Virus record (IMG/VR): IMGVR_UViG_3300031951_000401
Coordinates: 1 to 41,425 of that record
DNA from: a virus
Length of the DNA: 41,425 bases
Direction: 5' to 3' (one strand)
Below, piece after piece: positions 1 to 41,425 of this stretch. Every line of letters starts with the position of its first letter. The first letter of the stretch is position 1. Under the pieces are notes generated by a model, which ran no database searches, was not told the DNA's origin, and saw only the letters and a program-made list of their open reading frames with translations. The position numbers and the translations under genes are program-made.

Positions 1-47
1 TCTGAAGTTACTTCGCGACTCCGTTACCAACAGACGTTCCCCAAAAC

Positions 48-227
48 ATGAATCGTTTCGCAGGCTCCCTGATCAATATCAATCCTTCAGCCATCCCTCA
101 GTACGGAGATCGCTGGGCCGGCCAGGTCATCAAGGAAAATCCCGGCATTGTGGAGCGCGTGGCATCTGCGATCGGTATAGTACCTACGACCCAGCCGCCT
201 GCCGGTGAATCGTTTGCACAACGCTAA
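48..227 (+). CDS. Short hypothetical protein at left edge (59 aa)
   Basis: An open frame of 59 codons runs from ATG 48 to TAA 225-227, with an in-frame stop at 3-5, so the gene is not a fragment of a longer upstream gene in this frame. The product is moderately hydrophobic and rich in Ile, Pro and Gly, with a motif INPSAIPQYG near residue 10. I recognise no domain. It overlaps the start of thyX by 23 bases, the tight packing seen between other plus-strand genes here. No Shine-Dalgarno sequence precedes it. It could be a small virion protein ending the late block, if the genome is circular and the right edge leads back to it. Existence is plausible, function unknown. Confidence 0.45.
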   Translation: MNRFAGSLININPSAIPQYGDRWAGQVIKENPGIVERVASAIGIVPTTQPPAGESFAQR

Positions 228-912
228 GCTCGATTGGATTACTGACAACCCTGAGAAGGTTGTCGCCAGGCACGCCCGAGCAAGCACCAAGAATCCGGAC
301 AAGGCAGAGTTTCAAAAACTCCTTACTTTCTGTATTAACCAGGGCCACTGGAGTGTCTTTGAGCAAGTTTGCGCGTCTTTTGAAATTATAACCAGCAGAG
401 CTATCTCAGCTCAGATTATTCGCCACAGAGCATTTCATTATCAAGAACTGTCGCAGCGTTATTGTACCCCAGATAAGATTCTGGACGACGCTTGGGAAGG
501 CTGTTGGGATTTCGAACTGCGGGCTCAAGATTTTAAAGATCGGCAAAACAGCTTGGAGTTTGCGGACGAGACGGTTAAGCAAGTATTGAAAGAACGCGTC
601 AAAGAGGTTTTTTCGGAGATCGAGGAGCTGTACCACGTTTTGCTGGAGTCCGGCGTGGCTCGGGAATGCGCCCGAAACATCCTGCCGATGTGCACACCTA
701 CCCGTTTGCACATGCAGGGCACTCTACGGGATTGGATTTTTTATGTCGGCCTGCGGGGGGCTAATGGAACTCAAAAGGAACACAAGTACATCGCTCATGA
801 CATTGGACGCATTCTGTCTTCTTATGTGCCTACTACAATCAAGGCTGTTCTAGCTTCAGATAATCCCGCTGTTGACGGCTGGCGAGTGATCGAGAATTTG
901 GAAATCTCCTAA
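205..912 (+). CDS. thyX: Flavin-dependent thymidylate synthase ThyX
   Basis: Converts dUMP to dTMP using FAD, NADPH and methylene-tetrahydrofolate; acts in the cytoplasm to supply thymidine for phage DNA. The ThyX signature RHRxxxYxExSxRY is present as RHRAFHYQELSQRY at residues 73-86. Downstream, the ARNILPMCTPTRLHMQGTLR segment (residues about 152-173) matches the conserved ThyX region that binds dUMP, with the Arg and the following RDW typical of the family. The length of 235 aa is normal for ThyX. GTG at 205 is the only reasonable start, because an in-frame stop lies at 178-180. The gene is followed by hairpins and a bidirectional terminator, so it ends its transcription unit. The dCMP deaminase at 36738-37184 would supply its substrate. 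Confidence 0.95.
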   Translation: MNRLHNAKLDWITDNPEKVVARHARASTKNPDKAEFQKLLTFCINQGHWSVFEQVCASFEIITSRAISAQIIRHRAFHYQELSQRYCTPDKILDDAWEGCWDFELRAQDFKDRQNSLEFADETVKQVLKERVKEVFSEIEELYHVLLESGVARECARNILPMCTPTRLHMQGTLRDWIFYVGLRGANGTQKEHKYIAHDIGRILSSYVPTTIKAVLASDNPAVDGWRVIENLEIS

Positions 913-918
913 AGAACT

Positions 919-1017
919 CCTAATTAACTTCAAATTAGGAGCAAATTTGACTTTAAACTAGCTTTCGATAGAGCCTGAGCCCCTGTTTCGTCCTACTGAG
1001 ACGTCCCACGCTCAGGC
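919..1017. other. Two hairpins between thyX and the terminator
   Basis: No gene is seen between 913 and 1108. Two hairpins precede the terminator: 919-925 pairs with 933-939 (CCTAATT/AATTAGG, 7-nt loop) and 973-980 pairs with 1010-1017 (GCCTGAGC/GCTCAGGC, 29-nt loop). They may belong to the thyX 3' untranslated region or be a small structured RNA. Only the pairing is seen; a role is inferred. Confidence 0.4.
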
Positions 1018-1050
1018 CATCAAAGTCAAACAAGATCTTTCTTGCCTACT

Positions 1051-1093
1051 AGAAAGCCCCAGTAATCCTTCATGGGGACGACCGGGGCTTTCT
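1051..1093. terminator. Bidirectional rho-independent terminator
   Basis: AGAAAGCCCC at 1051-1060 pairs perfectly with GGGGCTTTCT at 1084-1093, around a 23-nt loop. The arms supply T-rich flanks in both orientations. It sits between the convergent ends of thyX (plus, ends 912) and the minus-strand gene ending at 1109, so it can stop transcription from both sides. Confidence 0.8.
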
Positions 1094-1108
1094 TCGCGCG
1101 TTTCTTAA

Positions 1109-1726
1109 TTATATCATGTTTTTCCAAGGGTCGTCTGTGTTTTCCGGCGCCCGATTATTTTTTTGGAACAGTTCTTTAGCAACCTCTGCGGCACGCGGAA
1201 CAAAATTACGCGCTTGCGTGGCGGCTGTGAGCGTCTGGATCTGGCCGCTCATAATCTGAATTTGTTGTTTTAGTACAGCATTCTCCCTAAATACTTCGTC
1301 AGTTTGATTGTCCGCCCATGCTTTGGCGTTCAGCGTGAGCTGCGTCAGTATTTGTGAAGGATGATCAAAAGAGTAAACAGCTCCCATTGGGGTGTCCACG
1401 CGTTGGCCGCCGTTCTGCGTTGAAATCAAACTCTCCAACAGCTTTTCCGCTTGCGGTAATTCGAGTTCTGCGTGGAAAGCTAGTTGCTGCGGAGACACTA
1501 GACCTTTGAAGTTTTCGTAGCAGAAGCTCAGAGCTTTCGAAACCTTTGCTGCTCGTTCAGCTTCTTCCTTTTCCCTGTCTTTCTTGCTGCCGATCAGGCT
1601 TGCAGTTACCAGCGAGCCTCCGGCAGCAGCCCCAAACACAGGAAAAGTTCCTGGTTGCATCGCAATCGAACCAAGCGCCAGCCCGAAGCCGGCACATGTA
1701 GCGATCAGAGTTTTATTGATCGGCAT
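1109..1726 (-). CDS. Membrane-anchored protein with possible winged-helix and coiled-coil segments
   Basis: Function not recognised. I chose the start MPINKTLIATC at 1726, which overlaps the end of the primase gene by 14 bases; the frame stays open to 1786 but that would give an implausible 74-base overlap. The first 45 residues form one or two hydrophobic Gly/Ala-rich segments, probably membrane-spanning. A charged stretch (KKDREKEEAERAAK) follows, then a compact helical region with GLVSPQQLAFHAELELPQ and a short strand pair ending GAVYSFD, which resembles a winged helix. A Gln-rich helix near residues 150-180 could be a coiled coil. Its place after primase-helicase in the same operon suggests a link of replication to membranes, an inference only. 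Confidence 0.7.
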   Translation of the reverse strand: MPINKTLIATCAGFGLALGSIAMQPGTFPVFGAAAGGSLVTASLIGSKKDREKEEAERAAKVSKALSFCYENFKGLVSPQQLAFHAELELPQAEKLLESLISTQNGGQRVDTPMGAVYSFDHPSQILTQLTLNAKAWADNQTDEVFRENAVLKQQIQIMSGQIQTLTAATQARNFVPRAAEVAKELFQKNNRAPENTDDPWKNMI

Positions 1727-4478
1727 TTGATGGTTTTGGGTCGTGTTCCGTAAACGCCTTATCCCAGACGTTGGGGTTTGCAGCAAAGTCTACCGGTGAC
1801 GGCAGTCGATTATCACCCCGGTTACGCGGATCCGTGGTCGGATCATAGGGCTTGATTACGAGTCCTTGAATGACAGCTTTGCCATTTATGAATTTAGACT
1901 GCACGCCGGGTACTTTCAACACGTTGTTAGTTGTCTCGCGCAGACGGTCCACGAAGCGGGGCTTGGCAATCGTCCTGAAACCGTTGCACTTGGCGAAGTT
2001 ACAGTAGCTCGCATACACTTCTGTGAATGCGTTTTTAACGTACAGACCCTTCTCCTGCTCGTCGATGTTCGGTTTAAGGGCACCGGCACCAAGCACGGTA
2101 TAGGAATTGGGTGCGTACATAGTGCACTCGGCCAGCCAAGCCACGATCGGGTTGTTGAAGATCAGAGCTTCGATGTTCGTCGTGTTCAACGTAGGAGCGA
2201 ACTTAGTCGGGTTGGCCAGCACCTCGCGCATTTGATCATGTCCCATGCTGAGTGCCCAGGCTGCAATGTTCGGTAACTCCGGAGCAAACTCACCCTCGAT
2301 GTGATCGGGATACACGCTGATCAAGTTCTTGCGCTTCGAGGGGTTGATGACGTTGTTCATCACGATCGTGAGGCGCCGGCGCTCCAGACCACTACTGATG
2401 TCCGAGCTGCTGATGTGCTCGTTCGATGCGATAGAGACCAAGAGCTCTGGCTTGAAGTTGATCACCTCTTTGCCGTACTTCCGTTCGGCCCGCAGCGTGT
2501 CGCTAGCAGACGTCAGCTTTTTGAGGGTGTCCAGGCGGCGGCTAAACGAAGCTTCGTCGGTCAGTAGCAAGAGCCGCTTTCCGATCAAGCTGTGCCCTTC
2601 GAATCGGTTGGTTTCGATCGTCTCCAGGTCGGACGTATGCGTGCCCGTGTAGCCCGCCAGCGCAATCAAAACCTGTTGCAGCGTGGATTTACCGGAGCCA
2701 CCGGCACCGATCAGGTGGAGGAAGCGCTCGCCCGTTGCGTAACCGACAAGGACAGCCCGACAGAATGCCTGGATAATGACGACGTTATCTTTTCCTACTG
2801 CCCAACTCAACCAGCTCAGGAACTTCGGGCAGTTGGTGTCTTCGCTGAAGTCGAAACCGAGACGGCTGCGGAAGTACAGATCGCGTTGGAAACCATCGGC
2901 AAAATCCAGGGTCTCCACGTCCAGAACGCCATTTCGGAATGCCACCTTGCCTCGGTTGGAAGTCCAGATGGATTTACGTCCGCCCTTGATGGAGCGAAGC
3001 AGACGGGCTTTCAGCAGAAGAAAAATGCTGTTAACGGTTCCGCTGTTGTACCGCTGAAGAATACCTGTTTGTACGAACGTATCTAGTGCTTTCAGAATAC
3101 GACGTTTGATATGCTGTTCGTCGCTCAGGAACCAGATCCCTTCCTCATCGTCGTAACTAAAGAATTCGTCGAGGGAGGAGTCATATAGGAACTGATCGCC
3201 GTAGTTGCTGGAGATAACTTCGGCAATGTCGTTCTCGCTGAACGCACGGTCGTTGTTTTGCAGGTTGATCAGTTGTGCAGGAGTCTGCGGCGTGGCAACC
3301 ATGGGCTCTTCGTCGGGTGTTTTTGTGGATGTTGATGTTGTTTTGGGCGACGGCTCGCTAGTCAGATCGAAGTCGTCGATTGAAAGCACAGAGTTTTTTG
3401 GTTGTGCTTTTTTTGCTTTGATCCGATCCTTGACGGAGTCGGGACACTGCTCTGCGAATACAGAACGGTTTGCGTATTTAACTTTTTTCCAGCACGCCAC
3501 TTCGGCATCTTCTGCCACGATGGCCGCTGCTGGTCGGAGGCTCGTCGCGTCTGCGATCGAGTTCAGGATGCGGTTGAACTTGCCGTCTAGCTCTGGGGCG
3601 TACTCGTAGATAGAGTAGAACAGACGGTGCGCAACGTCAAGGGGGAGCTCCGCCAGGGTGACGTTATGACCGTTGCACCAGTTAGCCCAGCCGATGATTT
3701 CCTTGAGACCCGTTGCCATGGCTAGGCTCCGGTCTTCGACCGCCTCGCCGTGCAGCATGTTCTGAACGGATTTGCTGAGCAACAGATCAAGCTGGCAGCC
3801 ATCCGCTGCGATCGTGCAATCCAACGCTTCGTGAGCGTCGTGCCGGAGCGACGAGTCCTGCGGCAGCGTGGAAAAAACTCGGGCGCCTTCGTCGATCTGC
3901 CAGGCGGGGATGAACTTGTCGGTTGCGCAGATTAAATCCTGCGGACCACGACCACCGTAGAACAGGTTGACAGTCTGTGTCGCACGCTTGTCTGAGCCAG
4001 GAATCTGTACGGCTATCTGCCGTACAAACCATTGGTAGAAGTCCGGCTGGACGATGTCTCGTTCGAGTCCAAAGACGAGACGGAACCGGGGCCAGTCTGG
4101 TGTGTTGCTCGGGGAGTAGTAGGCAAACGACAGGTACTTCTTACATATATCTAATTCAAGTGCTTGTTCAACTGTTAACTGAATGTCCTTTATCTTTTCT
4201 CCGTTCTCGTCTTTACCGTCTGCCTGATTGTCAATATCGATGATAACTAAACCGGCTTTTATGAATCCGGTGTCTCCGCTTTTGCGTCTGCCTTCAATCA
4301 GCTGTGCTGCACACAGACCGGCACCCGCCGCGATTCGATTCGCGATGACTTCTGTCGAGTCGCTGGATGCTTTCCAGTTCTCGTTAAAGGCAGCAAAGTT
4401 ACCACCCGATGCTATCTTTCCGGTCTTCGGATTTAGATATTCGCGAACTTCGTCGTTGATCGAATAACTAAATTCCAT
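1713..4478 (-). CDS. Replicative primase-helicase, D5/SF3 type with AEP-like N-terminus
   Basis: Probably makes primers and unwinds DNA at the phage replication fork. The N-terminal third resembles an archaeo-eukaryotic-type primase: GLVIIDIDN near residues 76-84 supplies a DxD metal motif and PRFRLVF near 130 fits the following strand. A linker of about 60 residues rich in Ser, Thr and Lys follows. The C-terminal half is a superfamily 3 helicase: Walker A GAGGSGKST at 591-599, Walker B LLLLTDEA at about 636-643, the sensor strand VSIASNEH near 681-688 and the arginine-rich SSGLERRRL at about 695-703. The length of 921 aa fits fused phage/plasmid primase-helicases. It starts at ATG 4478 after a 103-base gap containing a small inverted repeat (4547-4552/4559-4564). 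Confidence 0.88.
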   Translation of the reverse strand: MEFSYSINDEVREYLNPKTGKIASGGNFAAFNENWKASSDSTEVIANRIAAGAGLCAAQLIEGRRKSGDTGFIKAGLVIIDIDNQADGKDENGEKIKDIQLTVEQALELDICKKYLSFAYYSPSNTPDWPRFRLVFGLERDIVQPDFYQWFVRQIAVQIPGSDKRATQTVNLFYGGRGPQDLICATDKFIPAWQIDEGARVFSTLPQDSSLRHDAHEALDCTIAADGCQLDLLLSKSVQNMLHGEAVEDRSLAMATGLKEIIGWANWCNGHNVTLAELPLDVAHRLFYSIYEYAPELDGKFNRILNSIADATSLRPAAAIVAEDAEVACWKKVKYANRSVFAEQCPDSVKDRIKAKKAQPKNSVLSIDDFDLTSEPSPKTTSTSTKTPDEEPMVATPQTPAQLINLQNNDRAFSENDIAEVISSNYGDQFLYDSSLDEFFSYDDEEGIWFLSDEQHIKRRILKALDTFVQTGILQRYNSGTVNSIFLLLKARLLRSIKGGRKSIWTSNRGKVAFRNGVLDVETLDFADGFQRDLYFRSRLGFDFSEDTNCPKFLSWLSWAVGKDNVVIIQAFCRAVLVGYATGERFLHLIGAGGSGKSTLQQVLIALAGYTGTHTSDLETIETNRFEGHSLIGKRLLLLTDEASFSRRLDTLKKLTSASDTLRAERKYGKEVINFKPELLVSIASNEHISSSDISSGLERRRLTIVMNNVINPSKRKNLISVYPDHIEGEFAPELPNIAAWALSMGHDQMREVLANPTKFAPTLNTTNIEALIFNNPIVAWLAECTMYAPNSYTVLGAGALKPNIDEQEKGLYVKNAFTEVYASYCNFAKCNGFRTIAKPRFVDRLRETTNNVLKVPGVQSKFINGKAVIQGLVIKPYDPTTDPRNRGDNRLPSPVDFAANPNVWDKAFTEHDPKPSNADQ

Positions 4479-4581
4479 GAGACCCCTTGTGGCCCGGACA
4501 TTCTGGCACAGAAAAGCGCAACGCGCATGGTTTGCTCTGTAACAACCGAATCTCTCTAGATTCGATCGTCTTAGATGAGAC

Positions 4582-5367
4582 TCACCCTGTTACGTCGTGA
4601 GTGTCGTAGTACTTTCGCACTATCTGCCACCAGTTTTCTTTGTCTTTTTCTATATCTTTTTCTCCGAAACTAAATACCTGAACGCTATATTCAGGTATAG
4701 GAGTAGATACAATTATCTGGGTTTTCGATATTTTAATACCCAAGCATTTTTCGGCTGCAATTGTATAGGCAGCAAGCTGGAGTTTCGTTTTCTTGAATTT
4801 AAAGACTCCACTGATTAGTGCTTTCTTTAAGTTCTCTGGGATGTCAGCTTTGCTTGAAGGGAACTTCGCGCTGTATGGTCCTACGGACGTTTTGAAGTCG
4901 CCCAGGATGATTTCGCCGTTGCTGTCTTTATAAATGATGTCGCAGCAGCCCGCCCAGCCATGGCCTGTTGGAGCATCGTAGTAGTGTATGCGTCCGACTC
5001 CGTCATCCCCGACGTAGCGGGACCAACCGGGTTGGTTGTAGGGTTTTTCACTCCATAGGACGCGTCCGCTGCCGATCAATTCGTCAACTTTCTCTGGAAC
5101 GTCCTTCCAATAAGGCTTAAGATCTTCTCTGGGGTTTACTGTAATCCCCCTGATGTGGTTCTCTACCGCCTCATGGATCCAGCTTCCACGAGCTGCTGCA
5201 GCGTCAGCAACGCCTGGATTTAACGCATTCCAATGCGCTAGCTTACGCTGTGTCTCGGCGCTCTGCGTGGCGGATAAAACAGATGTCACCGAAGGCAAAG
5301 GCACATCTACACCTTCGCAACGGTAGTGACGTAAACCGTTGACCGTGAGCCTGGTACTATTAGACAC
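4582..5367 (-). CDS. PD-(D/E)XK nuclease, Cas4/RecB-like exonuclease
   Basis: Probable DNA exonuclease for recombination, replication or host-DNA breakdown. The nuclease core is visible: RGSWIHEAVE near residues 60-69 matches the family's H-E helix, D143 (CCDIIYKD) is the first metal ligand, GDFKTS at 156-161 supplies the DxK pair, and KLQLAAY further on is the QxxxY motif of RecB-type nucleases. No iron-sulphur cysteine set is obvious, so a simple RecB-like nuclease is more likely than true Cas4. The start codon is GTG 5367, only eight bases downstream of a 7-bp hairpin. It lies directly upstream of the primase-helicase in the same direction, typical for a replication module. Confidence 0.85.
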   Translation of the reverse strand: MSNSTRLTVNGLRHYRCEGVDVPLPSVTSVLSATQSAETQRKLAHWNALNPGVADAAAARGSWIHEAVENHIRGITVNPREDLKPYWKDVPEKVDELIGSGRVLWSEKPYNQPGWSRYVGDDGVGRIHYYDAPTGHGWAGCCDIIYKDSNGEIILGDFKTSVGPYSAKFPSSKADIPENLKKALISGVFKFKKTKLQLAAYTIAAEKCLGIKISKTQIIVSTPIPEYSVQVFSFGEKDIEKDKENWWQIVRKYYDTHDVTG

Positions 5368-5374
5368 GTTAAGG

Positions 5375-5394
5375 AAGACGGGAATTTCCGTCTT
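5375..5394 (-). promoter_or_regulatory. Hairpin just upstream of the nuclease start
   Basis: AAGACGG at 5375-5381 pairs perfectly with CCGTCTT at 5388-5394, loop of six. On the minus strand the 3' arm ends eight bases before the GTG start of the nuclease gene. There is no T-run behind it, so a leader structure affecting translation or mRNA stability is more likely than a terminator. Confidence 0.4.
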
Positions 5395-5429
5395 AAATCT
5401 TTGAGTATTCTATACCTGTTGATGCTGAA

Positions 5430-5756
5430 TTAAAACCTTAAAGCTATTTGCGGAGAGGGGCCATCATCATCTTCGTCTTCCTCGTCACTGTCGTCCCCAC
5501 CGATATAGAACTCATCTACTTGATACTTGAAGTCTCGTTGAGCATCAATCATTTGCTCGTGGAGGCATTGGCCTGCGTTAAAAGACTCAGTAACAATTTC
5601 TGCGCATGTCTCTGCATCTCTTGCTTCGCCGTCGGGGGAAACGCATTCCTGGAGTAGCTGGGTTGAAACGAGTAATGATGCGATCCGATCAAGACCACGG
5701 TTTGTCTCCGTCAGTTTTTCAAGCAGTTCCCGGTGAAGTTTTTCGATTTTATGCAC
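5430..5756 (-). CDS. Hypothetical protein with strongly acidic tail
   Basis: No family recognised. The first 80 residues look helical and amphipathic. The C-terminus carries an acidic run (GGDDSDEEDEDDDG, near residues 86-99) and ends in hydrophobic ALRF. An acidic stretch followed by a hydrophobic tip recalls the C-terminal interaction tails of SSB-type proteins, but no OB fold is evident. The start is GTG 5756, overlapping the upstream methyltransferase-like gene by eight bases. A role binding a replication protein or mimicking DNA charge is inference. Confidence 0.72.
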   Translation of the reverse strand: MHKIEKLHRELLEKLTETNRGLDRIASLLVSTQLLQECVSPDGEARDAETCAEIVTESFNAGQCLHEQMIDAQRDFKYQVDEFYIGGDDSDEEDEDDDGPSPQIALRF

Positions 5757-6294
5757 TTTGATTTAAGAGGAGGGGCGGAACTGACTGCCAATCTACAAGA
5801 AACTCGATGTTCGTGCCATCCATCCAGTTCTTCGGTTGCCTGAAGACAAACCATGCGGACGTTACAGAATCACGCGACTTGCTGACAGTGCTGAACTGCG
5901 GCCGTGGCGAGAAGATCATCAAGTCAGACAGCTTACTGTTTTGGAACAACTTGCGCCGTTTGGCTACGGGCTCTAGAAAGCTTAAGCGGTCTAATACAAT
6001 CACACCTTTGTTTGCTATTTTTATGCCGTAGTCTAGAACGTAGTGTGTCTCTTCTTTTAATCCTGTTGTGTTTGCAATTACCCAATCGTACACACCTTGC
6101 TTTGCAGTCCACCAAAGGGGATCGAAGATATGGACTCCTTTCTCGTAGCTGTCGCAGTCCAGCTGTTGTTGGTTGAACTGAGCCGCCAGCTGTCCTTCTA
6201 GATCGCAGGGCAACAACAGCCTGCCAGTCAAGGAGAGACGTGATGATAGTTGATGAACAATGCCTTGAGGGATTTGATAGAAGTTGGTGCTCAT
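5749..6294 (-). CDS. Degenerate adenine-methyltransferase-like protein
   Basis: The overall pattern follows phage N6-adenine methyltransferase-like proteins: a Gly-rich loop region (GRLLLPCDLEGQLAAQF, 24-40), a strand before the catalytic site (YDWVIAN, 69-75), then a hydrophobic strand with VIVLDRLSFLEP, RRKLF, LMIFSPRPQFS and AWFVFRQP (98-154), which resembles the usual RLxFLE...RR..LF...VFSxRPSF...AWFVW succession. The catalytic NPPF/DPPY tetrapeptide expected at 75-78 is NTTG instead, and the cofactor loop is also unlike the consensus. It is therefore probably inactive as a methyltransferase, perhaps a DNA-binding or decoy protein. It is the first gene of the minus-strand run beginning at 6294. 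Confidence 0.6.
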   Translation of the reverse strand: MSTNFYQIPQGIVHQLSSRLSLTGRLLLPCDLEGQLAAQFNQQQLDCDSYEKGVHIFDPLWWTAKQGVYDWVIANTTGLKEETHYVLDYGIKIANKGVIVLDRLSFLEPVAKRRKLFQNSKLSDLMIFSPRPQFSTVSKSRDSVTSAWFVFRQPKNWMDGTNIEFLVDWQSVPPLLLNQSA

Positions 6295-6381
6295 GGTGAT
6301 TTGATTACGTTAGGAAAAGATGAATTCTAATCCTGTTTGCAGTGCCTTGATCCTAGGCTTAACGCAGGGTCACCGAGTCTC

Positions 6382-6636
6382 ATGCGTCTCTTCGAGCTCA
6401 CCGCTGAACAAAGTTTCCTTCACCAGCGGGTCATCAGGGACGCAGACAAGCTAACCAAAGAGGAGCTTGTGAAGATCCTTGGGGATATACACCGGCTATA
6501 CCTGATCAAGGGCGGGTTGTTTACGAGGCTCGTCAACTGGTGCGCTCGGACCGGCGTGGAACTTCCGCCGTTAACCGAACTGTATGGCGGAGAGTCGCCT
6601 CTTTTAGATGCAGACGCGGACCCAGACGTTGTCTGA
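6382..6636 (+). CDS. nblA: NblA-like phycobilisome degradation adaptor
   Basis: NblA tethers phycobiliproteins to the host Clp protease and so dismantles the light-harvesting phycobilisome. Residues 3-50 follow the NblA pattern: FELTAEQSF at the start, then a charged helix, TKEELVKIL in place of S-R-E-x-L-x-x-L, and HRLYLIKGGLFTRLV in place of the usual R-Q-M-M-x-K-x-N-x-F-x-x-x-L second helix. The start at ATG 6382 gives 84 aa; ATG 6337 would add an unlikely leader. Family members are about 60 aa, so the last 30 residues (Pro- and Asp-rich) are an extension. It is the only plus-strand gene in a 20-kb minus-strand block and its 3' end overlaps the next gene by 33 bases, suggesting separate control. 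Confidence 0.68.
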   Translation: MRLFELTAEQSFLHQRVIRDADKLTKEELVKILGDIHRLYLIKGGLFTRLVNWCARTGVELPPLTELYGGESPLLDADADPDVV

Positions 6637-6963
6637 CCCCTTCTCAAAACCCCAGCGTTCTGCGTAGCGCATCAGCACGTCACGGGTGCTGTCTTCGGGG
6701 TAGATAAACAGAGGGTTTGAAGTGTAGTCTAAGACGAGACGCATGAGACGGGCGCAGACTGCCCAGCATTTCAGGTCGCTAACGTTTTGAATGCGAGCTG
6801 CTCTGCGTGCCCTCCTGTTCTTTCTGTTGCAGAACCAATCGTTCTGGGCTCGCTTGCTTTTGCAGATGCTCAGGGCCACATTACCTGCAAACCCATAATC
6901 TTGAATAACGATCGCGATCCACAGGTTCTTGTATTTAATTCTGTAGCGGTAGTCAGAAAGCAT
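6604..6963 (-). CDS. Hypothetical protein, possible GNAT-like fold
   Basis: No confident family. The 119-aa product is basic in the middle (NRKNRRARRAARIQ) and ends with a segment FIYPEDSTRDVLMRYAERWGF that resembles the end of acetyltransferase domains, where a helix leads into a GF pair. The acetyl-CoA-binding loop is not clear. Its ATG lies two bases after the T-run of a minus-strand terminator (6966-6992), and its 3' end overlaps nblA on the other strand by 33 bases. Either it has its own promoter inside the upstream gene or it is made from read-through. Confidence 0.65.
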   Translation of the reverse strand: MLSDYRYRIKYKNLWIAIVIQDYGFAGNVALSICKSKRAQNDWFCNRKNRRARRAARIQNVSDLKCWAVCARLMRLVLDYTSNPLFIYPEDSTRDVLMRYAERWGFEKGSDNVWVRVCI

Positions 6964-6965
6964 GT

Positions 6966-6992
6966 AAAAAAAAAGCCCCCGCGTAGGAGGCT
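6966..6992 (-). terminator. Rho-independent terminator
   Basis: Read on the minus strand, AGCCTCC (6992-6986) pairs with GGGGGCT (6980-6974), including one G-U pair, with a five-base loop, followed by nine T residues at 6974-6966. It lies just after the stop of the 261-aa gene at 7020. The ATG of the next gene (6963) follows almost directly. Confidence 0.85.
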
Positions 6993-7019
6993 CAGACCTT
7001 GGCTCTGAATCAGTTTAGA

Positions 7020-7805
7020 TCAGAAATCTAAACCGAGCTTCTTGGCTTGTTCTTCCGTAAGCTCAAGTTTCTTTTTTGCCGAGGGAGGTTCGGCGGCAGA
7101 AGCTAGGGCTTTGGGATCGCCGGCGGAAGCGAGCTGTTCGGTAGTCGGGTGACTACGCGCAGCTTGGAACGCAGCTTTGATTGCCGCGTGGTCTCCGCCG
7201 AGGGGCAGCTCCACCAGATCACCACCAGGGATCACAGACTTCAACACGTTGCTCGCAGACTCGGCGCCGCCGTTCTTGAGCCAATCGGCAATGTCCTTGA
7301 TCAGCTGCTGCTCCTCTTCGTTTTGGGGCGGCCGATCAGCAAACGAAAGTGCGTTGTAGTTGATCTTGGCACCGTCGGCACCGGTCATGGGATCGCGCTC
7401 GTTGAAGGAGCGAGTCTCGAATTTCGTGGTCGTAACCACGGTGCCTACGTTGATCCTGTTGTTGTACAGGTTCTGGAAGTAAGAGATGAAGTTCTTCTGG
7501 GAAGACTTGCCGCTGATGATGCTGGTTGTTACGCAGCGTGGGGGCAGCAGGCGATGTTTGGGCGACACGCCGATGTAGGCAATGCGAAGGAACTCTTCGC
7601 CTTGGCGCATCCCAAGGTTGCCATAGAACGGACTGAACCCAAGCAGAATGAATTCAATGGGAATTCCGTTGTCGTTTCGGTCGACGATGGCGGAGTCAGG
7701 ATCGACGTCGGATTTCCAACGGCGAGCTTGGAGATCAATTCGTAGTGTGTGCGGAGGAACGTTGCACAGGATTTCCGATTCGGAAAATTCGCCAGCGATG
7801 TACAT
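7020..7805 (-). CDS. Hypothetical replication-region protein
   Basis: Not recognised at family level. The N-terminal 150 residues are beta-rich and well structured (for example GIPIEFILLGFSPFYG and FLRIAYIGVSP), while the C-terminal 100 residues are Ala-, Pro- and Lys-rich and probably disordered, ending in KKLGLDF. The gene is 20 bases downstream of the SSB-like gene and shares its terminator at 6966-6992. Phage single-strand binding and recombination-mediator proteins often show a folded domain with a flexible tail in this position, so a ssDNA-associated role is a reasonable inference, not shown. Confidence 0.72.
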   Translation of the reverse strand: MYIAGEFSESEILCNVPPHTLRIDLQARRWKSDVDPDSAIVDRNDNGIPIEFILLGFSPFYGNLGMRQGEEFLRIAYIGVSPKHRLLPPRCVTTSIISGKSSQKNFISYFQNLYNNRINVGTVVTTTKFETRSFNERDPMTGADGAKINYNALSFADRPPQNEEEQQLIKDIADWLKNGGAESASNVLKSVIPGGDLVELPLGGDHAAIKAAFQAARSHPTTEQLASAGDPKALASAAEPPSAKKKLELTEEQAKKLGLDF

Positions 7806-7825
7806 CAGTTAGTTAGCGGAGGAGA

Positions 7826-8470
7826 TCAGAGCGAGAAATCAATAGATCCAAGGGCAGCGGCAGCGACCTTACCCTTCTCAGGATCGGCAGCCTTAGTAGG
7901 TGCCTTACGGGTCGACTTCGGGAGATAAAGAACTTTGTCCAGGTTGTAGTTCAGGTAGTTTTTGTCGTCTTTTTCGGAAGTGGATACCCGACCAACTGCA
8001 ATAGTTGGTGTCCCCGGTGCAAGATCGGAGAGTTGCTTACTCAGCTCATTCCACGCTGTGATTTTGAACCACTGTGTTTCGCTGTCTTCAGCCTGCCAGG
8101 CAAGGGACCGATTGGTTACGGTCGAATCACCCAGTTCAACTTCGTCTGCTTTAGGGCCGAGGCCCCCCGTGGCAATGAACAGGTTAATCGCCAGCAAATC
8201 ACTGAAGTTTTCTTCGGTGACCACGAGCATGGGTTGCATCTGAAGGACACCATCTACGGTTGCCCGCGTGGGACCCAGCGCCAGGACGGTTTGACCTTTT
8301 TTAAGATTGCTGAGGAGTTTTCCGACGTAATGGTCAGATTTTTGAAGGAGTTGGATTTTGGTTGCGACTCGCTTGTCGTTGGAAGGCAGAGCCTCGGCGA
8401 GCACGTTGGTCGTTCCTTCGTCTGTCTGCGCCTCAGAGGTGACGCACAATCCCAGAATGAAGACGTTCAT
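7826..8470 (-). CDS. Single-stranded DNA-binding-like protein
   Basis: Probably coats single-stranded DNA during replication. The second half carries an SSB-like pattern: LLAINLFIATGGLGPKAD (about residues 91-108), then SLAWQAEDSETQWFKITAW and a GRVSTSEKDDKNY...LDKVLYLP strand series, matching the order of OB-fold strands in SSB (residues about 90-185). The first half (TKIQLLQ...VGKLLSNLKKGQTVLALG) may be a second OB fold, in which case the protein is a tandem. The C-terminus has a basic linker and ends GSIDFSL, not the acidic DDDIPF of bacterial SSB. It overlaps the upstream HNH/HTH gene by 38 bases. Confidence 0.65.
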   Translation of the reverse strand: MNVFILGLCVTSEAQTDEGTTNVLAEALPSNDKRVATKIQLLQKSDHYVGKLLSNLKKGQTVLALGPTRATVDGVLQMQPMLVVTEENFSDLLAINLFIATGGLGPKADEVELGDSTVTNRSLAWQAEDSETQWFKITAWNELSKQLSDLAPGTPTIAVGRVSTSEKDDKNYLNYNLDKVLYLPKSTRKAPTKAADPEKGKVAAAALGSIDFSL

Positions 8471-8993
8471 CCTTGAGCTTCCTGTAGATCGTTGAGCGGT
8501 TTACGTTAAGTGCCTTGGCGATCTGACGAGCAGAAGCGCCTTGGCCATGGAAGGCTAGCAGCATTTGAATGTCGCCGCTGGTTAGTTTCGCATTTTTCTC
8601 ACTGTGATACTCAAAGTGATACGGGTTTACACAGAGAGGGTTGTCGCACCGTGGCTTGGGCATGGCACCGTCCCTCGGGATGTCTAGATATTTAAGTATC
8701 GTAGTTCTGACGTAATAGCGTTTACTTAGCGCATAGAAGCAGGGGCTTCCGTTAGTTATAGATCCCTCCCACACAGCACAATCTCTTTGATTGAAATCGT
8801 TTAGTGCCAATCGTTCAAATAAGTTTGAGACTGGGGTTGGTCTGGATTTCAAGTAAGTTATTTGATATTTGTCGCAATCTAAAGCCCTGCTTATATCGAG
8901 GGCTTGACCTTGGGCATGTGCCGTGTCCGCCGCGACGATAGACAGGGCTAAGGATTTGTTATGACTGTTAAATACTATGCTGTGATGTTCCAA
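8433..8993 (-). CDS. HNH-like zinc-binding protein with C-terminal HTH
   Basis: Residues 116-126 (CDNPLCVNPYH) match the zinc-binding core of HNH endonucleases of the homing type, and residues about 137-175 (LTSGDIQMLLAFHGQG then SARQIAKALNVNRSTIYRKL) form a clear resolvase-like helix-turn-helix. The combination suggests a DNA-binding endonuclease or a regulator derived from one. The N-terminal part has no obvious NUMOD motif. The start is TTG 8993, the only in-frame choice before residue 110, so the N-terminus is uncertain. The gene begins four bases after the stop of its upstream neighbour and runs 38 bases into the SSB-like gene. Confidence 0.75.
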   Translation of the reverse strand: MEHHSIVFNSHNKSLALSIVAADTAHAQGQALDISRALDCDKYQITYLKSRPTPVSNLFERLALNDFNQRDCAVWEGSITNGSPCFYALSKRYYVRTTILKYLDIPRDGAMPKPRCDNPLCVNPYHFEYHSEKNAKLTSGDIQMLLAFHGQGASARQIAKALNVNRSTIYRKLKDERLHSGIVRHL

Positions 8994-8996
8994 ATT

Positions 8997-10025
8997 TTAC
9001 TTCTTCTTGCCTTTACCGCCATCATTTTTACTAGCGGCCTGTTCTAATACCTGACGAGCTTGGTTGCTGAGTTCAACCCGACCTTTGTCTGCGGCTTTTA
9101 AAGCAGACTCCGCAGCTTTGGCGTTATTACCAGGAGCTGATAGCAGTGCGGCCGCTTCGTTGCGGCTCAGCGTGGATTGCGCCTGAGCAGTCTGGCCGCC
9201 TTTCGCTGCCGCTAAAACACCTGTGTTTCCCGGCTGAGCAGCTTGCCTTTGCTCCACTCGCTGAAACGCTGCGAAAGCGCCAGCAGGAGCTTCTGCGCTT
9301 GAAGGCGCAACATAGGTTCCTTTATTCGCCGTGGATGCAACAAAACCTCCCGATGCTTTTTGAATCGTTGTCGGTTGTTGTTTTGTGGAGGTTGCCCAAT
9401 CAGGTTGCATTCCTCTCTGGGGAGCTGTGGCCGCCGGGGCAGTCGTCTGTGCTGGGGCAGTCGTCTGTGCTGACGTATCCCCTTCGCCTCCTCCACCGAT
9501 CGTGCCGTAGTTGACGTCCCCGCTGTAATAATCTCCGTAGTACTGTTGCCAATTACCGCCGACAACGGGGGCGTTGTAAGTGGTGGTCCCACCGCCTGTA
9601 CTTGGCGTTGAGGAAGGTGTCGAGGGAACCGAGGGTGTCTGTACTTGAGCACCAGGAATCATGCTCGCCGTGGTGTAGTTACCTGCGCCAACGCGACCGC
9701 CTCGGACACCCTTGTAATCAGTAGTAACTAAATCTCTAACACCGCCAGGCAGCCCGGCCATGTAATCGCCGTATAAAGTCGCTGTCGTTTCTTCTTTTTT
9801 CGTTTCTCCGGTGACGTCTGTTGCCGGCGAAACAACAGGAGTAGTTTCAGTGGGCTTATCTACTTCTTCTAACTCTGCGTCCATGGTCTCGAATTGAAGA
9901 CCAGGGAATCGCTGCGTCAGGATATCTCGAATACCTTTGACGTCGCCCGCTTGCATGGCTTGCGACATCGGACCGACCTGAGGCGTGCCGCTGATTCGGA
10001 AACCGTAAGCAGGAGTCGCAGTCAC
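8997..10025 (-). CDS. Low-complexity, virion-like hypothetical protein
   Basis: The 342-aa product has a short ordered N-terminus (to about residue 60), a long Gly/Thr/Ser/Pro/Gln-rich middle with the repeated hexapeptide AQTTAP, and an Ala-rich helical C-terminus ending in KGKKK. Composition resembles the virion-type proteins at 39735-40490 and 40495-41208 on the plus strand more than its minus-strand neighbours. It may be a structural or scaffold-like protein, or an ejected protein, expressed with the middle genes. No enzyme motif is visible. Confidence 0.7.
   Translation of the reverse strand: MTATPAYGFRISGTPQVGPMSQAMQAGDVKGIRDILTQRFPGLQFETMDAELEEVDKPTETTPVVSPATDVTGETKKEETTATLYGDYMAGLPGGVRDLVTTDYKGVRGGRVGAGNYTTASMIPGAQVQTPSVPSTPSSTPSTGGGTTTYNAPVVGGNWQQYYGDYYSGDVNYGTIGGGGEGDTSAQTTAPAQTTAPAATAPQRGMQPDWATSTKQQPTTIQKASGGFVASTANKGTYVAPSSAEAPAGAFAAFQRVEQRQAAQPGNTGVLAAAKGGQTAQAQSTLSRNEAAALLSAPGNNAKAAESALKAADKGRVELSNQARQVLEQAASKNDGGKGKKK
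9436..9471 (-). repeat. Perfect 18-bp tandem repeat inside a coding region
   Basis: GGGGCAGTCGTCTGTGCT occurs twice in tandem (9436-9453 and 9454-9471). It encodes two copies of AQTTAP on the minus strand and keeps the frame, so copy number can change protein length without disruption. Confidence 0.9.
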
Positions 10026-10064
10026 TAATCTGAACCCAATCTTAGTTACAGGATAGCAAAATTA

Positions 10065-10562
10065 CTATACGTTTTCAAAGTACCGTCGTAGCTGGTGGCC
10101 TTTTTTGACCACCATATCCAGCGTATTTAGTGTGAACAACGCATCTTCATAGGTTTTAAATACTTGAGCGTTGCCTCGCTCTCCGCTGTATTTAACCAGT
10201 GTTTTGTTTTTAATCGCTTCCACCACAAACTTACCCTCCGGGTTTGTGATGACCCAGACCTCCCTGAACTGTAAGTGAGTCCGAGTCGCCACTTCGGCTT
10301 CGGTAAAGAGCTGCTTTTTCTTTGGTACTTTAGAACGGATCTTGGGCGCTTCTAACTTTTTTAAGGTGTTAGCTGCGCTACCGATTTTATTTTGACGCTT
10401 TAAGGATCGAGCGTGGTTAGCCGCCGCAAGGGGCGAGTCAAACTCTGTCAGGCAGACAAAGAAGTTATCCTCGCCCTCAATTACACCAAAATACTTCCCG
10501 TCGTTTTTCAGCGTAAATACATCTTTTACGTTACCCTTAGGCACAGCGAGCAGCCGAGACAT
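10065..10562 (-). CDS. Basic hypothetical protein with two similar halves
   Basis: No known family. The 165-aa protein is rich in Lys and Arg. Two segments look related: GKYFGVIEG...FDSPLAAANHA (about residues 22-52) and GKFVVEAIK...FKTYEDALFTL (about 110-148), each a short beta hairpin followed by a helix, as in a duplicated alpha/beta module. A central basic linker (PKIRSKVPKKKQ) separates them. It lies between polA and the low-complexity gene in the same direction. A nucleic-acid-binding role is suggested by charge only. Confidence 0.7.
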   Translation of the reverse strand: MSRLLAVPKGNVKDVFTLKNDGKYFGVIEGEDNFFVCLTEFDSPLAAANHARSLKRQNKIGSAANTLKKLEAPKIRSKVPKKKQLFTEAEVATRTHLQFREVWVITNPEGKFVVEAIKNKTLVKYSGERGNAQVFKTYEDALFTLNTLDMVVKKGHQLRRYFENV

Positions 10563-10597
10563 GGAGTACGTTTGCGGTTTCCTTAGGTTAGTAATTT

Positions 10598-10622
10598 AGC
10601 ACACCTATGTTGGGTGTGTGCT
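10598..10622 (-). terminator. Hairpin at the end of the DNA polymerase gene
   Basis: AGCACAC (10598-10604) pairs with GTGTGCT (10616-10622) across an 11-base loop, immediately after the polymerase stop codon on the minus strand. The following AAATTACTAA lacks a T-run, so it may be a weak terminator or an mRNA-stabilising end. Confidence 0.4.
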
Positions 10623-12520
10623 TACTTCGCGCTCCAATCCTCCCCAATTCCAGCTTCGGCGACGAGTCTAGTTTTGTTAAAGACCGTATCACCTGCGGCC
10701 ACCATTATGTCCGACAGTTTGTGCTGCCATTCATCAGCTAACTCCTCTCTCACTTCGAGCACGATTTCATCGTGTACCACAGCCACTAAGCGGACGTCGT
10801 CTCCTATGGACGGATTCAGCTCGCCCAAAGCAACCTTCAAGATGTCAGCGCCAGAACCCTGAATCAATGTGTTGGCGGCGATGGTCATTTTGGCATCGTC
10901 AAAACTGAGTAGACGGCGCCGTCCCATAGCTGTGCGGGTGTAGCACCAACCGTCTTGCACGAGAGCACCTCGCTCACGATGCCACTGCCGCAGGCGAGGA
11001 TACGAAGCGTGGAACTTTGCGTGAGTCACTTTGCTTTCCGATAAAGTCAGCATCAATCCAAAAGACGCCGCAGCATATGTTTTGAATTTCGAGTAGCCGA
11101 TCCCGTAGATCATGCCAAAGTTTGCTCCTTTCGCCATCTGTCTCTGCTGCTTTGTAACTTCCGAAATATCACAATCGTTCATACGACTTGCTGTTAGTGT
11201 ATGTAGATCAATGTCTTGGTTATACGCCTCCTGCATCTCCGGTATATTCGCTAGCTCAGCTAGCAATCGGAGCTCCATCTGGGAGTAATCGCAGATAACT
11301 AGTTTGAATCCGGGAGAGGCAACGAAGCACTCTCGGAAATTTTTGGAGCGAGGAATCTGCTGCAAGTTCACCGCGTAGGTTTGTTTTCCAGATTTTTTCG
11401 TTGTTCTCTTAGCTCCTGTGCATGTGAAGCGCCCGCTGTTAGCACCAAACTGGTTGTAGAAGCTGTGAATTCTGTTGGTAACAGGATTGATGTTGTCAAT
11501 CAGTTTAGTTATATGCTCTAGCTTTGTTTCTGTTTTAACGCGTTGGCGGAACAAAGCCAGCGTGGGGTCGTCGCTGTTGAATTCGGACAGAGAGATCTGG
11601 CTTAGGGTTTGCTTTTTGGTTTCTAGGTCAAACGGCAGCTCGATTCCACATGCGTTAAAAGCTTTGCAGACTTGGGCGCAGCTCGAAGGATTGAACTCCT
11701 TTTTCGGTTTTTTACCGACGGCAATGTTCCCGTCCACGTCGCGAGGCAATTTAGCTTCTTCCGGCAAACGAGAATCGAGCTCTTCGACAAACTCTTTGGT
11801 CTTCTCTTCCAGTTCTTTTCGTATCTCGCTCTCTAGATTTTTTAGCTTAGCTACGTCCACTGCGAATCCCCTGTAGCACATCCAAGCTACAGGGCGTACA
11901 GCCTTCGATTCCATGCTGTAAACGCCCATGAGGTCTTCCTCTTTGAGCTCTTCGATCTGCAACGCTGCGACCTTAGGCAGTAAGTCCACGTCGCGGGCTG
12001 CGTATTCGATCTGTTCTAGGTCTAGCTCCGGTGCGCCCCAATCAGAAACTTGCAGTTCCTTATCTATCTGTAGTTCTAGTCGCCGCTCTAGAACGGCTTT
12101 AAGGGAACAGGATACGTCAGCGAAATAGGGTTTGTTTGCCTGCGGAGAGATACGCTTCTCCTTAAAGCCTGCCCGCAGTACTCGCTCGGCAAGATAAGTA
12201 TCAAAGACTTTTCCTTTGTAATCGATACCCAAGCTGAACAGAAATTGAAAATCAAAATTGGCGTTGTGAATCACAAACAACTCTCTTGTTTCTATGTAGT
12301 TTCTCAGCTCATCATCTACCGGAACTTTAAACAGATCGAACACGTAGACGCAGCGATCTTCTAAAGTCGGCGACGCGTCACAGAGCTGCAGCAAACGACA
12401 CCGAGCCAGAGAGGCTTGTAGCCCCGTGGTCTCTGTATCCAAGCACAACTTATTTATTTCTTTGAGTTCATTCAGTGCTTGCTTGTACTGATCTGTCGTT
12501 TGAATGAATTTAACTTGCAT
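10622..12520 (-). CDS. polA: Family A DNA polymerase with 3'-5' exonuclease
   Basis: Replicative phage DNA polymerase. The N-terminal proofreading domain shows ExoI LDTETTGL (27-34), ExoII HNANFDFQF (85-93) and ExoIII YAARD (173-177). The polymerase domain shows motif A DYSQMELR (411-418), motif B RQMAKGANFGMIYG (460-473) and motif C VHDE (582-585). At the position equivalent to E. coli Pol I F762 the residue is Phe (F468 in NFG). There is no 5'-3' exonuclease domain, and 632 aa is usual for phage forms. The ATG at 12520 directly abuts the T-rich end of a terminator hairpin, leaving no ordinary leader. Confidence 0.96.
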   Translation of the reverse strand: MQVKFIQTTDQYKQALNELKEINKLCLDTETTGLQASLARCRLLQLCDASPTLEDRCVYVFDLFKVPVDDELRNYIETRELFVIHNANFDFQFLFSLGIDYKGKVFDTYLAERVLRAGFKEKRISPQANKPYFADVSCSLKAVLERRLELQIDKELQVSDWGAPELDLEQIEYAARDVDLLPKVAALQIEELKEEDLMGVYSMESKAVRPVAWMCYRGFAVDVAKLKNLESEIRKELEEKTKEFVEELDSRLPEEAKLPRDVDGNIAVGKKPKKEFNPSSCAQVCKAFNACGIELPFDLETKKQTLSQISLSEFNSDDPTLALFRQRVKTETKLEHITKLIDNINPVTNRIHSFYNQFGANSGRFTCTGAKRTTKKSGKQTYAVNLQQIPRSKNFRECFVASPGFKLVICDYSQMELRLLAELANIPEMQEAYNQDIDLHTLTASRMNDCDISEVTKQQRQMAKGANFGMIYGIGYSKFKTYAAASFGLMLTLSESKVTHAKFHASYPRLRQWHRERGALVQDGWCYTRTAMGRRRLLSFDDAKMTIAANTLIQGSGADILKVALGELNPSIGDDVRLVAVVHDEIVLEVREELADEWQHKLSDIMVAAGDTVFNKTRLVAEAGIGEDWSAK

Positions 12521-12523
12521 AAA

Positions 12524-12547
12524 AGAAAGCCCCGCTTTCGCGAGGCT
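12524..12547 (-). terminator. Rho-independent terminator abutting polA start
   Basis: On the minus strand AGCCTCGC (12547-12540) pairs with GCGGGGCT (12535-12528), one G-U pair, closing a GAAA tetraloop, followed by TTTCTTTT and then the ATG of polA. It ends the transcript of the gene at 12578-13324; it could also act as an attenuator for polA. Confidence 0.82.
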
Positions 12548-12577
12548 GAGCGGTGTTTGAGAAGTTTACCTGAGCTT

Positions 12578-13324
12578 TCAGCGCAGGCGGGTTTTGAAGG
12601 AATTCAGAATGAACTGCTCGGCGTCTCCCCACAACTCGATCATCTCCTTGCCACGCTCGTTCAGCTGCACACTGTAGAAGGGCCGGAGCATTGCTCGCAC
12701 TTGCGAAGTTTGGTTCTCGTCGCGGCTGCCGCGTGAGATGTTGCTGCGACGCTCAACGAGGTCGTTCTTCATGAGCCATTGCAGAGCGTCGCGCAGGCCG
12801 ATATACACCGGCGAGACGTGGAAGGTTTCGCGACGCGAGATGCCAGCCCGGAAATCTTTGGGTTCCCACGCCCCGTTCCTCAGCTCAAAGCCTTGGAACA
12901 GAACTGACTTCGGGCTCACCTCAAGGTTGTTCACCCAATAGCTTGCGACTTGGCGCAGCGTCCACCAGGATCCGTTGCTGGCGGAGCCGAGGATCATTGC
13001 TGTTCCGACTGCCCACAGTCCGTTAGACCGGTGGAGATCCTCCAGCAGCTGGTCAACCGGCCGCTGGATGGACATCACTTCGAGCTGCTTCGTCAAAGCA
13101 ATCGGAGCTTCCAAGGCGTCGCTCACGGAAATTTTCCATGCGAGGTTCGCAAGCTCTGGAGATTTCTTCTCTACCGAAAGCTTGAAAAGCTTTGCGCTGT
13201 CTACCTTGCGGAGGTTGAGAACCGATGCGAGCTCGATCTTGATAGGAGAGGCAGACGTGGCTTCAGCCAGGGCCACCGCCTCGTCTTTGGTCAGATCTTT
13301 TCCTTTGAGTGTGTAGGTAAACAT
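12578..13324 (-). CDS. Hypothetical protein, possible winged-helix C-terminus
   Basis: No confident family. I chose ATG 13324 (MFTYTLKGKDLT); TTG 13333 would add only three residues. The N-terminal 90 residues are alternating helix and strand; residues about 170-240 (YIGLRDALQWLMKNDLVERR...VQLNERGKEMIEL) have the length and hydrophobic spacing of a winged helix. It lies between polA and the MoxR/VWA operon and ends at a strong terminator. A transcription-related role is possible. Confidence 0.72.
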   Translation of the reverse strand: MFTYTLKGKDLTKDEAVALAEATSASPIKIELASVLNLRKVDSAKLFKLSVEKKSPELANLAWKISVSDALEAPIALTKQLEVMSIQRPVDQLLEDLHRSNGLWAVGTAMILGSASNGSWWTLRQVASYWVNNLEVSPKSVLFQGFELRNGAWEPKDFRAGISRRETFHVSPVYIGLRDALQWLMKNDLVERRSNISRGSRDENQTSQVRAMLRPFYSVQLNERGKEMIELWGDAEQFILNSFKTRLR

Positions 13325-13397
13325 GAGAGCCAAGGGCTTTGACAGGTAGATGGTAAAGGCTTTTCACGGACTCTGCAACCGTTTATCTAAAGACTTT

Positions 13398-13628
13398 CTA
13401 AACCCACAACGCGGTAGGCCCGTCCTCTTGTCCCTGGGGCGCCTCGACAGGGAGCCAGACGATGGTTTTACCGTCTGGACCCAAAGCCGAGATGTGTAAC
13501 CTGTTGTTGCTCATCCAGAACTGCCCCACACAATGCGGCGTGGGACTCTCGGACTGCTCCCTGACCTTTTGTGCGGTGTCGTACTCGGCGATCAGCTCGT
13601 TGAAAATTTCACCGGCGTTTGATGTCAT
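13398..13628 (-). CDS. Small hypothetical protein coupled to VWA gene
   Basis: 76 aa, not recognised. The middle (VGQFWMSNNRLHISALGPDG) looks like a small beta sheet. Its ATG overlaps the TGA of the VWA gene in the sequence ATGA, so the two are probably translationally coupled and it may act with the MoxR/VWA system. Confidence 0.7.
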   Translation of the reverse strand: MTSNAGEIFNELIAEYDTAQKVREQSESPTPHCVGQFWMSNNRLHISALGPDGKTIVWLPVEAPQGQEDGPTALWV

Positions 13629-15172
13629 CGGATTGCTTTCTGAATAGCGTCTACAACATTATTATCGTCGGAGGTATCTACGGTGTAACTCTCGTCACTA
13701 AATGTCGCAACCACCGGGGGAAGGTGCCTGGCGATGCAGAACGTTGTCCACTGAGTGCCTGTAGATTCTTTGAACGCTTTGAGGCGCTTGACGAACGCAT
13801 CGGTGACCGCCGACTCGCCGTCGGTAATCATCAAGACGTCGCTGTTCTTTGTCAGCTCGTCATTCTTCAGCGCGTGGTCAATCACGCTGTTGAAGTTTGT
13901 GCCTCCGCGCAGAAACCAGTCGCCTACAAAATCCAGCAACTTTGAGGCACTTGCTTTGTTGGGTTCGATCGTGACACTGTTTTGAATGAAGGTATCAAAT
14001 AGGTTTATCTGCACCTTGCGACGTTGCTTCAGAGCTTCTTCAGCAATGACGAATGCAATGGCTTTGGACCAGATTTCGCTGGCACCTGTCATTGATCCCG
14101 ACACGTCGATGTACATCACGATCGGACCTTTGCCTAGATCTTTACGACTGGCGGTATAGTCCTTGGTAAGCAGAGTACGTTCAGAGTATTTGAGAGCAAA
14201 TAATGCGCGGCCTTGCGGCGTAGCCGCTAGTGCAATTTCGCTGGGAAATGCTTGCGTTATGTTGTTGTCGAATTTGGCACCGGTGATGTTCTCGTAGTTG
14301 CTCTTTGCCTTACGAGCACGCTTGCGCTCTGCCCAGATCCGCCGGAGGGTACCGAGCCGCGTGGCGATTTTACGCAGCGTCTGATTCCGGTTCAGCCGTT
14401 TGGCCAGCGCTTTCTTATCTGCCAGCGTGCCCGACGATGCGCCCTGACCCGCTGTGTCACCGAACAGGCTGCTCATTTGTTCCTGCAGTTCGTCGTTAGC
14501 CTTGTTGACGCTATCGACGATCCTGCTGGCCTCAGCGCCCACCTGCTCTTTGGCCTCCTGGATCGCGTCGTTGATCTGGTTGATCAACTCTTTAGCTTGC
14601 TGTCTGATCTCAGCAGCTTTGCCTGTGTTTCCCTTAGCTGTTTCTTTTTGGAACTTGTCCCGCAGCTCCTGTAGCTGCTGTCCGCTTTTGGTCAGCAACT
14701 CTACGTCAAAGGTCTGCTCGCTGATTGCTTGCTCGATGGCTTCGGCAAGCTCGTTCAGCAGCATCACTGCGTTGTTACCTGAGGCGAACTGATCGCCCAC
14801 GCAGCGGTGCAGCAAAAGAGGCCAGCCTGCGGCGTTGGTCAGCTCATCCATGACCGCAAACCACACACCGTTCTCCGGGCGGTAATTCTCAGGGAGCTTT
14901 GCGGGCATCCCGTCGCACACAGCACGGAAGTAGTCCTCGACGTCTTGTTCGCTGACAAGCCATTTGACTTGATCTTCGTTATACAGACGTTCGAAAATTT
15001 CTTTACCGAAGCGGCTCAGTTGAACAATCTCGTAGTTGTTAATTAAGTAGTTGACGCTGGGTTTCTGCTCGCGGACAAAGTCGTCCCACAGAAAGTCAGC
15101 CAGTGCGCTGCAGTACAGAGTCAGCGGCTGATTCTCGACAATACGTAAGAACTCTCGACGTGTTTGTGTCAT
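13625..15172 (-). CDS. VWA-domain protein, ViaA/CobT-like partner of MoxR
   Basis: A metal-binding von Willebrand A domain forms the C-terminal third (about residues 345-515 from the chosen start): MIDAS DVSGS at 356-360, the RGGTNF threonine near 425 and ITDGES near 449-454. The N-terminal two thirds are helical, with a Gln/Lys/Glu-rich coiled-coil stretch near 160-230. This order (helical N-terminus, C-terminal VWA) is that of ViaA and CobT, which work with MoxR AAA+ ATPases; a RavA-like MoxR is encoded upstream in the same direction. The start MTQTRREFL at ATG 15172 avoids an overlap with the preceding gene; the open frame extends to 15229. Confidence 0.9.
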   Translation of the reverse strand: MTQTRREFLRIVENQPLTLYCSALADFLWDDFVREQKPSVNYLINNYEIVQLSRFGKEIFERLYNEDQVKWLVSEQDVEDYFRAVCDGMPAKLPENYRPENGVWFAVMDELTNAAGWPLLLHRCVGDQFASGNNAVMLLNELAEAIEQAISEQTFDVELLTKSGQQLQELRDKFQKETAKGNTGKAAEIRQQAKELINQINDAIQEAKEQVGAEASRIVDSVNKANDELQEQMSSLFGDTAGQGASSGTLADKKALAKRLNRNQTLRKIATRLGTLRRIWAERKRARKAKSNYENITGAKFDNNITQAFPSEIALAATPQGRALFALKYSERTLLTKDYTASRKDLGKGPIVMYIDVSGSMTGASEIWSKAIAFVIAEEALKQRRKVQINLFDTFIQNSVTIEPNKASASKLLDFVGDWFLRGGTNFNSVIDHALKNDELTKNSDVLMITDGESAVTDAFVKRLKAFKESTGTQWTTFCIARHLPPVVATFSDESYTVDTSDDNNVVDAIQKAIR

Positions 15173-15197
15173 TTTTAGTAAAAAGAAGTGGGTCTGA

Positions 15198-15437
15198 CTA
15201 AAGGGCTTCAAGCTCGTCGGCGATGGCAAGGATTACATCAAGAGCATCTTTCCACCCATCAACATAACTCTGGTGAACGTAGTCAATGTCTTCAATGTGA
15301 GCTTTTGGGTGTGCTTGCTCCGCAGTAGCACGAATGGCGGCAGCAATTGCTACCACATCCATCTCATAAGGATCGGCTTCCCACTTTGCTATGAGCGCAT
15401 TCAATACTGCGTGAGCAGAGGGTAAAAGTTTAGACAT
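15198..15437 (-). CDS. Small cassette protein, LAIADEL family
   Basis: 79 aa helical protein. It resembles the protein at 33244-33480: both start near a PxAxxVLxA motif, contain A-x-R-A-x-A-x-Q and end with LAIADEL. Function unknown. It forms, with the next two genes, a three-gene cassette that has a counterpart at 33.2-34.1 kb, set into the MoxR/VWA operon. Confidence 0.75.
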   Translation of the reverse strand: MSKLLPSAHAVLNALIAKWEADPYEMDVVAIAAAIRATAEQAHPKAHIEDIDYVHQSYVDGWKDALDVILAIADELEAL

Positions 15438-15455
15438 GGTGTTTAGTTGATCGGA

Positions 15456-15710
15456 CTAAGAGGGGTCGTAAGTAGCGGCAAAGATGTCAGGCTTGCATGG
15501 GTAGAACTCACCCTTGATTCCTTTAATGATCCAGTCGCCGGGGTTGGCTCGATGCGTCCCCTCAAGGGTCTCAATCAGCAGAAACTCGCCAATCGCACTG
15601 GCCTCTCCTCCTTGGTCAACGATCCATTTAATCAGCCCTGCCGCAGAAGACGCACTTCCAGTGTGCTCGCGGGCTTCAATCTGAACGGGCTTTTTGGTGA
15701 AGTAGGGCAT
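15456..15710 (-). CDS. Small PGDWIIKG-type phage protein
   Basis: 84 aa. The C-terminal half PGDWIIKGIKGEFYPCKPDI followed by FxATY is a motif I know from many short phage and prophage proteins of unknown function, and the N-terminus (YFTKKPVQIEAREHTG) fits the same family. It lies in the accessory cassette between the LAIADEL and PITPPPELV proteins. Confidence 0.8.
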   Translation of the reverse strand: MPYFTKKPVQIEAREHTGSASSAAGLIKWIVDQGGEASAIGEFLLIETLEGTHRANPGDWIIKGIKGEFYPCKPDIFAATYDPS

Positions 15711-15724
15711 GGTAGTGATGTTGA

Positions 15725-16069
15725 CTAATCGGGCAAGGATTCGAGAGCGCGGCGGACAACATCAAGGTCGTCTATCTGCCACATTTCTTTGTTGTTTTGG
15801 ATCTTGTCAATTAGAGCAAGGCTTTGCTCCTTCAAGCTCGGCGGCTTGGGGCGGCGGGCGGCGCGGAGGAGGTTGCCAGCGTTTTGGTAGTTGAAGGTGT
15901 CTTGCCACTGGCAGCACGCCTCCAGCTCCTGGTCAGCGCCCCAGCGAGCGGCTTGGGTGGCGATGTTTTGACACAAAGCAAAAAGGTCTTCGTAGCTAGT
16001 TCCGTTAGTAGTCGCCCACTCACGCACCAGCTCAGGCGGCGGGGTGATCGGGTGGTCTTGAGGCGTCAT
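15725..16069 (-). CDS. PITPPPELV-family accessory protein, copy 1
   Basis: 114 aa. It carries HPITPPPELVREW at the start, IATQAARWGADQELEACC in the middle and RRPKPPSLKEQ then RALESLPD at the end. I recognise this as a family common in picocyanobacteria and their phages, function unknown. A second copy at 33712-34053 shares the ends closely while the centre differs. Its ATG overlaps the TGA of the MoxR gene as ATGA. Confidence 0.85.
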   Translation of the reverse strand: MTPQDHPITPPPELVREWATTNGTSYEDLFALCQNIATQAARWGADQELEACCQWQDTFNYQNAGNLLRAARRPKPPSLKEQSLALIDKIQNNKEMWQIDDLDVVRRALESLPD

Positions 16070-17253
16070 TGTGCAATCTCCGAGATCTCGCGGGCGATAG
16101 AGTCCAGATTGTTTTGAAGCTGTTGTGTGAGCTTAACGCCGTTCATGCGCTCGGATGCGCTCATCTTGGTACGGTCGCTCGTTAGTAGCTCGTCCACTTT
16201 CACCTTAATCGTGTTCACATCCTTGTGATACTTGCGCAGCATCGTTACATATTCGTTTAGACCTTCCAGATTGTTTGCACGGCTGCGGTGCACAGTCGCC
16301 TGGAACTCAGCCATAACCCCTGAGGTTGCTCGTTTTGCGTCCGCGAACAGTTTGGCCGCCGTGGGAATCTCCTGCTCTAGAACTTCGCAGATTACCTGTT
16401 GATCGTCAGAGCTCGTGTAAACGATGTGTACGACGCTGCCGTGCATATGCTCCGGATGCAGTGTATCGTCGCCCTGGACGACCGCCCAAGCCCGAAGGAA
16501 CTTGAGGATCTGAACCCGACGTCTATCGCTGATCAAAATGCCCCGCTGCGATAGGAGCTCCCATACACTGTTGAATTTGTCTAAAAACTCCTCGGAGATC
16601 TTCACTTTCGCCGCCTCGTCCTGAAGAGCGCTGAGCTCTTTGAGCGTGATGTGTTCGCCCACCTCCGGACGTTGCTCGATACCCAAAGCCCATTGATCGA
16701 GAATGCGCTTCGAAGTCGGTTTCTTGAGCGTATGCACCGTGGGGCGGAACAAGAAACGGTCGCTAAATGCTTGAAGCGACTCCTCCTCCGGCCAGCTGTT
16801 GGTAGCGGCGACGATGCTCTGCAGCGGAGTGATGATAGTGCTTTTGCCGTTGTTGAAAGTTCTCTCGTTCAGTAGAGTCAAAAGAGAATTTAGAATTGCG
16901 GAAGAACCACGGAAGAGTTCGTCCAAAAATCCAACGTGTGCTGAAGGCAGATAGCCGTTGATATCACGCTGATATTCGTCTTGTAGCAGCTTAGTTACGG
17001 CCACTGGACCGAAGACTTCCGACGGATCAGTGGTCGGAGTCAACAGGTAACCAAAGTAATTGACGCCGGTAATGCCTTTACAGATGTTTCTTACTAGGTC
17101 AGACTTGCCTGTGCCTGGTGCACCGAGTAAAAAAGCATTCTGTTTCGAAAGCAAGCAGCTCAGCAATCCGTCGATAACGTCGGTTCGTTCGAGCGTGGCC
17201 GCATTGAGAGCGCCGCGAAAGTTCTGAAGCTTGGCAAAAAGAGTGTTGTTCAT
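16066..17253 (-). CDS. MoxR-family AAA+ ATPase, RavA-like
   Basis: Walker A GAPGTGKS at 44-51, Walker B HVGFLDELF at 106-114, sensor ATN at 150-152 and the DRFLFR arginine region at 165-170 define an AAA+ ATPase. The succession TTDPSEVFGP, GYLPSAHVGFLDELFRG and SAILNSLLTLLNERTFNNG is characteristic of RavA and related MoxR chaperones. In bacteria these act with a VWA protein to load cofactors or remodel protein complexes. The 395-aa product has a C-terminal helical extension. It is in one operon with the VWA gene and the DUF3150-like gene, with ATGA or TAATG overlaps at its junctions. Confidence 0.92.
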   Translation of the reverse strand: MNNTLFAKLQNFRGALNAATLERTDVIDGLLSCLLSKQNAFLLGAPGTGKSDLVRNICKGITGVNYFGYLLTPTTDPSEVFGPVAVTKLLQDEYQRDINGYLPSAHVGFLDELFRGSSAILNSLLTLLNERTFNNGKSTIITPLQSIVAATNSWPEEESLQAFSDRFLFRPTVHTLKKPTSKRILDQWALGIEQRPEVGEHITLKELSALQDEAAKVKISEEFLDKFNSVWELLSQRGILISDRRRVQILKFLRAWAVVQGDDTLHPEHMHGSVVHIVYTSSDDQQVICEVLEQEIPTAAKLFADAKRATSGVMAEFQATVHRSRANNLEGLNEYVTMLRKYHKDVNTIKVKVDELLTSDRTKMSASERMNGVKLTQQLQNNLDSIAREISEIAQ

Positions 17254-17450
17254 TTGATTGGTTTGGGGAATTGAACTTGAACCGGGCAGATGATTACATC
17301 TTTAGCTAAATGAGATGCTGCTTGGCGAACACGTACACCTGCAGTATCTAAATCGACAAATGAAATTGCTTCAAAAGGATCTGTTGTAGATGAACCGTCA
17401 GCCGCTAAATAACCTTGTGCTGTTTTAATTACGTAGAGAGTGCGTGTCAT
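17250..17450 (-). CDS. Small hypothetical protein in MoxR operon
   Basis: 66 aa, two short beta strands at the start (RTLYVIKTAQGYLAADG) and an alpha/beta end. Not recognised. Its ATG overlaps the stop of the DUF3150-like gene (TAATG) and its stop overlaps the ATG of the MoxR gene (ATGA), so it is likely co-translated with both. Confidence 0.75.
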   Translation of the reverse strand: MTRTLYVIKTAQGYLAADGSSTTDPFEAISFVDLDTAGVRVRQAASHLAKDVIICPVQVQFPKPIK

Positions 17451-18646
17451 TAAAAATCACATGCGATTGATTCTGGATTTGGTTGATTGATGTCGGTGAT
17501 GAGTTCTTCGAGGTTTTCGTTAGCTGCTGAAATAAGTTCCTTGCGGCGTTCGATAAGTCGACGGAGGTTCTTAGCTCGCTGTTCGTACACATCAATTTCT
17601 ACGTTTGCCTCAGACACAAGCAGGTTTAGATGCGAATTGTTTTCGGCACCTTTGATTCGTTCGCAAAGGGTTTTGTACTTAGATGAAAGAGCGAGAGATT
17701 GCTTAAGCTTCTCAAGCCCTTTGGATTCGTCTCTGTTGTTGCAGATAGATTCCAGTTCCTCCCGGATGGCGGTCTGAATGACTTGAAACTCTTGCTGTGC
17801 TTGACGATAGGTTGACTTATCGGGAGAAGTGAGGAGCTTGCCGCATTCGAGCAACCGCGTGGCCAACACAGAGAGCTGATCAAATCCGGGAACGGAATCA
17901 CTGATCAGCTTCAATTTGTTAGCTGTGATTTCCCAACTGCCGCGCTTCTTGTCAGAACCAGTCTGCTGCTTACCTATCTTTGTGATCGTGCGAGCATCAA
18001 GATCGTCTAGAAGTTCAGCACTCATAGTGAGTGCTCGATCGGCGGCAGAAGATTTGGCTGCTTCGAGAACTTGAGCCGTGTTGATGTTGTTCTCATAGGC
18101 AAGCAACGATTTAATGTCCCCTGCGATTGGTTCGTCTGCCGCCTCTAGCATCACAGGGAGAGGACCCACTACTGACACACGAATCGGAGCGTGATAAGCA
18201 GCCTTCGTTGGAAATACTTTCATGTATGCCAAGAAGGCCAGATCGTATTCTTTCTCGTCTTTAAACAAAGGACGAAGGATGTTCTCCGTAGTTTCTTGCC
18301 ACGCCGCATACTCTTGATCCCAAAGCTCACGCAGTTCTTCGTTGGCTCTCTCAGCCGAATACTTGATGTCCTTTATGTATTCGTGAGCTTTGTAGAAATA
18401 ACCTTCGGTAACAAAATGGGAGTCACCGAAATGAATTGTGCACTCATCGTAAAGTTCCCGCTGCATAGCTCGCAGTTCATCGAGTTTATGCTTCAGTGCA
18501 TTTGAGAGTGAAGGGCGGATAGAAACTGTGTTCTTTTCCCGCAGAGTTTTGATCGTTTGATCCGGCAATTTAAGGTCGTCAAATGCAATCTGTACACTCT
18601 GACGAACTGTGCCGGAAATGGAACAAGCGAGGAAGTAATGATTCAT
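17450..18646 (-). CDS. DUF3150-like helical partner of MoxR/VWA
   Basis: 398 aa, almost entirely helical, with long charged coiled-coil stretches in the N-terminal 120 residues and again near 280-385. Size, composition and position next to MoxR and VWA genes match the DUF3150-type proteins found beside such pairs in other phages and mobile elements; I assign it from this combined pattern and not from a single motif. It probably forms the third component, perhaps the scaffold or substrate adaptor. Confidence 0.65.
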   Translation of the reverse strand: MNHYFLACSISGTVRQSVQIAFDDLKLPDQTIKTLREKNTVSIRPSLSNALKHKLDELRAMQRELYDECTIHFGDSHFVTEGYFYKAHEYIKDIKYSAERANEELRELWDQEYAAWQETTENILRPLFKDEKEYDLAFLAYMKVFPTKAAYHAPIRVSVVGPLPVMLEAADEPIAGDIKSLLAYENNINTAQVLEAAKSSAADRALTMSAELLDDLDARTITKIGKQQTGSDKKRGSWEITANKLKLISDSVPGFDQLSVLATRLLECGKLLTSPDKSTYRQAQQEFQVIQTAIREELESICNNRDESKGLEKLKQSLALSSKYKTLCERIKGAENNSHLNLLVSEANVEIDVYEQRAKNLRRLIERRKELISAANENLEELITDINQPNPESIACDF

Positions 18647-18789
18647 CGTTTTGTCTCTTCGTAAGATTGATCTGTGTGCTGATGATGCGCAGTGAAAGTT
18701 GGTTCGGTGCCGACTGCACCTAGGAAAGCGAAAGCCATCCCGATCGAAGCAATCAGGAAGGCTGCCGCGTTAGTTACTTTGGGGCTCAT
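18643..18789 (-). CDS. 48-aa membrane peptide in MoxR operon
   Basis: An ATG at 18789 gives a 48-aa product with one clear membrane helix (AAAFLIASIGMAFAFLGAVG, about residues 8-27) and a His-rich tail. Its start overlaps the stop of the upstream gene as ATGA, and its stop overlaps the ATG of the DUF3150-like gene in the same way. These two exact couplings make it a real gene although short. It could anchor the MoxR/VWA complex to a membrane. Confidence 0.75.
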   Translation of the reverse strand: MSPKVTNAAAFLIASIGMAFAFLGAVGTEPTFTAHHQHTDQSYEETKR

Positions 18790-19208
18790 TTGAGACGGGT
18801 GAAAGCAAGCGAGATTTTGTCAGTGACCTGATCACATTCTCCTGTTTGTACGAGGAGCTCGGCTTGTTGCTTGAGCTTAAGCTTGGCGAGCTTGAGCTGC
18901 TGTTCAAGATCAGAAACTTTGTCAGCGAGCTTCTGCAGTTTGTCATGCGGCGTGGGCTTGCGGGAGATGCGCACGACGATGTTGGTTTTGTACTGAGGGA
19001 ACTTGAACTTACTGTCAGCCCCGCTAAACAAGCCGAGATCAAAACCTTCGCCGTCTGCTTGCGTTACGTCTGCCAGCAAGTTGTCACGGGCAGCTTCGAA
19101 GGGAGTGCCGAAAGCTTCATTAACTTGAGTGAGGGCTAGGTCACACTCGCTCCATGCAGTAGCTGCTGTGTCGGCGAGTTTGAGAATCGAGGGGAGTTTG
19201 ATGGTCAT
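18786..19208 (-). CDS. Hypothetical coiled-coil protein
   Basis: 140 aa. After a globular N-terminus, residues about 90-120 form a heptad-like coiled coil (KLQKLADKVSDLEQQLKLAK). It is the first gene of the ATGA-coupled chain leading to MoxR. No family recognised; a role in the same complex is inferred from coupling. Confidence 0.75.
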   Translation of the reverse strand: MTIKLPSILKLADTAATAWSECDLALTQVNEAFGTPFEAARDNLLADVTQADGEGFDLGLFSGADSKFKFPQYKTNIVVRISRKPTPHDKLQKLADKVSDLEQQLKLAKLKLKQQAELLVQTGECDQVTDKISLAFTRLK

Positions 19209-19299
19209 GTGATCAGAGAAAAAGGAAGAGCACCACGTTCAGGGCCGGTGCCGCCCGTCAATCATAGCGCTCTGTACGGATCCTGTAAATAGGTGCGTT

Positions 19300-19470
19300 T
19301 CATTTAGTTGGGTAAACGCTGACGGTGTTCCAGCCTAGTATGCGATGCTCGCGCATAGCGATCTCTTTGGCCTCCGTGGGAGAGCACGCTTCTATTGCGC
19401 AGAGAAACTTCCACGCGCCTGTTTTCCTGCTGAAAACATCAAAGCTCTGCAGTTCTTTAGACTCTTTCAT
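19300..19470 (-). CDS. Small hypothetical protein
   Basis: 56 aa from ATG 19470 (MKESKELQSFDVF); the frame is open to 19512 but without a better start. The pattern FDVFSRKTGAWKFLCAIEAC, then AKEIAMREHRILGWNTVSVYP suggests a small alpha/beta fold like many phage proteins of the DUF-type that reformat surface loops. Upstream, 19471-19610 has no gene; it contains a 6-bp hairpin (19560-19579) and is A/T-rich, so it may hold the promoter. Confidence 0.6.
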   Translation of the reverse strand: MKESKELQSFDVFSRKTGAWKFLCAIEACSPTEAKEIAMREHRILGWNTVSVYPTK

Positions 19471-19610
19471 GGCGTCGTTAAAGACAGAGCCACGGTAGCA
19501 TAAAGCACACAATCTCTTGATTAGTTACAGGTGTTAAGTACATAAACAACGTCTAGTTAGAAAGATTTTATGAGATCTTTAAACTTAACGTAATTTGCTA
19601 GGCACCTCCA

Positions 19611-19964
19611 TTATTTAGCTAGGTACAGTATGCAGTCTGCCGCTTCGTCTGTTCCGTACTCAGGAATCTCATGCGAGCAACGCGTGCCGTAGTTGTAAAA
19701 ACAAGTGCTGCACAGATCTCCTTTCGGTGCTTCTGCTATCAACTCAGCAAGCTTTGACGCAACGGGCACAATAGCCTTAGCTAAAGAGTAGAAAGACTCA
19801 TCGACTTCATACGTTGTCGCTCTGTGTTTACACTTACGACATTCTTTACGTCTTCGCGTATAGCCTTCCTTTGTCCTTCGTGATTCGATTGTTACTTGTT
19901 CTTTCTGGTTACAGGCAGGACAGATCCCTAGTGTCGTAGGGTTAATGAACGCAGGTTGTGTCAT
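19611..19964 (-). CDS. Zinc-ribbon protein with NrdR-like N-terminus
   Basis: 117 aa. Residues 15-53 give CPACN, then IESRRTKEGYTRRRKECRKC, then HRATTYE, closely following the zinc ribbon of NrdR (CPxC...SR...IRRRRECxxCxxRFTTYE). The ATP-cone of NrdR is absent. Instead the C-terminus has CSTC and a further Cys/His pair, a possible second zinc site. It may be a phage transcription regulator or a nucleic-acid-binding protein. No ribonucleotide reductase gene is seen in this window. Confidence 0.75.
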   Translation of the reverse strand: MTQPAFINPTTLGICPACNQKEQVTIESRRTKEGYTRRRKECRKCKHRATTYEVDESFYSLAKAIVPVASKLAELIAEAPKGDLCSTCFYNYGTRCSHEIPEYGTDEAADCILYLAK

Positions 19965-19977
19965 TGTGTGTTGATAA

Positions 19978-20050
19978 TGGGGGCCAAGGGGATCGAACCC
20001 TTCTTCTGTGTGTTATGAGCACACTGCTTTCACCAGAAAGCTAGACCCCC
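19978..20050 (-). tRNA. tRNA-Met (CAT)
   Basis: Read on the minus strand from 20050: acceptor GGGGGTC pairs with GGCCCCC, D-arm GCTTTCTGGTGAAAGC, anticodon stem GTGTG/CACAC around the loop CTCATAA (anticodon CAT), a short variable region, and T-arm AAGGG-TTCGATC-CCCTT, with discriminator A. CCA is not encoded. CAT could be elongator Met or lysidine-modified Ile; elongator Met is the simpler call. Confidence 0.92.
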
Positions 20051-20055
20051 GACAG

Positions 20056-20310
20056 TTAGTAATCGTAGGAGACTTTAACATCTACTACATCACATGGTAA
20101 CATACCGTAAGGTCTAGCATCGTGATGTTTGCTGAAATAAGACGAATGGCCTACCGAGAGAATTGTTCCTCCGTTTATGAAGTTGGATACTAATTGGCTA
20201 AAGGCGAGTCTCTCCTGAGGTAGTCTTTCAAATACACTCAAGTCATCTTTTATCAGTGCGTCTATCCAGTGTGCTGGTACCTGATAGAAGATGTTCTCAC
20301 TCGTTGTCAT
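20056..20310 (-). CDS. Small hypothetical protein with HDARPYG motif
   Basis: 84 aa. The start FYQVPAHWIDALI and the C-terminal FSKHHDARPYGMLPCDVVDV match a short phage protein type that I recall from many unrelated phages, always of unknown function. It follows the tRNA-Met gene closely upstream on the minus strand. Confidence 0.75.
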   Translation of the reverse strand: MTTSENIFYQVPAHWIDALIKDDLSVFERLPQERLAFSQLVSNFINGGTILSVGHSSYFSKHHDARPYGMLPCDVVDVKVSYDY

Positions 20311-20364
20311 TGATAAATAGAGGCACGCCGCCCAGACTAGCTGAGCGGCTATGGCGTACGCAAC

Positions 20365-20472
20365 CTATTTAGCTCTAAAGAAAATCATCACCATGCCGAG
20401 GATCATAAAAACGGGCGCTCTCATTGCAACCCCCAAACCAAACAAGAAACTGCCTACAACGATAAGTGCCAT
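20365..20472 (-). CDS. 35-aa membrane peptide
   Basis: ATG 20472 to TAG 20365 encodes a peptide that is almost entirely hydrophobic, with two possible membrane segments (IVVGSFLFGLGV and VFMILGMVMIFF) joined by an Arg turn. It sits in the minus-strand series ending in the RlpA-like gene. Size and topology would suit a small holin or a membrane regulator, but no family match is known to me. Confidence 0.5.
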   Translation of the reverse strand: MALIVVGSFLFGLGVAMRAPVFMILGMVMIFFRAK

Positions 20473-20477
20473 AGTGT

Positions 20478-20705
20478 TCACTGATTGAATACCGGATGGT
20501 CGAGGTTGGGACGAACTTCCCACATCTCGTAGGCTCGGTCAATATAAATGATGTCTCGTTTCTCCAATGAGCTTGCAATTCTGCGAGACGCTGCGTCGCT
20601 GTGGATGCAAAAGGCGTGCGAAATAGCCGGGCCGTAAAGGCTTATATTCTTACGCATGAACGAAACCATTTGCTTTTGTAAATACCCTAGTCGTGTGTTA
20701 GTCAT
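20478..20705 (-). CDS. Small hypothetical protein, possible HTH
   Basis: 75 aa. The run MVSFMRKNISLYGP then HSDAASRRIASSLEKRDIIYIDRAYEMW has the helix spacing of a small winged-helix DNA-binding domain, with a beta hairpin at the end. No specific family. Four bases separate it from its upstream neighbour. Confidence 0.65.
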   Translation of the reverse strand: MTNTRLGYLQKQMVSFMRKNISLYGPAISHAFCIHSDAASRRIASSLEKRDIIYIDRAYEMWEVRPNLDHPVFNQ

Positions 20706-20709
20706 CTGA

Positions 20710-20958
20710 TTAAATGGAAAGGTGTGCTCGAAGTTGATTAGCAGCTCTTACGAGTGCGCTCTTACTTTGACTGGGTCCGTACGTCATGTCTACGTAATCA
20801 CACAGTTCTGCAGCAGCTTTGATGTGTTCTGGCTCCCAATCTAGTTCAGGACTTTCTTGCAGTTGGTACTCAACAAATTGCTGCAGTAGTCTCGGAGGCA
20901 TTAAGTCCAACAGTGCCTCTGAAGAAGCGCATGGAGAAGAAAGGTGGGGGACTATCAT
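20710..20958 (-). CDS. Small hypothetical protein
   Basis: 82 aa, helical, acidic in the middle (ESPELDWEPEHIKAAAELCD). No motif recognised. It is in the same minus-strand series, between the RlpA-like gene and the possible HTH gene. Confidence 0.65.
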   Translation of the reverse strand: MIVPHLSSPCASSEALLDLMPPRLLQQFVEYQLQESPELDWEPEHIKAAAELCDYVDMTYGPSQSKSALVRAANQLRAHLSI

Positions 20959-20992
20959 CAGATGAATCGAGAAAATTTGCAGGTTGCTTGAA

Positions 20993-21310
20993 TCAATAAC
21001 TTATACGTACCCTCCTTGTGTCATCGAGCGGTATGCCTAACCGATAGGCAGCGCCGGCGGATAGATCAATCGAGTTGCAATCGCAACGGTCCGTTATGGG
21101 GACAGTCAGAGATCTGCTTCCGTGAGTAACTCTGACTCTTGTGCCGCAAGGCAACCAAGGATGCGCCGCTGAGACTCCCCAATGTTGATACGTCTGTCCG
21201 CAGTAAGTAGTGCGATTGTGATACCAATCGTGATACACGGTGGCACTTACTGTTCGAGCTTGCATCGGAGACAATACAATGAAAGGAAGCAACACAAAAA
21301 GACGTTTCAT
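20993..21310 (-). CDS. Secreted RlpA-like double-psi beta-barrel protein
   Basis: Residues 1-18 (MKRLFVLLPFIVLSPMQA) are a signal peptide with a likely cut after Ala. The rest, about 87 residues, follows the RlpA-like fold: SATVYHDWYHNRTTYCG at the front, LPCGTRVRVTHG in the middle, ITDRCDCNSIDLSAGAAYRLG near the end. RlpA proteins bind or cleave naked peptidoglycan glycan strands, and the conserved Asp in ITDR corresponds to the family's DRG position. In a phage it may help lysis or superinfection control in the periplasm. Four cysteines could form disulphides. No other lysis enzyme is visible in this window. Confidence 0.8.
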   Translation of the reverse strand: MKRLFVLLPFIVLSPMQARTVSATVYHDWYHNRTTYCGQTYQHWGVSAAHPWLPCGTRVRVTHGSRSLTVPITDRCDCNSIDLSAGAAYRLGIPLDDTRRVRISY

Positions 21311-21346
21311 GACTGTTGTGATTGTGAAGTTACATTATGCGGCGGC

Positions 21347-21359
21347 CCCGCGAAGCGGG
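21347..21359 (-). repeat. Post-stop GC hairpin, copy 1
   Basis: CCCGC-GAA-GCGGG, a 5-bp perfect hairpin within GGCCCCGCGAAGCGGGA. It begins seven bases after the stop of the 55-aa gene at 21367. Nearly the same element lies at 22369-22381 and 23169-23182. Confidence 0.75.
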
Positions 21360-21366
21360 AGAGGCA

Positions 21367-21534
21367 TTAACTCTCAAGCCATGCTTTACAGGGTTTCTTC
21401 GCTATGTAGTAACGGGCCGTGGGATCAGCTAAGCCATACTCACGAGCCACACGATAAGCTTCCTTTGAGTCTGTGATCTCGTCGACTGTTTCGACGGTGT
21501 TGGTGTCGTCTCGCCGTTGAACGTAGTAAGGCAT
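21367..21534 (-). CDS. 55-aa protein with YYxxKPCKAW end
   Basis: ATG 21534 to TAA 21367. The product starts MPYYVQRRDDTNTVETVDEI, has a helix (SKEAYRVAREYGL) and ends RYYIAKKPCKAWLES. The ordered beta-helix-beta pattern and the YYxxxxPCKAW ending resemble short proteins I know from cyanophages; the function is unknown. A hairpin repeat follows its stop. Confidence 0.72.
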   Translation of the reverse strand: MPYYVQRRDDTNTVETVDEITDSKEAYRVAREYGLADPTARYYIAKKPCKAWLES

Positions 21535-21564
21535 TGTTAGACTTAGGCAAAGGTTCAGGTTGAA

Positions 21565-21774
21565 GTGGAACAGTTAGCTGCTCAGTTTCTTAGCAAGTAC
21601 GTCGACGAGAACTTCGGTCCGTTTGGTTTAGTTGGGCGGATGCCTTTAGGTATCGCCGGGTCACTTGCTGGTGTGCCAGGTATCGGACCCGGTGGAGAAT
21701 CCGCGCCTGGCATTAACAAACCAGAACTGTTAGGTGGGTTGGCTGGGTTAGGTATCAGCTCCTTGTTTGGTTAG
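21565..21774 (+). CDS. Gly-rich small protein, possibly virion-associated
   Basis: GTG 21565 to TAG 21774, 69 aa. An amphipathic start (MEQLAAQFLSKYVDENFG) is followed by a Gly/Pro/Leu-rich part (PLGIAGSLAGVPGIGPGG) and GGLAGLGISSLFG. The composition is like the late plus-strand proteins. It is alone on the plus strand within a minus block, and its stop overlaps the end of the 115-aa gene by four bases. It could be spurious, but no minus-strand gene covers it. Confidence 0.5.
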   Translation: MEQLAAQFLSKYVDENFGPFGLVGRMPLGIAGSLAGVPGIGPGGESAPGINKPELLGGLAGLGISSLFG

Positions 21775-22118
21775 GCTCTAACAAATACGTGGCGTGAGTA
21801 CTTCTCAATCAACCACTCAGTCTCTTCGATTGCGTATCCATACCACTTCTTATCCTTCTGGTAAACACCAGCGCCGCACAAGTCACGCAGCAAAGCGTTT
21901 AGCCTACTCTTCGTTGTAGGTGTCTGCCAGCCGCAGTCGGATACGGTAACTGTGTCGGGTGTAACTACTGCGATTGGGTACCCGTGTAGATAAATAGTCA
22001 CACGGTCGATTGGTTTCTTGGCGTGGGTAAATACTGTTGCGGCTACTTCTGTGTTGCCACACTTCCAGTTGCGACGTTCGCGGATCGCGTCCAACATCTG
22101 TTGTTCGATCTTACGCAT
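21771..22118 (-). CDS. Conserved phage hypothetical, KIEQQMLDAI family
   Basis: 115 aa. The start MRKIEQQMLDAIRERRNWKCGNTEV, then VTIYLHGYPIAVV, GWQTPTTKSRLNALLRDL and KKWYGY form a pattern that I recall from many phage genomes, always as a hypothetical protein. The fold looks like a beta sheet with a helix after the TTKSRLN motif. Upstream lies GACTCACATC before the ATG, without a Shine-Dalgarno sequence. Confidence 0.85.
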   Translation of the reverse strand: MRKIEQQMLDAIRERRNWKCGNTEVAATVFTHAKKPIDRVTIYLHGYPIAVVTPDTVTVSDCGWQTPTTKSRLNALLRDLCGAGVYQKDKKWYGYAIEETEWLIEKYSRHVFVRA

Positions 22119-22149
22119 GATGTGAGTCCTGTCGTTGGTTAGTTAAAGA

Positions 22150-22329
22150 TTAGAGAGATTCGTGCACAAGAATGATCGCTTCGAGTGCAGGGATTATCTC
22201 GTCTTCAATGCGATCGAGTACATCGAAAGGTAGTACTTCATCGCGCAGGATCTGTTTGTACCTGGCGAGCGCGTGGTAGGACAAAGAGTGACTGTCCAGT
22301 TTGTACAGATCGTAAGGAAAGTGATTCAC
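22150..22329 (-). CDS. 59-aa helical hypothetical protein
   Basis: GTG 22329 to TAA 22150. The product (starts MNHFPYDLYKLDSHSLSYHA) is helical and acidic at the end (RIEDEIIPALEAIILVHESL). Codon pattern and position between two small minus genes support it. No function known. It fills what would otherwise be an unexplained gap of 270 bases. Confidence 0.7.
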   Translation of the reverse strand: MNHFPYDLYKLDSHSLSYHALARYKQILRDEVLPFDVLDRIEDEIIPALEAIILVHESL

Positions 22330-22368
22330 TGTGATTTAGGTGAGAGGTTAGGTGTTGTGTGAGGGCGC

Positions 22369-22381
22369 CCCGCGTAGCGGG
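22369..22381 (-). repeat. Post-stop GC hairpin, copy 2
   Basis: CCCGC-GTA-GCGGG within GCCCCGCGTAGCGGGA. It begins six bases after the stop of the gene at 22388. Confidence 0.75.
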
Positions 22382-22387
22382 ACAGGT

Positions 22388-22663
22388 TCAAGCATCAGGC
22401 CATTCGTAACCGTCGGGCACTTCCCAAAGGTCACCATCCTGATGCAGCCGCCATGTTACACCATCGCTAACGATGCTGGCGTTGTCTAAGATGCTTTGCC
22501 ATGCTTCCCAATACCAACCGTGATCAGGGCCAGCCCGACAGATCAGCACGTCTTCGTAGTCGACGCCGACACAATTAGCCCAGTGTTCGTCTGCATCCTC
22601 ACAATATATTTGCGGGATGTACACACCGTGGGAATCAAGTAAGACGAGGTTAGGTTCGTACAT
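22388..22663 (-). CDS. Hypothetical acidic Trp-rich protein
   Basis: 91 aa with eight Trp residues and few basic residues (for example GPDHGWYWEAWQ and VTWRLHQDGDLWEVPDGYEW). The C-terminal part looks like a small antiparallel sheet. Not recognised. Two bases separate its start from the stop of the next gene upstream. Confidence 0.75.
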   Translation of the reverse strand: MYEPNLVLLDSHGVYIPQIYCEDADEHWANCVGVDYEDVLICRAGPDHGWYWEAWQSILDNASIVSDGVTWRLHQDGDLWEVPDGYEWPDA

Positions 22664-22665
22664 GA

Positions 22666-22860
22666 TCAGAACGTGATGGTTTGTTGGAAGGACGAGAATG
22701 TTTGCTGGCGCAATAGTTCCAGGATGTTCAAGTGATCCATGATTTGCGCATGATCAGGATGTGGATCGTCGTGATCAACTAACATCAACAGATCTTGTTC
22801 GTATGCTCGAATCATGCGACGCATGAACTCACGATCTAGTAGAAGTTCGGTGTCGTACAT
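22666..22860 (-). CDS. Small helical hypothetical protein
   Basis: 64 aa: one helix rich in Met and Leu (MRRMIRAYEQDLLMLVDHDDP) and a second (HAQIMDHLNILELLRQQTF). This two-helix pattern is common in phage early proteins. No family recognised. Confidence 0.72.
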   Translation of the reverse strand: MYDTELLLDREFMRRMIRAYEQDLLMLVDHDDPHPDHAQIMDHLNILELLRQQTFSSFQQTITF

Positions 22861-22862
22861 AA

Positions 22863-23138
22863 TCAGTAACCGAGTGTGCGTAGATGTGAATAACCGGGGA
22901 CATCGTGTGCCCAGTTAGGTGAGGGAAGTGTGCGCAGTAGTTGTTTGTACTTTGCGATTGTGCAGTTAATCCGTTCGGCGTGGTAGGCATCGTTGCGCCA
23001 CACACCAGGCACAGCATCGTGCCCATAATATTGTTCATCCCACGCAGCAATAGGATTGCCGTGATCCAGCAATACATAGCAACGGCGAGGGTTACCGTTG
23101 CGATCATTCTGTGCGCAGTAGTGTTGAATCTGTGCCAT
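22863..23138 (-). CDS. Hypothetical protein with N-terminal beta hairpin
   Basis: 91 aa. It begins with beta strands (RRCYVLLDHGNPIAAWDEQ) and continues with a helix (YHAERINCTIAKYKQLLRTL). Aromatic-rich and not recognised. Two bases separate it from the gene downstream; a hairpin repeat lies upstream at 23169-23182. Confidence 0.72.
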   Translation of the reverse strand: MAQIQHYCAQNDRNGNPRRCYVLLDHGNPIAAWDEQYYGHDAVPGVWRNDAYHAERINCTIAKYKQLLRTLPSPNWAHDVPGYSHLRTLGY

Positions 23139-23168
23139 GATGTTGATGTTGTAATTGTGTGAGTTGGC

Positions 23169-23182
23169 CCCGCGCTAGCGGG
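23169..23182 (-). repeat. Post-stop GC hairpin, copy 3
   Basis: CCCGC-GCTA-GCGGG within GGCCCCGCGCTAGCGGGA. It begins seven bases after the stop of the gene at 23190, the same spacing as the other two copies. Confidence 0.75.
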
Positions 23183-23189
23183 ATGATAG

Positions 23190-23522
23190 TCATTTGATCC
23201 CTGTGATCTCCTTGGCAATGGAGTCGACAAAGATCCACACCATGTGATTAACCATGCCGCGAACACTTGTGCTGTTGTTGGAGAACTTATCTAGCCAAGT
23301 GTCGCCGTACTTATCGTAGAAGAAGTCTTCTACTTCATCCTCAAACTCAATGAAGAAGTCCCACGTATCGTGATAATACGCGAGCTTATTCGGTGCCATA
23401 CATGCACAACCACGCAGTGCAATGTCTTGCAAGTCTTCGTAGGTAAACAGGCCAGACTCCTCGCCTGACAAGTACTCAACAGCGCGTGGCGCAATGATCT
23501 CAGTGTTGCGAGTTAAAGTCAT
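23190..23522 (-). CDS. Hypothetical acidic protein under leader RNA control
   Basis: 110 aa from ATG 23522 (MTLTRNTEIIAPRAVEYLSG); the frame extends four codons to GTG 23534 but GAGGA lies at the proper distance before the ATG, making it the better start. The product is acidic and aromatic (WDFFIEFEDEVEDFFYDKYGD near residues 54-74). Not recognised. The Shine-Dalgarno sequence is inside the 3' arm of a hairpin (23530-23545), part of a leader that also occurs before the gene at 23915. Confidence 0.78.
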   Translation of the reverse strand: MTLTRNTEIIAPRAVEYLSGEESGLFTYEDLQDIALRGCACMAPNKLAYYHDTWDFFIEFEDEVEDFFYDKYGDTWLDKFSNNSTSVRGMVNHMVWIFVDSIAKEITGIK

Positions 23523-23529
23523 AACAATC

Positions 23530-23626
23530 CTCACGAAGAGGTGAGTGCTAACACAATGAGGGAGAACCCCTCATGTAACTAACCCGAACTGTTGTGCAGT
23601 CCGGGAATAGCTACAGGAGAGAATCA
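23530..23626 (-). promoter_or_regulatory. Structured 5' leader RNA, copy 1
   Basis: On the minus strand, in order: a conserved GATTCTCCT-like box (about 23626-23617), hairpin H2 (23605-23583, 9 bp including one G-U pair, 5-nt loop), hairpin H1 (23573-23557, TGAGGG/CCCTCA), a linker containing GTTAGC, and hairpin H3 (23545-23530, CTCAC/GTGAG, 6-nt loop). The H3 3' arm GTGAG overlaps the ribosome-binding GAGGA of the ATG at 23522. The same architecture with different paired bases recurs at 24181-24254. It probably regulates translation. Confidence 0.65.
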
Positions 23627-23636
23627 GTTAAAGAGA

Positions 23637-23879
23637 TCAGCCGACACTTAGCAGCTCACCAATGGGTTGGCTAAGTAACGCCGACTTGGCTTCCATAACT
23701 GTGCAGAACTCGCCGATAGATTCATTGACAATCTCATTGCCCTTGAACTTGTACACAACGACAGAGTACTTATCCTCTAGGTTCATGTTCCTTGCGATGC
23801 GTCCGAGAGGTACATTGTTAATCGTTGCAGTTAGCCAGTAGATCGTGGGGACTGCAGTCCAGAGTTCAAACTTAATCAT
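23637..23879 (-). CDS. Hypothetical small alpha/beta protein
   Basis: 80 aa: strand-rich start (IKFELWTAVPTIYWLTATIN), a middle with YSVVVYKFKGNE and a helix with AKSALL near the end. Not recognised. It lies between the two genes that have the structured leader, with 35 bases before its ATG and no clear hairpin of the same type. Confidence 0.72.
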   Translation of the reverse strand: MIKFELWTAVPTIYWLTATINNVPLGRIARNMNLEDKYSVVVYKFKGNEIVNESIGEFCTVMEAKSALLSQPIGELLSVG

Positions 23880-23914
23880 GACGAGATTGCGAGGGTGTTA
23901 GTTACAGTGATCAG

Positions 23915-24172
23915 TTAGAAGTAGTTACGGAATAGTTCATGACGACGTGTCCAGTTAGGATTGCAAACGTTGCCATCCTTGGGATCATTCAGACAAGGCC
24001 GTTCTTTATCGGTGTAAACGTAACGGAATCCTTTGTAGTTACCCGTCGTCATTAAGACGTGCTCAAGTGCAGTGATTAAACCTTCCTTTTGCTCGTCGCT
24101 GTAGTCAAGTACCAGCGAGTTGTTGACAAAAACTCGGAACTGTTGCACATCAAAAGTTTTACGCTTGCTCAT
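23915..24172 (-). CDS. Hypothetical protein under leader RNA control
   Basis: 85 aa from ATG 24172 (MSKRKTFDVQQFRVFVNN); GTG 24181 in frame would add three residues, but the arrangement GGTGA then ATG mirrors that of the gene at 23190. The fold appears alpha/beta: FRVFVNNSLVLDYSDEQKEG, then a helix, and KGFRYVYTDKERPC near the C-terminus. Not recognised. It is the first gene of the minus block after the large non-coding region, preceded by leader copy 2. Confidence 0.75.
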   Translation of the reverse strand: MSKRKTFDVQQFRVFVNNSLVLDYSDEQKEGLITALEHVLMTTGNYKGFRYVYTDKERPCLNDPKDGNVCNPNWTRRHELFRNYF

Positions 24173-24180
24173 AACATTCA

Positions 24181-24254
24181 CCAGCTACATGGCTGGCAGC
24201 TAACAACAAAGAGGGAAGAATCCCTCACCGAACCGCGTGGCTCGGGGAGAGAAT
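24181..24254 (-). promoter_or_regulatory. Structured 5' leader RNA, copy 2
   Basis: On the minus strand: conserved box GATTCTCTCC (about 24254-24245), hairpin H2 (24245-24228, CCGAGCC/GGTTCGG with one G-U pair, loop ACGC), hairpin H1 (24226-24211, GAGGGA/TCCCTC, 4-nt loop), linker with GTTAGC, and hairpin H3 (24196-24181, CCAGC/GCTGG, 6-nt loop) whose 3' arm adjoins the GGTGA ribosome-binding sequence of the ATG at 24172. Stems H2 and H3 differ in sequence from copy 1 but pair equally, so the structure is conserved. Confidence 0.68.
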
Positions 24255-24263
24255 CTAGTCTGT

Positions 24264-25343
24264 GATCAAGAATGATCCTACTGGATCAAACTCAATACTT
24301 AACCTGGACAAAGCTAGTAGTTAACAGGCTCCGCCCTGTTACAGTTAGGAACTGCTGCTCCAAACTAAATTAAACGCATTGTGTTAGTTACAGAGTACAG
24401 ATTGCCACCTATTGCACGGATTGAACCGCCATCGCCGGACAACGACCGGGTGAGGTTCGCTCACAACTGTGTCCAGCGTACCTGCACTAAGGACAGTTAC
24501 TCTGGACAAAGCCTGCAGGCAGACAAACTGAACTCTGTAACTAGCACTTGCCACGGTGACGAATACCGTTGCGTCGCTAAATGTAGAGAACGACTCTACT
24601 GATCAGTTCTTTATGCCAACCAGTCACCTAGTTAAAGGTGCCAGCTGACAACGTATACGTTGACAAGTTCGGCATCGTGCACACTTAGCCGGTCGGGTTG
24701 CAACCGTAGTGTGCTCGGGGGATCGCTCGCGCCCCTAGTTCCATCTTGTGACGATGCCTGTTATGAAGAACAGTTAGCTATGCCTTAGGCTTTCCGTGCA
24801 AACTATCTCAGCACAGCTAACTTATTCAGTTGTCAAGGTTCTTTCACCTAGTTACCTACTACAACTCTCGCCGCACTCGTTCCGGCACACCATGCCTGCC
24901 CTTGCCTACACTTCGGGGAAGTACTCCCTACCATCAGCGGCAGACGCGCGGGGCCAGTTCGGCCGTCGCGAAAGTTGATTCAGTTGTCCAGGTGCCCTGG
25001 TGGCGTGGCTCTCGCCCCGTTCCTCCAGTGACCTAAAGGTAACCCCCATCGGCGCATCCCGTCAAGCCCTTAGGCGGTCGGTCACCAAAAGCACACAGAG
25101 CACAGTCAGCTAGCTAGCTAAAGGAAAGCGCGCAGGCGCACGCGCTAGCACCACGTCTGCCCTTTAGTCAAGCGGCTTCATAGTCTGAATTCTCTTTAGT
25201 TAAAGGGGGCACCCTCCCCCTGTCAGTGAAAAGAATAGAACAAGAGCTTGAGTTTGTAATACATAGCGATTGCTATTTGATTCGTTATACAAACTCAGCT
25301 CCCCCGCACCCGCGCGTCTGTACGCAATGTGCCCCTTTTTTTT
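24264..25343. ncRNA. Candidate large structured non-coding RNA region
   Basis: No credible gene lies between 24182 and 25476. The region holds a dense chain of perfect stems, among them 24322-24328/24335-24341 (7 bp), 24342-24346/24350-24354, 24450-24454/24460-24464, 24553-24557/24565-24569, 24583-24588/24594-24599, 24625-24629/24636-24640, a long-range stem 24671-24678/24751-24758 (8 bp) enclosing 24679-24685/24708-24714 (7 bp), a three-way junction closed by 24772-24779/24815-24822 (8 bp), 24988-24992/24996-25000, 25028-25033/25080-25085, 25127-25132/25141-25146 and 25250-25258/25288-25296 (extended by 25244-25248/25297-25301). A plus-strand terminator at 25306-25343 would suit a plus-strand transcript. 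Large ornate phage RNAs of the GOLLD or ROOL kind are the nearest known analogues. Strand and limits are uncertain. Confidence 0.55.
25306..25343 (+). terminator. Probable plus-strand terminator of the RNA region
   Basis: GCAC (25306-25309) pairs with GTGC (25329-25332) and inside it GCGT (25314-25317) with ACGC (25322-25325) around a CTGT loop. Three C residues and eight T residues (25336-25343) follow. The stem is imperfect, but the T-run supports termination of plus-strand transcription. Confidence 0.5.
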
Positions 25344-25446
25344 AATTGTGTGCGTTAGACGTCGCCCCCGGCGAGAACCCTTTGTGAATCTTGCTGGAAA
25401 ATAGGGGGTAAAAGTTTTAGTGTCAGCATACAAACAGGCCCCCGAC

Positions 25447-25472
25447 AAAAAAAAATCGCCCGCGTGGGGCGA
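25447..25472 (-). terminator. Rho-independent terminator
   Basis: On the minus strand TCGCCC (25472-25467) pairs with GGGCGA (25461-25456), loop of five, followed by nine T residues. It lies just after the stop of the 63-aa gene at 25477, separating the genes at 25.5-26.1 kb from the non-coding region. Confidence 0.88.
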
Positions 25473-25476
25473 CAGG

Positions 25477-25668
25477 TCAAACTTTTTCGGCTTCTATAAG
25501 AAAATCTTTGAGGAATTTTACGTAACTTCGTAGCAATTCGGCTGCTATTAAGTGTTTATGGTCTTTTGAGCGGAAATAAAATGCGTTGTGCTGGTCAACA
25601 GCGTCTAGTGCTGTTTTAATGACCCCGTTCCACGGCTCGCGTGTAGGGGTATTCCACTCCCGTGCCAC
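25477..25668 (-). CDS. Small helical hypothetical protein
   Basis: 63 aa from GTG 25668. The sequence begins MAREWNTPTREPWNGVIKTA and has two helices, the second ending in LLRSYVKFLKDFLIEAEKV. Short proteins with a W-rich start and two helices are common in phage early regions; the function is unknown. It is followed by a strong terminator. Confidence 0.72.
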   Translation of the reverse strand: MAREWNTPTREPWNGVIKTALDAVDQHNAFYFRSKDHKHLIAAELLRSYVKFLKDFLIEAEKV

Positions 25669-25714
25669 GGAGGGGAGGTCAGAGTACTTATTTATGCTAA
25701 GACGGGCAGGTTAA

Positions 25715-26059
25715 CTACAGTTTTTCAAAACGAAAGTAAATTTGAGCGGGAAAATAGTCGAAAAACGCCAATGTAGCGGGACACAGCCACCCCTCTTCGC
25801 CGTTCCATTCGTACCAAGCACCGTCGAACTCTTCGCGAACCTGATTTAGCGCCCCGTGGACCTCAGGAAATTCCTGTTCCGCGAACAAGACTCTGTAATT
25901 TTTGCCGTCTTCGTACAAAGAGTTGTTTTCCAGAACAGTGTTTATGATTTCAGGAATGCCTAGAACAAAAGGTTCGTGTACTAATTCGCGTTTTAGATCT
26001 GTAAAGCACCAAGTTCCGTTAAACTGATAAATTTCGATGCAGAGCATTGCGTTGGCCAT
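25715..26059 (-). CDS. Conserved phage hypothetical with GWLCPA motif
   Basis: 114 aa. The pattern WCFTDLKRELVHEPFVLGI, YRVLFAEQEFPEV, GAWYEWNGEEGWLCPATL and FFDYFPAQIYFRFEKL follows a beta-rich protein type seen widely in phages and bacteria (small proteins with EPFV and GWLCPAL motifs), function unknown. It is the first minus gene left of the divergent intergenic space to the late block. Confidence 0.8.
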   Translation of the reverse strand: MANAMLCIEIYQFNGTWCFTDLKRELVHEPFVLGIPEIINTVLENNSLYEDGKNYRVLFAEQEFPEVHGALNQVREEFDGAWYEWNGEEGWLCPATLAFFDYFPAQIYFRFEKL

Positions 26060-26131
26060 GTGCTTTTGATGTGATGCAGTGCTATGGTAGCACGCCCGTT
26101 GTCCTGCGAGAGTCGAATATTTATAGAATTT

Positions 26132-26140
26132 TGGTATGAT
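26132..26140 (+). promoter_or_regulatory. Possible late promoter with extended -10
   Basis: TGGTATGAT (26132-26140) is an extended -10 element (TGn followed by TATGAT) 23 bases before the GTG of the 984-aa late gene, within an A/T-rich divergent intergenic stretch (26060-26163). No good -35 is seen, as is usual for extended -10 promoters. Confidence 0.4.
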
Positions 26141-26163
26141 GGGAGAAGATTAGTGGCGGCGCC

Positions 26164-29118
26164 GTGAATTCATCTGGTGTTGGGTTAACGCCCCCTCGTA
26201 CACCGATTGAACGGCTGCCTGAACTGGCGCGTAAGCTGCAGTCAACGTATAACGTTGATCAAAATGCTCTTCGCCAATTTTTATTTCAAAGTGCTTTAGA
26301 TGAAGGTGAGCTTGATGACGCACTTTCACAGATTTATCCTGATTTAGACCCTGAAGACGCTGCGACTGTAACTTCAGTTTCAGATTTTCAGAACTATTTG
26401 CCTTTCGAAGGCTTTGATATTGACCCGGACAACGAATCACTTAACGCTTATCGTCTTGCTGCGGAGAGTCCTAAAGCCAGACAATTTGTCGAGCAGAACA
26501 ACGATTTAGGGACCTTGCTCCCTGGCGGCAGCGTGGAGACTGCCCGAGATGCGTATTTGCAAGCCATAAACTCTGGCGCACTGACTCCAGAGGCCCGCAA
26601 CACTCTTCGCTACGCGGGCGAATCCAGATTTTTATCCAATGCAAATTACAATGCGGACTCCGGTGAAGCTTTAAATAATCTGTTGCAAGCCTATACTGAT
26701 AGGTTTGATACAGATTATTCTGCGAATTTAGAAAATGTTGCTGATATTTTAGAGCAAGTAGATGAAGTTATACGTCCTGTTGAGGCTGATCTAGGGGCTA
26801 GAAATGTCTCTTTAAGTTACGCCCAGAGCGATGCCGCGCGGCGTGACCCTTTTGCAACTCGGATTGACAATCGAACTGTTCAGCCTGGGTTGCCTTTTGG
26901 CGGAGGCACTCAAGACATTAGTCAGCGTCTTTCGGCTTTAAGTAGTACTACTCCGCAGACTTTGGAGGAGCTTCGGGCTCAAGTTAATGAGATTCGAGGT
27001 TTACGGCAAGAAGCAGCTACACAACGCTCAGCAGAAACCTTCCCTATTGAAGGTTCGGTGTTGTTGCCGCAGGTCCGCGAAGCAATAATTTCAAACCCGA
27101 ATACTAGCGGCAGACGAGTTAACTATTTGGTACAAGCTGCTGAGAATGCGGCGCGAGATCCCAATCGGAACTCTCTTTACCAGGTACAACGAGATTTGAG
27201 CCAACAAGAGGCTCAAGGACTAGGAGCGGAAGAAACGCTCCGAACAGTCAACATGAGTCCGGCAGAAATCAACCCGTGGTTTGACCCGGTTTCAGCCGGA
27301 GAGTATGTTCAGAATTCATTAGCAGGACTTGGGCTTCAGCTCTCGGAGTCCAAAGAAGCGGCGATCCAGGAAGCTGTAAGCAAACAGGCTGCGGATCTAA
27401 ACAAGTTTGTTGAAAAGTATCCGGAGGTTGGTCCGTACCTTCAGGGTGCATTGGGTAATCCGACTCCTAAGATCGAGCGAGACATCAACAAACTCGCGCC
27501 GTATCTTGATTTAGAGCAGGAGATATCTAAGCCTGAGGCACGTCGAAATATTTACAACCTTGCGATGAAGGAGTTGGGCGTACAGCCTTCTTACTTATCA
27601 CAAATTGAACTGGATTACACCAGCGGCGAGACGAGCAAGCAGAGAGAAGCTATTGATCGTTTGATTCAGATGGGTTACGGCGCAGAGCTACAAGCTGGTT
27701 CGTCATCTGCGGTCTCTCGTCGTATGCCCGTTGTTGGCGGCGGTGGTTACGCAACAGGACAGGAACTGCGTGATGCTCTTTCTTCTATTAACGAGCGTGC
27801 CGTTGAGTTTGAAAAATTAGCCAAGATACCTGCGACTACTTCGGCGGGTCCTAGCTCCGGTCCTCTGGGAATTCGAAATCCAAACTTGGGCAAAGTTCCT
27901 TCGGTTGCTTCGTTCTCTTACGACCCAGATACAAATACAGCTCGTCCTGATCCAGCCGGCGAATACGGCATTCGAGTCAATACGAGCACTGATCCGGCTC
28001 GCATTCGGTTGGGCGAGAATCTCGGCGGGCTTTCTGAGATGTCTAGGAATGCCCTTAAGTTTATGCAGGATAATCCTGTAACTCAAAGGTCTAGTGTTTC
28101 TTTTGAAACGAGCACTCCAACTTCTGGGTTCGACTACAGCGCTAAGGACATTCCGGCGCCTGTGTTCGAACAGATGAACAAGTTCATCACGGAAAATGTC
28201 CTGCGGAATATGCGTCCAGGGATGATCCTGGAAAATTCTCCGTTAAGTTCGGGCGATTTGGCCCGGTTACGGGAGGATCAAGGAAAATCTTTGAGTGAGA
28301 GCTCTATTCTTCGTCGCCAAGAAGAATTCCGGGGGCAACAGCCCAACCGCCGTGGAGCAGCATACCGTTCTGTCGGTTTTGGCCCTCTTACAGAACAAGG
28401 CAGTCAGATGTTGTATATGAACAGTGAGGGCAATATTGTTCCTCTTCAAGTTGCTCGCCCCGCAGCTTCTCTGACCGGCGGTGTCGCTATTCTTCCTAAC
28501 CCTTTACGTGCCGAAGTTACGCAGTCCCGTGAACCGCTGACAGCCAAAGCGTATTACTCTACAGATCCTGTATCTGCTGCTGCGCAGGGTGCAGGTGAGT
28601 ACGTTCGGGCTCTGCGGCGCACGCCTGCTGCTTTGTTGCCTGGTGCTGCAGATCTGATTCCTAGCCCCGAGGCCATTCAAACTGGATATCGCGAAGGGCT
28701 TGGACCTATGGCCCAGCAAATGGGCACGGAGTTTGTGCAGAGTTTGCCGCAGGCGGCTGCCTATTCTGCTGCTCTGGCCGCTGTACCGGTATTAGCTCCC
28801 GGTGTGGGAGCAGGTATGGTCGGCACTGCGGGCGCTAGGGCACTGAACGAAGTAGTGCGCCAGGAAACCGGAGAGGGCATCGTGCCTAAGCTGCGTCAGG
28901 CCCTCGGTACCGCGCCTCGAACCGGCGTGGCCAGTCCTGCTCGTACAGGTCCACAGCCGTTAACTGCGCAAGTCCGTCCTTTGACTCAGGCACAACGAAC
29001 CGAACAGCAACGTCAGCAAAATCGTTCTGAGTTGCAACGGCGATTGGAGTTGGCTGGCCAGCGTTGGAATCCAGGCAAATTTGAGTTTGGTTTATCCGAG
29101 TTGTTACGTGGGCGGTAG
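26164..29118 (+). CDS. Large virion-type protein (984 aa)
   Basis: First gene of the plus-strand late block, with GTG start at 26164. The protein is long, hydrophilic, rich in Gln, Glu, Ser and Pro, and mostly helical with repeated short motifs, without enzyme signatures. Toward the C-terminus (about residues 855-900) there is an Ala/Gly/Pro-rich hydrophobic stretch (AAYSAALAAVPVLAPGVGAG) that could insert into membranes; the last 60 residues are Arg/Gln-rich. These features resemble large internal or ejection proteins of phage particles. Its position directly upstream of fibre-type genes supports a virion role. Exact function is not shown. Confidence 0.85.
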   Translation: MNSSGVGLTPPRTPIERLPELARKLQSTYNVDQNALRQFLFQSALDEGELDDALSQIYPDLDPEDAATVTSVSDFQNYLPFEGFDIDPDNESLNAYRLAAESPKARQFVEQNNDLGTLLPGGSVETARDAYLQAINSGALTPEARNTLRYAGESRFLSNANYNADSGEALNNLLQAYTDRFDTDYSANLENVADILEQVDEVIRPVEADLGARNVSLSYAQSDAARRDPFATRIDNRTVQPGLPFGGGTQDISQRLSALSSTTPQTLEELRAQVNEIRGLRQEAATQRSAETFPIEGSVLLPQVREAIISNPNTSGRRVNYLVQAAENAARDPNRNSLYQVQRDLSQQEAQGLGAEETLRTVNMSPAEINPWFDPVSAGEYVQNSLAGLGLQLSESKEAAIQEAVSKQAADLNKFVEKYPEVGPYLQGALGNPTPKIERDINKLAPYLDLEQEISKPEARRNIYNLAMKELGVQPSYLSQIELDYTSGETSKQREAIDRLIQMGYGAELQAGSSSAVSRRMPVVGGGGYATGQELRDALSSINERAVEFEKLAKIPATTSAGPSSGPLGIRNPNLGKVPSVASFSYDPDTNTARPDPAGEYGIRVNTSTDPARIRLGENLGGLSEMSRNALKFMQDNPVTQRSSVSFETSTPTSGFDYSAKDIPAPVFEQMNKFITENVLRNMRPGMILENSPLSSGDLARLREDQGKSLSESSILRRQEEFRGQQPNRRGAAYRSVGFGPLTEQGSQMLYMNSEGNIVPLQVARPAASLTGGVAILPNPLRAEVTQSREPLTAKAYYSTDPVSAAAQGAGEYVRALRRTPAALLPGAADLIPSPEAIQTGYREGLGPMAQQMGTEFVQSLPQAAAYSAALAAVPVLAPGVGAGMVGTAGARALNEVVRQETGEGIVPKLRQALGTAPRTGVASPARTGPQPLTAQVRPLTQAQRTEQQRQQNRSELQRRLELAGQRWNPGKFEFGLSELLRGR

Positions 29119-29139
29119 TGTACAGCTGTCTGTTAGTTG

Positions 29140-29188
29140 AGTAAGCACCGGTTTGTTTGAGAACAATATTGCCGGTGTTTGACTTACT
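29140..29188. promoter_or_regulatory. Long hairpin between late genes
   Basis: AGTAAG (29140-29145) pairs with CTTACT (29183-29188) and CACCGG (29146-29151) with CCGGTG (29172-29177), leaving a five-base bulge on one side and a 20-base loop. It follows the 984-aa gene and precedes an ATTTAAAC motif at 29189. It may protect the mRNA end or act as a weak terminator; there is no immediate T-run. Confidence 0.5.
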
Positions 29189-29227
29189 ATTTAAACGTCG
29201 GTTTTTATTTGTCGCTGAGAATTAAGT

Positions 29228-29710
29228 ATGTCGACTCGTAAGAATTTAGTCTCGGCTTTAGAGTTTAACCGCTTAAGTCAAAATCTTGTCAATTTAAACG
29301 ATACGCGAGAAGTAACGGCAAATGATATCTTCTTAGTGCTCGACTTAAATGAGGTCCAGGCTCTTGCGCAACCTAAAGCAATTACTCTTAGCGGCATACA
29401 AAATTCGTTAAGTAAATTACCTGTTTATTACGCAACTACAACTGTTACTGATTCTTTTTATTCTTTAAATAGCACTGATTACTATATTGGCGTTAATTAT
29501 TCGGGTGTTTGTACAGTTGTTTTACCTTCTGGAACGGACACCGGCCGCGTGGTTATTGTCAAAGATGAAAGCGGTGCGGCTGGAACCGGTGTAAACAGAA
29601 ACATTCGTATCTCCGGATCGGCTCAAATTGATGGTCAAGCTGAAGCTATACTCAGTTATGACTACGGGTCTCTGACCTTTATATACCGTGACGGTTGGAG
29701 AATAATCTAA
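29228..29710 (+). CDS. Tail/fibre-type structural protein (160 aa)
   Basis: Starts with a helical N-terminus (MSTRKNLVSALEFNRLSQNL) followed by a beta-rich C-terminus with DYYIGVNYSGVCTVVLPSG, GRVVIVKDESGAAG and RNIRISGSAQIDG, a pattern I know from tail-fibre and baseplate proteins in which a stabilising sheet repeats short strands. The end SLTFIYRDGWRII is typical of such domains. It overlaps the next gene by one base (TAATG), so the pair is probably a functional unit. Confidence 0.8.
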   Translation: MSTRKNLVSALEFNRLSQNLVNLNDTREVTANDIFLVLDLNEVQALAQPKAITLSGIQNSLSKLPVYYATTTVTDSFYSLNSTDYYIGVNYSGVCTVVLPSGTDTGRVVIVKDESGAAGTGVNRNIRISGSAQIDGQAEAILSYDYGSLTFIYRDGWRII

Positions 29711-30921
29711 TGTCCCATCTTTTTCAACAATCTCGCGACACTTGGACTAGCAAAGACCAATTAAAAACTGTCGGTCAAGACGTCATCTTTTTCAACACGT
29801 TTCAGTACGGAAAAGAGACTGATGTTTGGGATGAATCAACGTCGACCGGCGGCGCAGCAGTTCACGACGCAAATAACAGCGGCGTGACTTTGACTGTTAC
29901 TTCTACAATAAATTCTGAGGTTGTTCGTCAGACTCGTAACGTTGTTCGTTATGTTCCTGGTCGTTCTGCTGTAATTAGTTTTTCAGTTCGTTTTGGTCTA
30001 CCTGTTACGGGTATACGGCGAAGAATTGGTTTGTTTGATGGGTCTGACGGGTTTTATTTTGAAGACGGCGGAGATGGTAATTATTACTGTTGTGTCATTA
30101 ATTCTTCTGGTGAAGGAGGACCTACACTTCAACGGATTCCCCGAGCAAATTGGAACGGGGATAAACTAGATGGTAATGGACCAAGCGGGGTTACAGCAGA
30201 TCCTGCCGCTCAGCAGTTAGTTGTTTTTCAATATGAATGGTACGGCTCTGGGGCGATTAAATTCGGATGGGTCATAAACGATCAACTTATCATCATACAC
30301 ACTGTATACAACGCAAACATTTTAAAAACAGTGTGGTGCCGCACGCCCTTCCTTCCCATCCGTGTCGAAATTAAAAATTTAACCGGCGGTCAGAGTGGTT
30401 CAACTACACTCTTTCAAGGTTCTAATTCTGTATCTTTAGACGGCGATAGTGGTCAAAAATTGGGTATTGCCGAGAGCATACAGTCTCCTATTACTGGTAC
30501 TACGTTAACTGATGCAAATGTGTATTATCCTCTTTTATCTATTAGATTAAAAAGCACAGCATTGCAAGGAATAGTTCTTCCTACTTTCTTTCAGGTTGCC
30601 ACTTCGGATAATACGAACATTTTTTATAAAGTCGTACGCAATGCTACTCTCAACGGGACGTGGCAAGATATGCCAGATACAAATTCTTTTACACAGTACA
30701 GCACTAATGCGACAGGTGTTTTAACCGGAGGAAGTGTTATTGATTCCGGATTCGTCATTGCCGGCGGCGGAGGTACTGGTGTACGCATTGACAAAGATAC
30801 CGTTTATCAATTAGGTAGATCATCTATGGGCACAGTTAGTGACACAATAACACTTGCTGCCGCTTCGAGTATTGGTAACAAATCTGCTATTGCAACTTTC
30901 ACTTGGATTGAACAGCGATAA
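29710..30921 (+). CDS. Virion structural protein, tail-fibre type (403 aa)
   Basis: ATG 29710 overlaps the previous stop. The sequence is beta-rich throughout: RNVVRYVPGRSAVISFSVRF, RRRIGLFDGSDGFYFEDGGD, NWNGDKLDGNGPSGV, FQYEWYGSGAIKFGWVIND and TPFLPIRVEIKN. This succession (paired with a GRIGxFDxxDGxFFE and NWxxDKLDGxGxSG pattern) recurs in cyanophage and other marine phage structural proteins usually annotated as fibre or structural protein. It probably forms a trimeric or jelly-roll appendage that meets the host surface. No cleavage or lysin motif is seen. Confidence 0.85.
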   Translation: MSHLFQQSRDTWTSKDQLKTVGQDVIFFNTFQYGKETDVWDESTSTGGAAVHDANNSGVTLTVTSTINSEVVRQTRNVVRYVPGRSAVISFSVRFGLPVTGIRRRIGLFDGSDGFYFEDGGDGNYYCCVINSSGEGGPTLQRIPRANWNGDKLDGNGPSGVTADPAAQQLVVFQYEWYGSGAIKFGWVINDQLIIIHTVYNANILKTVWCRTPFLPIRVEIKNLTGGQSGSTTLFQGSNSVSLDGDSGQKLGIAESIQSPITGTTLTDANVYYPLLSIRLKSTALQGIVLPTFFQVATSDNTNIFYKVVRNATLNGTWQDMPDTNSFTQYSTNATGVLTGGSVIDSGFVIAGGGGTGVRIDKDTVYQLGRSSMGTVSDTITLAAASSIGNKSAIATFTWIEQR

Positions 30922-30973
30922 CTGAAGTGTTGGGGTGTTTTGATTTAAACTGTTTAAAGAGTTTTAGCCGGTT

Positions 30974-31399
30974 GTGAATCAAATGAACGCGCCTGCCGCC
31001 GACCCCAGGAATTTTATGGAGCTCGCTGTGGCTGAGCTCATCGCCGGATCTCCTAGTTTCGATATCAACTCCGAGCGGGGCGATGCCCGTCGTTCGCGTA
31101 AGGGTCTTTCTCCCACGGGTGTTCAGCGTCTGATTGAAGCCAATCCCGATTTTGCTGATGATATTCGTCAGATGTATTTACCTGGTCCTTCTCTGCCTGG
31201 TGTTCGTAAAGCTGAGATGGGAGGCGGTGACATGATTGCTCAGGGCGGCATTCCTGTCGGTGAGGATCCGCGCCTACCAATGTCGCGGGAAGCGTATCAG
31301 CAACTGATGCGAGAGAAAATGCAGCAACGTCCTGCGCTTGGTGCTCCTCAGTCGCCTTACGACAGTCCCCTTTTAAATTACCTGCTGCGAGGAGCCTAA
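30974..31399 (+). CDS. Hypothetical late protein
   Basis: GTG 30974, 141 aa. Residues 1-60 look helical (MELAVAELIAGSPSF), the rest is Pro/Gly-rich with GGGDMIAQGGIPVGEDPRLP. It resembles the composition of the gene at 38289-38792. It is preceded by the motif GATTTAAAC (30942-30950), 23 bases before the start. Virion-associated or late small protein; not recognised. Confidence 0.72.
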   Translation: MNQMNAPAADPRNFMELAVAELIAGSPSFDINSERGDARRSRKGLSPTGVQRLIEANPDFADDIRQMYLPGPSLPGVRKAEMGGGDMIAQGGIPVGEDPRLPMSREAYQQLMREKMQQRPALGAPQSPYDSPLLNYLLRGA

Positions 31400-31420
31400 G
31401 TTCTCCTTAAATTATTTGGG

Positions 31421-31440
31421 ATCGCATATTTTTGTGCGAT
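31421..31440. other. Hairpin between late genes
   Basis: ATCGCA (31421-31426) pairs with TGCGAT (31435-31440). It follows the stop of the gene at 31399 and precedes GATTTAAAT (31445-31453). It might end the upstream transcript, but has no T-run on the plus strand. Confidence 0.4.
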
Positions 31441-31476
31441 TAAAGATTTAAATTGGGGCAGCTGGAAGCCCCGACT

Positions 31477-31656
31477 GTGCCTACTGAACTCGACGTTCTC
31501 AGCGGCGTGCCCATCGTCGACGAGCTCGCTAAGCTGATCAAACTAAGCGGTAAGGATAGTCCCACTACCGTGGAAAAGTTCCGTTCTGACGCAGATCGGC
31601 AGCGAATGACTGTTTATATGACCTGGGATTCAAATGGAGAACTCCAAATCAAATAA
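31477..31656 (+). CDS. Small late hypothetical protein
   Basis: 59 aa from GTG 31477 (MPTELDVLSGVPIVDELAKL). The open frame extends upstream to TTG 31453; I prefer the GTG because it lies 23 bases after an ATTTAAA motif, the same spacing as for the gene at 30974. The C-terminus (DRQRMTVYMTWDSNGELQIK) is a beta hairpin. Not recognised. Confidence 0.6.
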   Translation: MPTELDVLSGVPIVDELAKLIKLSGKDSPTTVEKFRSDADRQRMTVYMTWDSNGELQIK

Positions 31657-31804
31657 GATCGATCCGTTTGAGCGGCTTTATACCGCTAAATGGAACGTGC
31701 CGAAGGCTGCTGTTTATCTCGGAGTGACTAACGAAGAGTGCAAAACGCTCTTTTCGGAGTTTTGCAAGAAAAAATGGGCTTTTGGTGCGGCAAATGCGGG
31801 CTAA
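31634..31804 (+). CDS. 56-aa possible HTH protein
   Basis: ATG 31634 overlaps the previous gene by 23 bases. The region AKWNVPKAAVYLGVTNEECK is compatible with a short helix-turn-helix, followed by LFSEFCKKKWAFG. It could be a small excisionase-like or regulatory protein. Its end overlaps the next gene by 11 bases, so the small genes form an overlapping run. Confidence 0.62.
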   Translation: MENSKSNKIDPFERLYTAKWNVPKAAVYLGVTNEECKTLFSEFCKKKWAFGAANAG

Positions 31805-31973
31805 AACTCGTCCTCGCTGGCGGCGTTTGTGGTTTAAAGCCCTTGGGGAGAGGGCTTCGGAGTGCGATAAAGAATCCGATGCCGTTGCGTGGCTGCGTAC
31901 TGGCATATTTTTGAGCTACTTTCTGACAAATCTATTTATTTGCGCCGGTGTAGTACGTCATTGGAACAATTGA
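31794..31973 (+). CDS. 59-aa basic protein with membrane helix
   Basis: ATG 31794. The first part is very basic (MRAKTRPRWRRLWFKALGER), then a hydrophobic helix (GIFLSYFLTNLFICAGVV, about residues 37-54) and a short end. This layout is that of a small membrane protein, cytosolic basic side in. Its 3' end overlaps the converging gene at 31958 by 16 bases. Confidence 0.55.
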   Translation: MRAKTRPRWRRLWFKALGERASECDKESDAVAWLRTGIFLSYFLTNLFICAGVVRHWNN

Positions 31974-32113
31974 GCAGTGTATTTTTCAAAACCAGGGTCT
32001 TCTTGCCCTTTTGAAACAGCAACTGCACGTTTGTAAAAGTGTGACTCAGTCTTACCGGCAGCTTCTAGAGCCGTTTTGACTTTGAGCCAGTTCTGGCGAG
32101 TTTGGTCGTCCAT
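31958..32113 (-). CDS. 51-aa conserved-looking small protein
   Basis: ATG 32113 to TGA 31958. The product starts MDDQTRQNWLKVKTALEAAG and continues with KTESHFYKRAVAVSKGQEDP, a pattern that I associate with short cyanobacterial and cyanophage proteins. It looks helical. It is the last gene of the minus accessory block, with its end overlapping the plus-strand gene. Confidence 0.7.
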   Translation of the reverse strand: MDDQTRQNWLKVKTALEAAGKTESHFYKRAVAVSKGQEDPGFEKYTAQLFQ

Positions 32114-32146
32114 GATGGCACCTCAGAAAAACGCTGTTGGATTGCG

Positions 32147-32332
32147 CTAGTCGATAGATGCGGCTTCTTGGCGTAACCAATCTGATGTTTCACCTGGATC
32201 TAGGTCTAGGTGTTTATCGCCACGTTCTTCGACTTCGTTGGCAATTAAGTCCAAGATAGTCTTTAGTTGGGCGTTTGTAAGACATAAAGGATACAGTTCA
32301 GGATTAATTTGTAATTTGTGTAGCAGACTCAT
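32147..32332 (-). CDS. Small accessory protein
   Basis: 61 aa, helical, with LTNAQLKTILDLIANEVEER and DPGETSDWLRQEAAS. Not recognised. Its ATG overlaps the stop of the upstream gene (ATGA). Confidence 0.75.
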   Translation of the reverse strand: MSLLHKLQINPELYPLCLTNAQLKTILDLIANEVEERGDKHLDLDPGETSDWLRQEAASID

Positions 32333-32571
32333 CTGTTACCCCATTTTTCTAAAATTTGTTGGGCGTACACTATGTGCATGTAACGCATCCTGTTTGGGTC
32401 GGACCCTATCTCGTCCCACAGGGCGTGCAATTCTTCTTCTGTTGGTTGACGTTCTGGGTGGTCGTCCAGGTAATCGCGGCAACGATCGGCTAAACATCCA
32501 AGAGCTAAAGGAGGGGGCGTTTTATCGACCTCCTCTACGAGTTCTTGCAGCAGTTGGCGCAGCGTGGTCAT
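32329..32571 (-). CDS. Small accessory protein, ELHALWDE type
   Basis: 80 aa. QPTEEELHALWDEIG near residue 41 and ILEKWGNR at the end are typical of short picocyanobacterial accessory proteins (PTEEExxxLWDE...LxRWG). ATGA overlaps at both ends couple it to its neighbours. Function unknown. Confidence 0.78.
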   Translation of the reverse strand: MTTLRQLLQELVEEVDKTPPPLALGCLADRCRDYLDDHPERQPTEEELHALWDEIGSDPNRMRYMHIVYAQQILEKWGNR

Positions 32572-32822
32572 TTTCGAATTCGCTCCGCAGCCAGGATCAG
32601 TTCGGCAAACTCACGCAAGTTGTTCATTTTTTCTTGGGCGCGTAGGCGGATGTGATTTGCCACGCGTTGCTTTTCGTCGCGTTCATCCTCTGTTTGCGAA
32701 TGGCGAATCCAATCCTCTGTGTTTTCTACCGCATCGAGATTATAGAGTTCGTCTAAGTCCCAGCACTGTGCCACGCACAGACCGGCTTTATTTGCCGCTT
32801 CGATCAGTTCAAGGTCGGTCAT
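32568..32822 (-). CDS. Small accessory helical protein
   Basis: 84 aa, charged and helical (HSQTEDERDEKQRVANHIRL), with a hydrophobic start (LELIEAANKAGLCVAQCWDL). ATGA coupling to the next gene. Not recognised. Confidence 0.75.
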   Translation of the reverse strand: MTDLELIEAANKAGLCVAQCWDLDELYNLDAVENTEDWIRHSQTEDERDEKQRVANHIRLRAQEKMNNLREFAELILAAERIRK

Positions 32823-32829
32823 AACAACC

Positions 32830-33057
32830 TCATTCGTTTGTGAGTGTAGAGGTTTTGTCGCAAGTTTCGCCGCAGAATCCAGGCGTGGTCAGGGATTCCA
32901 GCTTTTCGATGCGTTGCTGCATTTTCCACAGCAGTACCATCAGGGAGTTGATGTCTATTTCTTGTTCGTAGCCACGGGAGATGATGAACTGTGATCCTAA
33001 TTCCCAGAGAGCATCCGGGTAGCTATTAAAATCGAGATCTTCGCTGAGGAGTTTCAT
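32830..33057 (-). CDS. Small accessory protein
   Basis: 75 aa. Central helix SLMVLLWKMQQRIEKLESL looks like a leucine-type coiled coil; the end holds a Cys pair (GFCGETCDK). Not recognised. Confidence 0.72.
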   Translation of the reverse strand: MKLLSEDLDFNSYPDALWELGSQFIISRGYEQEIDINSLMVLLWKMQQRIEKLESLTTPGFCGETCDKTSTLTNE

Positions 33058-33069
33058 TAGTAAATGTAG

Positions 33070-33225
33070 CTAGTGGGACTTAAACAACTGTTTGAGGGTC
33101 TCCCAACCTTGATCGTTTGCTTGCTCCTGTTCGAAAGCAAATCGGTAGCCTTTCTCATTTTGAAGAGCGGCTTCGATTTCGCCTTGGATGAGTGTTCGGA
33201 GCGTGTCGATTTGTTCGTCAGTCAT
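33070..33225 (-). CDS. 51-aa accessory protein
   Basis: ATG 33225 to TAG 33070. The product starts MTDEQIDTLRTLIQGEIEAA and ends WETLKQLFKSH; it is helical and acidic. It fits exactly in the gap between neighbouring minus genes, in the same reading style. Confidence 0.68.
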   Translation of the reverse strand: MTDEQIDTLRTLIQGEIEAALQNEKGYRFAFEQEQANDQGWETLKQLFKSH

Positions 33226-33243
33226 CGTGTTTAGTGGGTCTGA

Positions 33244-33480
33244 CTACTGGGTTTGAAGTTCGTCGGCAATAGCAAGCAATTTCAAGCCGTCAGCAAGGCT
33301 GTAAAGGTATGCTTTCGAATGATGGCTGCTCATTTGATTCGCAGCAGCACGAAGGGCGGTGGCGAGCAAAGGTGCCATCTCCTCAGCAAAAGCAGGCAAC
33401 CCTTCTGGAGGTACGTCGTACTTTGTCAACGTCACAGCAGTCAGCACTGCTTTGGCAGCGGGTGAAAGTTGTTGAGTCAT
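33244..33480 (-). CDS. Small cassette protein, LAIADEL family, copy 2
   Basis: 78 aa. Shares LSPAAKAVLTAV near the start and LLAIADELQTQ at the end with the protein at 15198-15437; the middle is more diverged. Followed by two further cassette genes in the same order. Function unknown. Confidence 0.75.
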   Translation of the reverse strand: MTQQLSPAAKAVLTAVTLTKYDVPPEGLPAFAEEMAPLLATALRAAANQMSSHHSKAYLYSLADGLKLLAIADELQTQ

Positions 33481-33492
33481 TAGTTGATCGGA

Positions 33493-33699
33493 CTAGGAGG
33501 GCTGAGTTGAACTATCTGGAGATACCGGATGGTTGCCCCAGCGGGCAAGAACATCACGGGCAAAATCTGCAAAGTGCTCTCGGGCAATTAGCTCGAATGG
33601 GGTGTAAATAGTTTCGTGTCCTCCAGGATAAAACCCCTTCATGGATCCCCAGAACTCTTCAACAAACTCGTCTAGTTCAGCTTTTGTGGGTGGTGTCAT
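33493..33699 (-). CDS. Small cassette protein
   Basis: 68 aa. FELIAREHFADFARDVLARW in the centre is like a helical segment in picocyanobacterial accessory proteins ending in a W-G pair. In the cassette it takes the place of the PGDWIIKG-type protein of the other copy. Confidence 0.75.
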   Translation of the reverse strand: MTPPTKAELDEFVEEFWGSMKGFYPGGHETIYTPFELIAREHFADFARDVLARWGNHPVSPDSSTQPS

Positions 33700-33711
33700 T
33701 AGTGATGTTGA

Positions 33712-34053
33712 CTAATCGGGCAGGGATTCAAGAGCGCGTAGAAGACAGTCCAGGTCACCATCAAGCTCTTTGCACGAAGCTTCATTTCTTAGCCTGATCC
33801 AAGCGTCGAGCGCCCGCTCCTTCAAGCTCGGCGGCTTGGGGCGGCGATGGCGACGGAGACCGTCTGCACAGTCGGTTGAATAAACCGTTGCCTCATACTC
33901 ACAGCACGCCTCCAGCTCCTGATCAGCGCCCCAGCGGGCGGCTTGGGTGGCGAAATCTTTCCAGCCATCCATCTCGCTGATGCAGTTCCGCCCTTGTTGA
34001 AGCCATTCCTGCACCAGCTCAGGCGGCGGAGTAATCGGGTGTTCTTGAGTCAT
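33712..34053 (-). CDS. PITPPPELV-family accessory protein, copy 2
   Basis: 113 aa. The start HPITPPPELVQEW, the centre FATQAARWGADQELEACCEY and the end RRPKPPSLKER...RALESLPD match the protein at 15725-16069 closely, while the stretches between differ. The DNA is also very similar at the ends. A picocyanobacteria/cyanophage family without known function. Its ATG overlaps the stop of the next gene upstream (TAATG). Confidence 0.85.
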   Translation of the reverse strand: MTQEHPITPPPELVQEWLQQGRNCISEMDGWKDFATQAARWGADQELEACCEYEATVYSTDCADGLRRHRRPKPPSLKERALDAWIRLRNEASCKELDGDLDCLLRALESLPD

Positions 34054-34289
34054 TAGTAAACCTCGTAGTGTGTAGAACTAATCAAGTGTGGACAAGGATC
34101 ATCTGTAGTTTTTAAAGTAGCTGCGTTGGAAACGTTAAAGCCAACAGCTTTGTCTAACCAACGCAGGCAGTAATGTCGTTGTTCGCACGAGTCGTCATGA
34201 CAACGAGTGTAGTCACGAGGCAGCGTGGTTTTAGTCTGTTGGCGGTTTTTCACTGTATCCCCAGAATTGTTCAGCTTTTTTTGCTTCAT
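34053..34289 (-). CDS. Small Cys-rich accessory protein
   Basis: 78 aa. RDYTRCHDDSCEQRHYCLRW holds three cysteines and a histidine, and CPHLI follows near the end, forming a likely zinc or iron-sulphur site; the RCxxxxCxxxxxCxR arrangement is shared by many short phage and bacterial proteins. The start is uncertain: ATG 34289 overlaps the upstream gene by 59 bases, GTG 34253 by 23. Confidence 0.7.
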   Translation of the reverse strand: MKQKKLNNSGDTVKNRQQTKTTLPRDYTRCHDDSCEQRHYCLRWLDKAVGFNVSNAATLKTTDDPCPHLISSTHYEVY

Positions 34290-34470
34290 CTAAAAGCCAC
34301 AAGCGTGTGTCTTCTGCAGTGTTTTGGTACACGCCGTGTTCATCTTCGCCCGACACGGAAATTTCTCCCGCGATCACAGCGAGTATTCGACCGATCTTTT
34401 GAGGCCAGATGGACCCGTACAGATCCTCTGCATCTCGAATCAGCTCAAATAGGTGCTTCTGTGTCGTCAT
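34231..34470 (-). CDS. Small accessory protein
   Basis: 79 aa, helical start (LFELIRDAEDLYGSIWPQKI) and an acidic, DEH-rich middle. Not recognised. It begins inside the end of the upstream gene (26-base overlap). Confidence 0.72.
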   Translation of the reverse strand: MTTQKHLFELIRDAEDLYGSIWPQKIGRILAVIAGEISVSGEDEHGVYQNTAEDTRLWLLDEAKKAEQFWGYSEKPPTD

Positions 34471-34762
34471 CTGATTTCTCCAGGTCTTCGATCAGTTTAA
34501 GGTCGTATTCTTCAGCGACCTTGCGCATGTCTTCAGTCGAGCGTCCTTCGCGGAAAGCCAGGTTAGTGGCGCCGCGCATGATGTTGAGTTCGGAGAAACC
34601 CTGAACGCCCATGATTTTCTCGAACAAGGAGAACCAACCGTGGGCGGTCATGTCCGCAAAGTCGATGCGAAATTCGATGGTGTGCTCAGGCAGCCCGTCG
34701 AAGGTTTCGTCGGAGTCAAACTCCAAGGTGATGGTGGCTTCGTGTTTAGGGTCCGTGTTCAT
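34445..34762 (-). CDS. Hypothetical acidic protein
   Basis: 105 aa with a beta-rich N-terminus (ATITLEFDSDETFDGLPEHT) and helical, acidic C-terminus. Possibly a small DNA-mimicking or adaptor protein from its charge; nothing specific is seen. Confidence 0.72.
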   Translation of the reverse strand: MNTDPKHEATITLEFDSDETFDGLPEHTIEFRIDFADMTAHGWFSLFEKIMGVQGFSELNIMRGATNLAFREGRSTEDMRKVAEEYDLKLIEDLEKSDDDTEAPI

Positions 34763-34818
34763 TTAGATTCTGTGTTTTTAAAGTTCTCAACGGCGGCTAA
34801 GGCTGTGGAGATGAACAT
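34759..34818 (-). CDS. Possible 19-aa leader peptide
   Basis: ATG 34818 to TGA 34759. The peptide MFISTALAAVENFKNTESK ends on a stop overlapping the ATG at 34762 as ATGA. It is too short to judge by content; the overlap suggests a translated leader that could couple ribosomes into the next gene. Confidence 0.3.
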   Translation of the reverse strand: MFISTALAAVENFKNTESK

Positions 34819-34832
34819 GATGTTAGTAGGGT

Positions 34833-34922
34833 TTAGGGAAGGATTTTAGAAGCAATCCAGAGCATGACTAAACACGTCAGGACATAAGCGATGGACAGAT
34901 AAATGAAGAGAGGGAGTGTCAT
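34833..34922 (-). CDS. 29-aa membrane peptide
   Basis: ATG 34922 to TAA 34833. The product is a single hydrophobic helix (FIYLSIAYVLTCLVMLWIAS, residues 6-25). Its ATG overlaps the stop of the methyltransferase gene as ATGA. Similar small membrane genes are coupled in other operons of this window. Confidence 0.5.
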   Translation of the reverse strand: MTLPLFIYLSIAYVLTCLVMLWIASKILP

Positions 34923-35545
34923 TGCTTGACAGTCCAGAGTTGCCAGCCGCAGTATACGCCTTTTGTCAAGCCGCAGGCGATAACACAGGCATCAACGGCG
35001 TTCTTGACGTCGGGGTGGCCGTAGTCGTCGAACAGGACGGCGCCACCGGATTTGACGTGGGGTACGTACAGCATGATGTCCCTCATAACGGAGACGGTGT
35101 CGTGTGCACCATCGATGTACAGGATGTCGATGCCGTCAGTGAACTCGGCCTTGAGGTCGGGGTAGAGGTCCCAGGAGCAGCCCTTGTGGATTGAGACCTT
35201 GCCGGGCCACGCAGACTTGGCTATGTTGGTTCGGGCGATGAACTCGATCTGGGACAGCGTGGGATGCTGCCGGAGGTCGTTCTGTTGTTCTGGGGAGCCG
35301 GTGAACGGGTCGATACTGATCAGCTTGCTGTAGGGGTGCTCCAACAGGTTGTCGGAGAACCAAACTGTTGAGGCTCCCTCATAAATTCCAATCTCGACGA
35401 TAATTCGTTGGTCGAGTGGATTAAAGTGAAGTTCTGGTGCTTTAGGCTCCGAGCTAGCGAGTTCCCACGCGGAGACCAGATTGCGCACCCAGTCATTGTG
35501 AATGTTGTACTTTGGGTCTAGACTGTGCGGCACGGGGGATAGCAC
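34919..35545 (-). CDS. SAM-dependent methyltransferase, class I (MTase_24 type)
   Basis: Binds S-adenosylmethionine and methylates a small or glycan substrate. IIVEIGIYEGASTVWF forms the glycine-rich loop, LISIDPFTG the acidic strand end, DGIDILYIDGAHDTVSVMRD the motif with the acceptor-side Asp, and SGGAVLFDDYGHPDV the later strand. These features match the family often found with glycosyltransferase genes. I start at GTG 35545; the frame extends upstream to 35641 but that part is Cys-rich, implausible and overlaps the divergent plus gene at 35561. GTG 35533 is the other option. Confidence 0.82.
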   Translation of the reverse strand: MLSPVPHSLDPKYNIHNDWVRNLVSAWELASSEPKAPELHFNPLDQRIIVEIGIYEGASTVWFSDNLLEHPYSKLISIDPFTGSPEQQNDLRQHPTLSQIEFIARTNIAKSAWPGKVSIHKGCSWDLYPDLKAEFTDGIDILYIDGAHDTVSVMRDIMLYVPHVKSGGAVLFDDYGHPDVKNAVDACVIACGLTKGVYCGWQLWTVKQ

Positions 35546-35560
35546 TTGGGTAGTAGCAGT

Positions 35561-35776
35561 ATGACAGAACAAACAAACGCAGACAACTGTGAATTTGATT
35601 TTGACGTGGCAATAGCTGAAAACGTGCGTTCTAGTCCACACAACGACGGAGACTCAGTCGTAATCGAGTCGGTGTGGGGCGACAAATGCTATGTGAGTTC
35701 TTGGCATCTGGTGCGGGAGAAGGAGTTGTACTTTGTAAAGAAGGCAATTAGGGAAGGCAAGCTGTCGGCCGGTTGA
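35561..35776 (+). CDS. Hypothetical small acidic protein
   Basis: 71 aa from ATG 35561 (MTEQTNADNCEFDFD). The C-terminal part WGDKCYVSSWHLVREKELYF is beta-rich. Not recognised. It starts 15 bases from the divergent methyltransferase gene and lies before tRNA-Leu. Confidence 0.68.
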   Translation: MTEQTNADNCEFDFDVAIAENVRSSPHNDGDSVVIESVWGDKCYVSSWHLVREKELYFVKKAIREGKLSAG

Positions 35777-35790
35777 TTGTTACAGGTTTG

Positions 35791-35818
35791 TTGCGGGCCG
35801 AAAATTTTGGGCTAATCT
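35791..35818 (+). promoter_or_regulatory. Possible promoter of tRNA-Leu
   Basis: TTGCGG (35791-35796) and TAATCT (35813-35818), spacing 16, end eight bases before the first tRNA base. Only a consensus-like pattern is seen. Confidence 0.35.
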
Positions 35819-35826
35819 GGCGGGAC

Positions 35827-35908
35827 GCCCAGGTGGTGGAATGGTAGACACACAGCACTTAAAATGCTGAGGCGTTATGCCGTACGAGTTCGAGTCTCGT
35901 CCTGGGTA
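35827..35908 (+). tRNA. tRNA-Leu (TAA)
   Basis: Acceptor GCCCAGG pairs with CCTGGGT, anticodon stem CAGCA/TGCTG around CTTAAAA (anticodon TAA, reading UUA), a long variable arm as in class II tRNAs and T-arm ACGAG-TTCGAGT-CTCGT, discriminator A. CCA is not encoded. It would help translate UUA codons. Confidence 0.94.
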
Positions 35909-35926
35909 TCCAATTAATCAAATCAC

Positions 35927-36160
35927 ATGGAAACACATCCTCTGCTTAAATACGTTGCTTTGCAACTGGCCGAGTCTCATGAGTCTCAGGATTGGTACTC
36001 GTACCTTTCGGAAGCTCGCGTGGTGATGGAGGCTACAGCCGAGTGGATTGAGGCGCTGTATCGCGACGCGAAAGCCGATGTGCTGAGTGAGGACTGCTAT
36101 ATTACTGCGCAGTATTTGCGCGGCATCCTCGATGGAAGCTATCCAGGAACAGCTGGATAA
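35927..36160 (+). CDS. Hypothetical helical protein
   Basis: 77 aa, helices with YVALQLAESHESQDWYSYL and EWIEALYRDAKADVL. Not recognised. It ends 29 bases inside the zinc-ribbon gene. Confidence 0.72.
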   Translation: METHPLLKYVALQLAESHESQDWYSYLSEARVVMEATAEWIEALYRDAKADVLSEDCYITAQYLRGILDGSYPGTAG

Positions 36161-36383
36161 ACTGAAAACTGCCAAGCACGCGTGTCTGGACTGCGGCAAG
36201 CGCAACGGGGATTACTCGGCGCGTGACCCGCAGTTTTTTGTTGCCGAGTGCCCGCTCTGCGGAAAGCAGACAAAGGTGACGAGCGCCGAACATTTTGGTT
36301 TTTTCTACCGGGGCTTGTGTAGGCTTCGGATCCACAAGGCGCGTATGGAGCGCAATGCCCGAGCACAATCCAAATCTGCTTGA
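36132..36383 (+). CDS. Zinc-ribbon protein
   Basis: 83 aa from ATG 36132; the frame is open further upstream but without reason to use it. CLDCGKR near residue 19 and CPLCGK near 41 form a four-cysteine zinc site, with a basic tail. Possible RNA polymerase- or nucleic-acid-binding protein; family not assigned. Overlaps both neighbours slightly. Confidence 0.75.
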   Translation: MEAIQEQLDKLKTAKHACLDCGKRNGDYSARDPQFFVAECPLCGKQTKVTSAEHFGFFYRGLCRLRIHKARMERNARAQSKSA

Positions 36384-36741
36384 GCTTGGGCTCTATGCCT
36401 TTTGGCATGAAGATTTTAAAGATGAGATTTTGGATTCTCCCGCTCGCATGGCGGCCGTGTTAAACATGTTGAAAGACAATGGAGTCTGTATGACTGCAAC
36501 TGAACAGCCAAATATGAGATTCGCCGTGGGAGAACGGATTGCCAAACGTACGTGTTCGGCCGGGATGTCTCTACCTAATAAGAAAGGCGTTGTTACAGGG
36601 TATAAGAAGACGTTAAGGAGGGACGGAAAACCGCAATGGCGCTACATCGTCAAGCTGGATAACGGTAAAATGGAGGAGTGGGTGCCGGGCATGGTGTATG
36701 CCTGCGATGACCCGAAGGCTGATCGCGTCGCATTCGTATGA
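36355..36741 (+). CDS. Hypothetical protein with SH3/KOW-like C-terminus
   Basis: 128 aa from ATG 36355 (MPEHNPNLLELGLYAFW). The C-terminal part FAVGERIAKR...KGVVTGYKKTLRRDGKPQW then YIVKLDNGKMEEWVPG resembles a small beta barrel that binds nucleic acid or protein. Not assigned to a family. The last bases overlap the deaminase start as ATGA. Confidence 0.72.
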   Translation: MPEHNPNLLELGLYAFWHEDFKDEILDSPARMAAVLNMLKDNGVCMTATEQPNMRFAVGERIAKRTCSAGMSLPNKKGVVTGYKKTLRRDGKPQWRYIVKLDNGKMEEWVPGMVYACDDPKADRVAFV

Positions 36742-37184
36742 CGGAAAAGTGGGATCGCAGGTTTTTAGACCTAGCAAAACACATCAGTGATTGGAGCCTC
36801 GATCCCTCGACGAAGGTAGGCGCTGTCGCAGTTAAAGACCGACGAGTCTTAGCGACTGGATACAACGGATTACCCCGAGGTATTGCCGATTTGCCTGGGC
36901 GACTCAATAATCGGGATGAGAAGTATCTGCGCACAGTTCACGCTGAGGCGAACATTGTTGCGCAAGCCGCCAGGTTTGGTATCGATATGTCGGGGTCGAC
37001 AGTTTACGTCTGGCCTTTTCTGCCTTGTTGTAACTGCACCACGCTGATGATTCAGGCAGGTGTCAGACGTATTGTTGTGCCTGAGTTGCCGATACCGGAT
37101 CGCTGGCAAGCTAATTTCAATTTGTCGGTTGACATGCTGCGCGAGTCCGGCGTAGGTCTTATGCAACTTTCTGTCGAAGAGTAG
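36738..37184 (+). CDS. Deoxycytidylate (dCMP) deaminase
   Basis: Converts dCMP to dUMP, the substrate of ThyX. The zinc motifs are visible: TVHAEANIV with HAE at 68-70, and PFLPCCNC at 93-100 giving the PCxxC site (Cys97, Cys100). The start KWDRRFLDLAKHISDWSLDP and the substrate-side STKVGAVAV are typical of phage and cellular dCMP deaminases. The length of 148 aa is normal. It is translationally coupled to the previous gene by ATGA. Confidence 0.93.
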   Translation: MTEKWDRRFLDLAKHISDWSLDPSTKVGAVAVKDRRVLATGYNGLPRGIADLPGRLNNRDEKYLRTVHAEANIVAQAARFGIDMSGSTVYVWPFLPCCNCTTLMIQAGVRRIVVPELPIPDRWQANFNLSVDMLRESGVGLMQLSVEE

Positions 37185-37225
37185 CAGTAATTTTGAGCTA
37201 ACATAGCAACACTGTCGAGTCTTTT

Positions 37226-37990
37226 ATGATTCCCGTTATTAGCACAGGCGTTGTTAATGCTCCTCATTGGGTCTACAGGCTGTTCTACAGCATCGATTAC
37301 CCTGTAGAAACTTTTGTCGTCTTTAACAACAACGGACGTGATCAGATCACCGAAGAGCTCGACGCTTTAAAGACTATTCCTCATAAGTACGTTAAGAATG
37401 TAAAAGTGTGTCATCTTCCGGCAAACGTTGGATGCTCTGGCTATTGGAATCTGACTATTAAGTGCTTTATGGATGCGCCGTATTGGCTCATCGTAAATCA
37501 CGATGTTATGTTCACTCCGGGGTTTTTAAAAGCAATGTATGAGGCGGCCCAAGACAAAGAGGCCGGAGTTGTGCACGGAAACGACGGAGCGTGGGACGTC
37601 TTCCTTCTTAAAGATTGGGCGGTTCAGAAGTACGGACTGTTTGATGAAAATCTTTATCCCGCTTATTGCGAAGACCTTGACTGGGGTATGCGTTTTCAGC
37701 ATGACGATTTCAAACGAGTCATGTCTGTCGGAGTGCCTTACTATCACGGTGAGTTGACCGGCTCCTACGACGACGGCTCGCAGACTTGGCGGTCCGAACC
37801 CGAGCTAGCCAACCGAATCCATATGGCGCACGAAATGAATAAGACGTATATGAACGCCAAATGGTCGGAGGCGTGGCAACGTCATGTTGAAGGTAAGCCT
37901 TACAAGAACCCCTTTAACAACCCCGTTTTTCCTACCTGTTTGACTACGTACAATCTTGAGTTTGTACGGGCTAAAAATTTAGGTTTCTAG
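37226..37990 (+). CDS. GT-A glycosyltransferase, family 2-like
   Basis: 254 aa. The beginning TFVVFNNNGRDQITEEL and HLPANVGCSGYWNL match GT2-type donor-binding regions, NHDVMFTPGF (91-100) stands in the place of the DxD metal motif, and EDLDWGMRF (149-157) gives the acidic catalytic region. It may glycosylate host surface molecules, virion proteins or DNA. It follows a gap of 41 bases and lies before the XRE-type gene; I see no partner nucleotide-sugar gene. Confidence 0.82.
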   Translation: MIPVISTGVVNAPHWVYRLFYSIDYPVETFVVFNNNGRDQITEELDALKTIPHKYVKNVKVCHLPANVGCSGYWNLTIKCFMDAPYWLIVNHDVMFTPGFLKAMYEAAQDKEAGVVHGNDGAWDVFLLKDWAVQKYGLFDENLYPAYCEDLDWGMRFQHDDFKRVMSVGVPYYHGELTGSYDDGSQTWRSEPELANRIHMAHEMNKTYMNAKWSEAWQRHVEGKPYKNPFNNPVFPTCLTTYNLEFVRAKNLGF

Positions 37991-38016
37991 CTTGATAAGA
38001 TAACTATATTAGTTAG

Positions 38017-38316
38017 ATGCTGGCCGTGCCCTACTACAGTTCTCGTCCCTCAGAAAAGCGCTTAGTTAACCGTCTTGACGAGATTCTGGTTGAGCGCGGC
38101 ATCAGCTCTTTCCGCCTCAGCAAGATCGCTGATTTGTCTCCGACCACGACGCGTAACATTTGTTTAGACGAGTTTTACATTCCAAGCCCTGAGGTACTAG
38201 AGAAAATCTGCATCGTACTAGAGGTGCAACCCGGCGAAATCTTGAAGCTTCGTACTAAAATGGAACTAGAAGACGTAGCCGTTAGTTCATGTTCTCTGAC
38301 TCCGATTACGAATTAG
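38017..38316 (+). CDS. XRE-family helix-turn-helix regulator
   Basis: 99 aa. Residues about 18-70 form the Cro/C1-type domain: RLDEILVERGISSFRLSKIA, then SPTTTRNICLDEF and SPEVLEKICIVLEVQPGEIL. A short C-terminal tail follows. It may control the adjacent late genes. Its end overlaps the next gene by 28 bases. Without an integrase or a divergent repressor pair, a lysogeny switch is not supported. Confidence 0.85.
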   Translation: MLAVPYYSSRPSEKRLVNRLDEILVERGISSFRLSKIADLSPTTTRNICLDEFYIPSPEVLEKICIVLEVQPGEILKLRTKMELEDVAVSSCSLTPITN

Positions 38317-38792
38317 CGGCTCGCGTCCTGGGTTTACCTATTCCCCGGACTCCGGCTGAACGTGCCGCTGCGACTCCTATGGTTGCCACGGTGCTCAAGA
38401 ACTACTACCGTGCTGCGCCCCCGATGCCTGGCATGGAGGGGGACGGCATGATGACGCAGCCGACTCGGTCGCTGAATGCGTATCCGGACACGTCTCAGCC
38501 TGAGATGAAGGTGCAACTGGAGCGACGTCTCCAGGCTGGCGTCATTGACGAAGCTGCCGCAGAAGAAATCGAAGAGCTTGTTTCGGCGATCCTGCAAGAC
38601 CCTTCGTTGATCGATGTGTTCCTCTCGTACATCCAAAATCTGACCCAACAGGGTGACGAGGGCGCAGAGTATCTGAGTCGTCAGCGTCCGGCTGAATTTG
38701 ATCTGCCTAACTACGGCGGTCAGTATTCGATGCTGAACGCCCCGGCGTCTAACAACATTCCGCCCAGCGTGGCATTCCAGAATCTCGGCTAA
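38289..38792 (+). CDS. Hypothetical late protein, virion-type
   Basis: 167 aa. Helical N-terminus (YELAARVLGLPIPRTPAERA), Met/Pro-rich linker, acidic helix (IDEAAAEEIEELVSAIL) and a Pro/Asn-rich end. Composition resembles the gene at 30974. Overlaps the next gene by one base (TAATG). Probable particle-associated protein. Confidence 0.75.
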   Translation: MFSDSDYELAARVLGLPIPRTPAERAAATPMVATVLKNYYRAAPPMPGMEGDGMMTQPTRSLNAYPDTSQPEMKVQLERRLQAGVIDEAAAEEIEELVSAILQDPSLIDVFLSYIQNLTQQGDEGAEYLSRQRPAEFDLPNYGGQYSMLNAPASNNIPPSVAFQNLG

Positions 38793-39028
38793 TGACTCTA
38801 AGAGAACAACAACTTAGGGAACGGGATGTTCGCCGTGACGCACCGGCACTAGATCCTGGTGCGTTTTTAAAAATGTACATAGCTTCTACATTTCCTCAGA
38901 CAGCTGCATTACCTTCGCCGGAACAATTGCAGAATCTGGTTGCTACTAATAACCCAGAAGATCAAGTAAAATCAAATAAGAAAATGGCTCTTTCGGGCAC
39001 TCAATATGACAATCCGGGAGGTCAGTAA
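38792..39028 (+). CDS. Small late hypothetical protein
   Basis: 78 aa, charged N-terminus (TLREQQLRERDVRRD) followed by LDPGAFLKMYIASTFPQ and a Lys/Asn-rich end. Not recognised; probably a head- or tail-associated small protein from its place. Confidence 0.72.
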   Translation: MTLREQQLRERDVRRDAPALDPGAFLKMYIASTFPQTAALPSPEQLQNLVATNNPEDQVKSNKKMALSGTQYDNPGGQ

Positions 39029-39031
39029 CTA

Positions 39032-39733
39032 ATGGTTGCCGCAGCTGCACCCGCCGCAGGTGGGTTAGTCCAGTTAGTCACGCAGCTGACCGCTGCCGGC
39101 GTGGCTCCTGCCGTTATCCAGAGTGTTTTACAGTCTCAGACTGCAGGTCCGGATTTATCTGCCAGTGCTACTCCTCCTGGATTTAACCGGCAGAATATTG
39201 TCGCACCTCTGTTAAGTTCGGCGGCCGGTGCGGCACTTCCGGATTTAGTTGCTGCGTTTCGCGGCAAGCTTCCTGAGACTTCTGACGCCCCCGGTTCTAA
39301 GGCCATTCTTAGCGAGGATCTGATTCCTCGTCTGATCGAGCAGGAACGAGCCCGTCAGCGTTTTGGTCGGTTCTTTGGTCTTGACGCTGGTCCGTCGGCC
39401 GAGGATGTTTACGGCCAGATTCGGGCTGGACGCAGCGCTGAACTTGAAGAGCTCGGTGCTCGTGAGCGTGCTCTGAAAGCTTTAGAGGGGCAGATCAGCG
39501 CTGCGATCCGGCAGATGGAACTGGGTGCGGATCTGAAGCGAGCTGAGTTAGAAGTTGGCGGTGGCATTAAGCGACAAGAACTTTCTACGCTTGGCGACAT
39601 TCAGCGGCAGCGAGTACAGTCCGGGTATTCGACAGCACAAGGTCTGTTAAATACTGCTATTCAAAATCTGACTGCTCCACAGAACCTTGCTCAGAGTTCT
39701 GTGTTGCAGCAACTCGCCACCCAGGTGCCCTGA
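39032..39733 (+). CDS. Coiled-coil virion-type protein
   Basis: 233 aa. An Ala/Gly/Pro-rich start (AAAAPAAGGLVQLV), then a long helical region rich in Arg, Glu and Gln (about residues 105-215: RARQRFGRFFG, ELGARERALKALEGQISAAI). Suggests an internal or scaffold-type virion protein. The next gene begins two bases after its stop. Confidence 0.75.
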   Translation: MVAAAAPAAGGLVQLVTQLTAAGVAPAVIQSVLQSQTAGPDLSASATPPGFNRQNIVAPLLSSAAGAALPDLVAAFRGKLPETSDAPGSKAILSEDLIPRLIEQERARQRFGRFFGLDAGPSAEDVYGQIRAGRSAELEELGARERALKALEGQISAAIRQMELGADLKRAELEVGGGIKRQELSTLGDIQRQRVQSGYSTAQGLLNTAIQNLTAPQNLAQSSVLQQLATQVP

Positions 39734-39734
39734 C

Positions 39735-40490
39735 ATGGCTGACACTTTTTTTGATCCCTCAAGCTGGACTAGAGAGACCGGTCAGCTCGCCATTCTGGAA
39801 GGCAAACCCGTCTTGTGGGCCGGCCCTTATTACGGGTGGCAGAGTCCCGAAAGTTACTACTCTACGGTTACTCCAAAGTATTTTGAGGGCAAGACCGGAG
39901 CGAAGACGCCGGAAGAACTCTTTGCCAAAGCTTCATCCCTTGCGGGTTTCGATCCTGACAAAAATCGTCCGGCTGCTAAACCGCCCGCAAAAGCACCTGC
40001 AACACCTGCAACACCTGCCGGTGAAACTGGAACTGTAACTCCTGGAACCGCACCTCCGGCACCTACTCTTCCTCCTCCCCCTTCGACTACGCTGCCTCCG
40101 ACCACGGCTCCGTATTCGGGGACTACGATTCCGCAGCAGCAGGACAAGACTGTTGAGGACCTCGTTAAGTATTTAAAAGAACTTGGCGATCCCGAACGGC
40201 TTCGTCAGGTTGAAGAGATGCGGCTTCAGAATCTTCTGAAGTCTCAGATTGTAACTTCTGAGTTAACTCGTCAGGGTGAGCGGGCTCGTTACGCACGCGA
40301 TATTGAGAAAGCAAACATCGACGCGTGGAAAGAGCGGCAGATTGCGATGTACAACGCTAACGCAGCTACGGTAACTGGTCTCGGGGCGGCGACTGTCGCA
40401 GCCTTTGCACCGCCTAGTGCGTCTGCATTGAGTTCTACGCTTTCGGCTGCTATGCAGCCTTTTAGTAACATTGGTGTAAGGAAGGGCTAA
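39735..40490 (+). CDS. Virion-type protein with Pro/Thr-rich linker
   Basis: 251 aa from ATG 39735 (MADTFFDPSSWTRETGQL); the open frame extends to 39687 within the previous gene. Residues about 80-140 are almost only Pro, Ala, Thr and Gly; the C-terminal part is helical with YARDIEKANIDAWKERQI and a hydrophobic Ala/Val region (about 210-235). Looks like a virion protein with a flexible linker and a membrane-active end. Confidence 0.78.
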   Translation: MADTFFDPSSWTRETGQLAILEGKPVLWAGPYYGWQSPESYYSTVTPKYFEGKTGAKTPEELFAKASSLAGFDPDKNRPAAKPPAKAPATPATPAGETGTVTPGTAPPAPTLPPPPSTTLPPTTAPYSGTTIPQQQDKTVEDLVKYLKELGDPERLRQVEEMRLQNLLKSQIVTSELTRQGERARYARDIEKANIDAWKERQIAMYNANAATVTGLGAATVAAFAPPSASALSSTLSAAMQPFSNIGVRKG

Positions 40491-40494
40491 TCCA

Positions 40495-41208
40495 ATGGCA
40501 ATGGCACCTTTAGCCTTAGGGGCAATCAACGCAGGCGCAGCAGGAGGAGCAGGAGCAGCAGCTGCTGGAGCCGGAGCTTTGGCCGGTCTCGGTCCTTTTA
40601 TGCTCGCCGGCGCGGGACTTAGTTTCTTAGGTGAAGCTATCGGCGGAAACTCGCAAGCGCAAGCCCAAGCCGCACAAACCGAACTTCAGGGTCTGTATAC
40701 AAAATTAGCTCCAATTAATACGCGTCTTACTTACGCGGGTCAGGAGTTAATGGCTAATTTAGCCCCTTATTTGGGTGCCGAAGCCGCACAGACTAATCTT
40801 ATCGGTCAGTCTGTTTACGATATGTTTACCGGGGCTCGCTCTAAAGAGTCTCAAATGGCAGGTCTTCAGACCGGTATCGCTTCTCAGCTAGCCGGCGCGG
40901 CTATCGGTCAACAAGAAATGGCGGCTAAGGGCCGAACTGCTTTAGAACTTCTTGGCGGTGAGACTCAAGCTGATTTAGCTAAGAAAGGCGCAGACGTTCT
41001 GGGTCTGCAATACACTAATTTAGCTAAAGGTATTACGGACGTAGGGACTAGCGCCGCTAATACCCGTAACGCACAGGTTCTTGCGCAGACGCAAGCCAAC
41101 TTAGATATCGGTAAAAACCTTGCGCTCCTTAAAGGTCAAGGCGAGAAAGAATTAGCAATGCGTCGTGAAGCTCGGGGTGCTGCTCTTGGCGCCGGAGGCT
41201 TTGCGTGA
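40495..41208 (+). CDS. Gly/Ala-rich internal virion-type protein
   Basis: 237 aa. The first 50 residues are a Gly-zipper-like hydrophobic stretch (for example GAGALAGLGPFMLAGAGLSF) that suits a membrane-inserting segment; the rest is helical with repeated Ala/Gln patterns (QAQAQAAQTELQGLYTKLAP). This is the type of small internal protein that helps DNA ejection in T7-like phages, though no homology is claimed. It overlaps the next gene by four bases. Confidence 0.78.
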   Translation: MAMAPLALGAINAGAAGGAGAAAAGAGALAGLGPFMLAGAGLSFLGEAIGGNSQAQAQAAQTELQGLYTKLAPINTRLTYAGQELMANLAPYLGAEAAQTNLIGQSVYDMFTGARSKESQMAGLQTGIASQLAGAAIGQQEMAAKGRTALELLGGETQADLAKKGADVLGLQYTNLAKGITDVGTSAANTRNAQVLAQTQANLDIGKNLALLKGQGEKELAMRREARGAALGAGGFA

Positions 41209-41425
41209 TTAAATCGACAATCGGGGATTCAACCACGGTTGCCGCGTGGTTATCTTCGCTTGACGCGTCGAACAAAGATGCGTTTATTCATTATGCGAAG
41301 AACACCACCAGCGATATTGAGGCATATCTGTATGCCAGGTTTTTGCGTCCTGGTTACACCGGTAGCATCGCGGACCTGACGGCGTGGATTCAGGAGAAAT
41401 TTCCAAAAGAAGATCTCCGTAAAGT
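41205..41425 (+). CDS. Partial gene at right edge
   Basis: GTG 41205 overlaps the previous stop by four bases. The visible 73 residues include STTVAAWLSSLDASNKDAFI and GYTGSIADLTAWIQEKFPKE, a helical, soluble pattern. The frame is open to the end of the window, so the gene is cut. A small terminase-like or regulatory protein is possible, but not shown. Confidence 0.7.
   Translation, partial: MIKSTIGDSTTVAAWLSSLDASNKDAFIHYAKNTTSDIEAYLYARFLRPGYTGSIADLTAWIQEKFPKEDLRK

Follow-up and report, generated by a model that had tools for sequence, protein, structure and literature searches.

In Escherichia coli, the boxA sequence of ribosomal RNA (rrn) operons is bound by NusB-S10 and nucleates an antitermination complex; boxA is necessary and sufficient for these rrn complexes, and the nut sites of phage lambda use this module together with boxB (PMC10250234). 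The put RNA of phage HK022, about 70 nt long with two stem-loops, involves no dedicated protein factor and acts directly on the polymerase (PMC9378689). Known cyanobacterial or cyanophage RNA motifs include manA, wcaG and PhotoRC (PMC2864571), and the most abundant transcript of phage ICP1 is an ORF-less RNA of ~800 nt (PMC7567579).

The locus described here lies in a 41,425-bp IMG/VR virus record, analysed at full length and called the window below. It resembles the cyanobacterial rrn leader (boxB-boxA-boxC, 16S-23S spacer) in a boxA identical at 18 of 19 nt, in a non-coding setting that host polymerase reads in the bacterium and would read in the phage, and in the presence of NusB in the hosts. 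It differs in that the phage boxA sits in an early leader, 0-4 nt before a conserved three-way junction, and in that the core model of the phage junction yielded no convincing match when run on 14 Synechococcus/Cyanobium genomes (best E 0.017). With lambda nut the locus shares the combination of early promoter, boxA, adjacent structured RNA element and early operon, but a three-way junction replaces the boxB hairpin, the host is cyanobacterial, and family scans identified no counterpart of N, the protein partner of lambda nut. Similar to the HK022 putRNA, it is a structured RNA near an early promoter for which we infer cis action on the polymerase; it differs in having a boxA and another fold, its core (P1-P4) and P5 being three-way junctions predicted to lie several hundred nt from the promoter. 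Large, structured and phage-encoded, it also recalls GOLLD and ROOL, the analogy drawn in the original prediction, but it precedes a minus-strand early operon rather than forming a free-standing plus-strand gene, has no tRNA island and matches no Rfam covariance model (GOLLD, ROOL, OLE). The ICP1 transcript is likewise a large non-coding phage RNA in gene-free space, but adjoins the lysis cluster.

A conserved structured RNA in gene-free DNA

From 1.1 to 24.2 kb, the genes of the window, which include those for a primase, a DNA polymerase and an ATPase, run mostly leftward; from 26.2 kb on, structural genes run rightward. The original prediction placed a giant non-coding RNA on the plus strand at 24264-25343. 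That this interval is gene-free is borne out by the ORF list, which holds no credible ORF across it, and inspection of the sequence recovered the proposed stems of P1 (24671-24678/24751-24758), P2 (24679-24685/24708-24714) and P5 (24772-24779/24815-24822, 24782-24784/24788-24790 and 24796-24799/24811-24814). A further proposed hairpin (25244-25258/25288-25301) is also present but, in our reading of the alignment, unconserved in relatives. Both strands fold more stably than dinucleotide-shuffled controls (1154-nt region, 60 shuffles), with -393.9 versus -354.2 on the plus strand (z -4.9) and -454.8 versus -397.9 on the minus strand (z -6.5), and among all minus-strand tiles of the genome, this one folds most stably.

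Using blastn, 64-78 nt of the region were matched in intergenic DNA of the Synechococcus phages S-CBP1 and DSL-LC07, whose source papers mention no promoter or non-coding RNA. A search pattern derived from this alignment retrieved 46 IMG/VR stretches, and further patterns added more; the short pattern CGNGGGATCGCTCGC lacked specificity, and the group A pattern yielded one new member (L184), its remaining new matches lacking the motif. Since MAFFT misaligned the 5′ sides of the window-type cores, only T7-like members went into the first covariance model; it found 59 loci, including the window core (E=2e-17). The 88-nt core recurs in 59 fetched phage loci, mostly of T7-like Synechococcus phages, at one copy per virus record in the seven records checked. 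No match was returned from GTDB genomes with the exact pattern or from plasmids, and the core model did not find S-CBP3, S-CBP4, S-CBP2 or P-SSP7.

Aligned on the minus strand, the core comprises 83 columns and 23 pairs, with 97.5% of cells paired, compared with 93.9% on the plus strand. Changes on both sides affect 12 of the 23 pairs in 94 cells, values that 0 of 500 shuffles reach, and slid structures gave 0-2 such pairs. Homologues show decisive compensatory changes in P1-P4, and such changes are also present in P5. A genuine and conserved structured RNA occupies the gene-free stretch. Large, structured, non-coding and covarying, it upholds the idea of a giant non-coding RNA, whose strand, extent and GOLLD/ROOL analogy have to be revised. 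Rfam, searched for GOLLD, ROOL and other families at the gathering threshold and at E<=10, gave only chance matches in the gene-free region, and manA, wcaG and PhotoRC are without a match in the window leader; our covariance models now define a structured RNA absent from Rfam 15. Three loci (L028, L036 and L163) carry hairpin-like insertions of ~18-20 nt at the same spot in the P2-P3 arm. Between the window phage and the T7-like phages, thymidylate synthase matches at 41-43% and other matches are few and distant; because so little protein sequence is shared, we conclude that two different lineages have the RNA in the same position, before their early genes.

Support for P5 comes from four window-type sequences, the window included, in which 100% of cells are paired on the minus strand versus 93.3% on the plus strand and three pairs are changed on both sides. 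In S-CBP3/S-CBP4-type phages, boxA is followed by a different, strongly covarying three-way junction (two-sided changes at 8 pairs in 24 cells, reached by 0/500 shuffles). Because boxA of S-CBP3 and S-CBP4 also precedes a junction, boxA followed by a three-way junction is a shared architecture.

Evidence that the RNA lies on the minus strand

Contrary to the original prediction, a minus-strand RNA is strongly supported. Besides the more complete pairing of the core and P5, mismatches on the plus strand become wobble pairs on the minus strand. In P3, C·A on the plus strand turns into U·G in 29 of 33 distinct sequences, the other four being Watson-Crick, and all four plus-strand mismatches of P5 turn into G·U. 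The minus-strand model R2, built without the window, detected the window core with E=1.6e-18 and 76.0 bits, compared with 73.4 bits for the plus-strand model R1. All five window-type members score higher with the minus model (76.0, 70.8, 68.1, 62.6 and 59.4 bits) than with the plus model (73.4, 68.9, 65.4, 60.9 and 54.0 bits). Fold energies, the leftward promoter and boxA favour the same strand.

A host-like boxA next to the junctions

At up to three mismatches the window contains two boxA matches, both in the leader on the minus strand (Table 1), where 0.04 are expected. The corresponding host sequence, GAACCTTGACAACTGCATA, has 15 matches in 9 of 11 Synechococcus/Cyanobium genomes (reversed control, 0); all 15 fall in rrn 16S-23S spacers, 460-700 nt past the 16S 3′ end, and tRNA-Ile/tRNA-Ala lie upstream in the three cases checked. 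Its position and resemblance to known boxA sequences suggest the name boxA. Mimicry of host rrn spacers by the phage boxA is strongly supported. The direct repeats noted in the original prediction exist, but CTGGACAAAGC begins at 24304 and not 24303, and ATTCAGTTGTC (24824 and 24979) is part of the boxA complement; reading of the wrong strand had hidden the host-rRNA-like boxA.

About 44 of 52 T7-like loci have a gap of 2-5 nt between the end of their best boxA match and the core, and three more fit this spacing once longer cores are allowed for. Mean boxA scores in T7-like loci are 14.5/19 in sense and 11.2 in antisense orientation, a few matches of 14-16/19 occurring in background sequence too. 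A search with the boxA motif pattern identified about 30 further cyanophage-like leaders. Host rrn spacers (for example L413) have a stem within a few nt after boxA (GTCTGG...CCAGAC), a context that the phage junction may imitate.

Promoter and leader anatomy

Table 1. Features of the leader and its surroundings in the window.
Feature	Position	Strand	Basis and remarks
Structured early leader RNA, predicted ~1.22 kb	24173..25391	minus	no credible ORF; fold z -6.5
Intrinsic terminator of the preceding leftward unit	25455..25473	minus	GTCGCCCCACGCGGGCGAT then T8; immediately precedes the leader promoter
Predicted sigma70-like early promoter, CTGACA-17-TATTTT	25398..25426	minus	consensus and conserved block in 4 relatives
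boxA copy 2, GCACCTGGACAACTGAATC	24977..24995	minus	15/19 to host rrn boxA
boxA copy 1, GAACCTTGACAACTGAATA	24823..24841	minus	18/19 to host rrn boxA
P5 three-way junction	24772..24822	minus	abuts boxA copy 1 directly; pairing and covariation
Core three-way junction P1-P4	24671..24758	minus	covariance models, covariation; common to T7-like Synechococcus phages
Helix TGTCCAG/CTGGACA	24470-24476 with 24502-24508	minus	alignment; L016 equivalent ACAACGTG/CACGTTGT
Hairpin CCGA/TCGG with GAGCCAC	24228..24245	minus	alignment; CCAA/TTGG in L014
Terminator-like hairpin GAGGGATTCTTCCCTC-TTTGTTGTT	24211..24226	minus	leader end; the hairpin, but not its T tract, is conserved
First gene of the leftward early operon	23915..24172	minus	ATG at 24172, SD GGTGAA at 24182-24177

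There is strong support for placing the leader downstream of an early promoter and ahead of the leftward early operon, and alignment of relatives displays conserved blocks along its length. The predicted window promoter, from which transcription is expected to start near 25391, draws on conservation and on analogy with relatives, the consensus match alone being weak (9/12, the sole promoter-like match in 23900-26300, with 1.8 expected by chance). At the equivalent position, an almost unchanging promoter-like element, TTGACATAAATTTAACAAGCCTTATATCG, is directed at the early genes of T7-like relatives; where the flank is long enough, nearly all T7-like loci have it at 500-880 nt from the core. 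Two complete genomes contain one near-exact copy each, and a promoter pattern search matched 97 loci.

The original prediction ended the RNA at 25343 with a plus-strand hairpin plus T8. The terminator scan gives minus-strand sites only here, and the predicted extent is instead ~25391 to 24173, into the leftward early operon. The terminator upstream of the promoter is conserved in L014 and L016. At the leader end, L023 and L184 have lost the T tract at 24211; the neighbouring hairpin at 24228-24245 resembles a GAGCCAC hairpin that T7-like phages carry downstream of the core and that is followed by AT-rich sequence only. Leader structure outside boxA, P5 and the core is thinly supported, and RNAalifold found little support in the whole T7-like leader outside the core and the hairpin. 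The distance from the core to the ribosome-binding site is about 70-120 nt in T7-like phages and about 500 nt in the window. As downstream genes differ, we reject a shared gene-specific riboswitch.

In the window region 24735-24758, the minus-strand sequence CGUC-ACAA-GACG (window CATC...GATG) could form a small hairpin in competition with the P1 5′ strand, possibly a switch.

Discussion

We consider it fairly likely that the RNA is a 5′ early leader on the minus strand which supports processive antitermination of the nut/rrn type through host NusB-S10; the virus probably borrowed the boxA trick of host rRNA operons for its own first transcript. The boxA of the host's rrn operons is present on the transcribed strand, NusB is encoded in 9/9 host genomes, and the leader is placed between promoter and operon, the promoter being defined by consensus and conservation only. 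Host RNA polymerase would transcribe the leader from the promoter at 25426-25398, and the better boxA copy, P5 and the conserved core would emerge in this order. On the nascent RNA, boxA would be bound by host NusB-S10 with NusA/NusG, while the adjacent junctions might hold the complex on the polymerase, like boxB of lambda nut or the HK022 put RNA itself. The resulting processive elongation complex could pass pauses and intrinsic terminators and so complete transcription of the early operon. The simplest reading would be a leader that acts in cis on processivity in this operon.

Some observations count against antitermination. Clear terminators directly after the leader are not conserved, and antitermination at E. 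coli rrn operons acts mainly against Rho, which was not detected in nine host genomes (0/9). We know of no characterisation of rrn antitermination in cyanobacteria; the effect in the phages would bear on intrinsic terminators, on pausing or on RNA folding, and not on Rho.

In the main rival the RNA acts in trans: abundant early in infection, it would titrate NusB-S10 through its boxA copies and thereby lower host rRNA transcription. Such a sponge would suit a large, highly folded RNA with two boxA copies in the window, kept while the first downstream gene varies (window, L014, S-CBP1, S-CBP3 and S-CBP4), and the abundance of the ICP1 RNA offers a parallel; we nevertheless regard it as unlikely, as the RNA, which lacks a conserved terminator, sits between promoter and operon, the T7-like members have one boxA only and the fixed spacing of boxA and junction suits a cis-acting nut-like element. 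Somewhat less probable still is a structured leader with a controlling role in early mRNA stability, processing or translation, in which boxA would serve co-transcriptional folding instead of terminator read-through. The absence of detectable Rho from the hosts would fit it, as would the finding that rrn antitermination complexes also aid folding and processing of nascent RNA (PMC10250234), but downstream genes vary and the distance from the core to the ribosome-binding site is not fixed.

Two further readings would change the strand or the nature of the element. A plus-strand giant RNA of the GOLLD/ROOL kind ending at 25343 is very unlikely: although window-type relatives retain the T8 of 25335-25342 and the stems can form on both strands, core and P5 pairing, model scores and fold z all favour the minus strand, which also carries boxA and the conserved leftward promoter, and there is neither a plus-strand terminator or promoter in the scan nor an Rfam match. 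We give the least credence to a DNA-level element, that is, a terminal repeat or a packaging or replication signal with inverted repeats. In T7-like relatives the element is indeed located where genome ends and early promoters meet, but plus-strand mismatches that become G·U on the minus strand are a signature of RNA, boxA acts as RNA, and the window phage keeps the element without being T7-like.

On a broader proposal derived from the antitermination reading we are evenly divided: at least two cyanophage lineages would use a new class of antitermination RNA, boxA plus junction, to capture the host rRNA machinery for their earliest transcript, possibly starving host rRNA synthesis of NusB-S10. 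If antitermination is confirmed, this would be, to our knowledge and from open-access PMC papers, the first known nut/rrn-type system in cyanophages, and one operating in hosts without detected Rho. It would explain the gene-free leader of 0.6-0.9 kb before the first gene of many T7-like Synechococcus phages and provide a concrete molecular route through which these viruses may rival or mimic host rRNA transcription as infection begins. S-CBP1 and Synechococcus CB0101 form a culturable pair open to tests.

Other features of the window and its relatives

Two CDS, S-CBP3_0015 (L275 8703-8933) and S-CBP4_0001 (L276 257-652), lie antisense within the structured leader and are probably spurious. 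T-arm-like hairpins (CAGGGTTCGAGTCCCTG; GAGAGGTTCAATTCCTCTC) occur in the leaders of S-CBP3 (L275 9077-9118) and P-SSP7 (L277 629-650 and 1020-1046) and are possible RNase P substrates at the leader end. A tRNA/tmRNA-like origin was rejected, since such hairpins were not seen in the other leaders and ARAGORN finds no tRNA in those of S-CBP3 and P-SSP7. Just past psbA, P-SSP7 (L277 20522-20575) and S-CBP4 (L276 19742-19806) carry glutamine-II riboswitch aptamers. On the minus strand of the window, 13625-15229 and 16066-17253 encode a VWA-domain protein and a nearby ATPase, an arrangement reminiscent of a MoxR/VWA chaperone pair. The window also contains a tRNA-Met (19978-20050), reported by ARAGORN only, and a tRNA-Leu(TAA) (35827-35908), which both Rfam and ARAGORN recognize and which is also found in L014 and L184.
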